This document shows, piece after piece, positions 1 through 45,348 of a stretch of 45,348 nt of DNA. Origin of the DNA: Gammaproteobacteria bacterium (GTDB taxonomy: Bacteria > Pseudomonadota > Gammaproteobacteria > Steroidobacterales > Steroidobacteraceae). Numbering within the stretch: the first letter of the stretch is position 1; every line of letters starts with the position of its first letter. The notes under the pieces are model-generated. The model ran no database searches. It saw nothing but the letters and a program-made list of their open reading frames with translations, and had not been told where the DNA came from. Made by a program: the position numbers and the translations under genes. The DNA is taken from the NCBI GenBank assembly GCA_027452045.1, contig DAIDHH010000152.1:1-45348 (forward strand), given 5' to 3'.

Positions 1-23
1 CCGAATTTGCTTCGGCGGGTTTT
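1..23 (+). terminator. 3' part of a rho-independent terminator
   Basis: CCGAA (1-5) pairs with TTCGG (11-15) around a short loop. The run CGGG and four T follow. The downstream CGGG should pair with bases before the window, so the left arm is cut by the window edge. It probably ends the gene upstream of the tRNA. Confidence 0.5.
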
Positions 24-95
24 CAATTGACAGCTCTCATGGCCATGCGTAGATTTCGCCGCCTCGCCAGCGAGGCACTCATGCCGAGCGACCCT

Positions 96-180
<85 letters not shown>

Positions 181-617
181 TAATTTCTATATTTTTCAAT
201 AATTTAGTTCCATTTCTGAGTTCGGCTTGCGCAGCATTGCGCGAGACCTGAGCGGATCCGTGCAACGCCGGAATTGCCCTTGTTCTTCGTTTTCTCGCCA
301 CGCCATCCTACCAGAGGTTGACGGAGGCAATCCGGGGGGATTCCCAGTGAGAAGCCTGCGGTCGCCTGGCGCGAGTGCAATGGCAAACCTCAAACCGCCT
401 CGAGGGCAATCTGCCTGACGCGCGGCGCGGAATCGCAAGGCTCGACCTCGCGCGGCCCATCCCCCCGGGCGATGCGTCGATCAGCCCCTGACTGACCCGA
501 TCCCTGCAGATCTCCAAGAGCCGGTTGACCTACATTTTGACTTCGTTGGTCATCCGGTTTAGGATCCGGGTTGACCAACCTCTGTGATTTGTAGGTCATC
601 TCCAGGAGCACCTCCCG
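181..617. other. Intergenic stretch between tRNA-Leu and the nucleotidyltransferase gene
   Basis: These 437 bases hold no convincing gene. The first 35 are strongly AT-rich, unlike the surroundings. Short open frames on both strands lack recognisable protein character. The end contains a nested inverted repeat (524-600) and the ribosome binding site AGGAG at 604-608. Confidence 0.6.
524..600. promoter_or_regulatory. Nested inverted repeat with four 10-bp half-sites, candidate operator
   Basis: Four related 10-mers occur at 524 (GTTGACCTAC), 545 (GTTGGTCATC), 570 (GTTGACCAAC) and 591 (GTAGGTCATC), spaced 21, 25 and 21 bp. They form nested palindromes. TGACCTACA (526-534) pairs exactly with TGTAGGTCA (590-598), GTTGGTCA (545-552) with TGACCAAC (572-579), and CCGG (554-557) with CCGG (566-569). 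It lies just before the ribosome binding site of the gene at 618, so an operator or an RNA hairpin in its leader are both possible. The regulator is unknown. Confidence 0.5.
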
Positions 618-1649
618 TTGGAGGAAATCGATCTCGCCGCCCAGACGCTGTTCGCTGAGCTCCTGCAGCGCAGTCTCGATGCCGAATTCGATGCCGAGTA
701 CCGCGAAAACGGCACTTTTGTCCGCAAGACCTCCAAAGGTCGCGAGTACTGGCATTTCCAGTGGCGTGAGGGCGAGAGGATCCGCAATAAGTACGTCGGA
801 CCCGTGAACGATCAGAGCATCACGGATCGCGTGATGCGCTTTTCCAGGTTGAAGGCAGGCTTCAAACGCCGCCAGACCCTCGTCCGCGCGCTCATCGCCG
901 CGGGTCTGCCGACTCCGGATCCGCTCTCGGGCCGCATCGTCGAGGCAATGTGGAAAGCAGGCTTTTTCCGGCTGCGAGGCGTTTTGGTCGGTACGCTCGC
1001 CTTTCAGACGTATGCCGGACTGCTCGGAGTCAAACTGGGTCGTCGACCTCTGATGACACAGGACGCGGATTTCGCACAGTTCTGGGGAATCTCAGAGAAT
1101 ATCGGCGAGAGTCTTGCGCCCCCGATTACGATACTGCGTGGCGTCGACCCGAGCTTCGCGGAGCTGCCGAACCTCGGCGATCCTTTCGTATCGACTCGCT
1201 ATCGAAACGATCGCGACTACCTGGTCGACTTCCTGACTCCCAACCGGGGCTCCGACGAGCATCAAGGCAAGCCGGCAAGGATGAGATCACTTGCCGGCAG
1301 CGGTGCCGAGCCGCTGCGACACCTTGACTTCCTGATCCATCGTCCGCAACGCTCCGTGCTCCTTCACGGCGGAGGCATACCCGTCACGGTTCCACGCGCG
1401 GAGCGATTCGCCGTTCACAAACTCATCGTGGCCGTCGATCGGGTGAACCAGGCAAAATCGGTCAAGGACATTCAACAGGCACAGACGCTGATCGAAGCCC
1501 TCAGCTTCAGGCGACCCGCCGAACTCGCGGACTCATGGAACACCGCATGGGCAGCCGGCAAGCAATGGCGCCGCAAACTCGAATCCGGCAGAGCCAGACT
1601 GCCGGTGGACACGCAAGCCTTGCTCAGCTCGGTTGCAACCGAGAAATAG
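618..1649 (+). CDS. GSU2403-type nucleotidyltransferase-fold protein
   Basis: This 343-residue protein resembles the GSU2403 family of predicted nucleotidyltransferases. The central segment (about residues 110-160) has the family pattern of a GVLVGTLAFQTYAGLLG-like helix-turn followed by TQDADFA, with the acidic pair expected for metal binding. The start is TTG, chosen because AGGAG lies 9 bases upstream. The N-terminal 60 residues are charged and probably helical. Substrate and partner are unknown. Some relatives of this fold are toxins of toxin-antitoxin pairs, and the unusual repeat just upstream would fit an autoregulated gene, but no antitoxin gene is adjacent. The gene sits alone between a tRNA and a damaged alaX, which hints at acquisition. 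Confidence 0.75.
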   Translation: MEEIDLAAQTLFAELLQRSLDAEFDAEYRENGTFVRKTSKGREYWHFQWREGERIRNKYVGPVNDQSITDRVMRFSRLKAGFKRRQTLVRALIAAGLPTPDPLSGRIVEAMWKAGFFRLRGVLVGTLAFQTYAGLLGVKLGRRPLMTQDADFAQFWGISENIGESLAPPITILRGVDPSFAELPNLGDPFVSTRYRNDRDYLVDFLTPNRGSDEHQGKPARMRSLAGSGAEPLRHLDFLIHRPQRSVLLHGGGIPVTVPRAERFAVHKLIVAVDRVNQAKSVKDIQQAQTLIEALSFRRPAELADSWNTAWAAGKQWRRKLESGRARLPVDTQALLSSVATEK

Positions 1650-1845
1650 CTGCGCGCGTGCCCCGCAGGGCTGCCGGTCGAGCATATGGATGAGCAAATC
1701 CGTGTCGTACGCCGCAGCGGCAATGGCATCGGCACGCACCTGCATTTCCCGATAAGCCGGCGGCAGAAGAGCTGAAGCGACAGGCAAAGAGATCCGGGTC
1801 GGGCGCGACCACGGCATGGCATCCGGAGCGCCTCGCGCTCGGCGC

Positions 1846-2088
1846 TCAGGGCGCGAGCACGATCTCCACCCGCCTGTTGCGCTTGCCCTCACTACGGATG
1901 CGCGTGACGCGGATGCCGCCGATTTCCGCGATGTTGCGCACGTGCGTGCCCCGATCGCCGGGCTGCCCTCCGCCCAGGGGATAGAAGATCGTCCGATCGA
2001 GCTCGATGCCCCGCTCGCTCACCTCGAGCACGCGCGCCGCAGCGCTCTTCAGATAGGCATCGTCCCGGTAAAGAAGCTCAGTGCTCAC
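1846..2088 (-). pseudogene. alaX: alaX remnant: alanyl-tRNA editing protein with large internal deletion
   Basis: The frame begins at GTG 2088, with GGAGG about 9 bases upstream, and encodes 80 residues. Residues 1-47 are the usual AlaX/AlaRS editing-domain start, including FYPLGGGQPGDRG. From about residue 47 the sequence is GTHVRNIAEIGGIRVT and then GKRNRRVEI, which is the extreme C-terminus of AlaX, normally introduced by the zinc motif CGGTH. The 130-150 residues between, with the HxxxH motif and the zinc cysteine, are missing, and the reading frame is kept. Full AlaX proteins have about 210-240 residues and hydrolyse Ser- or Gly-mischarged tRNA-Ala. This copy should be inactive for editing. 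The deletion probably used the shared G-rich sequence at the junction. Confidence 0.7.
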
Positions 2089-2122
2089 GCGATCGGCCTC
2101 CGGGCGGCGCGCGCTCAGGGAA

Positions 2123-2416
2123 TCACGCCGAGCGCGTGTCGGCTCTGAGGTCGGCCTTGACGCGCTCGAGCTGCTCCTGCGCGCCGAGCACATCGTTCCT
2201 CTCGATCTGCAGCCGTGCGAGGCCGATCCGCCGCTCGAGGGTCGCCGCCTGAGAGGGGCTGATGCGGTGATCATCCAGATCGGTGGTCGTCTTGGCGTTA
2301 AGCCCGCGCAGCTCGCTGTAGGCCCTCGAGCGCGCACTGAGCTCCAGATGAAATGCGAGCGCCACCACGATGACGCTCAGCCCCGCCGCGATGATGGCCA
2401 AAGTCGCACCCTTCAT
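2123..2416 (-). CDS. Small single-pass membrane or exported protein, unknown function
   Basis: The 97-residue product starts with one hydrophobic segment (about residues 4-24: Ala/Ile/Val/Leu-rich) that could be a membrane anchor or uncleaved signal. The rest is soluble, charged and predicted helical, with heptad-like leucines that could form a coiled coil (residues 55-90). It lies 34 bases upstream of the alaX remnant on the same strand, so the two may be cotranscribed. I do not recognise the family. Confidence 0.55.
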   Translation of the reverse strand: MKGATLAIIAAGLSVIVVALAFHLELSARSRAYSELRGLNAKTTTDLDDHRISPSQAATLERRIGLARLQIERNDVLGAQEQLERVKADLRADTRSA

Positions 2417-2558
2417 GGCGCGAAGTGTAATGGATGGGCGGGCGGGCGCGCCACGCGAAATCAGTCCGCGGCGATCTGACCGGCATCGCCACTGGCTTCA
2501 CCCCGGAATCGACGCGATACTCGCGCCGGTGACTCACTGACCCCTGGTCCGCCGCCCC

Positions 2559-3167
2559 ATGACGAGCGAAAAACCCGGCAAAGTCGCCGCCATCACCCTT
2601 TCCTTCTGGATGCTGAAGGTCATCGCAACGACAGCCGGCGATCTGACGGGCGATGCGCTCTCGATCTCACTCGGCCTCGGCTACCTGCTCGCCCTCATTG
2701 TGGCGCTCGCGGTCACCGCGGCGCTGCTGTTTGCTCAACTGAAGGCGAAGCGATTTCATCCCGGGTTGTACTGGACCCTGATCCTCGCCAGCTCCGCCGC
2801 CGGCGCCGAGATCTCCGACAGCATCGACCGGGCGCTGCACTGGGGAACTCTCGCCGGAACGGGCGCCCTCCTCGTCGGCCTATTGCTCGCGCTTGCGATC
2901 TGGCGCGCCCGCCGCGGCGCGATCCGCTGTAAGGCGATCGAGGATCCCCGGGACGAGCGTTTCTACTGGCTCGCGGCCATTCTCGCCAACAGCTTCGGCT
3001 CCGCGGTGTGCGACCTGATCGGTGAGAAGCTCGGCGTGGGTGTCCTCGGGGGCGCCGCGGTCAATGCCGGCATCCTGGCGCTGCTCGTGCTGCTCCATTA
3101 CACGACCCGCGCCCGCAAGGAGCTCCTCTTCTGGAGCGCGTTCGTGTTCACGCGGATCCCATTCTGA
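2559..3167 (+). CDS. DUF347/COG4705-type integral membrane protein
   Basis: The 202-residue protein has about seven hydrophobic segments and the repeated DUF347 pattern: a Lys near the start of a helix followed by TTxGDxxGD (residues 21-32, ATTAGDLTGDAL). Related SDSID and GSAVCDLIG motifs follow in later repeats. Function is unknown; relatives are annotated as membrane-anchored proteins. The C-terminus is short. Relatives usually continue after the FWxAFxxTR motif with about 20 more residues beginning PxGA; here TRIPF is followed by TGA. It may be a slightly truncated but still folded protein. Confidence 0.75.
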   Translation: MTSEKPGKVAAITLSFWMLKVIATTAGDLTGDALSISLGLGYLLALIVALAVTAALLFAQLKAKRFHPGLYWTLILASSAAGAEISDSIDRALHWGTLAGTGALLVGLLLALAIWRARRGAIRCKAIEDPRDERFYWLAAILANSFGSAVCDLIGEKLGVGVLGGAAVNAGILALLVLLHYTTRARKELLFWSAFVFTRIPF

Positions 3168-3315
3168 GGCACGGGAGCGACGGCATGCGCGGCTGCGCCA
3201 CATTCAGGGCAACGCTCGAGTCAGCGCATTGCGAGTCTCTCCCCCTAATTGCGGATTCCGGGGGGCGGGCCTATCGGCTAGCGTCGCGCGAGGGCTCACA
3301 CCAAGGCAGACGCTC

Positions 3316-4110
3316 ATGGATCTCGGACTCGCCTCAAAAGTCGCACTGGTCACGGGATCCACGGCGGGCATCGGGTTCGCCACCGCCGAAGCGCTGGCCC
3401 GGGAAGGCGCGCGGGTCATCGTCAACGGCCGCACGGAGGAGCGGGTGGAGACCGCGGTCTCCTTGCTGCGCAAGTCCATCGCGCGCTCCGATATCCAGGG
3501 CATTGCCGCGGACGTGGCCACCGCCGAGGGCTGCGCGAGCGTGATCCGCGCTCATCCCGAGGTGGATGTGCTCGTGAACAACATGGGCATATTCGAGCCG
3601 AAAGCCTTCGAGGAGATCCCCGACGTCGACTGGTTGCGCTTCTTCGAGGCCAATGTGCTGAGCGGCGTGCGGCTCTCGCGCCACTATGTGCGCGGCATGC
3701 GCTCCCGCAACTGGGGCCGGATCGTCTTCGTCTCGAGCGAGTCTGGCCTGCAGATTCCGACGGAAATGATCCATTACGGGGTGACCAAGACCGCGCAGCT
3801 CGCCGTGGCGCGCGGCCTCGCCGAGACCCTCACCGGCACCCAGGTGACCGTCAACAGCGTCCTTCCCGGACCGACCTCCTCGGAAGGCGTTGACCGGTTC
3901 GTGGCGCAGATGGCGCACTCGAGCGGCAAGGATGCGGCGACCGTCGAGCACGAGTTCTTCGAGACCGCGCGCCCGACGTCGATCCTCAAGCGTTTCGCCA
4001 CGACCGCCGAGGTGGCCGCGATGATCACTTACGTGTGCAGTGAGCAAGCCTCCGCAACGACCGGCGCGGCGCTGCGGGTCGATGGCGGGGTCGTCCGCGC
4101 CATCGCCTAA
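3316..4110 (+). CDS. SDR-family NAD(P)-dependent oxidoreductase
   Basis: This is a 264-residue classical short-chain dehydrogenase. The dinucleotide motif TGSTAGIG lies at residues 13-20, NNMG near 89-92, the catalytic Ser in VSSESG near 141-146 and the YxxxK pair in YGVTK near 155-159. PGPTSSEGV follows, and a C-terminal DGG near residue 260 is typical of 3-oxoacyl-ACP-reductase-like SDRs. ATG 3316 is chosen because it places the Rossmann motif at the usual distance from the N-terminus. The physiological substrate cannot be told. The gene is monocistronic and converges on the DUF3565 gene. Confidence 0.9.
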   Translation: MDLGLASKVALVTGSTAGIGFATAEALAREGARVIVNGRTEERVETAVSLLRKSIARSDIQGIAADVATAEGCASVIRAHPEVDVLVNNMGIFEPKAFEEIPDVDWLRFFEANVLSGVRLSRHYVRGMRSRNWGRIVFVSSESGLQIPTEMIHYGVTKTAQLAVARGLAETLTGTQVTVNSVLPGPTSSEGVDRFVAQMAHSSGKDAATVEHEFFETARPTSILKRFATTAEVAAMITYVCSEQASATTGAALRVDGGVVRAIA

Positions 4111-4119
4111 GGCACACCC

Positions 4120-4154
4120 CGCCGGCGCCTGCGCCCGGGCGCGCGGCGCCGGCG
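4120..4154. terminator. GC-rich hairpin between convergent genes
   Basis: CGCCGGCGCC (4120-4129) pairs perfectly with GGCGCCGGCG (4145-4154) around a 15-nt loop. It fills the gap between the SDR stop (4110) and the DUF3565 stop (4155). There is no T-run, so it may block polymerases or protect 3' ends rather than act as a classical terminator. Confidence 0.45.
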
Positions 4155-4361
4155 TCAGATTCGATCCTGCGGCTCGCCGCGCTCGCACTTCCTGCACTCG
4201 AGCTCGGTCCCGAGCATGCCGTCGCGGCCTTCCTTCGTGGTGACCCAGGGTCTGAGTGTCCAGGGCGGAACGTGACGCAGGTGCTGATTATGGCCGCACT
4301 CGAGCTCGGCCACCCAATGGCCTTCCTCGTCGAGGTGGTAGCCGGTGATGGGGCGCTTCAC
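4155..4361 (-). CDS. DUF3565 small zinc-ribbon-like protein
   Basis: The 68-residue protein matches the DUF3565 pattern. It opens with GYHLDEEGHWVAELECGH, has RHVPPW and RPWVTTKEGR in the middle, and ends with a CRKC pair. The CGH and CxxC elements could bind zinc. Its function is unknown. It begins 9 bases after the stop of the upstream reductase gene, so the two are likely cotranscribed. Confidence 0.88.
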   Translation of the reverse strand: MKRPITGYHLDEEGHWVAELECGHNQHLRHVPPWTLRPWVTTKEGRDGMLGTELECRKCERGEPQDRI

Positions 4362-4370
4362 GATGAGCGC

Positions 4371-5255
4371 TCAGCCGCGCTCGATGCCCGCATCCGCCGC
4401 CGCGAGCCCCCCGATGGCCGACCAGTCGAGCGCCTCGCCTCCGCGGGCGAGCAGCGCGAGCAGACGGTCGCGGAGCACGCTCGCGAAAGGCAGCGGCACG
4501 CGCAACTCGTCCGCCGCGGCGAGCACCAGGCGGATGTCCTTGTAGCCGAGGGGCGCGGCGAAGCCGGCCGGTTGGAATTTGCCCTCCGCCAGGAGCGCGC
4601 CGTAGTTCTTGTAGAGCGGCACGTTGAAGAGCGTCGAGGTCAGCAGCTCGATGTACGCGTGCGGATCGACACCGCCCTTCTCGACGAGGGCGAGCGCCTC
4701 ACCGAGGGACTCGAGGACGGATGCGATCAGGAAGTTGCCGCTCAGCTTGACGAGGTTGGCGATCTTCGGGATCGGGGAAACGACGAAGGTCCTCTGCCCG
4801 ATCGCCTCGAGGACGGGCATCGCGGCATCGATGGCCCGTTGTTCGCCCGCAGCCACGACGAACAGCTGGCCCGCTGCGGCCACCTCCGGGCGGCCGAATA
4901 CAGGTGCCGAGACGAAACGTTGGCCCGCGGCCGCGTGCCGCTCCGTGAGCTGCTCGGAGCATGCAACGCTCACGGTGCTCGAGCAGATGTGCAGCGCCTG
5001 CGCGGGCAGGCTCTCGAGGATGCCGCCTTTGCCGAAGGCCACCTGCTCGAGCGCCTGGTCATCGGCCAGCATGGTGACCACGGCATCGGCGCGGCAGGCC
5101 GCCGCCACACTGTCGGCCACCGTCGCGCCCTGCGCCGCAAGCGCCCTGCTCTTCTCGGGCGTGCGGTTGAACACCAGGAGCTCGTGGCCGGCTTTGACGA
5201 GATTGACCGCCATGCCCGCGCCCATGCGCCCGAGTCCGATGAATCCGACTTTCAT
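4371..5255 (-). CDS. NAD(P)-dependent beta-hydroxyacid dehydrogenase family protein
   Basis: The 294-residue protein belongs to the 3-hydroxyisobutyrate dehydrogenase / tartronate semialdehyde reductase / glyoxylate reductase family. The N-terminal Rossmann motif is GFIGLGRMGAGMAVNL (residues 4-19). The substrate motif region follows at about 118-130, and the catalytic lysine sits in KLSGNF near residue 170. The C-terminal all-helical domain has a GYKDIRLVL segment. Length is normal for the family. Substrate specificity cannot be assigned. It is followed by the DUF3565 gene and preceded by sixA 18 bases upstream, suggesting a three-gene operon. Confidence 0.9.
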   Translation of the reverse strand: MKVGFIGLGRMGAGMAVNLVKAGHELLVFNRTPEKSRALAAQGATVADSVAAACRADAVVTMLADDQALEQVAFGKGGILESLPAQALHICSSTVSVACSEQLTERHAAAGQRFVSAPVFGRPEVAAAGQLFVVAAGEQRAIDAAMPVLEAIGQRTFVVSPIPKIANLVKLSGNFLIASVLESLGEALALVEKGGVDPHAYIELLTSTLFNVPLYKNYGALLAEGKFQPAGFAAPLGYKDIRLVLAAADELRVPLPFASVLRDRLLALLARGGEALDWSAIGGLAAADAGIERG

Positions 5256-5273
5256 GATGTCTCTCCTTCCAGA

Positions 5274-5771
5274 TCAGCGCAGCGCGCGCAGCAGAGCGGG
5301 CGCGAGAAGCCACCGCAGCCTGGCTGCGCCCGCGCGCGCGAAACCATCGAACGAGAGCCAGGCGATGCCGAATTTCTTGAGCTCGATCCCCTGGGGCCGC
5401 ATCGTGCCAGGCAGACAGTGCGCGATCAGCTGTCCGAGCGCAGGCTGATGACCCACGATCGCGATCCGCTCATCGGGCGCGCCGCGCAGAGCTTGCAACA
5501 GCGCCTCCGCGGAGCCCTCGGGAGAGAGGGCCGCGCACTCGAGCGCCTCGGGCCATCCGGCGACTTCGGTGAGAATGGCCGCCGTCTGCAGGGCCCTCGC
5601 GAGCGGACTCGTCATCAGGCGCTGCGGGCGCTCCGCGACCGCTTTCAGGCCCTGGGCCGCCCGGCGCGCCCGGCTCGCGCCTTCGGGGGTGAGCGGGCGT
5701 GCCCCGTCATCCGGCCATCGCCTGGGGTCGGGCCCGAAGGCGATGGCGTGTCGCACGATCAAGAGCTCCAT
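5274..5771 (-). CDS. sixA: SixA-type phosphohistidine phosphatase
   Basis: The 165-residue protein is a minimal histidine-phosphatase (phosphoglycerate-mutase-like) domain. The N-terminal RHA motif is at residues 7-9 (MELLIVRHAIA). A conserved TSPLARALQTA segment carries the second active-site arginine, and VGHQPALG carries the second histidine near residue 111. E. coli SixA removes phosphate from histidine residues in phosphorelay or phosphotransferase proteins. The target here is unknown. It heads the minus-strand operon with the reductase and DUF3565 genes. Confidence 0.88.
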   Translation of the reverse strand: MELLIVRHAIAFGPDPRRWPDDGARPLTPEGASRARRAAQGLKAVAERPQRLMTSPLARALQTAAILTEVAGWPEALECAALSPEGSAEALLQALRGAPDERIAIVGHQPALGQLIAHCLPGTMRPQGIELKKFGIAWLSFDGFARAGAARLRWLLAPALLRALR

Positions 5772-5838
5772 CCGGGCACCCTACCCAGGATCGGACGCCT
5801 TCACTATCTACCGAAAGCGGGACTTACCGCGATACGGT

Positions 5839-5868
5839 CGCCGGTGTGCCGCCTGCGGCACACCGGCG
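5839..5868. repeat. Perfect 13-bp inverted repeat with 4-nt loop
   Basis: CGCCGGTGTGCCG (5839-5851) pairs with CGGCACACCGGCG (5856-5868) around CCTG. It lies between the divergent sixA and M28 peptidase genes. The compact palindrome looks like a REP-type extragenic element or a leader hairpin. No second copy was noticed in this window. Confidence 0.55.
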
Positions 5869-5989
5869 GCCGTGCCGGGGCGCGAAGGCGGGCACTCCCA
5901 CGATGAACATTTCGTAACCCCCGGGCCGAGGGCGATCCCCGTATCATTACGGCCACCGCCGCACGGCGTAAGCCACGTAGGGTACGCCC

Positions 5990-7864
5990 CTGCCGAGACT
6001 TCCCAACGGGCTGGACGCCATCGGATCGCACGGCCGACCCCGCAGGCGCCGCGCCGCGCTCACCGCCCTGGCCACCCTGCTCGCCTTCGCCCTGACGGGC
6101 TGCCGCGGGCACAGCTCGAGCCCAGGCCCCACCGCCGCGCTGACGACCGCCACGTCGGCCACGCCTCCCCCCATGGCCGTCACCCTCGCCCCGCAGATCA
6201 ACGACGAGGACTTCCTTCGCTACGACAAGGCGCTTTCCTCGGATGCCTTCGAGGGCCGCAAGCCCGCCACCCGGGGCGAGGTGCTGACGACGCGCTACCT
6301 CGTCGATGAGCTCAGGCGCATGCATCTCGAGCCCGGCAACCGCGGCTCGTGGTTCCAGGCCGTGCCGGTGGTCTCGACCCGCCTGCTCGATCCGGCCGTG
6401 CGGCTCAGGGTAAGCCTGCCCCACGGCGTCGAGTCCTTTGCCTACGGCACGGACATGGTGGCGGGCACGCAGCAGGCGCGGCCGCTCGTGGTCCTCAAGA
6501 ACTCCCCCATCGTGTTCATGGGCTACGGGATCGATGCACCCGAGTGGCAGTGGAACGACTACCAGGGCGTGGACGTGCGCGGCAAGACAGTGATCGTGCT
6601 CAGCCACGATCCCGGGGAGGCGACCGGTGATCCACAGCTGTTCAACGGCCGCGCGGCCAGCCGCTACGGCCGGCGCCTCTACAAATACGCCCAGGCGGCG
6701 CGCATGGGCGCCGCGGCCTGCTTCGTCATCCACACCACCGCAGCCTCGGGCCTGCCCTGGACCGCCGTGCGCAACGCCGCGAGCGAGCCGCAGCAGGCTC
6801 TGCCGGCGAGCGCAGCGCCGGGGCCGCGACTCGCGGTAGCGGGCTCGCTCACGCAGGCTGCCGCAGAGAGGCTGTTCCGCGCCGCCGGCGTCAACCTCGA
6901 TACGCTGATGCAAGAGGCGGCCCAGCGCGGCTTTGAGCCCGTCACGCTCGATGCCAGCGCATCGATCACCCTGCGCAGCGCGGTCAGTTATTCGTGGTCC
7001 GACAACGTACTCGCCCTGCTCAAGGGCAGCCGGCACCCCGATCAGGTGGTGATCTACAGTGCCCACTGGGACCAGCTCGGCATGCGGCGCGCGGCGCGCG
7101 GCCGCCCCGAGATCTTCCACGGCGCGATCGACAATGGCAGCGGCCTCGCGGCCCTCCTCGAGATCGCCGACACCTTCGCCCACCGCAAACGTCCCGAGCG
7201 CAGCGTGCTGTTCCTCATGCCGACGCTCGAGGAGGCCGGCCAGGCAGGCTCGCGCTACTACGTCGCGCACCCGGTCTTTCCTCTGGCGAAGACCGTCGCC
7301 GACATCAACATCGACGCGTGGCCGATGCTCGGCCGCGCGCGCGACATGACTGTCTTCGGCGCCGGCCAGTCGCAACTCGAGGATGACCTGCGGCAGATGC
7401 TCGCCCTGCAGGGGCGCACGGCCACGCCCGATGCCGCGCCGCAAAGCGGGATGTATTATCGCTCCGATCAGTACAGCTTCGCCCGCGCGGGCGTGCCGGC
7501 GCTGCTCGCCGGTCCCGGGCTCGACCTGGTCGACGGCGGACGCAGCGCCGGTGAGGCCGCCTCACGGGAGTTCCTGCTGCACCGCTACGCCTCCCCATCC
7601 GATGTGTTCGATCCGCACTGGGACCTGAGCGGCACCCTGGAGGACATTCAAACGCTCTACCAGCTCGGCGAGGATCTCGCCAACAGCGAGCAATGGCCCG
7701 ACTGGTATCCCGGCAGTCCCTACCGCGCGCTGCGCGCGGCCATGCGGGCACGAGAGCGTGAGCTCAAGGCCCGGGCGCCGCGCCCGGGCCCGCATCGCTC
7801 GAGCGCGAAAAGCTCACCTGCCTCACCCGCTCCCACGCGAGCGGCACCGCCTCACGCACGGTGA
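5990..7864 (+). CDS. M28-family metallopeptidase, predicted lipoprotein with CTG start
   Basis: The product is about 624 residues if translation starts at CTG 5990. That start adds an arginine-rich n-region, a hydrophobic stretch and the lipobox LTGC (Cys about residue 38). No ATG, GTG or TTG lies between the upstream in-frame TAG and ATG 6173, and starting at 6173 would discard the signal. A PA-type insert (about 150-270) precedes the M28 core. Metal ligands seen are SAHWDQLG (His, Asp), AIDNGSG (Asp), the EE pair in LEEAGQAGS and NIDAWPM (Asp). The last region reads YRSDQYSF, with Gln where many members have the final His. It likely acts as an aminopeptidase at the cell envelope. The low-complexity tail overlaps the convergent gene by 101 bp. 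Confidence 0.85.
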   Translation: MPRLPNGLDAIGSHGRPRRRRAALTALATLLAFALTGCRGHSSSPGPTAALTTATSATPPPMAVTLAPQINDEDFLRYDKALSSDAFEGRKPATRGEVLTTRYLVDELRRMHLEPGNRGSWFQAVPVVSTRLLDPAVRLRVSLPHGVESFAYGTDMVAGTQQARPLVVLKNSPIVFMGYGIDAPEWQWNDYQGVDVRGKTVIVLSHDPGEATGDPQLFNGRAASRYGRRLYKYAQAARMGAAACFVIHTTAASGLPWTAVRNAASEPQQALPASAAPGPRLAVAGSLTQAAAERLFRAAGVNLDTLMQEAAQRGFEPVTLDASASITLRSAVSYSWSDNVLALLKGSRHPDQVVIYSAHWDQLGMRRAARGRPEIFHGAIDNGSGLAALLEIADTFAHRKRPERSVLFLMPTLEEAGQAGSRYYVAHPVFPLAKTVADINIDAWPMLGRARDMTVFGAGQSQLEDDLRQMLALQGRTATPDAAPQSGMYYRSDQYSFARAGVPALLAGPGLDLVDGGRSAGEAASREFLLHRYASPSDVFDPHWDLSGTLEDIQTLYQLGEDLANSEQWPDWYPGSPYRALRAAMRARERELKARAPRPGPHRSSAKSSPASPAPTRAAPPHAR

Positions 7865-8549
7865 TCGGGCACGGCCCCTCGCAACGCTCGGCGCACACCG
7901 ACACGAGATAATCCGGGCGCGGCGTGAGCTGCCCGAGGCGCCAGCGCCGGGGCGAGTCTTCGATGGGCGGCTCGAAGGAGAGGCGCAAGCCGCGCTCGCC
8001 CGCAAACTCGAACGCGAAGGCATCGAGCGGCAGGCGAAGACCAACCCCCCTCGCCTTGAGGTACGATTCCTTCAGCGTCCACAGCTCGAAGAACCGCCGC
8101 CGCCGCTGCGGCGGCGCAAGCGCGAGCAGGTCCGCCCGCTCCGCGGCCGAGAAATAGCGATCCAGCCGATCGATGCCGGCCTCTCTTGCGATGTGCTCCA
8201 CGTCGACGCCGATCGCGCGGTCGCAGACCGCGAGCACGACCATTTCCGCGGAGTGCGACAGATTGAAATCGAGCTCGAACCCCGCCGGGGGATTTGAGAT
8301 CCGGGGCCGTCCGTGCGCATCGGCCGAGAACCGCCACTCCCGCGGCGATAGCGAGCCATAGCGCGAGAGCACCGTGCGCACGAGCGCCCGCGTGATGAGA
8401 TCCCGCCGCCGGTCCCGGGCGAAGTGCAAACGCTCCATGCGCTCGATTTCCTTCGCGCAGAGCATTGCCCGATACCGCGGCAGGAGCGAGTCATCGACCT
8501 CGCCGAGGAAGGTGCACCACAGATCGATGCGTCCGGCCGCCCACTCCAC
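7764..8549 (-). CDS. 4'-phosphopantetheinyl transferase, Sfp/AcpT-like
   Basis: The product is about 261 residues from GTG 8549, two bases after the hpnB stop, which indicates translational coupling. Sfp-type motifs are IGVDVEHIAREAG (about residues 125-137) and WTLKESYLKARGVGL (about 175-190). The conserved LSHSAE loop lies before them. The enzyme moves the phosphopantetheine arm from CoA to carrier proteins. No carrier protein, PKS or NRPS gene is in the window, so its substrate is probably encoded elsewhere. Its last about 30 codons overlap the M28 gene in the opposite direction. Confidence 0.88.
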   Translation of the reverse strand: MEWAAGRIDLWCTFLGEVDDSLLPRYRAMLCAKEIERMERLHFARDRRRDLITRALVRTVLSRYGSLSPREWRFSADAHGRPRISNPPAGFELDFNLSHSAEMVVLAVCDRAIGVDVEHIAREAGIDRLDRYFSAAERADLLALAPPQRRRRFFELWTLKESYLKARGVGLRLPLDAFAFEFAGERGLRLSFEPPIEDSPRRWRLGQLTPRPDYLVSVCAERCEGPCPITVREAVPLAWERVRQVSFSRSSDAGPGAAPGP

Positions 8550-8551
8550 GA

Positions 8552-9703
8552 TCAGACGCCGTCTTGCACGCGCACATCCTGCGCCCGGCCTTTCCACTGC
8601 CCGCCCTTGCCCAGCGCGAAGCGCACCGCCGAGTGCACGGTGGCCCCGGCGTAAAAGAGCGCCACGGCCGGCAGGAGCAACGCATAGGGCCACGAGAGGC
8701 GGTAGAAGCGCACCATCGGCAGATAACAGAGCGTCATGAGCGCCCAGGCCGCCGCGGCGCAGGCGGCGGCCGGCGCGCGCGCGCCCAGGAGCAGCACCGG
8801 CGCGAGATAGGTGAGCAACAGCCCGAGCAGCGTCCCCCCGAGCAACCACCAGGAGTGGCGCAGCTGGTTGAATGCGGTGCGGGAGATCATCGCGCCGATC
8901 TCCCCGAAGGTGCCGTAGATGCGCAGGCTGCGGGTCTTGCGCGTCAGTCCGAGCCACAGCGACCCGCCGCTGCCCTTCACCGCCGCGGCCAGCGCGCAAT
9001 CGTCGATGATCCGGCCGCGTATGGCGGCAAGTCCCCCCGCCCGCTCGAGCGCCTGCGGCCGGATGAGAATGCAGCCCCCGGCGGCGCCTGCGACCTTGGA
9101 GCGCGCTGCAGCGATCCACCGTGGCGGATAGAGCTTGAGGAAGAAAAACACGAACGCCGGAATCAGGCAGCGCTCGGCGAGCGTGGCGCTCGACAGCCTC
9201 ACCATCAGCGACGCCATGTCGAGCCGCTGCTCCTCGGCGTATCCGACGAGCGCGGCGATCGTGCGCCCATCGTGCTCGATGTCGGCATCGGTGAACAGCA
9301 GGTAATCCGGCTCGAACCGTGTTGCGGCCACGACACCCTGCGACATCGCCCAGAGCTTTCCGGTCCAGCCCTGTTGCAGGGGCGCACCGTGCAACACGGT
9401 CAGCCGCTCGGCAGCCGCCGCGGCGGCGGCGGCGCTGCGCGCCACCTCCGCCGTGCCATCGGTGCTGCCATCATCCACCACGATGACGCGCAGCGGCAGC
9501 TCCTGCTCGAGGAGCGAGCGCACCGCCCGTCCGATCGTTGCCGCCTCGTCCCTCGCGGGCACTACGGCGACGATCCTGGCGCGCACCGGGCGCACCGGCT
9601 GCGGGAGCTCCTGCGGCGCCCAGAAACGGCCGCGAAAGAGCAGCAGGTATGTCCAGATGGCGAGCGGCAGCGCCGCGGCGATATCCACGAGAGTCACGGG
9701 CAC
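8552..9703 (-). CDS. hpnB: HpnB, hopanoid-associated glycosyltransferase
   Basis: The 383-residue family 2 glycosyltransferase has an N-terminal membrane segment and then a GT-A domain. VPARDEAATIGRAV starts the nucleotide-sugar site near residue 50, VVDDGSTDGT follows near 76-85, the DxD-type motif is FTDADIEHDGR near 137-147, and the acceptor-site IIDDCALA lies near 240. Three or more transmembrane helices fill the C-terminus. The pattern and context match HpnB of hopanoid clusters. Its sugar and exact acceptor are not settled in the literature I know. It is coupled to the phosphopantetheinyl transferase gene downstream. Confidence 0.9.
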   Translation of the reverse strand: MPVTLVDIAAALPLAIWTYLLLFRGRFWAPQELPQPVRPVRARIVAVVPARDEAATIGRAVRSLLEQELPLRVIVVDDGSTDGTAEVARSAAAAAAAAERLTVLHGAPLQQGWTGKLWAMSQGVVAATRFEPDYLLFTDADIEHDGRTIAALVGYAEEQRLDMASLMVRLSSATLAERCLIPAFVFFFLKLYPPRWIAAARSKVAGAAGGCILIRPQALERAGGLAAIRGRIIDDCALAAAVKGSGGSLWLGLTRKTRSLRIYGTFGEIGAMISRTAFNQLRHSWWLLGGTLLGLLLTYLAPVLLLGARAPAAACAAAAWALMTLCYLPMVRFYRLSWPYALLLPAVALFYAGATVHSAVRFALGKGGQWKGRAQDVRVQDGV

Positions 9704-9754
9704 CGTCCCTCACGAAAGCTCCGCACAATCATGCCCCAATCCGCCTCGCCTCGA

Positions 9755-9760
9755 TATAAT
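9755..9760 (+). promoter_or_regulatory. Possible -10 box upstream of the outer-membrane barrel gene
   Basis: A perfect TATAAT lies in an otherwise GC-rich gap between hpnB and the plus-strand barrel gene, about 150 bases before the latter's start. No good -35 element is seen at 16-18 bp spacing, so the call is tentative. Confidence 0.3.
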
Positions 9761-9911
9761 CCGCCGTTCGCCCGCATCACGTCTCACCCGTCCGCGCCCG
9801 CGGCGCGCGGCTCGTGTCCCGGAGCGGCCCGCTTGATCTCATGAGGAGTTCCTGGTCAAGCTGCGCGCAGTCCCGCTGCCGCGCAGGACGCACCAATCGT
9901 CTGTAAGTGGC

Positions 9912-11285
9912 ATGAGCCCGCTACCGTCCCACATGCATTCACGCCGAGTTCCTCCGATCGCGCTCGCCACGGCCGCCCTCGCCTGCCTGGTGCGGGCCGC
10001 CTGTGCAGCGAGCCCACCGACCCCGCCCGCCGGGCCCGTCGCCCCAGACACCCCGGCCACCACGGCTGCCGCGGCCGCCACCGCCGCCCGCCTGAGCACG
10101 GTCAAGGCGCAGCCGCACAGGAGCCGCATCAACTGGCTCAACCCGACCACCTGGCCGGTGCTGCCGGTGCCGCTCACCGCGGTCGACCCCTTGAGCGGCA
10201 CGACGCTCGGGGTCATCCCGACCGTGCTGCACACCAATGCCGAGAGCCAGATCACGCGCATCATCGCCCCGGACTTCAACCACAATCCGTATTTCGGCTG
10301 GGGCGTCGACGGTCGGATCTTCGAATACCCCTCGCCGAACTCGCAGTGGTACCTCACGGGCGGGGCGAGTCAGCACATCGATAGCTGGTTCGATGGACTG
10401 TTGCAGACCGGACTGCTGCGCGAGAGCCCCTGGTCCATGAGCGTCGAGACCGTGTACGACCGCAGCGGCACGCCGCGCTTCTACGGCTTCGGCAACAACT
10501 CGCTGCGCATCAACCAGACCGTCTACACCGACCAGCAGATGTGGGCCAACGTCACTCTGGGCTGGAACGTCACGCACGCCTGGCAGCTCGCCTACACCTT
10601 CGTCATCAAGAAGGCGAAGATCACCGCGGGACTGCTCCCGCACCTGCCCTCGATCACCGGCCGCTTCGCGGACATCCTCGGACTTGGCACCACGCACGAG
10701 CTGCTGAATCGCGTCTCGCTGATCTACGACACACGCAACAACATCGTCATCCCGAAGCGCGGAATGTATGTCACCCTCTACGGCGGCGTCGCGAGCCGCA
10801 ACGTGGACGTGGGCGACTCCCTGTTCACCGAAGCGGGATTCGACGGGCGCTTTTACTGGTCACCGAGCCGCACTCTCACCGTGGCGACACACGTGGGCCT
10901 GCGCTACGAGCCCACGGCGCATCACGTGCCGTTCTGGGCGCTGAGCAGCCTCGGGGGCGATGGGGACATGATCGGCGGCTCGCAGCCGCTGCGCGGCTAT
11001 GGGACCTCGCGCTTCTACGATCGCGATGCCTTCGTCGCCAACCTCGAGCTGCGCAAGACCGTGCTGTCCTTCGATGCGCTCTCGACCCACATCGACATCC
11101 AGGTGACGCCCTTCATCGACTCCGGCCGGGTCTTCCACAGCAACGGGCTGCCGCTCAATCACCTGCACAATGTCGTGGGCGTAGGGTTCCGCGGCATCGC
11201 CCCGCCCTCGGTGGTCGGCTATGTCGACATCGGCAAGGGAAGCGAAGGCCTCGCGGTGTTCACCGGGATCAATTACCCGTTCTGA
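9912..11285 (+). CDS. Omp85/BamA-type outer-membrane beta-barrel protein
   Basis: The 457-residue product has an N-terminal signal (hydrophobic stretch to about residue 32, ending AACAAS). A Pro/Ala/Thr-rich linker follows to about residue 65. A C-terminal bacterial surface-antigen (D15/Omp85) barrel of about 16 strands ends in the terminal Phe. The late GGSQPLRGYG segment corresponds to the conserved RGY region of the Omp85 family, and LNRVSLIYDTRNNIVIPKRG is typical. There are no obvious POTRA repeats, so it is not BamA or TamA. It could be a lipid or small-protein transport pore. It sits between hpnB and hpnA on the opposite strand and overlaps the end of hpnA by 17 bp. Confidence 0.82.
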   Translation: MSPLPSHMHSRRVPPIALATAALACLVRAACAASPPTPPAGPVAPDTPATTAAAAATAARLSTVKAQPHRSRINWLNPTTWPVLPVPLTAVDPLSGTTLGVIPTVLHTNAESQITRIIAPDFNHNPYFGWGVDGRIFEYPSPNSQWYLTGGASQHIDSWFDGLLQTGLLRESPWSMSVETVYDRSGTPRFYGFGNNSLRINQTVYTDQQMWANVTLGWNVTHAWQLAYTFVIKKAKITAGLLPHLPSITGRFADILGLGTTHELLNRVSLIYDTRNNIVIPKRGMYVTLYGGVASRNVDVGDSLFTEAGFDGRFYWSPSRTLTVATHVGLRYEPTAHHVPFWALSSLGGDGDMIGGSQPLRGYGTSRFYDRDAFVANLELRKTVLSFDALSTHIDIQVTPFIDSGRVFHSNGLPLNHLHNVVGVGFRGIAPPSVVGYVDIGKGSEGLAVFTGINYPF

Positions 11286-12276
11286 GGCCCTTCCCGAGAT
11301 ACCCCTCTTCGCGAAACCACTCAAGCGCATCCTCGAAGGCGAGCGTCGCCGGCCGGAAGCGGTAGCCGAGCTCGCGCACCGCCTTCTCGCTCGAGAAATA
11401 CATGTACTTGCGCGCCATCCTCACGCTGTCGACCGTGACGCGGGTGGGCTTGCCGGTGAGCTTGGCGAGCAGTTCAGCCGCATAGGCGATCGGCAGCACC
11501 ACCCCGTGCGGCAGTCGCAGCAGCGGCCGGCGGCGCCCGGCGAGGCGCATCACCTCGATGAGAATATCGCGCAGCGGCAGGTTCTGGCCCCCGAGGATGT
11601 AGCGCTCGCCGAGCCGCCCGTGGTGATAGGCGAGCACGTGGCCCATCGCAACGTCATCGACGTGCACGACGTTCAGGCCCGTGTCCACATAGGCCGGGGT
11701 GCGCCCGAGCGCCGCATCGAGGATGATCTGCCCCGTCGGCGTCGGCTTGATGTCGCGGGGCCCGACGGGGGCGGCGGGATTGACGATGACCACCGGTACA
11801 CCGCGTCCGGCCGCCTCCAGCGCCTTGCGCTCGGCCAGGAATTTCGAGCGCTTGTAGTGGCCGACCATGTCGGTGAGGCTCACGGGCGTCGCCTCCGTGC
11901 CGGGCTCGCCGTCAGGCGGCAGACCGATGGTCGCGACACTGCTCGTGTACACGATGCGCTGCACACCGGCGCGATGCGCCGCCTCGAGAAGGTTCTGCGT
12001 GCCCTCGACATTGGCCCGATACATCTGCTCGGGGTCGGGCACCCAGAGGCGGTAATCGGCGGCGGCATGAAACACCGCATCGCACCGCTCGACCGCGCGC
12101 TCGAGCGAGGCCGCATCGGTCAGATCACCGACCGCCGGCTCGACGGACAGGGCACGGAGGTTGCGCCGGTCCGAGCCCGCGCGCACCAGCACGCGCACCT
12201 GCCAGCCCGCCGCACACAACGTCCTCGCCAACGCCGCTCCCACGAATCCCGTGGCGCCTGTCACCAACGCTCTCAA
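11269..12276 (-). CDS. hpnA: HpnA, hopanoid-associated NAD-dependent epimerase-like protein
   Basis: The 335-residue extended SDR starts with TTG in a TTGA overlap with the hpnG stop, preceded by GGGAGAGGG as ribosome binding site. The NAD motif TGATGFVGAALA is at residues 6-17. The catalytic pair is in HYKRSK (YxxxK), with VYTSSVATIG holding the Ser/Thr. Sequence and order match HpnA of hopanoid clusters, whose substrate is not firmly known. It may modify the side chain or its sugar donor. It is last in the minus-strand operon. Confidence 0.92.
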   Translation of the reverse strand: MRALVTGATGFVGAALARTLCAAGWQVRVLVRAGSDRRNLRALSVEPAVGDLTDAASLERAVERCDAVFHAAADYRLWVPDPEQMYRANVEGTQNLLEAAHRAGVQRIVYTSSVATIGLPPDGEPGTEATPVSLTDMVGHYKRSKFLAERKALEAAGRGVPVVIVNPAAPVGPRDIKPTPTGQIILDAALGRTPAYVDTGLNVVHVDDVAMGHVLAYHHGRLGERYILGGQNLPLRDILIEVMRLAGRRRPLLRLPHGVVLPIAYAAELLAKLTGKPTRVTVDSVRMARKYMYFSSEKAVRELGYRFRPATLAFEDALEWFREEGYLGKGLRTGN

Positions 12277-13091
12277 TGCGCCCTCTCCCGGCTCACTTCG
12301 ATCAATGCCTGGCGTGCCGGCAGCCCCGGCTCGCCGATCCCGGCCAACACGGCACAGGCGGTCCTGAATCGCGCTGCGAGGCGCATCAACGCGCGCACCT
12401 CCCACGGCGCGCACGCGAGCCCCGCGAGGAGTCTTGCGATGGACAGCTCCCGCCCGGCGCTCGCCGCGAGCACCGCGCCCGGCAGATCCTCGCCCGCCGT
12501 ATCCACGATCACCCGCAGGGCGATGAAGGGCAGGCCCGCCTCGGCAGCGACCCCCGCGATGGCTGCGCTCTCCATGTCCACCGCCACGCAGGCCGTCTCC
12601 CGCCGCGCGATGGCCTTGTCGAGCCGCAGGCCGAGCGGCAGCCGGGTGGTGAGCAATCGTCCCGCGTACACCTGGTGACGCGGCAAGACGTGCGCCAGCG
12701 CCTCCCACCAGCGCGCGTGCGTGGGGAGCGCATCGCCCTCGGGCACCACGACCTCCTCCGGCAACATGATCGCGCCGGTCTCGAGCGCGAGATCGAGCGC
12801 TCCGGCAGTACCCACACTCGCCAGCGCCGTCGCACCGGCTTGCGCGAGCCGGCGTGCCGCGGCGGCGGCCGCCTCCCACCCCATGCCGCTCACCGCCAGC
12901 ATGGCGTCCGATAACATGTGAATCGATCCGACCTGCAGTGCGCCTCCGGCCGCGATATCCGGAGCGAGCGCACGCGCTTCACGCGCGAGCGCAACGACAA
13001 TGCCCACGCGGCCGCCCGCCTCATGCGATACCTCGTGACCGAAGGTCCCTGTCGCCGCCACGCCCAAGACCGCTCCCGGGGCCTGCCTCAA
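12273..13091 (-). CDS. hpnG: HpnG, adenosylhopane phosphorylase/nucleosidase
   Basis: The 272-residue nucleoside-phosphorylase-fold protein has the core motifs of the PNP/MTA nucleosidase family: VGIVVALAREARAL at the N-terminus, SVGTAGAL near residue 93 and VAVDMESAAIAGVA near 169. HpnG removes adenine from adenosylhopane, giving a ribosyl- or phosphoribosylhopane. ATG 13091 is supported by its ATGA overlap with the shc stop, although it gives about 28 residues before the core; GTG near residue 29 is an alternative. It lies between shc and hpnA in the operon. Confidence 0.92.
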   Translation of the reverse strand: MRQAPGAVLGVAATGTFGHEVSHEAGGRVGIVVALAREARALAPDIAAGGALQVGSIHMLSDAMLAVSGMGWEAAAAAARRLAQAGATALASVGTAGALDLALETGAIMLPEEVVVPEGDALPTHARWWEALAHVLPRHQVYAGRLLTTRLPLGLRLDKAIARRETACVAVDMESAAIAGVAAEAGLPFIALRVIVDTAGEDLPGAVLAASAGRELSIARLLAGLACAPWEVRALMRLAARFRTACAVLAGIGEPGLPARQALIEVSRERAH

Positions 13092-15064
13092 GGCTGTCCG
13101 GACTCCAACCGTCTGCGATAGGCCGCGAGCGCCCAGAGTGGGAAGAAGGCGCTGTACCCGTGATACTTGAGATAGAACACGCGCGGAAAGCCCGGCGCCG
13201 TGAAGCTCGGATGCTGCCAGAGGCCCTCCCGCTGGGTGCGCAGCAGGTAGGCCACTCCTGATCGCACGGCTTCGTGGCGGACCTCGCCCGCGGCGATCAG
13301 TCCCAACACCGCCCAGGCGCTCTGGTACGGGGTGCTTTCGAAGCCCCGCTCGCCATGGTGGCGCGGATCGTAGCTGTCGTTGCTCTCACCCCAGCCGCCA
13401 TCGCCGTTCTGGTGCGCGAGCAACCATTGCACCGCCCGGCGCACGGCAGGATCCGCGCCCGGGACCCCGGCCGCCTCGAGCGCCACCAGCACCGACCAGG
13501 TGCCGTAGATGTAGTTGGTGCCCCAGCGTCCGAACCACGAGCCGTCCTCCTCCTGCTCGCTCCTGAGGTAGGCCACCGCCCGCGCGATGACCGGGCGATC
13601 CTGCGGCCGGCCGGCGTGCGAGAGCACCGTCACCACCCGCGCCGTCACATCTGCCGTGGGCGGATCGAGCAGCGCGCCATGATCGGCGAAGGGGATCAGA
13701 TTGAGGTTGTAGTGTGTGTTGTCGACATCGAAGGCCGCGAAACCGCCGTTGCCGCTTTGCATGCCCGCGAGCCACTCGAGCGAGCGCTCGATGGCCACCG
13801 GGTAGCGCCCCGGGGAGCGCTCGTGCGCCTGGTGCATCGCCCAGGCGACCACCGCGGTGTCATCGAGATCGGGGTAGTGCGCATTGCCGAACTGAAACGG
13901 CCAGCCGCCGCCTTTCAGGTGCGGGCGCTTGACCCGCCAGTCACCGATGTCATCGAGTACCTGCCGGGCGGCGAGCCAGTCGAGGCCGCGCACCGCCGAG
14001 GCGAGCGCCCGATCATCGCCCGCCTCCTGCAGCGCGAGGCAGGCGAGGCCCGTATCCCACACCGGCGAGACGCACGGCTGACAGTAGGCGCGATCGGCCT
14101 GTTCCACCACCAGCTTCTCGATGGCCCGCTTGGCGGTCACGCGGCGCGGATCGTCCGGCGCGTAACCGAGCAGCACCATCATCTCGAGCGCATTCACCAT
14201 GGCCGGGAAGATGGCCCCGAGTCCATCCTCGCCATTCAGGCGCTCGAGCGTCCACTCCTCCGCGAGGCGCGTGGCCCGCGCGCGCAGCGACGCGGGGATG
14301 AGAGGATCGATCATCCGGCCCATGCGATCGAGCGCGAAGAAGATGCGCGCCAGCCATCTGCCCTGCTCGGGCAGCCGGAAGTAATGACGCTCCTCGTCCG
14401 CGGGAACCGTGAACAGCTCGCGCACGTGCACCTTGCCCGGATTGCGCGCCACGGGCTTGCGAGTGCACAGCACGAACAGCGGCACCATCACCGTGCGCGA
14501 CCAGTAGGACACTTTTTCGAGGTGGAACGGGAACCACCTCGGCAGCAGCATGATCTCGACCGGGATGTAGGGGACCGCGCGCCAGGGCACCTCGCCGAAC
14601 AGCGCGAGCGCGATGCGGGTGAAGACGTTGGCATGGGCCGCGCCGCCGCGGGCGAGCACCGCCTCGCGGGCGCGGCACATGTGCGGCGCCTGCGGGTCAT
14701 CACCCGCGAGCTTCAGGGCGAAATACGCTTTGACGGTGCACGACAGATCGAGCGCGCCGCCGGTGTAGAGCGGCCAGCCGCCGTGCGCGGCCTGGTGGGC
14801 ACGCAGGTAGACCGCGATCTTGCTCTGCAGGCGCTCGTCGATCTCATCCAGGTAATGCATCATCATGATGTATTCGGCCGGGATGGTGCAGTCCGCCTCG
14901 AGCTCGAAGAGCCAGTGCCCGTCGCCGCTTTGCAGCCCGATGAGCGCATCGCGCGCCGCGCCGATCGCCTGCTCGAGACTCGGTGCCGGCGTTCCCCGGG
15001 AGGCTTCGGCCGCGCCGCGCAGAAAGCCCTCGGCGAGCTCCGCTGTCTGTACGTCGTCGTTCAA
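13088..15064 (-). CDS. shc: Squalene-hopene cyclase
   Basis: The 658-residue protein is a full-length class II triterpene cyclase. The DxDDTA protonation motif is at residues 399-404 (DLDDTA). Several QW repeats are visible, including QSGDGHWLFELE (45-56), QSGNGGFAAF, QEEDGSWFGRWG and QNGDGGWGE. It cyclises squalene to hop-22(29)-ene and hopan-22-ol as a monotopic membrane enzyme. It overlaps the upstream squalene synthase stop by ATGA and the downstream hpnG start by ATGA, so this is one tightly coupled operon. Confidence 0.97.
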   Translation of the reverse strand: MNDDVQTAELAEGFLRGAAEASRGTPAPSLEQAIGAARDALIGLQSGDGHWLFELEADCTIPAEYIMMMHYLDEIDERLQSKIAVYLRAHQAAHGGWPLYTGGALDLSCTVKAYFALKLAGDDPQAPHMCRAREAVLARGGAAHANVFTRIALALFGEVPWRAVPYIPVEIMLLPRWFPFHLEKVSYWSRTVMVPLFVLCTRKPVARNPGKVHVRELFTVPADEERHYFRLPEQGRWLARIFFALDRMGRMIDPLIPASLRARATRLAEEWTLERLNGEDGLGAIFPAMVNALEMMVLLGYAPDDPRRVTAKRAIEKLVVEQADRAYCQPCVSPVWDTGLACLALQEAGDDRALASAVRGLDWLAARQVLDDIGDWRVKRPHLKGGGWPFQFGNAHYPDLDDTAVVAWAMHQAHERSPGRYPVAIERSLEWLAGMQSGNGGFAAFDVDNTHYNLNLIPFADHGALLDPPTADVTARVVTVLSHAGRPQDRPVIARAVAYLRSEQEEDGSWFGRWGTNYIYGTWSVLVALEAAGVPGADPAVRRAVQWLLAHQNGDGGWGESNDSYDPRHHGERGFESTPYQSAWAVLGLIAAGEVRHEAVRSGVAYLLRTQREGLWQHPSFTAPGFPRVFYLKYHGYSAFFPLWALAAYRRRLESGQP

Positions 15065-16191
15065 GAGGCCGTGCCTCCAAGCTGCACGGAAGGGGGCTGA
15101 TCGTGTCGATCGTGCTCATCGGCTGCGCCGGTGTAGACCTCGGCGGGTCTGAGGGACACCGGGCCCTCGGCGAGCGGCAGCCCGCGTGTCGCCCGCTCGA
15201 AGAGCTGGCGCAGCACCCGGTCGTTGCGCACCGAGAGATTGGTGAGCGACTGCGTCATCGCCACCGCCGAGCGCGACACCTTCACCTGGCGGCCGCTGGT
15301 GTAGCCGGGAGTCTCCTGGATCTTGCGCAGCGTGAGGGCGGCGAGTCCGATCGCCCACAGGCAGAAGCGGCGGATGCCCGCCTCCTGCCCGGGGATGAGC
15401 AGCGTGAAGGCGAGCGCGTTGCGAAGATGGGCGTGCGCCACGCCGATCAGCTCGAGGATCCCCGCGTGAAAGCGCTCATCGGAGCGCTCCGGGACGAGCG
15501 TGGCGAGGTCCACCCCGTGACGGCTGAACACCTCCCTCGGCAGCCAGCAGGCCCCGCGGCCCCGGTCTTCCCACACGTCCTTCAGGATGTTGGTCATCTG
15601 CAGGCCCTGGCCGAAGGATGGCGCGAGCGCGTAGAGCTCCCCGTAATGGCGGCCGATCTGCGACGAGTAGCCGCAGAAGAGCTCGGTCAGAGTCTCCCCG
15701 ACGATGCCCGCGACGTAGTAGCAGTAGGCATCGAGATCAGTGGAGCGGGCGAGCCCCTCAAGGCTCGCGGTGCGCTGGAAGTGATGCATGCCGTGACTCA
15801 TCACCTCGATACAGCGGCAGATCGCTCCACGCTGACGCTCATCGAAGCCGCGCAGCACGCGCATCACCCGCGCGGTGTTGGCGAGCAGATCGCGCTCGGC
15901 CGGCAGCGTGTGATCGGAGAGCCTGGGTGTCACATCGAGCGCAAAGCGCGATGCGTCCTCCTTCCCCTGGACCACCGCGGTGAAGCGACGCAGGCAGGCA
16001 TAGGTGTCGGCCGCCGACAGCGTCGGCTCGTCCTCGATCGTATCGGCGATGCGGCAGAGGAGGTAAGCGCTCGTGACCGCTGTGCGCAGCGCCGGCGGCA
16101 GCTGCGGGATGGTGAGCGCGAAGGTGCGCGAGACGTGCGGCAGGATCGCTTCCTGGTACGCCGTGTCGGACTGGGCGAAATCGGGCTGCAT
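15061..16191 (-). CDS. Squalene synthase (farnesyl-diphosphate farnesyltransferase type)
   Basis: The 376-residue head-to-head prenyl synthase has both Asp-rich motifs: DTIED at residues 50-54 and NILKDVWED at 201-209. The HVSRTFALTIPQL start and the YCYYVAGIVGE segment resemble one-step squalene synthases more than HpnC or HpnD, which are shorter. It would couple two FPP through presqualene diphosphate to squalene using NADPH. No hpnC, hpnD or hpnE is in the window, consistent with a single-enzyme route. Position between ispA and shc matches the pathway. A phytoene-synthase-like activity cannot be excluded by sequence alone. Confidence 0.85.
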   Translation of the reverse strand: MQPDFAQSDTAYQEAILPHVSRTFALTIPQLPPALRTAVTSAYLLCRIADTIEDEPTLSAADTYACLRRFTAVVQGKEDASRFALDVTPRLSDHTLPAERDLLANTARVMRVLRGFDERQRGAICRCIEVMSHGMHHFQRTASLEGLARSTDLDAYCYYVAGIVGETLTELFCGYSSQIGRHYGELYALAPSFGQGLQMTNILKDVWEDRGRGACWLPREVFSRHGVDLATLVPERSDERFHAGILELIGVAHAHLRNALAFTLLIPGQEAGIRRFCLWAIGLAALTLRKIQETPGYTSGRQVKVSRSAVAMTQSLTNLSVRNDRVLRQLFERATRGLPLAEGPVSLRPAEVYTGAADEHDRHDQPPSVQLGGTAS

Positions 16192-16203
16192 GGTGGCGGG
16201 GAG

Positions 16204-17109
16204 TCAGTTGCGCCGCGCCAGCAGCCACTCGGTGACCGCCCGCAGCGGATCGGCGTTCTCGCCGAACGGTGCGAGCGATTCGAGCGCCTGCTGGTGCAGC
16301 CGGCGTACCCGCTCCTGCGAGGCGGGTATCCCGAGTATGGAAGGATGCGTGGACTTCTCGTGCGCGCGATCGGCGCCCGCGGCCTTGCCGAGCGTGGCCG
16401 TGTCGCCGAGCACATCGAGAAGATCATCCTGGATCTGGAAGGCGAGCCCGATCGGCCCGGCGAAGCCCGCGAGCGCGCGCTCGGCGGCCCGATCGAGCTG
16501 CGGCACGCACGCCGCGCCCATCATGACGCTGGCGCGGATCAGCGCCCCGGTTTTCAGCGAGTGCATCTGCTCGACCGCCTCGATGCCGAGCTTCGCTCCC
16601 TCGGATTCGAGGTCGATCGCCTGCCCGCCGGCCATCCCGAGGCTGCCGATGGCATCGGCGAGCAGGGCCACCAGATGCACCCGGACGGCCGGATCGGCAG
16701 GCAGCGATGGGTCGCGCGCAAGCAGCTCGAAGGCGAGCGACTGCAACGCATCGCCGACCAGGAGCGCGGTGGCCTCGTCGTACGCCTTGTGGCAGGTCGG
16801 GCGGCCACGGCGCAGATCATCATCGTCCATCGCCGGCATGTCATCGTGCACCAGCGAGTACACATGCACCAGCTCGAGCGCGCAGGCGGCGGCCTCGACC
16901 TGCTCCTCGTTCAACTTGAGGGTGCGCGCGGTGGCGAGGAGCAGAATCGGGCGCACGCGTTTGCCGCCGCCGAGCACGCTGTAGCGCATGGCGGCATGCA
17001 ACCGCTCGGGCAACACGTCCGCCCGCGGCAGGCGCCGCTCGAGCGCCCCCTCCATCCGCACGCGCCAGGCCTCGAGCTGCGCGCCGAATGTCTCAAGCGC
17101 CGCTGACAC
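16204..17109 (-). CDS. ispA: Farnesyl diphosphate synthase (IspA-type)
   Basis: The 301-residue short-chain trans-prenyl diphosphate synthase has the first Asp-rich motif DDMPAMD at residues 89-95 and the second QDDLLD at 227-232. GGGKRVRP (48-54) is the diphosphate-binding loop. The insertion in the first motif is typical of bacterial FPP synthases. It condenses DMAPP with two IPP to give FPP for the adjacent squalene synthase. Its start overlaps the hpnH end by 17 bp. Confidence 0.94.
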   Translation of the reverse strand: MSAALETFGAQLEAWRVRMEGALERRLPRADVLPERLHAAMRYSVLGGGKRVRPILLLATARTLKLNEEQVEAAACALELVHVYSLVHDDMPAMDDDDLRRGRPTCHKAYDEATALLVGDALQSLAFELLARDPSLPADPAVRVHLVALLADAIGSLGMAGGQAIDLESEGAKLGIEAVEQMHSLKTGALIRASVMMGAACVPQLDRAAERALAGFAGPIGLAFQIQDDLLDVLGDTATLGKAAGADRAHEKSTHPSILGIPASQERVRRLHQQALESLAPFGENADPLRAVTEWLLARRN

Positions 17110-18250
17110 GGCGGCCTTCCCGGTTCGCGCTGTTGCCCACCTTGTCGAGCGGAATGATCACCTCCGCTGGCCTCTCGGCCGTGAGCGCCGGCTCCTCGTA
17201 GAGGACCGGCAGGTCCGGGGCCATCGGGCCGGTGAGGCGCTGGCCGCGCAGCGAGGTCATGAGCGCCTTCAGGGGATGCGCGAAGGCATCGTTCACGGCC
17301 GTGCCCTCGTAGCCGCAGTGCGCCATGCAATTGTTGCACTTCGGATTGCGCCCGGCGCCGTAGCGCTCCCACGCGGTATCCTCGATGAGGGACTGGTAGC
17401 TCCCCGCATGGCCCTCGTCGGTGAGCAGATAGCAGGGCCGCTGCCAGCCGAAGATGTTGAAGGTCGGTGTGCTCCAGGGGGTGCACTGGTAGCTCTGATT
17501 GCCGGCCAGAAAATCGAGGAACAGGGACGAGTGATTGAACGACCAGCGGGCATGGCGCTCGCGGCCGCGCTTGAAGATCTCGCGAAACAACTGCTTGCTC
17601 GCGCTGCGGCCAAGGAACACGTCCTGACGGGGCGCGTGCTGGTAGCTGTAGCCCGGGGAGACGGTGATGCCCTCGACGCCGAGGGTCATCGCCATGTCGA
17701 AGAAATCGGCCACGTCGTCCGGGTTCTCCTGCTGGAACAGGGTGCAGTTGACCGTGACGCGAAACCCCTTGGAGCGGGCGAGGCGGATGGCGGCCACCGC
17801 CTTGTCGAACACCCCCTCCTGGCAGACCGACTCGTCGTGGCGCTCGCGGTTGCCGTCGAGGTGCACCGAGAAAGTGAGGTAGGGGGAAGGCCGGTACTCG
17901 TCGATGTGCTTGGAGAGCAGAATCGCGTTGGTGCAGAGGTACACGAAGCGCTTGCGCGCGACGATGCCCTCGACGATGCGCGGCATGTCCTTGTGGATGA
18001 GCGGCTCGCCGCCGGGGATCGAGACCATCGGCGCGCCGCACTCCTCCACGGCGCGCAGCGCGTCCTCCACCGACAGGCGCTTCTGCAGGATCTCCTTCGG
18101 ATAGTCGATCTTGCCGCAGCCGGCACAGGCGAGATTGCACTGGAACAGAGGCTCCAGCATCAGCACCAGGGGATAGCGCTTGACCCCCCGGAGCTTGCGC
18201 CCGAGGATGTACCGCGCGACCCGGTACTGTTGAATCAGAGGAATACCCAA
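17093..18250 (-). CDS. hpnH: HpnH, radical SAM adenosylhopane synthase
   Basis: The 385-residue radical SAM enzyme has the cluster motif CNLACAGC (Cys 38, 42, 45) followed by SIPGGEPLIHKD, the SAM-binding GGE. A C-terminal cysteine group, CNNCMAHCGYEG, follows near residue 305. HpnH adds the 5'-deoxyadenosyl radical to hopene to make adenosylhopane, the first side-chain step, and HpnG then acts. The gene order idi-hpnH-ispA-squalene synthase-shc-hpnG-hpnA covers precursor supply to C35 hopanoid. Confidence 0.95.
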   Translation of the reverse strand: MGIPLIQQYRVARYILGRKLRGVKRYPLVLMLEPLFQCNLACAGCGKIDYPKEILQKRLSVEDALRAVEECGAPMVSIPGGEPLIHKDMPRIVEGIVARKRFVYLCTNAILLSKHIDEYRPSPYLTFSVHLDGNRERHDESVCQEGVFDKAVAAIRLARSKGFRVTVNCTLFQQENPDDVADFFDMAMTLGVEGITVSPGYSYQHAPRQDVFLGRSASKQLFREIFKRGRERHARWSFNHSSLFLDFLAGNQSYQCTPWSTPTFNIFGWQRPCYLLTDEGHAGSYQSLIEDTAWERYGAGRNPKCNNCMAHCGYEGTAVNDAFAHPLKALMTSLRGQRLTGPMAPDLPVLYEEPALTAERPAEVIIPLDKVGNSANREGRRVSGA

Positions 18251-18315
18251 AATCCGACTCCCGTGGTTGTGCCGGTCTCATCGACCGGCCGGCTCCGCAA
18301 AGGCGAAGCCCCTGT

Positions 18316-18927
18316 CTATCGTGCCGCCGCGCAACCCTCGAGCGCGCCGAGCGCCTGCCCGTGGTCCCGCCTGATCCGTTCCCATTCCAGCCTGAACCAG
18401 GGCGTGAAGCGCTCACCGCCCTCCTCGAGCATCTGCCCATCGAGCGCGCGCGGGCTCACCCAGCGCCAGGCCGCGATCTCCTCGCGGTTGACGCGCACGG
18501 GTTGCGAACTGCGCCCAATGTACACCGAGCACAGCTCATGCTCGGCCCCGGCACCGTCAAACTGTGCTTGATACTGGAATTTGAACAGGAAGTGCAATAG
18601 GCAATCGAGCCCGAGCTCCTCGTGCAGCCTCCGATGGATCGCGCTCTCCATGCTCTCGGCGCGCCGGGGATGACTGCAACAACTGTTCGACCAGTACAGC
18701 GGCCAGAGCCGCTTCGCCGCCGAGCGCTGCTGCATGAGCAGCTCGCCGCGATCATTGAAAATGAACAGCGAGAACGCCCGATGCAGCAGTCCGCTGCCCT
18801 CGTGGCAGCGGGAGCGGCTGGCATGGCCGACCTCGCGATCCGTCTCGTCCACCAGGATCAGCGCCTCCGCGCCAACCCCATTGTCGCACCCTGGCAACAT
18901 ATGCGGTTCACCGCCGTCCAGATCCAT
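18316..18927 (-). CDS. idi: Isopentenyl-diphosphate delta-isomerase, type 1
   Basis: The 203-residue Nudix-fold isomerase has the catalytic cysteine motif NSCCSHP (Cys 84 aligns with the E. coli active-site Cys), the Nudix-like RRLHEELG (about 99-106) and the acidic EHELC (about 139-143). It interconverts IPP and DMAPP. As first gene of the minus-strand hopanoid operon it would balance precursors for ispA. A start at Met 10 is also possible. A short hairpin GCCGGTC/GACCGGC (18271-18289) lies in the 65-base gap before hpnH. Confidence 0.93.
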   Translation of the reverse strand: MDLDGGEPHMLPGCDNGVGAEALILVDETDREVGHASRSRCHEGSGLLHRAFSLFIFNDRGELLMQQRSAAKRLWPLYWSNSCCSHPRRAESMESAIHRRLHEELGLDCLLHFLFKFQYQAQFDGAGAEHELCSVYIGRSSQPVRVNREEIAAWRWVSPRALDGQMLEEGGERFTPWFRLEWERIRRDHGQALGALEGCAAAR

Positions 18928-19079
18928 TATGCCACCCCTCGTGCACGCCCAACCGTGTACCCTATGCGCCGTTCATGGGCCTGAAATCCTCTGGCTCTCT
19001 CGCTCATGGAGCAGTCCGCAGCGTGGGGATGGTTTTGGACATGATAGCCGCCTCCACGTTCACTGTAACGAGTCCGAGC

Positions 19080-20249
19080 ATGACCGCCCTGGGTCTCTTC
19101 CTTGCCGCCGCCGCGCTGGGCTACCTGATCATTGCCTCAGTAGCGGTGACGTTTCAGCGCAACAAGACTTCCGCCACGCCTCCCGGCGCCTGGCGCCCGG
19201 TGACCGTGCTCAAGCCGCTGTGCGGGGCGGAGCAGCATCTTTACGAGGGCCTGCGCTCCCTGTGCCGGCAAGACTACCCGGAAGGGGTGCAGATTATATT
19301 CGGTCTGCAGGACGCGGCGGACCCCGCGCTCGAGAGCGTCCGCCGGCTCGAGCGGGAGTTTCCCGCGCTGGACATCGAGGTAGTGATCGACTCCCGCCGT
19401 CACGGTCACAGCGCCAAGGTCAGCAATCTCATCAATATGATGGGATCGGCCCGCCATGAGTGGCTGGTATTGGCCGACAGCGACGTGCACGTGCCGCCAG
19501 GCTATCTCACGGGGGTCTGCGCGCCCCTCGCGGACCCTCGGGTCGGCATCGTCACCTGCCCTTACAGGGGACGGCCTGCCCGCCTCCCGGGCGAGGCGAA
19601 GCTCTGGTCCGAGCTCGGTGCGCTGTTCGTGAACGACTGGTTCATGCCTTCGGTGCGGGTGGCGGCCTTGTTCGGCTCGCGCGCCTTCGCATTCGGGGCC
19701 ACCATCGCGCTGCGCCGCGACACGCTCGCCGCCATTGGAGGCTTTTCCGCCATCGCCGATCAGCTCGCCGACGACTATCGCATCGGTGAGCTCACCCGCC
19801 GGCTCGGCCTGACCACCGTGCTCTCGGACGTCGAGGTCGAGACCCTGGTCGATGAGCGCAGCTTCCGGCAGCTCGCGCTCCACGAGACCCGGTGGCTGCG
19901 GACCATCCGCGCGGTGCGCCCCGCCGGGTACGCCTCGGCGGGAGTGACCTTCGGCGTGCCGGTCGCCGCGCTCGGCTGCGCGCTCGCCGGGGGCCGGACG
20001 GCACTCACCCTTTTGGGCGCAACCGTGGCGGCCCGGGTAATGCTACATTTACTGGTTTACGCTCCAGAACCGGCCACGCAGGCTCCGGAATCGGACCATG
20101 CGAGGCCCTGGAGAAGGATTTTGGCGCTGGCGGCCGGCGATGTGCTCGGCTTTGCGCTCTGGTGCTGGGGTTTTGCGGCGCGGGACGTTCATTGGCGGCA
20201 GCAGCGCTACCGCGTGGCCCGCGACGGCTCGGCCCACCCGATTACCTGA
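19080..20249 (+). CDS. hpnI: HpnI, hopanoid glycosyltransferase
   Basis: The product is about 389 residues, a ceramide-glucosyltransferase-like family 21 enzyme. The N-terminal membrane segment starts immediately at the chosen ATG. The catalytic signature is D1 in FGLQDAADPAL, DSDVHVP as D2, D3 in the ADDYRIG loop, and RTIRAVRP for the (Q/R)xxRW-like element. HpnI adds N-acetylglucosamine to bacteriohopanetetrol. In-frame starts at 18975, 19029 and 19041 are possible; 19080 is chosen for the membrane segment, and none has a strong ribosome binding site. It opens the plus-strand operon hpnI-J-K-L, divergent from idi. Confidence 0.9.
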   Translation: MTALGLFLAAAALGYLIIASVAVTFQRNKTSATPPGAWRPVTVLKPLCGAEQHLYEGLRSLCRQDYPEGVQIIFGLQDAADPALESVRRLEREFPALDIEVVIDSRRHGHSAKVSNLINMMGSARHEWLVLADSDVHVPPGYLTGVCAPLADPRVGIVTCPYRGRPARLPGEAKLWSELGALFVNDWFMPSVRVAALFGSRAFAFGATIALRRDTLAAIGGFSAIADQLADDYRIGELTRRLGLTTVLSDVEVETLVDERSFRQLALHETRWLRTIRAVRPAGYASAGVTFGVPVAALGCALAGGRTALTLLGATVAARVMLHLLVYAPEPATQAPESDHARPWRRILALAAGDVLGFALWCWGFAARDVHWRQQRYRVARDGSAHPIT

Positions 20250-20259
20250 GGACGTACTC

Positions 20260-21684
20260 ATGATGAAGACGCTGTTTCTGCAAGCTCCGTCGTTCGACGG
20301 ATTCGACGGAGGCGCCGGCGCGCGCTACCAGGCCAAGCGCGAGATCCGCTCGTTCTGGTATCCGACGTGGCTCGCTCAGCCGGCGGCGCTCGTGCCGGGC
20401 AGCCGCCTGCTCGATGCCCCGGCCGACGGGCTGTCGATGGCCGACGTACTGCCGCTTGCGCGTCAATACGACCTCATCGTCATGCACACCAGCTCCCCCT
20501 CCTTTCCCACCGATGCCAAGGTGGCCGAGCTCCTGAAGGAGGAGAACCCGAAACTCCTCATCGGCATGGTGGGCGCGAAGGTGGCGGTGGACCCGGCGGG
20601 CTCCCTCGGAGCCTCGCGCGCCATCGATTTCGTGGCCCGCGAGGAGTTCGACTACACGCTGAAGGAAGTCGCCGAGGGGCGGCCCTTCGCCGACATCATG
20701 GGCCTCTCCTTCCGCAGGCCCGACGGACAGATCGAGCACAACCCCGCCCGGGCCATGATCGAGAACATGGACGATCTGCCGTGGGTGACTCCGGTCTATC
20801 AGCGCGACCTCACCATCGAGAACTACTTCATCGGCTACCTGCAGCACCCCTACGTATCGTTCTACACGGGACGGGGCTGCCGCTCGAAGTGCACCTTCTG
20901 CCTCTGGCCGCAGACCGTCGGCGGCCATCGCTACCGGGTGCGCAGCGCCCAGAGCGTCGTCGACGAGGTGCGCTGGATCAAGGAGAACATGCCGCAGGTG
21001 AAGGAGATCTTCTTCGACGATGACACCTTCACCGACTTTCGCCCGCGCGTGGAGGAGATCGCCCGCGGACTCGGCAAGCTCGGGGTCACCTGGTCGTGCA
21101 ACGCCAAGGCCAACGTCCCCTACGAGACGCTGAAGATCATGAAGGACAATGGCCTGAGGCTGCTGCTGGTCGGCTACGAGTCGGGCAACGATCAGATCCT
21201 GCACAACATCAGGAAGGGTCTGCGCACCGACATCGCGCGCCGCTTCACGAGCGACTGCCGCAAGCTCGGCATCACCATCCACGGCACCTTCATCCTCGGC
21301 CTGCCGGGTGAGACCAGCGACACCATCCGCGAGACCATCCAGTTCGCGATGGACATCAATCCGCACACCATCCAGGTCTCCCTCGCCGCCCCCTACCCCG
21401 GCACGCAGCTCTATGCCCAGGCGGTCGAGAATGGCTGGATCACCGCGCACGAGGACCTCAACCTGGTCAACGACCGCGGCGTGCAGCTCTCGCCCATCAG
21501 CTACCCGCACCTCTCGGCCAAAGAGATCTATCACGGGATCGAGACCTTCTACAAACGCTTCTACTTCCGGCCGCGCAAGATCGCCGAGCTCACCGGGGAG
21601 ATGCTGCGCAGCTGGGAGATGACCAAGCGGCGGCTGCGCGAGGGCGTGGAGTTCTTCCGCTTCCTGCGCGCGCACGAGGCATAA
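20260..21684 (+). CDS. hpnJ: HpnJ, radical SAM enzyme of the bacteriohopane cyclitol ether pathway
   Basis: The 474-residue B12-binding-domain radical SAM protein has a Rossmann-like N-terminal domain (about residues 1-180). The cluster motif GCRSKCTFC follows (Cys 207, 211, 214), and LLLVGYESGND lies in the barrel. HpnJ rearranges the glucosaminyl group on bacteriohopanetetrol to the cyclitol ether. The start ATGATG at 20260 lies 11 bases after the hpnI stop, with TGAGGA in between as a Shine-Dalgarno-like stretch. Confidence 0.94.
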   Translation: MMKTLFLQAPSFDGFDGGAGARYQAKREIRSFWYPTWLAQPAALVPGSRLLDAPADGLSMADVLPLARQYDLIVMHTSSPSFPTDAKVAELLKEENPKLLIGMVGAKVAVDPAGSLGASRAIDFVAREEFDYTLKEVAEGRPFADIMGLSFRRPDGQIEHNPARAMIENMDDLPWVTPVYQRDLTIENYFIGYLQHPYVSFYTGRGCRSKCTFCLWPQTVGGHRYRVRSAQSVVDEVRWIKENMPQVKEIFFDDDTFTDFRPRVEEIARGLGKLGVTWSCNAKANVPYETLKIMKDNGLRLLLVGYESGNDQILHNIRKGLRTDIARRFTSDCRKLGITIHGTFILGLPGETSDTIRETIQFAMDINPHTIQVSLAAPYPGTQLYAQAVENGWITAHEDLNLVNDRGVQLSPISYPHLSAKEIYHGIETFYKRFYFRPRKIAELTGEMLRSWEMTKRRLREGVEFFRFLRAHEA

Positions 21685-21730
21685 GCGGCGCGGGGCCGCA
21701 GCACACGCCTGATCCGGCGAGCGGACCTGT

Positions 21731-22603
21731 GTGAAGTTCCTGATCATCACCGCCGATGACTTCGGCCTGCATGAGGCCGTCAACGAGGCCGTGGAGACGG
21801 CCTTCCGCGAAGGCGTGCTCACCGCCGCGAGTCTTATGGTGGGCGCCCCCGCGGCCGCGGATGCCGTGCGGCGCGCGCGCGCGCTGCCCGGCCTTGCGGT
21901 CGGATTGCATCTGGTGCTCGCGGATGGACACTCGGTGTTGCCGCCCGAGCGCATCCCGGCGCTGGTCGATGCAGCGGGACGCTTCGGGGACCACATGGCG
22001 CTCCAGGGCTTGCGGTTCTTCGCGATCCCCGCCGTCCGCCGCCAGCTCGAGGCGGAGATCCGAGCCCAATTCGAGGCGTTCGCGGGCACGGGTCTGCCGC
22101 TCGACCATGTCAACGCCCACAAGCACTTCCACCTGCATCCGACACTGCTCGAGATGCTGCTCGGCATCGGGCGTGAGTTTGGACTGACGGCCGTGAGACT
22201 GCCGAGAGAGCCCGCCTGGGTCGCGCGCCGGGCGGGCCCGCTGAAGGGGGCGGCCTCGAGGCTGCTCGCGCCCTGGCTCGCCCTCATGAAGCGCCGTCTG
22301 CGCGCCGCGGGCATCGCCTGCAATGACCAGGTATTCGGAGTGACCGACAGCGGCGCAATGGACGAGGCGGCGTTGCTGCGCATCCTCTCGCGGCTGCCCG
22401 ACGGGGTGAGCGAAATCTATCTGCATCCGGCGACTCATGGGGCCCTGACGCCGGCCATGAGCCGATACCGCCACCGCGAGGAGCTCGAGGCGCTGCTCAG
22501 CCCCCGGGTGCGCGCAGCGCTTGCGGCCTCGGACGCGGCCACCGGAGGGTTCCGCGACCTGTTTGGGCCCCGCGCGTCCATGAAGGCATCGCGCGCCGCA
22601 TGA
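21731..22603 (+). CDS. hpnK: HpnK, hopanoid N-acetylglucosamine deacetylase (YdjC-like)
   Basis: The 290-residue YdjC-family carbohydrate deacetylase starts at GTG 21731. The metal-binding motif TADDFG is at residues 7-12, and the histidine-rich HVNAHKHFHLHP near residue 130 supplies further ligands. HpnK removes the acetyl group from N-acetylglucosaminyl-bacteriohopanetetrol, between HpnI and HpnJ. Its stop overlaps the hpnL start (ATGA at 22600-22603). Confidence 0.93.
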   Translation: MKFLIITADDFGLHEAVNEAVETAFREGVLTAASLMVGAPAAADAVRRARALPGLAVGLHLVLADGHSVLPPERIPALVDAAGRFGDHMALQGLRFFAIPAVRRQLEAEIRAQFEAFAGTGLPLDHVNAHKHFHLHPTLLEMLLGIGREFGLTAVRLPREPAWVARRAGPLKGAASRLLAPWLALMKRRLRAAGIACNDQVFGVTDSGAMDEAALLRILSRLPDGVSEIYLHPATHGALTPAMSRYRHREELEALLSPRVRAALAASDAATGGFRDLFGPRASMKASRAA

Positions 22604-23583
22604 GACTCGCCGTCCGCATCGCGCTCGTCGCCGGCCTCGCCCTGTTGATCGGACTCCTCGCCCACGAGGGGACCGCCATCCTGACGCCCCTCGCGCGCGC
22701 CGGCTGGGTGCTGCTGTGGCTCGTGCCGCTGCATATCCTGCCCATCGTGCTCGACTCGCGCGGCTGGCAGGCGCTGCTCGAGGAGCGGATACCACCGGGC
22801 ACGCTCTTCTGGATCGCGAGCGTCCGCGAGGCGGTCAACCGCCTGCTCCCGGTGGCCAACATCGGCGGCGAGCTCGCCGGCATCCGGCTGCTCGCCGCCC
22901 ACGGGACCGATGGCGTGGCGGCCGCGGCGAGCGTGACCACCGAGACGCTGCTCACCCTGTTCAGCCAATACCTGTTCGTCGCCCTGGGCATCTCCTGCCT
23001 GCTGCGCGTCACGCACACGGTGCATGCGGAGAGCGAGGCGCTGATCGGCCTCGGCGCGAGTCTGCCGGTGATCCTGCTCGCCGCCGTGCTGCTGCGCAAC
23101 GGCTCAGTGTTCGAGCGCCTGGAGAAGCTCGCGGTGCGGATGCTCGGTGAGGAGACGCTCAGCTTCCTCAACGGCAAGTCCGCGAGTCTCGATGCGGCCA
23201 TCCGCGCGCTCATCAACCAGCCCGCGCGCCTCCTCGGGACCCTCGGCTGGCAGTTTGCGGGGCTCCTCTCCTCGGTCATCGAGACCTGGCTCGCGCTGCG
23301 CTGGCTCGGGCATCCGGTGGGCTTCGGCGCGGCAATCGCCATCGAGAGCCTGACGCAGGTGGCGCGCAATTTCATCTTCCTGGTGCCCGCGGGACTTGGC
23401 GTTCAGGAGGCGACGCTCGTAGGTGTGGGACACCTGCTCGGCATCGACGGCGACCTGGCGCTCGCCTTGTCGCTCGCCAAGCGCATGCGGGAGATTCTCT
23501 TCGGGGCCCCGGCGTTGCTATCCTGGTACTGGATCGAAGGAAGAAAGGAGTTGCAACATGTCCGTGGTTCCAGCAGACCTTGA
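22600..23583 (+). CDS. hpnL: HpnL, multi-pass membrane protein of hopanoid clusters
   Basis: The 327-residue protein has about seven to eight hydrophobic helices and resembles the lysylphosphatidylglycerol-synthase transmembrane (YbhN-like) family. Recognisable elements are NIGGELAGIRLL and, near the C-terminus, FIFLVPAGLGVQEA. HpnL is conserved in hopanoid operons; transport or flipping of a hopanoid or sugar intermediate is inferred rather than proven. Start is by ATGA overlap with hpnK, and the 3' end overlaps the next gene by 26 bp. Confidence 0.91.
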   Translation: MRLAVRIALVAGLALLIGLLAHEGTAILTPLARAGWVLLWLVPLHILPIVLDSRGWQALLEERIPPGTLFWIASVREAVNRLLPVANIGGELAGIRLLAAHGTDGVAAAASVTTETLLTLFSQYLFVALGISCLLRVTHTVHAESEALIGLGASLPVILLAAVLLRNGSVFERLEKLAVRMLGEETLSFLNGKSASLDAAIRALINQPARLLGTLGWQFAGLLSSVIETWLALRWLGHPVGFGAAIAIESLTQVARNFIFLVPAGLGVQEATLVGVGHLLGIDGDLALALSLAKRMREILFGAPALLSWYWIEGRKELQHVRGSSRP

Positions 23584-24433
23584 GACCTCGACACCAAGGA
23601 TGGGATCGGCCGAGCACCGCCACCTCCTCGCGCGATTCTTCACCGACACGCACGTCGAGTACGTCCCCGAGAAGATCGACTGGCCGGCGCTCTCGGACGC
23701 CGAACTCGAGCGGCTGACCGGGCTCCCCTTCTGGCAGGAGGCCGTCTCGACCGAGAATGTCACATCCAACACGGTGGCCGCCGCCGCGGCGCTCGAGCCG
23801 GATGAGGCGCTGCGCGAGGCGATCGCGCTGCAGGGCTTCGAGGAGCAGCGCCACGCGCGGCTGCTGAAGGCGCTCACCGCCCATTACGGCATTGCCATCG
23901 AGGAGCCCCCGCCCTTCACCCCGCGCTCGCTCGAGCGCGACTTCCTGTTCGCGGGCTTCGGGGAGTGCTTCGATTCGTTCTTCGCGTTCGGCCTGTTCGC
24001 CCTGGCGCGCGAGTCGGGCTATTTCCCGGCCGCGCTCGTTGGCATCTTCGAGCCGGTGATGGAGGAGGAGGTGCGCCACATCCTCTTCTTCGTGAACTGG
24101 GTCGGGGCCCGCCGCGCGCAGCTGCCCTGGTGGAAGCGGCCCGCCTTCCGGGCGCGCTGCGCCTGGATCATCCTCGAGCAGGTCGCCTCCCGGGTGAGGA
24201 CCGCGCGCGCCCTGAGCCGCGCAGCGAAGCAGGACTCGCCGCAGCCCGGCGAGAACTTCACGCTGAGCGCCCACCAGGAGCTTGCCGCTCCGGTGACCCT
24301 GCATGGACTGCTCGGAAAGTGCCTCGAGGAGAACGAGCGGCGCATGTCCCGCTACGATGCGCGCCTCGCCCGGCCACGGCTCGTCCCGGGCATTGCCCGA
24401 GTGCTCTACCGGCTGCTGCCGGCCAGCCTCTGA
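23558..24433 (+). CDS. Ferritin-like diiron protein in the hopanoid operon
   Basis: The 291-residue protein starts at ATG 23558, with AAAGGAG 7 bases upstream lying inside hpnL. It carries a complete ferritin-like diiron ligand pattern: Glu 66, E96xxH99 in EEQRHARLL, Glu 136 in FGECFDSFF, and E171xxH174 in MEEEVRHILFF. No membrane segment or signal is evident, although Trp/Pro-rich WWKRP near 191 could contact membranes. Ferritin-like proteins with this ligand set include oxygenases, desaturases and aldehyde-deformylating enzymes. I do not recognise this family, but its overlap with hpnL argues for a hopanoid-related oxidation or deformylation step. It converges with the regulator gene 4 bases beyond. 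Confidence 0.85.
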   Translation: MSVVPADLETSTPRMGSAEHRHLLARFFTDTHVEYVPEKIDWPALSDAELERLTGLPFWQEAVSTENVTSNTVAAAAALEPDEALREAIALQGFEEQRHARLLKALTAHYGIAIEEPPPFTPRSLERDFLFAGFGECFDSFFAFGLFALARESGYFPAALVGIFEPVMEEEVRHILFFVNWVGARRAQLPWWKRPAFRARCAWIILEQVASRVRTARALSRAAKQDSPQPGENFTLSAHQELAAPVTLHGLLGKCLEENERRMSRYDARLARPRLVPGIARVLYRLLPASL

Positions 24434-24437
24434 GGGT

Positions 24438-26432
24438 TCACTCGCCAGCCCCACCCGGGGCCGGCGCCGGGCTGCGCAGCGCCCGGTAGATGGTGTTGCG
24501 GGAAACCCCGAGCGCGCGGGCTGCCGCCGAGACATTGCCGGCATGGCGCTCGAGCACCGCGGCGACCGCCGAAGCGCGCAACTCCCGCAACCTCACCCCG
24601 CCAGGGGCGGCCGCGGCCGGCGGTTGCCCCTGCGGCTCGGGCGCGGCGAGATCGTCGAGGAAATCCTCCGGCAGCTCGGCCCGGCCGATCGAGCCCTTCT
24701 CGGCCATGACGCCCGCAATGCGCAGCACGTTGGTGAGCTGGCGGATGTTGCCGGGCCAGCGGTAGCCCCGGAAGAGCGCGAGCACCTCGGGCGAGAGAGA
24801 GGGTGCGGCAGCGCACTGCGCGCTCAGGATCCGGCGGATCAGCGCCTCGAGATCGCTGCGCTCCCGGAGCGCGGGCAGGCGCACTACCAGGCCGTTCAGT
24901 CGATAGTACAGGTCCTCGCGGAACTCGCCGCGGCGCATCATGTCCTTCAGGTTGCGATGCGTGGCGCAGATGACCGCGATGTCGACATCGATCGGCCGCT
25001 GTCCGCCCAATGGGCGCACGGCGCGCTCCTGCAGCACGCGCAACAGTCGTGTCTGCAGCGCCAGGGGCATGTCGCCGATCTCATCGAGAAACAACGTCCC
25101 GCCGTTGGCGAGCAGGATCTTGCCGGGACTGCCCCGGCGGCGGGCACCGGTGAAGGCGCCCTCCTCGTAGCCGAAGAGCTCGGCCTCGATGAGCGACTCC
25201 GGGAGCGAGGCGCAGTCGACCGCGACGAAGGGTTGCTGCCGGCGCGCGGACTCGTTGTGGACGGCCTGCGCCAGGAGCTCCTTGCCCGTGCCGGTCTCCC
25301 CGAGAATGAGGATGGGAATGTCATGCGCCTGGACCTTGCGCACCTTGGCGAGCACCTCGGCGATGACCGGATCACCGCTGTCGAGATCGGCGAGCGTCGG
25401 GCCGCTCGTCTGTTTCCTCGGGGTGCGCGGGGCATCGGGGGCCGGCGACAGGCGTGCGCCGCGGGCCGTGGCGGGGCTCGCACCCTGCTCCGGCAGCCCC
25501 GGCTCGGCGCCGCAGAGCGGCTCGATTCCGCAGCTCGCCTCGGGGCGCGCCCGAAACTCGACCCGCCCCACCACGGGCGTGCCGTTGCGCAGGTGCAGGC
25601 GCAGCAGCGACTCGCCCCGGCATCTGCCGAGCAACACCCCGACAGCGACACCGAACAGGGACTCGAGGCTGTGCGCGGCCGCGCTCTCGGGGCCGATGCC
25701 AAGTTGCGTCAGGCCGCTCGGATTGGCGGCGAGGAACCGACCTCCCTCGTCGAAGGCGGCGATCCCCTCGAGCAGCGTCCCCATCAACTCCTGACGGCTG
25801 TGGAAGTGGATGCGCAGCGCCTCCCCGAAGCGATCGACGAACAGGTGGTTCTCGATCATCTGCGTGGACATGCGCACGAGCGCCATGGTGTGGGCGTGGT
25901 AGCTCTCCTCGGGCCCCGAGACATCGAGCGTCCCGATCACCTCGCCGCGCGGATCGCGGATGGGCGAGCACGAGCAGGTGAGAAAGCGGTTCACCGCGAG
26001 GAAATGCTCGCTCCCGTGCACCAGCGTGGCGCGGCGCTCGGTGAGGGCGGTGCCGATCGCGTTCGTCCCCTTGCTGTCCTCGGACCAGAGGACCCCGGGC
26101 TTGAGCGCCACTCGCTCGGCCTTCTCGAGGAAATCCGCGTCCCCGAGCGAGTGCACGATGAGCCCCCGCTGATCGGTGAGAATCACCATGCTGTGGGTGT
26201 TGCGGATCTGCTGGTGCAGCACCTCCATCACGGGCAGGGCGTGACGGTAGAGCGCGTGATGCTGGTCGACCAGCCTCGAGAGCTCGCCCCGCGCCAGCGC
26301 GCCGAAATCCGGCCGCTGCCGCTCGCTCAGCCCCAGGCGGCGCGCCCGCTCGTGCCAGAGCGATACGACCTTCGTGCGCTCGCCCGCCCCGGCGGGACGC
26401 GGCTCTTCAGCAGCAGCTGATTCAGACTTCAT
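24438..26432 (-). CDS. AcoR-type sigma-54-dependent transcriptional activator
   Basis: The 664-residue protein starts at ATG 26432 behind a G-rich ribosome binding site (TTG 26435 is the only close alternative). Domains are a GAF-like sensor (about 60-220, with SKGTNAIGTAL and CSCSPIRDPRGEVIG), a PAS-like region (about 220-310), a disordered linker, an AAA+ domain (Walker A GETGTGKE, EGAFTGA for sigma-54 contact, GGTLFLDEIGDM) and a Fis helix-turn-helix (NVSAAARALGVSRNTIYRAL). Relatives control alcohol, acetoin and quinoprotein genes. Its place next to the cytochrome/PQQ pair suggests it senses an alcohol or aldehyde and activates that cluster; this is inference. Confidence 0.92.
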   Translation of the reverse strand: MKSESAAAEEPRPAGAGERTKVVSLWHERARRLGLSERQRPDFGALARGELSRLVDQHHALYRHALPVMEVLHQQIRNTHSMVILTDQRGLIVHSLGDADFLEKAERVALKPGVLWSEDSKGTNAIGTALTERRATLVHGSEHFLAVNRFLTCSCSPIRDPRGEVIGTLDVSGPEESYHAHTMALVRMSTQMIENHLFVDRFGEALRIHFHSRQELMGTLLEGIAAFDEGGRFLAANPSGLTQLGIGPESAAAHSLESLFGVAVGVLLGRCRGESLLRLHLRNGTPVVGRVEFRARPEASCGIEPLCGAEPGLPEQGASPATARGARLSPAPDAPRTPRKQTSGPTLADLDSGDPVIAEVLAKVRKVQAHDIPILILGETGTGKELLAQAVHNESARRQQPFVAVDCASLPESLIEAELFGYEEGAFTGARRRGSPGKILLANGGTLFLDEIGDMPLALQTRLLRVLQERAVRPLGGQRPIDVDIAVICATHRNLKDMMRRGEFREDLYYRLNGLVVRLPALRERSDLEALIRRILSAQCAAAPSLSPEVLALFRGYRWPGNIRQLTNVLRIAGVMAEKGSIGRAELPEDFLDDLAAPEPQGQPPAAAAPGGVRLRELRASAVAAVLERHAGNVSAAARALGVSRNTIYRALRSPAPAPGGAGE

Positions 26433-26443
26433 CAACCCCCCTC

Positions 26444-26484
26444 GAGCGGGATCGGGTTCCCGCTCTTGGACCGGTTCTACCGGT
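26444..26484. promoter_or_regulatory. Two adjacent inverted repeats upstream of the AcoR-type gene
   Basis: GAGCGGGA (26444-26451) pairs with TCCCGCTC (26458-26465). ACCGG (26470-26474) pairs with CCGGT (26480-26484). They lie directly upstream of the regulator start (26432), so they may be an operator or leader hairpins for autoregulation. No sigma-70 or sigma-54 promoter could be placed with confidence in 26436-26640. Confidence 0.35.
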
Positions 26485-26640
26485 TATGGCGACCTTAGTG
26501 CGAGCCTCGAGCGAATGTCCATCGTGGAATACCGCATCCGGCCTCCCCGCGCAACGGGCGGCCCGGAGGGCGGCCTCCGGCTGTTGCGTTTCGGAGCAGT
26601 CGGCGTGTGTACCCACCGCCGGCCCGGCCTGCGCCTCAGC

Positions 26641-27141
26641 TCATGGCGCGTTCGTCTTTGGCATGTCCAACGGCCTGCCCGCGTGCGCCCTCGACTTCGC
26701 AACCTTCGCAGGCGCTTTGAGCGCAGCCTGAAAGAGCAGCGGCACCGTGGAGGCGCTCGCGATCCGATCCGTCAGCGCCCTCGAGCCGGCCGGGTAACCG
26801 TTCTGCTGCAGGAGAAAGGCCGTGATGTCGAGGTATTGCGTGCGGGAGAGCGAGCCGGGCGCGTAGGCGGGCATCTCCACCGAGAGGAACTCGTAGATCT
26901 GCTGGATGGTGAAGCCCGATTTCGCCGAGGCGAAGACCGGGCCCTCGAGCGCCGGCCCCACGCCGCCTTCCAGGTGGTGCCCATGACACGAGGCGCATTT
27001 CCCCTCGAACGTCGAGGCGCCCTGGCGCGCCTGGGACTGCGTGTACAACGCGGGCGGCGGCGAGGCCGCCTTGCCGCGCTGCACGGGCAGCGCGGCAAGG
27101 AGAGCGGCCGAGAGGAATGCCTGTAACAGTCGGCCGGCCAC
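26641..27141 (-). CDS. Periplasmic cytochrome c paired with a PQQ dehydrogenase
   Basis: The 166-residue protein has an N-terminal signal (hydrophobic to about residue 20, cleavage near GKAAS) and one haem-binding CASCH in FEGKCASCHGHHLEGG. A likely axial Met lies in the VEMPAYAPG segment (about residue 90). It begins 6 bases after the stop of the PQQ dehydrogenase gene, so the two are cotranscribed. It would take electrons from the quinoprotein and pass them to the terminal oxidase chain. The C-terminal tail (APAKVAKSRAHAGR) is basic and looks disordered. Confidence 0.9.
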   Translation of the reverse strand: MAGRLLQAFLSAALLAALPVQRGKAASPPPALYTQSQARQGASTFEGKCASCHGHHLEGGVGPALEGPVFASAKSGFTIQQIYEFLSVEMPAYAPGSLSRTQYLDITAFLLQQNGYPAGSRALTDRIASASTVPLLFQAALKAPAKVAKSRAHAGRPLDMPKTNAP

Positions 27142-27147
27142 GGGGAT

Positions 27148-28863
27148 CTACCTCTTCAGCGAGAAGACATAGAGGTGTCCACCCCGCGGAACGTCGGCCA
27201 CCGCCTTGACCATCTCGCCCCCCCAGATCGGCGTCGCCCCGCCGTAGCCGGCGAGGATCGCGACGTACTGCGTACCATCCACCCGGTAGGTCACCGGCGG
27301 CGCGATGATGCCCGAGGAGAGCTTCGGACTCCTCCAGAGAACCGCACCCGTGTGCGCATCGAAGGCGAGCAGGTGTCCTCCCTCGGTGCCACTGAACACC
27401 AGTCCTCCGGCCGTGCTCATCGCACCGTCGTCCCAGGGTCGGGCGCTCTCGTGATCCCAGACTCGCTTGCCGGTATCGAGATCGAACGCCTGCAGGGCGC
27501 CCCAGTTCGAGTCGTTCGGGTCGTGCACGACCTTGAAGGTCTCCCCGAGATAAGCCAGTCCCGGCTTGTAGAACGTCGGAGCGCCCTTCATGGTCATGCA
27601 GGTATGGATCGTCGGCACGTACACCATGTGCGTGGCCGGATCGACCGAGGCCGGCCACCAGTTCTTGCCGCCGAGGAAGCTCGGGCAGGTAAAGATCTGC
27701 TTCTTGATCGTGGGCCGCGCCGCATCGTCCGTGTAGGGTAGCCCATCGCGAAAGCCGGCGACAGACATCGTGTGCGCGAACGGCACGGCATAGATCAGCT
27801 TGTGCGTGTCGCGATCGATCACATACAACCAGCCATTGCGGTCGGCGTGAACGATGGCCTGGTAACGCCGCCCGTGATAGGTCAGGCTCGTGATCATCGG
27901 CGTGTTGACGCCATCGTAGTCCCAGGAGTCATGCGGGGTGTACTGGTAGTACCACTTGCGCTTGCCGGTGCGCGGATCGAAGGCCTGCAGGGAATCGGTG
28001 AACAGGTTCTTACCCGGCCGCAGCGTGGCGAGCCACGGCCCGGGATTGCCGCCTCCCCAGAAGAGCGTGTCGCTCGCGGGATCGAAGGTGCCGGTGAGCC
28101 AGGCCGACCCGCCGCCATGCTGGTAAATCCCGCCTTTGGGCCAGGTATCGCTGCCCGGCTGCCCGGGCGAGGGGACCGTGTACTGGCGCCAGATTTCCCG
28201 TCCCGTCTTGGCATCGAGTGCCACGACGAAGTCGCGCGCGCCATACTCCCCGCCCGAGGTCCCGACGATCACCATGCCCTGCACGGTGAGCGGCGCGAGC
28301 GTCATGGCATATCCCACGTCCGCCGGCTTGATCTGCCTGCGCCACACGACCTTGCCGGTCTTCGCATCCAGCGCCACGACGTAGTTGTCCAGTGTCGCCA
28401 TGTAGACGTTGTTCCCGTAGAGTGCCACGCCACGGTTGACCACGTCGCAGCACACGGTTTTCAGTCCGACGCCGGTCAGATTCTCCTGGTACGTCCACAG
28501 CACTTTGCCGGTGACCGCATCGAAGGCGAGCAGGTGATCCTTCGGGGTCGTGACGAACAGGTACCGCCCATTGACGATCGGAGAGGCTTCGAAGCCCCGC
28601 TTCATGCCGATGTCGTAGTCCCACGCGAGCTTGAGGTCCGCCACGTTGCGCGAGTTGATCTGCCGGAACGGCGCGTAACTGTCGCCCGTGTAGTCGCGCA
28701 GGAACATCAGCCAGCCATTGTCGGTCGCGGCGTGCGCCAGGCGCGCATTGGTCACGGCCGGGTAGCCGGCGGCGAAGGCTCCCGCGAGCGGCGCCAGCAG
28801 GAGCGCCCAGAGGGCAAGCCGCCACAGGGAGCGCCGCGGAAGAAAGGGTTGAAACCTGGTCAT
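27148..28863 (-). CDS. PQQ-dependent alcohol dehydrogenase with lanthanide signature
   Basis: The 571-residue protein starts at ATG 28863, with GAGGGG about 9 bases upstream. A signal peptide runs to about residue 31. The beta-propeller quinoprotein domain has the vicinal Cys pair 138-139 (TVCCDVVN). Metal and active-site residues are Glu 206 (SGGEYG), Asn 273 (GGGNPGPW), catalytic Asp 315 and Asp 317 in HDSWDYDGVN. The Asp two residues after the catalytic Asp is the mark of lanthanide-dependent XoxF/ExaF-type enzymes; calcium enzymes have Ala or similar. It probably oxidises short alcohols in the periplasm with the adjacent cytochrome c. Metal and substrate need biochemical proof. Confidence 0.92.
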   Translation of the reverse strand: MTRFQPFLPRRSLWRLALWALLLAPLAGAFAAGYPAVTNARLAHAATDNGWLMFLRDYTGDSYAPFRQINSRNVADLKLAWDYDIGMKRGFEASPIVNGRYLFVTTPKDHLLAFDAVTGKVLWTYQENLTGVGLKTVCCDVVNRGVALYGNNVYMATLDNYVVALDAKTGKVVWRRQIKPADVGYAMTLAPLTVQGMVIVGTSGGEYGARDFVVALDAKTGREIWRQYTVPSPGQPGSDTWPKGGIYQHGGGSAWLTGTFDPASDTLFWGGGNPGPWLATLRPGKNLFTDSLQAFDPRTGKRKWYYQYTPHDSWDYDGVNTPMITSLTYHGRRYQAIVHADRNGWLYVIDRDTHKLIYAVPFAHTMSVAGFRDGLPYTDDAARPTIKKQIFTCPSFLGGKNWWPASVDPATHMVYVPTIHTCMTMKGAPTFYKPGLAYLGETFKVVHDPNDSNWGALQAFDLDTGKRVWDHESARPWDDGAMSTAGGLVFSGTEGGHLLAFDAHTGAVLWRSPKLSSGIIAPPVTYRVDGTQYVAILAGYGGATPIWGGEMVKAVADVPRGGHLYVFSLKR

Positions 28864-28980
28864 ACTCGTTGTTCCCCTCGGTTCTAAGGTTGTACGACCG
28901 GGACCGGCTTGCGCGCGGCCCGTCTTGAGGGATGAGCGTGCAAGCCTCATGCCACTGCGCGCGGCGCCGGCGATCCGGCC

Positions 28981-29007
28981 GCGGGCGTCAGTTGGAATGA
29001 CGCCCGC
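28981..29007. repeat. Perfect 10-bp inverted repeat, 7-nt spacer
   Basis: GCGGGCGTCA (28981-28990) and TGACGCCCGC (28998-29007) flank GTTGGAA. It lies about 120 bases upstream of the PQQ dehydrogenase start and could be an operator or a leader hairpin in that transcript. Confidence 0.5.
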
Positions 29008-29135
29008 ACACGAAACCCCATGCCGCGCCCCACCGCGGGGAATGCGGGACAAACAGCCCTCCGTCACCGCGAGCGGACGGCCATGGAGCCGCGGGCGGCG
29101 CGGCAACGGCCGAGCAAGTCATCATCGCCCCTTGC

Positions 29136-29171
29136 TGTTCCATTCGGGATCCTCCGTTCCGTATTGGAACA
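29136..29171. promoter_or_regulatory. Tandem 17-bp dyads resembling TGTTCC-N5-GGAACA
   Basis: Site 1 is TGTTCCATTCGGGATCC (29136-29152). Site 2 is CGTTCCGTATTGGAACA (29155-29171), whose arms GTTCC/GGAAC are exact. Their starts are 19 bp apart, nearly two helical turns. They lie about 90-120 bases before the TonB receptor start. A related dyad, TGTCCCGATTCGGAACA, occurs at 44998-45014 upstream of the second activator. The pattern fits binding sites for a dimeric activator such as the AcoR-type proteins here; that link is inference. Confidence 0.45.
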
Positions 29172-29258
29172 CTGCGCGATGCAACGGCCAGGATGCGCTG
29201 CGCCCGATGCGCCCATGGGAGATGACTCCCTTGCGCGTTACGCGCATTCCCGTACACC

Positions 29259-31667
29259 ATGTCGCGAATGTGCCCTCCGCAGCGCCGCCGCTCACCTCCC
29301 CGCTTGTGCATCGCTCTCACGACATTCGGCGCGCTCATCGCCCGGTGCGGCGCCGCGCACCCGGCGGACTCCCTGATCGGCCCGGGAGGTCTCAAGGAGG
29401 TCGTGATCAGCGCGACGCCGCTCGCCGGCTCGAAGATCCCGCTCGATGCCATCCCGGGCAACGTGCAGCTCCTGTCCGCCGCCGACCTCGCCCGCGAGGG
29501 CACGGCCAGCCTGACCAGCGCGCTCAATTCACGGCTCGGCAGCATCAACGTGAATGACAACATCGTCGACCCGTTTCAGCCTGACATCCTGTATCGGGGC
29601 TTCGAGGCTTCCTCGGTGGCCGGAACACCCGAGGGCCTCGCCATCTACGTGGACGGCGTGCGCGTCAACGAGGCGTTCGGTGACACCGTCGACTGGGATC
29701 TCATTCTGCCCACCGCGATCCACCGGGTGGAAGTGACGAGCTCGAGCGCGGTTTACGGACTCAACGCCTTGGGCGGCGCGATCTCCGTCACCATGAAAAA
29801 CGGCTTCACCCACCAGGGCGGGGACTTCGAGCTCTCCGGCGGCTCGTTTCACCGGCAGCAGTTGAGCGCCCAATACGGCATGCACTCCGGGATATTCGGC
29901 TTCTACGTGGCGGGCCGCGGCCTCAACTGGAAGGGCTGGCGCAGGTTCTCGAGCGACCAGCTGCGCGACCTGTACGCCGTGGCAAGCCTCCATGGGAGCG
30001 CGGGCACGCTCGACCTGAGCTACGCCTGGGACGACAACGTGCTGAAGGGCCAAAGCTCGGTGCCGGTGCAGGAGCTCGCGGTGAATCGCTCGCTCGTCTT
30101 CACCGGGCCGCAGGGCAATGAGAACCGGTTGAAATTCCTCACCCTGGATGGTGCGCTCGCGCTCCCCGGCCACTGGGCGCTTCAGACGGTGCTCTACTAC
30201 CGGGACTTCGCCCAGCAGGTGACCAACGGCAACACCACCGAGTACACCAGCTGCACGAGCCTGCCCGGCGTCCTCTGCCAGCCCGATGGACTCATCCCCC
30301 TCACCAACGCCGCCGGCCAGAGGCTGCCGGACCTCTCGAACGGCGGCACCCTGCCCATCGGCGAGAACGATTTCGAGTTCCTGCACTCCTTCGGCCGCGG
30401 CATCACTCTGCAGGCCTCGAACGGCGGCGCGATCCTCGGTCACGCCAATCAGTTCACGGCCGGTGCCGCGGTGGACTATGCCGCGACCGACTATTACGCC
30501 GGCGCCCAGATCGGCCGGATCGATCCCGAGCTCATCGTGCAGCCCTCGAACCTCTACGTCTACACCCCCGAGAACTCCCCCGGCGCCATTGCGAGCAGCG
30601 ATGCGACGCCGGTATCGGCCACCTCGGTGAACAAGAGTCTCGGGGCCTACCTCACCGACACGTTCAACGTGACGCGCTCCCTCGCCGTCACGGCGAGCGG
30701 CCGCTACAACGTGGCCCACGATGACATCACCGACCGGCTCGGGTCGAACCTCGATGGCTTCAACCGGTACGTCCACTTCAACCCCTCGATCGGCGCCACC
30801 TACGAGCTCCTGCCCTCCCTCACCGCCTACGGCCAATACTCGGTCAACAACCGCGTCCCGACCCCGGGCGAGCTCGAATGCGCGAACCCCAACGCCCCGT
30901 GCGTGCTGCCCTCGAGTCTCTCGGGAGACCCGCCGCTCGCACAGGTCGTCTCCCACGCGCTCGAGCTCGGTCTGCGCGGCCGCGGGGCGCGCCTTCCCGG
31001 GCTGGATGGCGTACTCAACTGGAATGCGAGTGTCTTTCGCACGGTGCTCTACGATGACATCCACGCCATCGCCACCTCGCACGCCTCGGGTTACTTCCAG
31101 AACATCGGCGATACCCGCCGCCAGGGGGTGGAGCTTGGACTCGATTTCCACGCGCCCCGCTGGTCCGCATACGCCAACTACAGCCTGATCAAGGCGACCT
31201 TCCTCACCGGGCAGCGCTTCCTGTCTCGCTTCAATCCGTTCCGCGATGCGAGCGGGAGCATCCAGGTGCGCCCCGGCGACAATCTGCCCGGAATTCCCGA
31301 GAACCGCTGGAAGCTCGGCGCGGACCTCTCGGTGCTGCCGCGATGGAGTGTTGGCGCCAGCATCAACATCGTGAGCAGCGTTTACTTCGTCGGCGACGAG
31401 TCCAACCAGTTGGCGCCGATTCCGGGCTACTTCCTCATCGGGCTGCACTCTAGCTACCACCCCATGCGGGGGGTCGAGCTGTTCGCCACGATCGACAATC
31501 TCCTCGATCGCAGGTACGCGACCTGGGGCATCCTCAGCGATCCGACCGGCGTCGGGGCGCCCGGCATTCCCGCCGATGCCCTTACCAACGGTCCCGGAGT
31601 GGACAACAGGTTCGAAAGCCCCGGCGCGCCGTTCGAGATCTTCGGCGGGATCAGAATCCGCTTCTGA
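29259..31667 (+). CDS. TonB-dependent outer-membrane receptor
   Basis: The 802-residue receptor has a signal sequence (about 1-33), a TonB-box-like KEVVISATPL (about 47-56), a plug domain (about 55-165, with YRGFEASSVAGTPEGLAIYVDGVRV and GLNALGGAIS split across it) and a 22-strand-type barrel ending in Phe. It is divergent from a predicted lanthanide-type PQQ dehydrogenase. Methylotroph lanthanide-uptake loci (lut) carry such a receptor (LutH), so import of a lanthanide-chelator complex is plausible. An iron-siderophore or other ligand cannot be excluded by sequence. No clear Shine-Dalgarno precedes the only good start. Confidence 0.9.
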   Translation: MSRMCPPQRRRSPPRLCIALTTFGALIARCGAAHPADSLIGPGGLKEVVISATPLAGSKIPLDAIPGNVQLLSAADLAREGTASLTSALNSRLGSINVNDNIVDPFQPDILYRGFEASSVAGTPEGLAIYVDGVRVNEAFGDTVDWDLILPTAIHRVEVTSSSAVYGLNALGGAISVTMKNGFTHQGGDFELSGGSFHRQQLSAQYGMHSGIFGFYVAGRGLNWKGWRRFSSDQLRDLYAVASLHGSAGTLDLSYAWDDNVLKGQSSVPVQELAVNRSLVFTGPQGNENRLKFLTLDGALALPGHWALQTVLYYRDFAQQVTNGNTTEYTSCTSLPGVLCQPDGLIPLTNAAGQRLPDLSNGGTLPIGENDFEFLHSFGRGITLQASNGGAILGHANQFTAGAAVDYAATDYYAGAQIGRIDPELIVQPSNLYVYTPENSPGAIASSDATPVSATSVNKSLGAYLTDTFNVTRSLAVTASGRYNVAHDDITDRLGSNLDGFNRYVHFNPSIGATYELLPSLTAYGQYSVNNRVPTPGELECANPNAPCVLPSSLSGDPPLAQVVSHALELGLRGRGARLPGLDGVLNWNASVFRTVLYDDIHAIATSHASGYFQNIGDTRRQGVELGLDFHAPRWSAYANYSLIKATFLTGQRFLSRFNPFRDASGSIQVRPGDNLPGIPENRWKLGADLSVLPRWSVGASINIVSSVYFVGDESNQLAPIPGYFLIGLHSSYHPMRGVELFATIDNLLDRRYATWGILSDPTGVGAPGIPADALTNGPGVDNRFESPGAPFEIFGGIRIRF

Positions 31668-31694
31668 GTCCGCCCGCGGCGGCCGGGGCCCGTC

Positions 31695-32501
31695 TCACTC
31701 CCCGCCCTGGCGACGGGCGATGAGCCCGCGCCCGGGGTCGTAGCCGACGATCGCGAGGATCGCAAAGAGAACGAGACACCCGCCGACCACGGCGAACGCC
31801 ACATGATTGAACTTCTCGTACAGCGCGAAACGCACCAGTTCGACCGCGTGCGTGAACGGGTTCGCCATGCAGAGGTAGTAGAGCTTCTCGTTCGCCTGCT
31901 TCACGGTCCACAGCGGATACAGGGCCGATGAGGCGAAGAACATCGGGAAGATCACGAAATTCATGACGCCGGCGAAATTCTGGAGCTGGCGGATCACCGA
32001 CGACAGGAACAGTCCGAGCGCGCTCAGCATCATGCCCGAGAGAATCAGGGCCGGGAGCACCGTGAGGTAACCCCAGCGCGGCGGATGAATGCCCCAGAAA
32101 TAGCCGATGATCAGAAAGACATACGCCTGCAGCACCGAGACGATGACCGCCGCGATCAGCTTCGAGAGCAGTAGGTACCAGCGCGGCAGCGGGCTCACGA
32201 GGAGCGTGCGCATGCTGCCGGTCTCCCGGTCCCAGACCATCGACAGCGAGCTCTGCATGCCCTGAAACAGCAGGATCATGCCGATCAGGCCGGGCGCGAT
32301 GTAGACCTGGTACGGGATGTAGGTCTGGTAAGGCGGAATGATCGACACGCCGAGCACGAAGCGAAAGCCGGTGGCGAAGATGAGCAGCCACACCAGCGGC
32401 CGCACCAGGGCCGCGAGAAACCGGCCGCGCTGGTTGAGAAAGCGCAGCGCCTCGCGCCAGACGATGCCGCGCATGCAGCGGTAATAGTGGACGGGTCTCA
32501 T
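31695..32501 (-). CDS. ABC-2 type permease of the PQQ-alcohol-dehydrogenase-linked system
   Basis: The 268-residue permease has six hydrophobic segments and the ABC-2 exporter pattern: a long N-terminal helix, SMVWDRETGSMRTLLVSPLP between helices 2 and 3, and a C-terminal helix with ILAIVGYD. It matches the permease that accompanies PQQ alcohol dehydrogenases (PedC-type). It overlaps the ATPase gene by ATGA (32498-32501). What it moves is unknown; export of toxic aldehyde or metal, or a role in cytochrome or quinoprotein assembly, have been considered for such systems. Confidence 0.88.
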   Translation of the reverse strand: MRPVHYYRCMRGIVWREALRFLNQRGRFLAALVRPLVWLLIFATGFRFVLGVSIIPPYQTYIPYQVYIAPGLIGMILLFQGMQSSLSMVWDRETGSMRTLLVSPLPRWYLLLSKLIAAVIVSVLQAYVFLIIGYFWGIHPPRWGYLTVLPALILSGMMLSALGLFLSSVIRQLQNFAGVMNFVIFPMFFASSALYPLWTVKQANEKLYYLCMANPFTHAVELVRFALYEKFNHVAFAVVGGCLVLFAILAIVGYDPGRGLIARRQGGE

Positions 32502-33289
32502 TCGAGGCGCTCGCCAGTGAGGTTATCGAACGCCTCGCGCATCGATTTGGCATTCGCGCGGCGGATCACCTCCGGCACCGGCCCTTCGGCGAGGATCTGG
32601 CCGCGGTGCAGCACGATCACGCGCGCCTCGTCATCGACCTCGTCGATCAGATGCGTCGCCCAAAGCGCCGCGAGCCCCTCTTCGCGACAGAGCATGCGGA
32701 CGTGGTCGAGCAGGAACTGCCGGCTCGCGACGTCGAGTCCTACGGTCGGCTCATCGAGCAGCAGCAGCCTCGGTCGATGGATCAGGGCGCGTGCGATCTC
32801 CACGCGGCGCCGCTGTCCGCCGCTCAATGTTCGCGCATTCTCACGGAGCCGGTCCGTGAGTCCAACGCGCTCGATCTCGCGCTTCAAGCGCGACGCGGCC
32901 TCGCGGCGCGGCAGGCCATGCAGTGCGGCGTGATAGAAGAGATTCTGCGCGACAGAGAGCTCGAGATCGAGAGTCGGCAACTGGAACACGACGCCGAGCC
33001 GCGCGAGCGCCTCGGAGGGCTTGCGTTTGATCTCCCACCCGAAGATCCGGATCGAGCCGCCGCGATGATTGTACAGGCGGGTGATCAGCGAGAAGAGCGT
33101 GGTCTTGCCCGCGCCATTGAGACCGAGCAGCATCGTGCGATCGCCGCGCTCGAGTTGGAACGACACGTTGCGCAGCGCCTGCCGCTTGCCGAATGCGTGG
33201 CTGAGTCCCTCGACGACGAGCGGCGGCGCCTCCCGGCTCGATGGGCCCGCGGCGCCCGGGTCCTCCGTCTGTGCATTGACCTGCAACAT
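32498..33289 (-). CDS. ABC transporter ATP-binding protein, PQQ-alcohol-dehydrogenase-linked
   Basis: The product is about 263 residues from ATG 33289 (33367 gives 26 more residues of low-conservation leader). Walker A is GLNGAGKTT, signature LSGGQRRRVEIARAL and Walker B LLLLDEPTVGLD. The Q-loop GVVFQLPTLDLELSV is characteristic of the ATPases found with PQQ dehydrogenase loci. With the downstream permease it forms an ABC-2 exporter-type pair. In other genomes these two normally follow the beta-propeller gene; here a plus-strand importer cassette intervenes. Confidence 0.9.
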   Translation of the reverse strand: MLQVNAQTEDPGAAGPSSREAPPLVVEGLSHAFGKRQALRNVSFQLERGDRTMLLGLNGAGKTTLFSLITRLYNHRGGSIRIFGWEIKRKPSEALARLGVVFQLPTLDLELSVAQNLFYHAALHGLPRREAASRLKREIERVGLTDRLRENARTLSGGQRRRVEIARALIHRPRLLLLDEPTVGLDVASRQFLLDHVRMLCREEGLAALWATHLIDEVDDEARVIVLHRGQILAEGPVPEVIRRANAKSMREAFDNLTGERLE

Positions 33290-33601
33290 CGCGCTCACCG
33301 CCTCGTGGCCGTCAACTGCGCCGCCCGGCTCGCACTCGAGCGTCCGGTACACGGGTCGGACCCGCACTTGCGGCGCCGCGGCTCCCGCTCAGGCATTGGA
33401 CAACAAATCCCACCGACCCGCCAACGGCTCACGCGAAAACACCGGCCGATCCCGGTAGCGGGCCGATCTGTGTCGTATCGGGAACAGTATGCCATAATGA
33501 CGGCCGCGCCCGGCACCAGCGCTTGTATGGCCCAGCGCGGCGATGCACGATCCTGGGCGACACGCCGGGAAGGGGCACTCGCCCACGGGGGAACACGACC
33601 G
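33290..33601. other. Divergent promoter region between ABC exporter and importer genes
   Basis: About 310 bases, partly overlapped by possible longer starts of both neighbours. CATAAT (33493-33498) could be a -10 box for the importer. A GGAACA half-site is present at 33482-33487, weakly resembling the dyads at 29136-29171. No gene is supported here. Confidence 0.4.
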
Positions 33602-34576
33602 TTGCGCTGCGTCCGCCGATATATCCTCCTGCTGCTCTTGGCCGCCCTCGGGCCCGGGATCGCGCGGGCGGCGCCCACAGTGCGCATCGCGGTCTTGAAA
33701 TTCGGCACCGTGAACTGGGTGCTGGATGTCATCGCGCATCACGGACTCGACCGGGCGAACGGCATCCGCATCGACAAGTTGGCACTGGCCGGCACTGCGG
33801 CGACCCTGGTGGCGCTGCAGGCCGGGCGCGTCGATTGCGCGGTGTCCGACTGGCTGTGGGTTTCCCGTGAGCGCGCCTCCGGGGCGCATTGGACGTTCTT
33901 TCCGTTCTCGACCGATCTTGGCGCGCTGGTGGCCGCGCGCGGCGCGCCCATCCATCGCCTTGCCGACCTGCGCCACCGCCGCCTCGGCGTGGCCGGCAGC
34001 CCGCTCGATAAGAGCTGGGTGATCCTGCAGGCGCTCGCCAGAGAGCGGCACATCGATCTCGCGCGCGATGCGCACATCGCATTCGGCGCCCCGCCCCTGC
34101 TCGATCAGGAGCTCCTGGCGGGCCGCCTCGATGCGGTGCTGACCTACTGGAACTTCGCCGCCCGGCTGACGAGCCGGGGCCTTCCGGTGGTCATGCCGAT
34201 GAGCGAGGCACTGCGCAGACTCGGCTTCAAGGTCCCGATCCCGCTCGTGGGGTTTGTCGTGTCCGATCGATGGGCACGGGCGCATCCGCGCGCGTTGGCC
34301 GGCTTCGTGCGCGCCACGCGTCAGGCGCAGTCGATCCTTGCCACATCGAATGCCGAGTGGCAGTGGCTCGGGCCGAGGACCGGGGCGCGCGACCCCGCGC
34401 AGCTTGCGGCGCTGCGCCAGGGGTTCCGGGCCGGCATTCCGCTGCACTGGGGGGAGCGCGAGCGCCATGAGGCCGAGGCGCTCTACGCGCTCTTCGCCCG
34501 GGTCGGGGGCAGAACGCTGGTCGGCTCGAGCTCCACCCTGCAGCCCGGCACGTTCCTCGATTCGGTGCGCTACTGA
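33602..34576 (+). CDS. NitT/TauT-type ABC importer substrate-binding protein
   Basis: The product is about 324 residues from TTG 33602, which yields a clean signal peptide (RRYILLLLLAALGPGIARAA) behind a G-rich stretch. ATG 33497 and 33527 give longer leaders. The mature protein opens TVRIAVLKFGTVNWVLDVI and has GRVDCAVSDWLWVSRERA, matching NMT1/SsuA-like periplasmic binding proteins for sulfonates, nitrate or thiamine precursors. Ligand is unknown. Its stop abuts the permease start (TGA then ATG). Confidence 0.86.
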   Translation: MRCVRRYILLLLLAALGPGIARAAPTVRIAVLKFGTVNWVLDVIAHHGLDRANGIRIDKLALAGTAATLVALQAGRVDCAVSDWLWVSRERASGAHWTFFPFSTDLGALVAARGAPIHRLADLRHRRLGVAGSPLDKSWVILQALARERHIDLARDAHIAFGAPPLLDQELLAGRLDAVLTYWNFAARLTSRGLPVVMPMSEALRRLGFKVPIPLVGFVVSDRWARAHPRALAGFVRATRQAQSILATSNAEWQWLGPRTGARDPAQLAALRQGFRAGIPLHWGERERHEAEALYALFARVGGRTLVGSSSTLQPGTFLDSVRY

Positions 34577-35356
34577 ATGAGCGTGAGCACCGCGCAGCGC
34601 GCCTCCTGGCTGCGGGCCGTCTCGCTGGCGCAACGCATCGGCTCGCTCGCCCTGCTCATCGCGATCTGGCAGATCACCGCCGAGGCGCTCGACAGCCGCA
34701 TGCTGCCTGCGGCGAGCGCCGTCTTCATCGAGCTCGCGCGCCTGTGCGCCGACGGTGCGCTGCCGTTCAATCTCGGCATCACCCTGGCGCGGGTGGCCGC
34801 CGCATTTCTCGTGGCGATGGCCGTCGGCACCGCGATCGGCATCGCGATGGGCCGCTCGAGGACGCTCGACGCCCTGTTCGACAGCTGGCTCGTGTTGCTG
34901 CTGAACCTCCCGGCGCTGGTCATCATCGTGCTGGCCTATGTCTGGTTCGGACTCACCGAGGCGGCGGCGATCGGCGCCGTGGCGGTCAACAAGATCCCCG
35001 CCGTCGCCGTGACGCTGCGCGAAGGCGCCCGCGCGCTCGATCGGAACTACTCGCAGATGGCGCAGAGCTTTCACGTCGGGCGGTGGCGGACGCTGCGGCA
35101 CGTGATCCTGCCGCAGCTCTATCCCTATCTCTTCGCGGCCGCCCGCTCCGGTCTTGCGCTCGTATGGAAGATCGTATTGATCGTCGAGCTCCTCGGGCGC
35201 AGCAACGGGGTCGGCTTCGAGATCCAGCTCTACTTCCAGCAGTTCGACGTGACGGGCATCCTCGCCTACACCATCGCCTTCGTGGCGGTCATTCAGCTCA
35301 TCGAGTGGGTGATCTTTCAGCCGCTCGAACGGCGCGCCGGACGATGGCGGCCGTGA
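34577..35356 (+). CDS. NitT/TauT-type ABC importer permease
   Basis: The 259-residue permease has about six transmembrane helices and the ABC importer EAA-type loop, seen as EGARALDRNYSQMAQSF through RHVILPQLYPYLFAAARSGL (about residues 147-190). It begins directly after the binding-protein stop and overlaps the ATPase by 13 bp. The trio resembles SsuABC/TauABC, but the solute is not known. Confidence 0.9.
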   Translation: MSVSTAQRASWLRAVSLAQRIGSLALLIAIWQITAEALDSRMLPAASAVFIELARLCADGALPFNLGITLARVAAAFLVAMAVGTAIGIAMGRSRTLDALFDSWLVLLLNLPALVIIVLAYVWFGLTEAAAIGAVAVNKIPAVAVTLREGARALDRNYSQMAQSFHVGRWRTLRHVILPQLYPYLFAAARSGLALVWKIVLIVELLGRSNGVGFEIQLYFQQFDVTGILAYTIAFVAVIQLIEWVIFQPLERRAGRWRP

Positions 35357-36120
35357 CGCCGGCCCTGCACGCCGACATCCGCGACAAGCGCTATGCACGC
35401 GCGCGCGGAGCGCAATCGCACATCGCCCTCGCAGGCCTTTCGCTCGAGATCGCGGCCGGGGAGCTCGTTGCCCTGGTCGGACCCTCCGGCTGCGGCAAGA
35501 CGACGTTTCTCAACATCGTGGCCGGGCTCGACCGCGATTATGTCGGGGAAGTGAGGCTGGCGGCGCGCCCGGACGGGTGCCCGGCGAGGGTGGGCTACGT
35601 CTTTCAGGAGCCGCGGCTGCTCCCGTGGCGCACGGTGCACGAGAACATCGCGCTGGTGCTCCCACCGGATCGTGCCGATGCCATCGTCAGGGACATGCTG
35701 ACGGCGGTCGGTCTCGCCGGGGCGCACGACCTCTATCCGCCACAGCTCTCGGTCGGAATGAGCCGCAGGGTGGCGATCGCGCGCGCCTTTGCCATCGAGC
35801 CGGACCTGCTGCTCATGGACGAGCCCTTCGTGTCGCTCGATCACGATACGGTGGAACAGTTGCGCGAGCTGCTGCTCAAGCTGTGGCGCGCCCGGCCCAC
35901 GACCGTGTTGTTCGTCACACACGACCTGCGTGAGGCGCTCATGCTCGCCGACCGCCTCGTGCTGCTCTCGGCTCCGCCGGCCCACGTGGTGGGCGAGGTT
36001 CCCGTGAGCCTCGCGCGCAGCCGCCGCCACAGCGGCCCCGAGATCGAGCTGCTGCGCGATGAGGTCCTGCGCCAACATCGCGAGCTCATCGGCTCCGCCG
36101 CGACCAGCGCGCCGAGGTGA
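35344..36120 (+). CDS. NitT/TauT-type ABC importer ATP-binding protein
   Basis: The 258-residue ATPase has Walker A GPSGCGKTT, Q-loop VFQEPRLLPW, Walker B LLLMDEPFVSLD and the H-loop in VTHDLREAL. The signature reads LSVGMSRRVAIARAF rather than LSGGM/LSGGQ, so the third position is Val. I suspect this is a subfamily trait because the surrounding residues are normal. It ends the importer cassette, which faces the minus-strand PQQ genes on both sides. Confidence 0.9.
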   Translation: MAAVTPALHADIRDKRYARARGAQSHIALAGLSLEIAAGELVALVGPSGCGKTTFLNIVAGLDRDYVGEVRLAARPDGCPARVGYVFQEPRLLPWRTVHENIALVLPPDRADAIVRDMLTAVGLAGAHDLYPPQLSVGMSRRVAIARAFAIEPDLLLMDEPFVSLDHDTVEQLRELLLKLWRARPTTVLFVTHDLREALMLADRLVLLSAPPAHVVGEVPVSLARSRRHSGPEIELLRDEVLRQHRELIGSAATSAPR

Positions 36121-36121
36121 G

Positions 36122-36138
36122 CGGCCGGCGCCCGGCCG
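36122..36138. terminator. Short GC hairpin between convergent genes
   Basis: CGGCCGG (36122-36128) pairs with CCGGCCG (36132-36138) around CGC. It lies between the importer ATPase stop (36120) and the beta-propeller stop (36145). There is no T-run, so termination is uncertain. Confidence 0.3.
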
Positions 36139-36144
36139 GGCGGC

Positions 36145-37134
36145 TTACGGGATGACCGCGATCCCCCAGGGCAGACGGCCGACGGGCACGGACCTCACCG
36201 CCTCCTCGGAGGACACATCGATGATCGTCACGTCATTGGTGAGGCCGTTGACGACGAAGAGCCTCCTGTGGCCCGGGCTGAAGGCGATCTGCCAGGGCCG
36301 CTGGCCGACCAGGATGTACTTCTCGACTTCGTACGTCTGCGCATCGACGACGGCGACCCGATTGGCGCGGCCGAGCGCCACGAACGCCGTGCGGCCATCG
36401 GGCGTGAAGCGCACGCCTACAGGCCCGATGTACTCCCGGTCCACACCCGGAATGTGGAAATCGATGACGTGCACGATGCGATGGGTGCGCGGGTCTATGA
36501 CCGAGACCGTCCCCCCGACCTCCGAGGAGACCCACAGATAGCGCTGGTTGCGGGTGAATTGCGCGATCCTCGGCCTCGTGTCGACCAGGATGTTGGCCAC
36601 GACCCTCCAGGTCCTGGTATCGATGAAATGGGCCATGCTGGTGGTTTCCGAGACCACCACCACGGTGCGCCCGTGCGCACTCACCGCGAGTCCCTCGGGC
36701 TCGATGCCGACCGGGATCTGCTTGATCCACTTGCCGGTGGCGAAATCGATGACCGTGACCAGCGCGTTGTTCTCGTTGGACACGTACACCCGGTCTCCGG
36801 AGGGGGACATCGCGAGTGTCTCGGGGTCCGGCCCGGTCTCGATCCGGCGCACGACCTTGAGCGTCCGCGCATCGATCACGTCGATATTGCTCGAATCGCC
36901 GTCGCACACCAGCACGTACTTGTGATCCGGGGAGGCGTAGATGCCCCTCGGCCGCTCATCTGTGGGAATCGTCGCGATCTTCTGGTACGTCTGCCCGTTG
37001 AGCACGGTCACCGTGTCATCGATCTCGTTCGAGACGAACAGCTCGCTCGCGCGAGCCTGCGCGGCGAGGGCACACAGAGCGAGGGCGGCCAGGGGCAGCG
37101 CGGCGCGCCGACCCATCATTGTCCAAGATTGCAT
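36145..37134 (-). CDS. YVTN beta-propeller protein, PQQ-dehydrogenase-linked
   Basis: The 329-residue secreted protein has a signal (to about residue 29, cleavage near ARA-SE) followed by six or seven YVTN-type repeats, e.g. ELFVSNEIDDTVTVLNG, YVSNENNALVTVIDF and FVVNGLTNDVTIID. It matches the beta-propeller component found with PQQ-dependent alcohol catabolism. It may bind a periplasmic ligand or metal; its role is not established. It overlaps the upstream binding-protein gene by 19 bp. Confidence 0.9.
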   Translation of the reverse strand: MQSWTMMGRRAALPLAALALCALAAQARASELFVSNEIDDTVTVLNGQTYQKIATIPTDERPRGIYASPDHKYVLVCDGDSSNIDVIDARTLKVVRRIETGPDPETLAMSPSGDRVYVSNENNALVTVIDFATGKWIKQIPVGIEPEGLAVSAHGRTVVVVSETTSMAHFIDTRTWRVVANILVDTRPRIAQFTRNQRYLWVSSEVGGTVSVIDPRTHRIVHVIDFHIPGVDREYIGPVGVRFTPDGRTAFVALGRANRVAVVDAQTYEVEKYILVGQRPWQIAFSPGHRRLFVVNGLTNDVTIIDVSSEEAVRSVPVGRLPWGIAVIP

Positions 37135-38348
37135 TTCGTCTCCGGCTCATCGAACCCCAGGGTGTCGGTCGTGTACCCCGGATGGAGGAACCCGTGCTGC
37201 GGGGACATGGAAACGGTCATGAGAGGCGTCGACAGCAGCACCGGCTGGCGCAACTGGTTGTCCCAGGGGCGGAAGGTGAGCCCCTGCCCCTTGTAGCCGG
37301 CGACCAGGAAGCCCTTCGATCTCAGGTACTTTCGCATGGCGAGCGGCGCGGTGAGTCCGGCGCGCATGACGGCGTTGCCGATGATCCTGACGGCAAGCCA
37401 GCCGCCGTAGTCGCGCTCGGTCATGCCGCGATGGGCGTAGAGATCGAACCGCTGCTGCATCTGCAGCGCCGCATATTCCTGGTAGGCCGGGGTCCAGGCG
37501 CTCGCCACGAGCCCCTGCGTCCCCACCACCGGTCGGGCCGCATAGGTGTTGTAGGGGAGGTAGTCGCCGAACAGATCGGTCTCGTCCGCGACGAAGATCA
37601 CATCGTAATCGCCCGACACCTCCGTCGCGAGCGGCATCTGGGTCTGGATCTGCTGATAGCCGGTGTCGCTGCGGCGCGAGCCGGGGTTGTAACTGTAGGT
37701 CCTGTCGGCGACGACCCGGGCCCCGTACCGGGCCGCCGAGCGGCGGATGTCCGCCGCATACACCGCATCCCCGCTGGTCGGCCCCTGGATGATGAACCAG
37801 CGGCTCCAGCGCTTCCACACCAGGTATTGCGCCAGCGCATCGGTGCGCATCGCCTGACTCGGCAGGATGTGAAAGACGTTCGCGCGGCATTGCTGCTGGC
37901 GCAGGCTGTCATCGATCGTCCTCATGTCGAGGATCAAGGCGTTTCTCGCCGCCGGCAGGTCCGCCAGGGTGAGCAGGTCATTCGCCTTCAAGTCCGCGAT
38001 GATGACCCTCGGGCCGCGGGCAAGGAGCCGCCGCGCCGCGGCCGCGAGGTTGCCGCCATCGGGCACGGTGACGACATCGAGCGTGAAATGCCAGCCGATG
38101 AACCTGCCCGCCGTGTTGAGCTCGGAGGTCGCCTCCTCGGACCCGGACAGCCCGAGGTCGGCCGGATGCGTCTCGAGGAGCGAGGGCAGGACTTCCTTGT
38201 TGAAATGGTAGGTCTTGCGCAGGAAAGTGATCGAAAAGGACCGCACCGCCGCGCGCGCCGGCGCCGCCGCCACCAAGGCGAGGCTCACGCCGGCCAGCAC
38301 GGCCAGCGTGAGCAGCCCGATACCGCCTGCTGCGCGTCGCACGGTCAC
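37116..38348 (-). CDS. PQQ-alcohol-dehydrogenase-linked ABC substrate-binding protein
   Basis: The 410-residue protein has a signal (about 1-34, cleavage near ARA-AV) and a leucine-binding-type periplasmic fold, including VIIADLKANDLLTLADLPAA (about 110-130) and VIFVADETDLFGDYLPYNT (about 260-280). It resembles the binding protein of the PQQ-dependent alcohol-dehydrogenase ABC system. The C-terminal KCNLGQ is unusual. It is followed by the YVTN gene and preceded by a cytochrome c gene 7 bases upstream. Confidence 0.87.
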   Translation of the reverse strand: MTVRRAAGGIGLLTLAVLAGVSLALVAAAPARAAVRSFSITFLRKTYHFNKEVLPSLLETHPADLGLSGSEEATSELNTAGRFIGWHFTLDVVTVPDGGNLAAAARRLLARGPRVIIADLKANDLLTLADLPAARNALILDMRTIDDSLRQQQCRANVFHILPSQAMRTDALAQYLVWKRWSRWFIIQGPTSGDAVYAADIRRSAARYGARVVADRTYSYNPGSRRSDTGYQQIQTQMPLATEVSGDYDVIFVADETDLFGDYLPYNTYAARPVVGTQGLVASAWTPAYQEYAALQMQQRFDLYAHRGMTERDYGGWLAVRIIGNAVMRAGLTAPLAMRKYLRSKGFLVAGYKGQGLTFRPWDNQLRQPVLLSTPLMTVSMSPQHGFLHPGYTTDTLGFDEPETKCNLGQ

Positions 38349-38355
38349 GCGCCGC

Positions 38356-38874
38356 TCAGTGGTACTTGTGGTTCGGGGGCCCGTCGTACGCCGATCGGAT
38401 CCAGGCGATGATCTTCCAAAGATCGCTCGACTGTTTGATCACGAGTCCCATCTCGGGCATCGGCCCCACGACGTTCTCCATGGCCTCCCGCTGATAACCC
38501 TTCTGCATGAGCTTCTGCGATCCGAGCGAGATCAGGCGGAACAGCGTGTCATCGCTCCCGCCGTAGATCCACACTCCATTGATGAGCGGCGGGCACATGC
38601 CCCCACCCCCGCCCCCGCCATGGCAGCCGCTGCAGCCGTAGCTCATGAACAGCGCATGCCCCTCCTTGGCCATCTTGGCGTTGCCGTCATATGGGTTGTG
38701 AAGCGATCCCTTGGGCGCCATCGCGACGATCTTGAGCGGCTTCTCCTTGAGCAGCGGCGAGCCCTTGGCGAAGGAGATCTTCGCCGCCGTGGCGGCGTGC
38801 GATGGCGCCGCGATCGAGCACGCGAGTCCAGTCAGCATCAACGTGAAGGCAATTACGCTTGAGAATCGCTTCAT
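38356..38874 (-). CDS. Cytochrome c, quinoprotein electron acceptor (XoxG-like)
   Basis: The 172-residue secreted protein has a signal (to about residue 28) and one haem site, YGCSGCHGG, followed by an unusual glycine run and MCPPLINGVWIYGG. The possible axial Met lies in VVGPMPEMG (about 137-145). Position in the operon after the MxaJ-like gene suggests it receives electrons from the XoxF-like dehydrogenase. Confidence 0.88.
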   Translation of the reverse strand: MKRFSSVIAFTLMLTGLACSIAAPSHAATAAKISFAKGSPLLKEKPLKIVAMAPKGSLHNPYDGNAKMAKEGHALFMSYGCSGCHGGGGGGGMCPPLINGVWIYGGSDDTLFRLISLGSQKLMQKGYQREAMENVVGPMPEMGLVIKQSSDLWKIIAWIRSAYDGPPNHKYH

Positions 38875-38913
38875 CAGTCAACTCCTCCGGATGGTCGGGG
38901 TGAGGGAGTTCGC

Positions 38914-40707
38914 CTATTGGCGGGCCAAGAGCTCGAGCGTGCGGGTGGCGCCGAGATTGTCGTCCTGCACGGCGATGTCGTGCGCCGTCTGGCCCGCCTT
39001 CGATTTCAAGGCAGCATTCGCCCCGGATTGCACCAGCAATCCGATCATGGGCGAATTGTCGCGCGCCGCGGCGATCATGAGCGCGGTGACCCCCTCGGCG
39101 TCGGTCGCGTTCACATCCGCCTTGCGGGCGATCAAGGCGCGGGCGACGTCCATCGGGCCATGATCCTCCATCAGCCGGATCCGGCTGTCCGCCCCCGGCG
39201 GCCGGAAGCTCGCGACCATCATGAGCGGCGTCAGCCGATACCGGCTCACCGGTGTGTTCACGTCCACCCCCGCCTTGACGAGAGCGTAGGCGGCATCGAA
39301 GTGTTCCCCCTGCAGCGCGAGGGAAAGAAGCGTCGAGCCCGGTGGCGCTCCCTTGTCGACACTCGCCCCGTGGGCCAGCAGGAATCCGATGACCGCCGCC
39401 CGGTCGCGCATCACCGCCCCGACGAGCGGCGTCTCGCCTCCGCTGTCGGGCAGATCGACCTTGGCGCCGTGCTCGACGAGCAGCCGCACCATCGCGAGGC
39501 AACCGGAGCGGGCCGCGGTCATGAGCGGCGAGGTGCCGAGGTTGTTCAGTTGGTTGACGTTCGCGCCCTTGCCGATGAGATAGGCGGCGCGCGAGACATC
39601 GTTCGCGAGCACGGCGTCGTAGAGTTCCTTGTCGGGGCTCGAGCCCTCGGCCAGCCACTTGTCGAGCTCGGCCCGGGACACCGTCCAGTGCGTCGGCTGC
39701 GTGCCATCGTCGCTCGATGACACGTGCACCATGTAGCTGCCATGGGCCGGCAGATCGCCCGCCACCAGGCAGTCGGCGCACTCGACGAGCGGCACGCCGT
39801 ATTGCCTCAGAATGGCCTCGATCCGCGCCCGGTTCGCCCTGAGGGCGTTGTCGAGCGCGTACCTCAACACCACCTCCCGCGGCTGCACGCCGATCCCCAG
39901 GCTGAATTCCATCGGCACCGTATCGTCCATGAGGTTGGTGGGCTGAAGCGTGAGGGGCTCCCCCTTCATGGTCTTCAGCCACCCCGCCATCGGGCCCCAT
40001 GCGCCGACCACATCGAGCCGGCCGTCGGCCACCTCCTGCACCTGGCGCCAGGGCTGATGCGCCGGATTCCACGCCGTGTCGCTCCTCACCGGCCAAACCT
40101 TCACGTGCGCGAAGACGCCATGATTCTCGAGCGCCTGACGCACCGCCGAAATCTGGAACACGCCCACCCTCAGGGTCTTCAGGCGCGGGTCGCTCAGGCT
40201 CTTGATCGCCAGATGCTCATCGTTGCGCCACACGAGCACATAGGTCGTGCGGTAGATCGGCATGGTCGGCAGGATCCCGGCGGCGTGCACCGGCATGTCC
40301 ATCAGCAGATCGCACTCGTCGCTCGATCCGAACGCCTCGCCCACGATGTTGCCCGTGTAGGCGCGCCAGTAGTATCTGAGCCTCGCGCCCATCGACTTGG
40401 CGAGCACCTCGAGAATCTTGTTCTCGTATCCCTGCCGCTTGCGGTCCGAGAGCGGCATGTTGCCCGGATCGGCGCAGACGCGCAGCACGCGAAAGTGCGC
40501 GCTGAGCGCAGCCTGCCTCGCCGCGTCCTTCTCCGCCTGATCGAGCTGGTTGAAATCCTTGCCGGCCCAGGGTCCCTCGAGACCGGCGGAGCCGGCCGCC
40601 GCACCGGTCGTGGTTGTATCAGCGAATGCGGGCGGGAGAAAAATGGCGGTGGCCAACAGCAGGGTCACCGACAGCGCGCAGCGGCCAAATCTCGGCAATG
40701 CAGACAT
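38914..40707 (-). CDS. MxaJ/XoxJ-like binding protein fused to ankyrin repeats
   Basis: The 597-residue protein has a signal (about 1-29) and a family 3 solute-binding-like domain of the quinoprotein-associated MxaJ/XoxJ type (about 70-310). Typical elements are LRVCADPGNMPLSDRKRQGYENKI (split over residues 74-98), DLLMDMPVHAAGI and RVGVFQISAVRQAL. From about residue 360 to 590 it carries six ankyrin repeats, e.g. GTSPLMTAARSGCLAMVRLL and GVTALMIAAARDNSPMIGLL. Stand-alone MxaJ/XoxJ proteins have about 260-300 residues and help activate the dehydrogenase. The ankyrin part could scaffold the dehydrogenase, cytochrome or binding protein in the periplasm; that is inference. Confidence 0.88.
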   Translation of the reverse strand: MSALPRFGRCALSVTLLLATAIFLPPAFADTTTTGAAAGSAGLEGPWAGKDFNQLDQAEKDAARQAALSAHFRVLRVCADPGNMPLSDRKRQGYENKILEVLAKSMGARLRYYWRAYTGNIVGEAFGSSDECDLLMDMPVHAAGILPTMPIYRTTYVLVWRNDEHLAIKSLSDPRLKTLRVGVFQISAVRQALENHGVFAHVKVWPVRSDTAWNPAHQPWRQVQEVADGRLDVVGAWGPMAGWLKTMKGEPLTLQPTNLMDDTVPMEFSLGIGVQPREVVLRYALDNALRANRARIEAILRQYGVPLVECADCLVAGDLPAHGSYMVHVSSSDDGTQPTHWTVSRAELDKWLAEGSSPDKELYDAVLANDVSRAAYLIGKGANVNQLNNLGTSPLMTAARSGCLAMVRLLVEHGAKVDLPDSGGETPLVGAVMRDRAAVIGFLLAHGASVDKGAPPGSTLLSLALQGEHFDAAYALVKAGVDVNTPVSRYRLTPLMMVASFRPPGADSRIRLMEDHGPMDVARALIARKADVNATDAEGVTALMIAAARDNSPMIGLLVQSGANAALKSKAGQTAHDIAVQDDNLGATRTLELLARQ

Positions 40708-40780
40708 CGCGTTTCCCGTCGAAGACGATCATCGGGTTCCCGCCCATCTCCGCTCTGGCATCGCGGTGTCCGGGAGGCAC

Positions 40781-40815
40781 GGCACCCCCGCGGCGTCCGC
40801 CGCCGCGGGGGTGCC
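40781..40815. repeat. Perfect 15-bp hairpin between XoxF-like and MxaJ-like genes
   Basis: GGCACCCCCGCGGCG (40781-40795) pairs exactly with CGCCGCGGGGGTGCC (40801-40815) around a 5-nt loop. It sits in the 134-base gap after the dehydrogenase stop. There is no T-run on the minus-strand transcript, so an mRNA-processing or 3'-protecting hairpin giving unequal expression is as likely as a terminator. Confidence 0.6.
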
Positions 40816-40841
40816 TCACTTTCAGTCTATCAGATCAGCCG

Positions 40842-42764
40842 CTAGTACAGCCGGAAGGTATACAAGGTGCCACCCTGAGGAATGAGGTTCAGGTGCGTCG
40901 CCTTGGCCATTGCCGTCGCGCCGATCGCGCCGTACTTGTCGTTCAGATCGAGGCCCGCCGTGACGGGCAACCCGATCCAACCACCGATGCCGGCGAAGAT
41001 CGACACGTACTGGTGCCCGCCGACCTGCCAGGTGATCGGATTGCCGATGATGCCCGAGCCGAGCTTGCGCTCCCAGAGGATCTTGCCCGTCTTGGCATCC
41101 ACGGCGCGGAAGTTGCCACCGAGGTCGCCGTAGAACACGAGACCCCCGTTGGTGTTCAGCGTTCCGCCCCAGTTCGGGTACTTGTCCGGGATGTTCCACA
41201 GCGTCTTGCCGGTCACCACGTTGAACGCCTTCAACCGCCCGGCGACACCCGGCTTGTGCTCGTACATGTAGACGTTGGCGAACACGTAAACCAGGCCCTG
41301 CTGCAGATCGGTACGCGTCTGCGGCGTATCCTGCATGCACCAGTTGTTGGTCGGGACGAAGAACACCTGGGGATCCGCCGGATTGACCGACGCGGGCTGC
41401 TGATCCTTGCCACCCATCGCCGACGGACAGGCCTGGGCCATCTGATTGACCAGGAGCGGCGAGTGCGCGTACACCTTCACCGGGCGGCCCGTGTGGAGGT
41501 TTACCTTCTCCGCCCAGTTCACGTACACGAACTTGTGGGCTTCGAGCAGCGTGCCGGTCTGCCGGTTCCAGACATAGGCGAAGCCGTTGCGGTCGAACTG
41601 CACGAGCGTCGGCTGCATCTTGCCGTCGACCTTCATGTCGACCAGGATAGGCTCATTGACGCCGTCATAGTCCCACTGGTCGAACGGGGTCATTTGCATG
41701 GCCCAGACCACTTTGCCCGTCTCGACGTTGCGGGCGAACATGGTCATCGACCACTTGTTGTCCCACTTGCCGTCGTTGCAGGACGCCTGGGTGGGGGGCT
41801 TGGCGCCGCAGCGATACGCGGGGCTCCACAGACCCGGATTGCCCGACCCGTAGTAGACGAGCTTCAGCTTCGGGTCGTAGCTGTACCAGGCCCAGGCCGC
41901 TCCGCCACCGCGCTTCCACTCGTCCCCGGGATAGGTGAGGCCGGTGTCGTGGCCATAGGTGCCGTATTGCGGGTTCCACTTGTTGGTGGCCGGGGTGATG
42001 CCCACCTGTGCATCGGTCCCGTTGTCCCAGTACTGCCATACCAGCTTGCCGGTCCCGAGGTCGTAGGCCTGCACCTCGCCGCGGGCCGCGAATTCATCAC
42101 CGCCGAAGCCGACGATCACCTTGCCGTCGGCGATCAACGGGGCATTGGTCACGGTCTGGCCCTTGTCCGGATAGGCGTGCTTGACCTCCCAGTCCACCCG
42201 GCCGGTCCGCGCATCCAACGCGATGAGATAGCCATCGAGGGTATTGAAGAGGACCTTGCCCTCGGCATAGTTCAGACCGCGGTTGACGGTGTCGCAGCAG
42301 GCGCGCGGCACGGCCGACAGGTCGCGGCCCGTCTTCTTCACGTAGTTCCAGACTTCCACCGGATGATCCGGATTCGACAGGTTCAGCGCCTGCACGATGT
42401 TCGGCCAGCCGCTCACGAAGTACATCATCGGCGTACCGCCGACATCCACCACGATCGGCTGGCCTTCCTGGCCGCGCAGCGTGCCGAGCGACTGCGCCCA
42501 GGCCATCCCCAGGTGACTCACGTTCCGGGTGTTGATCTGCGACAGATCGCTGTGCCGATCGAGCGCGAAGTTCTGGCCCATCGCCGGCCACAGATCCGCA
42601 TTTGCGCTGGCGCTCGTGATCTCGGCGTCCGTGCCGTCCTGCGCGTACGCGGCGCTCGGGAGGAACAGCAGGCCAACGGCGAGCAGTGAGGCGGCGCTGG
42701 TGAGCAACCATCGCCAGTGCCGCCGTTGCGCCCGCCTTGGCGTGCGATCAGTTAGGGTATACAC
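40842..42764 (-). CDS. XoxF-like PQQ-dependent alcohol dehydrogenase, lanthanide type
   Basis: The product is about 640 residues from GTG 42764, chosen because GAGGAG lies 9 bases upstream; TTG 42794 would add 10 residues. The basic N-terminus and hydrophobic stretch form a signal ending near AAYAQ (residue 41). The propeller domain has the adjacent Cys pair 156-157 (RACCDTVNRG), Glu 224, Asn 309 (GSGNPGLW) and the active-site FDQWDYDGVN with Asp 365 and Asp 367. Asp 367 predicts lanthanide use. It is larger than typical XoxF (about 600), with an insert near 260-285. It heads the operon with the MxaJ-like, cytochrome, binding-protein and propeller genes, and probably oxidises methanol or other alcohols in the periplasm. 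Confidence 0.92.
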   Translation of the reverse strand: MYTLTDRTPRRAQRRHWRWLLTSAASLLAVGLLFLPSAAYAQDGTDAEITSASANADLWPAMGQNFALDRHSDLSQINTRNVSHLGMAWAQSLGTLRGQEGQPIVVDVGGTPMMYFVSGWPNIVQALNLSNPDHPVEVWNYVKKTGRDLSAVPRACCDTVNRGLNYAEGKVLFNTLDGYLIALDARTGRVDWEVKHAYPDKGQTVTNAPLIADGKVIVGFGGDEFAARGEVQAYDLGTGKLVWQYWDNGTDAQVGITPATNKWNPQYGTYGHDTGLTYPGDEWKRGGGAAWAWYSYDPKLKLVYYGSGNPGLWSPAYRCGAKPPTQASCNDGKWDNKWSMTMFARNVETGKVVWAMQMTPFDQWDYDGVNEPILVDMKVDGKMQPTLVQFDRNGFAYVWNRQTGTLLEAHKFVYVNWAEKVNLHTGRPVKVYAHSPLLVNQMAQACPSAMGGKDQQPASVNPADPQVFFVPTNNWCMQDTPQTRTDLQQGLVYVFANVYMYEHKPGVAGRLKAFNVVTGKTLWNIPDKYPNWGGTLNTNGGLVFYGDLGGNFRAVDAKTGKILWERKLGSGIIGNPITWQVGGHQYVSIFAGIGGWIGLPVTAGLDLNDKYGAIGATAMAKATHLNLIPQGGTLYTFRLY

Positions 42765-43169
42765 GGTTTGGTTCTCCTCGTTCGGTTTGTGCAAGTGATT
42801 CGGGCCGGTTCGGTCCTCGCCTGGAAGTCGGTCCGCGTGGCGGGCCGGTTTGCGCGCGCCGGCTCATCCGGCGCCCAGTCGCTCATCGGACCCGCCCCCC
42901 GGTGGAGCCGGGCTGTCTTGGACTTGGTCTTCGTCTTATGAATTGAAGTCCCCCTCTGTTGCCCACCCATGACATCGCCCCACACGTCACGCCTCGTACT
43001 CGAGGCCCGGGCGACCGGTACGTCTCCCGCCGTACTCCTCGGCCGAATGCCAACTCGATGTATCCCTACTATGCGCGCCCAACCCCCTGCGGCATAGTCT
43101 GGCCGCTCCAACCCCGGGTGCCTTCGAGCGGATTGACCTGATTCCGGCACACACCTGTCCCGTTATCGT
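42765..43169. other. Leader and promoter region of the XoxF-like operon
   Basis: About 405 bases between the gfa stop and the dehydrogenase start. It contains the hairpin GCGCCGG/CCGGCGC (42856-42874), which would fall in the dehydrogenase leader, and a small palindrome GCCTCG/CGAGGC (42991-43006). A minus-strand open frame across 42752-43150 has no protein-like features. A TGTCCCG half-site at 43156-43162 resembles part of the dyad at 44998. No promoter could be placed firmly. Confidence 0.5.
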
Positions 43170-43742
43170 TCACGCCGAGAGCACGCCCTTCTGCTTCGCG
43201 GTGTGGGTGGCGATCGCATCCATCAGAGCGGGCGAGAGGCAGTCGTAAGGCTCGAGTTTGAGTTCCTTCAGGCGCGCCCGCACCTCGCCCATCCTCGCCG
43301 GCGGGAACCCGGACTCGATGATGGAGGAGACGAAGGCGGCGAACTCCGGGTGTGCCCAGCCCTGCTCCTTGAAGAGCTCCGGGTGCACGAAATCGAAGCC
43401 GTAGAAGGGGTGGTCCTTCTTCTCGATCCTGCCGTACAGGTGCACGCCGCAGCCGGTGCAGGCGTAGCGCTGGATCACGGCGCTCTCATCGACGATCTTC
43501 AGCTTCTGCGCATTGGCGGTCACTTTGAGCTTGTCCCTGCCGATGACGGCCACGAGCGAGAACAGCGCCCCGGAGGGCTTCCAGCACTTGGTGCAGCCGC
43601 AGGCATGGTCGAAGGCGACGTTCGCCCCGAGGCTCACCGTCACCGGCTGGGAGGCGCACTTGCAGCTCAATGTGCCGCCCGCGAACGAGGCGTTGCCGGG
43701 CTTCACGCCGTGATCGACCAACGGATGAATCGAGATAGCCAT
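43170..43742 (-). CDS. gfa: S-(hydroxymethyl)glutathione synthase (Gfa)
   Basis: The 190-residue protein is a full-length Gfa/CENP-V-type zinc protein. Zinc ligands are visible in [16 protein letters not shown] and [12 protein letters not shown]. It starts at ATG 43742 with AGAGGA upstream. Gfa is associated with condensing formaldehyde with glutathione, feeding the class III dehydrogenase upstream (gap 29 bases). This fits detoxification of formaldehyde made by the quinoprotein dehydrogenases. Confidence 0.94.
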
Positions 43743-43771
43743 GGTGTTTCCTCTTCTGGTAGATGCAGCGC

Positions 43772-44881
43772 TCAGAACGTCACCACCGAGCGGATGGATT
43801 CCCCCCGGTGCATAAGATCGAACGCGTCGTTGATTTTCTCGATGGGCATCACGTGCGTGATGAGCTCGTCGATCCGGATTTTCCTGTCCATGTACCAGTC
43901 GACGATCTTCGGCACATCGGTGCGCCCGCGCGCGCCTCCGAAGGCCGTGCCCTTCCAGACCCGCCCCGTCACCAGCTGGAAGGGGCGGGTCTTGACTTCC
44001 TGGCCGGCGCCCGCGACCCCGATGATCACCGACACGCCCCAGCCCCGATGGCAGCACTCGAGCGCCTGGCGCATCAGATCGACGTTGCCGACGCACTCGA
44101 AGCTGTAGTCGGCGCCCCCGTCGGTGAGGGCGACGAGGTGCTGTACGAGATCCCCGCCAACTTCCTTCGGATTGACGAAGTGAGTCATGCCGAAGCTCTC
44201 GGCGAGCGCCTTGCGCCGCGTGTTGAGATCCACGCCCACGATCTTGTTGGCCCCCACGAGACGCGCGCCCTGGATGACGTTCAGACCGATGCCGCCAAGC
44301 CCGAACACCACGACGTTGGCGCCCGGCTCGACCTTCGCCGTGTTGATCACCGCGCCCACCCCGGTGGTGACGCCGCAGCCGATGTAGCAGACCTTCTCGA
44401 AGGGCGCATCCTCGCGGATCTTCGCCACCGCGATCTCGGGCAGCACCGTGAAGTTTGAAAACGTCGAGCATCCCATGTAGTGATGCACCATCTGCCCGCC
44501 GATGGAGAAGCGGCTGGTGCCATCGGGCATAACGCCCTTGCCCTGAGTGGCGCGGATGGCGGTGCAGAGGTTGGTCTTGCGCGACAGGCAGGATTTGCAC
44601 TGACGGCACTCGGGCGTGTAGAGCGGAATCACGTGATCGCCCTTTTTCACCGACGTCACCCCCGGCCCGACATCGACCACGATCCCGGCGCCCTCGTGGC
44701 CGAACACCACGGGGAAGAGGCCCTCTGGATCGGCTCCCGAGCGGGTGAACTCGTCCGTGTGGCACACGCCGCTCGCCTTGATTTCGACCAGCACCTCGCC
44801 GGCCTTCGGGCCATCGAGATCCAGTGTGACGACTTCGAGCGGCTTGCCCGGCGCATACGCGATTGCTGCTTTGGTTTTCAT
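43772..44881 (-). CDS. frmA: S-(hydroxymethyl)glutathione dehydrogenase, class III alcohol dehydrogenase
   Basis: The 369-residue zinc alcohol dehydrogenase has catalytic zinc residues in [12 protein letters not shown] and GHEGAG, the structural zinc cluster [15 protein letters not shown] and the NAD motif [13 protein letters not shown]. It oxidises S-(hydroxymethyl)glutathione to S-formylglutathione with NAD. Length and motifs are standard for FrmA/AdhC. It heads the gfa operon and is divergent from the second AcoR-type regulator. An S-formylglutathione hydrolase gene was not found in the window. Confidence 0.95.
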
Positions 44882-44997
44882 GGATTGATCTCGGAATGAT
44901 CTCGTCTCTGGGGGGATCCACCCCCGGTGCGCGCAGTCTACGCGCGGAGCGCCCGGGAGGGGCGCGGCCCGCGGAGGATGCGCCGGCGCAACGCGGC

Positions 44998-45014
44998 TGT
45001 CCCGATTCGGAACA
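44998..45014. promoter_or_regulatory. 17-bp near-palindrome, candidate activator site
   Basis: TGTCCCGATTCGGAACA is a dyad with one mismatched pair. It matches the dyad at 29155-29171 in 12 of 17 positions. It lies about 100 bases before the regulator start and 117 bases before frmA. A second short palindrome, ATCGCAAGCGAT, is at 45032-45043. Confidence 0.45.
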
Positions 45015-45110
45015 CTCCCCCGCGGGGCTGTATCGCAAGCGATGCTCGCGCGCCCAGAGTGCCCGCAGCCGTTGCATAATGAGCCCCTTGGCAGGCGGAG
45101 GGGGACACTC

Positions 45111-45348
45111 ATGCTTCAGCCAGTCGCCGCGACGGCGGACAATCACGTCAGGCACATTCACGAGGTCCTTCAGGGCACGGCGCACGATGAAGGGGCTGGC
45201 CCGCCGCAGTACATCAGGCGCTCCTGGCTGCGGTGTCTGAACGAATACCACCTCGATCCGCAGTCCCAGCGCGAGCCGTATGTGCTTGCCCGCCAGGAGC
45301 GTCTGGCGCGCAAGGAGCACAACCAGGCGCTGATGGCGCTCGCCGATG
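45111..45348 (+). CDS. AcoR-type sigma-54-dependent activator, N-terminus only
   Basis: The open frame runs to the window end, giving 79 residues from ATG 45111, with GGAGGGGG 7 bases upstream. The start ([17 protein letters not shown], then [11 protein letters not shown]) is typical of the N-terminal sensor region of AcoR-type enhancer-binding proteins, before the GAF domain. AAA+ and helix-turn-helix parts lie outside the window. Divergence from frmA-gfa suggests it controls formaldehyde or alcohol genes. Confidence 0.75.

Follow-up and report, generated by a model that had tools for sequence, protein, structure and literature searches.

A diiron protein family accompanying hopanoid genes and its candidate role in side-chain hydroxylation of bacteriohopanepolyols

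Introduction

Hopanoids are the bacterial counterpart of cholesterol. Diiron proteins of the ferritin-like kind include desaturases. R2lox carries its ligands in the pattern E, ExxH, E, ExxH, and the AcsF-type Mg-protoporphyrin cyclase performs an O2-dependent diiron C-H oxidation on a large lipophilic substrate.

On the hopanoid side, a lipid and genome survey of Alphaproteobacteria (November 2025; PMC12583986) states that no genes are known for making bacteriohopanepentols, hexols or unsaturated hopanoids, and it reports no pentol candidate near hpn clusters. In the hopanoid literature that we found, which was mostly open-access, there was no description of the diiron protein reported here. 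Here we describe such a family, starting from a gene directly after hpnL in a 45,348-nucleotide stretch of a member of the Steroidobacteraceae (referred to as the window). The family is a concrete candidate for the pentol and hexol genes that the survey states as missing (PMC12583986).

Results

Position of the diiron gene in the hpn operon

The five hpn genes of the window (hpnH, I, J, K and L) all passed their NCBIfam cut-offs, with hpnL scoring 294.5 bits against a cut-off of 195.65, and the gene order was found to be hpnI-hpnJ-hpnK-hpnL-diiron (Table 1). Divergently upstream of this operon lie hpnH and an IPP isomerase-like gene, and a sigma-54 regulator gene is placed convergently 3' of the diiron gene. 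For the 291-residue product of the diiron gene, no family match was found in Pfam or NCBIfam at E 0.1.

Table 1. Features of the window around the diiron gene.
Feature	Position	Strand	Remark
hpnH, adenosyl-hopene transferase	17093..18250	-	TIGR03470
hpnI, glycosyltransferase	18975..20249	+	TIGR03472
hpnJ, radical SAM	20254..21684	+	TIGR03471
hpnK, 4-bp overlap with hpnL	21731..22603	+	TIGR03473
hpnL	22600..23583	+	TIGR03476
AAAGGAG, ribosome-binding-like, within hpnL, 7 nt 5' of the diiron ATG	23544..23550	+	
26 bp shared by the end of hpnL and the start of the diiron gene	23558..23583	+	
Clade-A diiron protein gene	23558..24433 including stop	+	ATG at 23558, stop at 24433; 291 aa
E66 codon	23753..23755	+	predicted helix A ligand
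E96xxH99 codons	23843..23854	+	predicted helix B ligands
E136 codon	23963..23965	+	predicted helix C ligand
E171xxH174 codons	24068..24079	+	predicted helix D ligands

The initial annotation had placed the gene and its overlap with hpnL correctly. The overlap was exactly 26 bp in 28 of the 29 gammaproteobacterial loci that contained hpnL and a start-aligned diiron match, while that of L012 was 20 bp (L029 and L031 were not measurable); the constancy of this length across loci rules out chance. A purine-rich stretch at the position of the AAAGGAG motif was also seen in the related loci displayed. We infer from the overlap that translation of the diiron gene is probably coupled to that of hpnL. 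As far as seen, the overlap is restricted to the gammaproteobacterial arrangement. No redox partner gene was recognised by eye among the displayed neighbours of the diiron genes.

Ligand set and predicted fold

The putative ligands E66, E96xxH99, E136 and E171xxH174 are exactly those written in the initial annotation. All six were invariant in 41/41 sequences of a first alignment, which omits the short or deleted copies L030, L031, L037 and L040. They were also invariant in all 97 rows of a wider alignment, in which at least five rows are the same gene fetched twice and from which three rows are omitted (L083, a 2-residue extraction, and the 623-residue fused protein of G441, twice). Loss of the ligands in orthologues, which had been named in advance as evidence against the idea, was therefore absent from these rows and present in a single MAG: the copy of a close relative (L037) has an in-frame internal deletion of about residues 82-158, in which E96, H99 and E136 are gone, and this is either a natural loss or an assembly fault. 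S140 is conserved as Ser in 90 of the 97 rows and replaced by Ala in the other 7, all of them clade-B rows from Acetobacteraceae (clades A and B are described below).

One stop codon was present within the matched stretch in the carriers G345, G513, G521, G917 and G998, and the diiron copy of G538 was split into two pieces; we count these copies against the hydroxylase reading proposed in the Discussion.

A structure prediction, which had been proposed as a check on the initial idea, gave an R2-like model: AlphaFold2, supplied with 40 sequences, returned a pLDDT of 87 and a pTM of 0.84. In the model, the putative ligands are located on the helices H59-79, H83-109, H125-153 and H165-187. The protein is accordingly predicted to present E, ExxH, E and ExxH on a four-helix bundle, as in the ferritin-like carboxylate-bridged diiron superfamily, and to be soluble and helical with carboxylate and His ligands. 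Structural comparison with VIA-align revealed R2lox as the top match, with a Z-score of 14.6, and R2 proteins tied just below it, with Z-scores of about 14. The best Foldseek match was an R2 with an E-value of 1.8e-3, and none reached E 0.001. A Z-score near 14 is by itself modest for helical bundles; taken together with the matching ligand pattern, we take it to suggest an R2-type site.

These matches raise the question whether the gene simply encodes an R2 of ribonucleotide reductase or a homologue of R2lox and accompanies the hpn genes by chance, a reading to which we assign almost no probability. In sequence, the sole phmmer match of the window protein in the PDB at an E-value of 10 or below was R2lox 3ee4 (E 0.14). 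A 40-row profile gave nothing significant against the PDB: R2 chains had E-values of 0.74 and 0.98 and ranked below an unrelated entry, 2fzf, with 0.45. Curated R2 models (NCBIfam, Pfam) gave no match to the window protein at E 0.1 and did not figure in the family matches of 17 and of 40 members. The column four residues after the first ligand His, which we take to be the Tyr position of classical R2, is Leu or Ile in 97/97 rows; some R2 classes are without that Tyr. Likewise, no Tyr is present in any of the 97 rows at column 131, presumably the site of the Tyr of the R2lox Val-Tyr ether cross-link beside the metal site, and column 69 is Thr or Ala. The lack of curated R2 matches and the nesting of the gene in HpnH-positive genomes speak against this reading, as may the Leu or Ile column, and R2 or R2lox proper was rejected.

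Distribution of the family among hopanoid producers

In a sample of 398 Pseudomonadota genomes, the diiron gene was found in 14 and HpnH over its cut-off in 49, and all 14 carriers were HpnH-positive. Each carrier had a near full-length match of more than 340 bits, and no genome had just a weaker match at E 0.001; the scan used a 17-row alignment and scored at most five candidates per genome, and may therefore overlook an additional, weaker copy. The Reyranellaceae gave the same picture, with the gene in 14/61 and HpnH in 15/61 genomes, 14/14 carriers HpnH-positive and one genome (G503) having HpnH without the gene. In f61, the family of G319, which is taken as Sphingomonadaceae by inference only, 3/149 genomes carried the gene and 16 carried HpnH, and the carriers were HpnH-positive in 3/3 cases. 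The association of carriers with HpnH has p-values of 3e-14 (Pseudomonadota), 7e-13 (Reyranellaceae) and 1e-3 (f61), uncorrected for kinship.

In the order of the window, the gene occurred in 3/97 genomes, which are three of the four with HpnL over cut-off. Among Acetobacteraceae it was found in 77/150 genomes; the HpnH co-occurrence covers the three samples above. A genome survey of Acetobacteraceae reports hopanoid genes in all of its strains (PMC8776678). One strain of Burkholderia cenocepacia carries clade A; family f34 is called Burkholderiaceae from its tree position beside L089 and L090, and the 16S sequence of G390 is nearest to Cupriavidus (92-93%).

No clade A gene was found in 198 genomes of f64, using an alignment that does match in the window's order, Pseudomonadota, Reyranellaceae, f61 and Acetobacteraceae. 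The f64 genomes in the Pseudomonadota sample were HpnH-positive in 10/11 cases. We assign f64 to Hyphomicrobiales because the 16S sequence of its member G131 is nearest to Methylosinus, Bosea, Neorhizobium and Methylobacterium (91-92%).

The family was thus found only in HpnH-positive genomes across three samples, which is strong evidence that it accompanies hopanoids. This supports the earlier proposal of a diiron-type protein dedicated to hopanoid metabolism, and a wide occurrence of homologues without hopanoid genes, which would have spoken against it, was not seen: all carriers in the three samples were HpnH-positive, and 37/40 loci had hpn genes in reach. The gene occurs with hopanoids yet only in some producers, and therefore represents a tailoring trait. 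In particular, 35 of the 49 HpnH-positive Pseudomonadota genomes are without it, so that it would tailor the core lipid and not build it. The suggested role around the ribosyl/formyl intermediate is unsupported for the same reason, because no producer of extended hopanoids can do without this step, and a role in the core pathway was rejected.

Genomic neighbourhood

A pattern scan of species genomes, with patterns derived from the window protein, yielded 40 loci. Either hpnK or hpnL was present on the same locus in 32 of them, and hpnN or hpnA in 5 more (Reyranella and Rhodospirillales records); the three loci showing no hpn gene were L030, L033 and L040, of which L030 and L040 are partial copies. 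In all three f61 carriers, the order was hpnI-J-K-diiron, with the gene directly after hpnK. In Reyranella (L035), an A/B pair is flanked by hpnN and hpnA, as named by NCBIfam, and the hpnD of this locus was confirmed. HpnM and IspH labels are a reading of open reading frames, and the 'HpnM' of L035 had no NCBIfam match at E 1e-30. In G235 (L066), the hpn cluster has the two paralogues at its two ends, A adjacent to hpnA and B adjacent to hpnN, and hpnI, hpnJ and hpnK were not recognised in the 19.9 kb read. The diiron gene is therefore a member of hpn operons in two classes.

The gene sits inside the hpn cluster in several lineages and away from it in many others. Of 15 carrier regions read, 10 had no recognisable hpn gene in the surrounding 7-10 kb or so (one region, L061, is a contig of 3.5 kb), and the same applies to the further Acetobacteraceae regions L273 and L274; such isolation weighs against the hydroxylase reading proposed in the Discussion. 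A need for the hpnL overlap was rejected, as the f61 gene follows hpnK and 10/15 regions are without a nearby hpn gene.

These isolated copies, together with a core pathway that does not require the gene, would also suit an accessory diiron or ferritin-like protein with no part in hopanoid chemistry, serving in oxidative protection or sensing at hopanoid-rich membranes. We consider this very unlikely: the catalytic-type ligand set is complete in 97/97 rows of a family with an R2-like model, the operon position is among tailoring genes, and the division into A and B with their fusions, described below, suits sequential catalysis better.

In f61 and in the kin of the window, the gene comes after hpnI-J-K(-L), which would also agree with another O2-dependent side-chain oxidation on a tailoring branch. 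Examples are the formation of a C-32 ketone as a step to pentols or to 31-methyl hopanoids, and an oxidation acting on the sugar or cyclitol. A 32-oxo route to pentols has been proposed (PMC12583986), and the genomic evidence sets the pathway and not the carbon. However, the G235 gene is located in an hpn cluster with hpnI, hpnJ and hpnK unrecognised, and a sugar is therefore unlikely to be the sole substrate. Overall, we regard such an alternative oxidation as a rather unlikely possibility that nevertheless carries some weight.

Paralogues A and B

A tree of 76 rows divided the family into two clades, A and B, with an SH-aLRT support of 100. The tree was built by a quick method with a midpoint root, its long end branches (L057, L056, L033 and others) are flagged, and 21 of the 97 rows had been dropped beforehand, namely 20 close kin of the window and the Acetobacteraceae row L054. 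Clade A comprises the window, Burkholderiaceae, f61, Acetobacteraceae, Reyranella and single rows of f37, f57 and f101, whereas clade B contains only Reyranella, Acetobacteraceae and the alphaproteobacterial L033.

Each of 138 places in 101 genomes was then typed as A or B according to which of 8 A and 5 B proteins gave it the highest tblastn score. This set consists of the Reyranellaceae and Acetobacteraceae matches, apart from short fragments (two in the Acetobacteraceae family f66 and four of G547), and of the remaining carriers that do not belong to the genus of the window; the G538 fragments count as one place. B was present in 33 genomes, all 33 of which also had A; A without B was present in 68, and the typing was unambiguous at every place. 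Among the 15 HpnH-positive Reyranellaceae, 14 had A and 11 had both. A and B were adjacent in 19/22 Acetobacteraceae genomes with both, such as Asaia bogorensis (G1021), and were fused in a single open frame in two (G441 and G888). This nesting, adjacency and fusion fits two successive steps on one substrate.

Lipid phenotypes and gene distribution

The survey of Alphaproteobacteria allows the gene distribution to be set against lipid data, although genotype and phenotype come from different strains. By our own count from its Table 3 (PMC12583986), pentol plus hexol account for 5-90% in 13/20 Rhodospirillales and 6/8 Sphingomonadales producers and for 0-1% in 19/19 Hyphomicrobiales producers, and pentol accounts for 15-90% in 6 of the 8 BHPD-producing Sphingomonadales strains. 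Unsaturated BHPDs make up 49-82% in 7/10 Acetobacteraceae strains, 37% in Skermanella, 43% in Afipia broomeae, which has 0% pentol, and 0-1% in Sphingomonadales producers. In Enhydrobacter aerosaccus, which the survey places nearest Reyranella, pentol and hexol together reach 77% and unsaturated forms 1% (PMC12583986). Together with Nitrospirillum amazonense and Sphingomonas mali, it belongs to the strains that combine 0-1% unsaturation with 44-90% pentol plus hexol, and the four Methylobacterium or Methylorubrum strains of Table 3 have 0% pentol. Its comparison with the Reyranellaceae, where both paralogues are frequent (11/15 HpnH-positive genomes), is the clearest single point, being a comparison with related genomes and not with the same strain.

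The distribution of the gene (Acetobacteraceae, Reyranella, some f61 and 0/198 f64) resembles that of pentols more than that of unsaturation, and the distribution of A and B resembles that of pentol versus hexol. For other strains of Burkholderia cenocepacia than the carrier, both pentol and unsaturated cyclitol ethers have been annotated among the lipids (PMC8560942); this species, matched at species level only, therefore does not discriminate pentol from unsaturation. Against the pentol reading, A was present in 3/16 HpnH-positive f61 genomes versus 6/8 pentol makers among Sphingomonadales producers (Fisher p 0.021), a comparison of different species that is not decisive. Either other species were drawn, or f61 is misassigned, or a second pentol enzyme occurs there.

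We also considered ring desaturation of hopanoids, in which the double bonds of unsaturated bacteriohopanepolyols would be introduced by A at delta-6 and by B at delta-11. Such enzymes exist among ferritin-like diiron proteins, as noted above. The Acetobacteraceae, in which A and A plus B are common, are rich in unsaturated BHPDs, the carrier species B. cenocepacia makes compounds annotated as unsaturated besides its pentol forms, and both traits are without assigned enzymes (PMC12583986 and PMC8560942). However, the Sphingomonadales producers are nearly free of unsaturated forms although 3/16 HpnH-positive f61 genomes carry A after hpnK, and E. aerosaccus has hardly any although A plus B predominate in HpnH-positive Reyranellaceae. 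A. broomeae is rich in them, but A is absent from all 198 genomes of f64, which may or may not hold Afipia. Additionally, unsaturation already has candidate enzymes among membrane proteins of the 'sterol desaturase' type (PMC6460317 and PMC12583986). The gene of this kind proposed for unsaturation is present in about two thirds of Rhodospirillales, half of Sphingomonadales and no Hyphomicrobiales of the survey (PMC12583986), a distribution that would fit pentols as well and so counts against the pentol reading of the diiron family. Taken together, desaturation by the diiron family appears improbable.

Discussion

The family described here is very probably a hopanoid-dedicated diiron oxidase or oxygenase, and its standing as a hopanoid-dedicated diiron family, new relative to the literature found, is strongly supported. 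The initial annotation had offered an oxygenase, a deformylase or a desaturase; a putative tailoring oxygenase is favoured here, a desaturase keeps the small probability given above, and nothing was found that speaks for a deformylase.

As the best single reading, we propose that the two paralogues are side-chain hydroxylases, A leading to pentol and B to hexol, which has a little under an even chance of being correct. Clade A would be a hopanoid-dedicated oxygenase, soluble and R2-like with a carboxylate-bridged diiron centre, that binds the polyhydroxylated side chain of bacteriohopanetetrol, either free or en route to the cyclitol ether. O2 would be activated at the E66/E96/H99/E136/E171/H174 site, and a hydroxyl would be inserted at C-31, the CH2 next to the tetrol, to give bacteriohopanepentol. 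That bacteriohopanepentol is the clade A product is a prospect of nearly even odds. Clade B, as an ancient paralogue, would act one carbon further along, at C-30, where an added hydroxyl would yield bacteriohopanehexol. With slightly lower odds, A and B would be the two long-sought BHP side-chain hydroxylases and the fusion of some acetic acid bacteria would be one two-site enzyme. What the analysis shows is the ligand set, the R2-like model, the restriction to HpnH-positive genomes in three samples, the operon membership in two classes, the nesting of B within A and the A-B fusions; the bound metal, the use of O2, the substrate, the carbon hydroxylated and the electron donor are proposed.

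If hydroxylation by A and B is correct, a gene marker becomes available for sediment hopanes that stem from pentols and hexols, and it would at the same time mark penta- and hexafunctionalised hopanoids as having arisen with the help of O2. Pentols and hexols would require oxygen wherever the diiron route is used, and the proteins would form a new family of diiron C-H hydroxylases.

Two points speak against an O2-dependent hydroxylase. Anaerobic sulphate reducers make extra-hydroxylated side chains. Rhodopila, a phototroph able to grow without O2, makes a pentol cyclitol ether (PMC8590665, with the culture condition of the LC-MS sample unstated). An O2-free route may therefore exist.

Comparison with known systems

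To place the family among known diiron systems, we compared it with R2lox, AurF, the AcsF-type cyclase and the other hopanoid tailoring enzymes. The R2lox likeness consists of an R2-type fold across most of residues 18-279, with Z-scores of 14.0-14.6 for many entries at 11-12% identity, and of the shared ligand pattern E, ExxH, E, ExxH. In contrast, the sequence link is at E 0.14, and the diiron family occurs with hopanoid genes. A weak sequence kinship to O2-using diiron enzymes, AurF and the AcsF-type cyclase, agrees with the oxygenase reading. The AurF family of N-oxygenases (PF11583) gave weak matches in 11/17 members, with a best E-value of 6.6e-4, but the window protein had no match up to E 1. 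The column that presumably corresponds to the third His ligand of AurF, four residues before the last ExxH, is Val in 72, Leu in 23 and Ile in 2 of the 97 rows. The AcsF-type cyclase gave weak NCBIfam matches in 5/40 members, with a best E-value of 5.9e-4, but none to the window protein, and it belongs to another pathway and another genomic setting.

The 'sterol desaturase' candidates of the FAH family resemble the diiron family in that they, too, are proposed, putative hopanoid tailoring enzymes (PMC6460317 and PMC12583986). The candidate described in PMC6460317 is an integral membrane protein with His-rich motifs, whereas the diiron protein is predicted to be soluble. Finally, hpnI, hpnJ, hpnK, hpnL, hpnR and hpnP differ from the diiron family, which has no hpn name, in that their chemistry is of the radical SAM or glycosyl transfer kind and not of the predicted diiron kind; like it, they accompany the core pathway and are often found in or near the hpn cluster.

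Surroundings of the operon in the window

The GAF/sigma-54 activator is followed by two ORFs whose cytochrome c-like and PQQ-dehydrogenase-like names were assigned by eye from the translations only, and the IPP isomerase-like gene, which was also found in many gammaproteobacterial loci, was likewise named by reading its translation. The window's own genome contained a second HpnL above the family cut-off, and two HpnL copies were also present in two genomes of the window's genus.

Positions of the features described
Feature	Position	Strand	Remark
GAF/sigma-54 activator, then short cytochrome c-like ORF and PQQ-dehydrogenase-like ORF	window 24438-26435 and 26641-29106	-	activator convergent with operon
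IPP isomerase-like gene	window 18316-18927	-	between hpnH and hpnI
Second HpnL	G000:C107:630-1574
B-A tandem pair	L033:5479-7393
Diiron gene with deletion	L037:10001-10585
Partial diiron copies	L030:4954-5622; L040:10001-10288

Variants and absence of the diiron gene

In two Acetobacteraceae loci, L070 (G441) and L272 (G888), a single unbroken open frame held a diiron domain of each clade, and the product of this A-B fusion is apparently a two-site protein. A B-A tandem pair was found on an alphaproteobacterial contig of 9.9 kb (L033), on which no hpn genes were recognised.

In a close relative of the window (L037), the diiron gene lacked an internal stretch, residues about 82-158, with the reading frame kept, so that three of the predicted ligands, E96, H99 and E136, are missing; this may be either a natural loss or an assembly fault. 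The diiron copies at L030 and L040, in two MAGs from one study (RYN_606 and RYN_607), were partial, and no hpn neighbours of these copies were recognised.

The diiron match was absent from G058 (L075), although hpnI-J-K-L and hpnH were present, and from the Reyranellaceae genome G503, which has hpnH. These two genomes provide natural minus-gene comparisons for lipid work.
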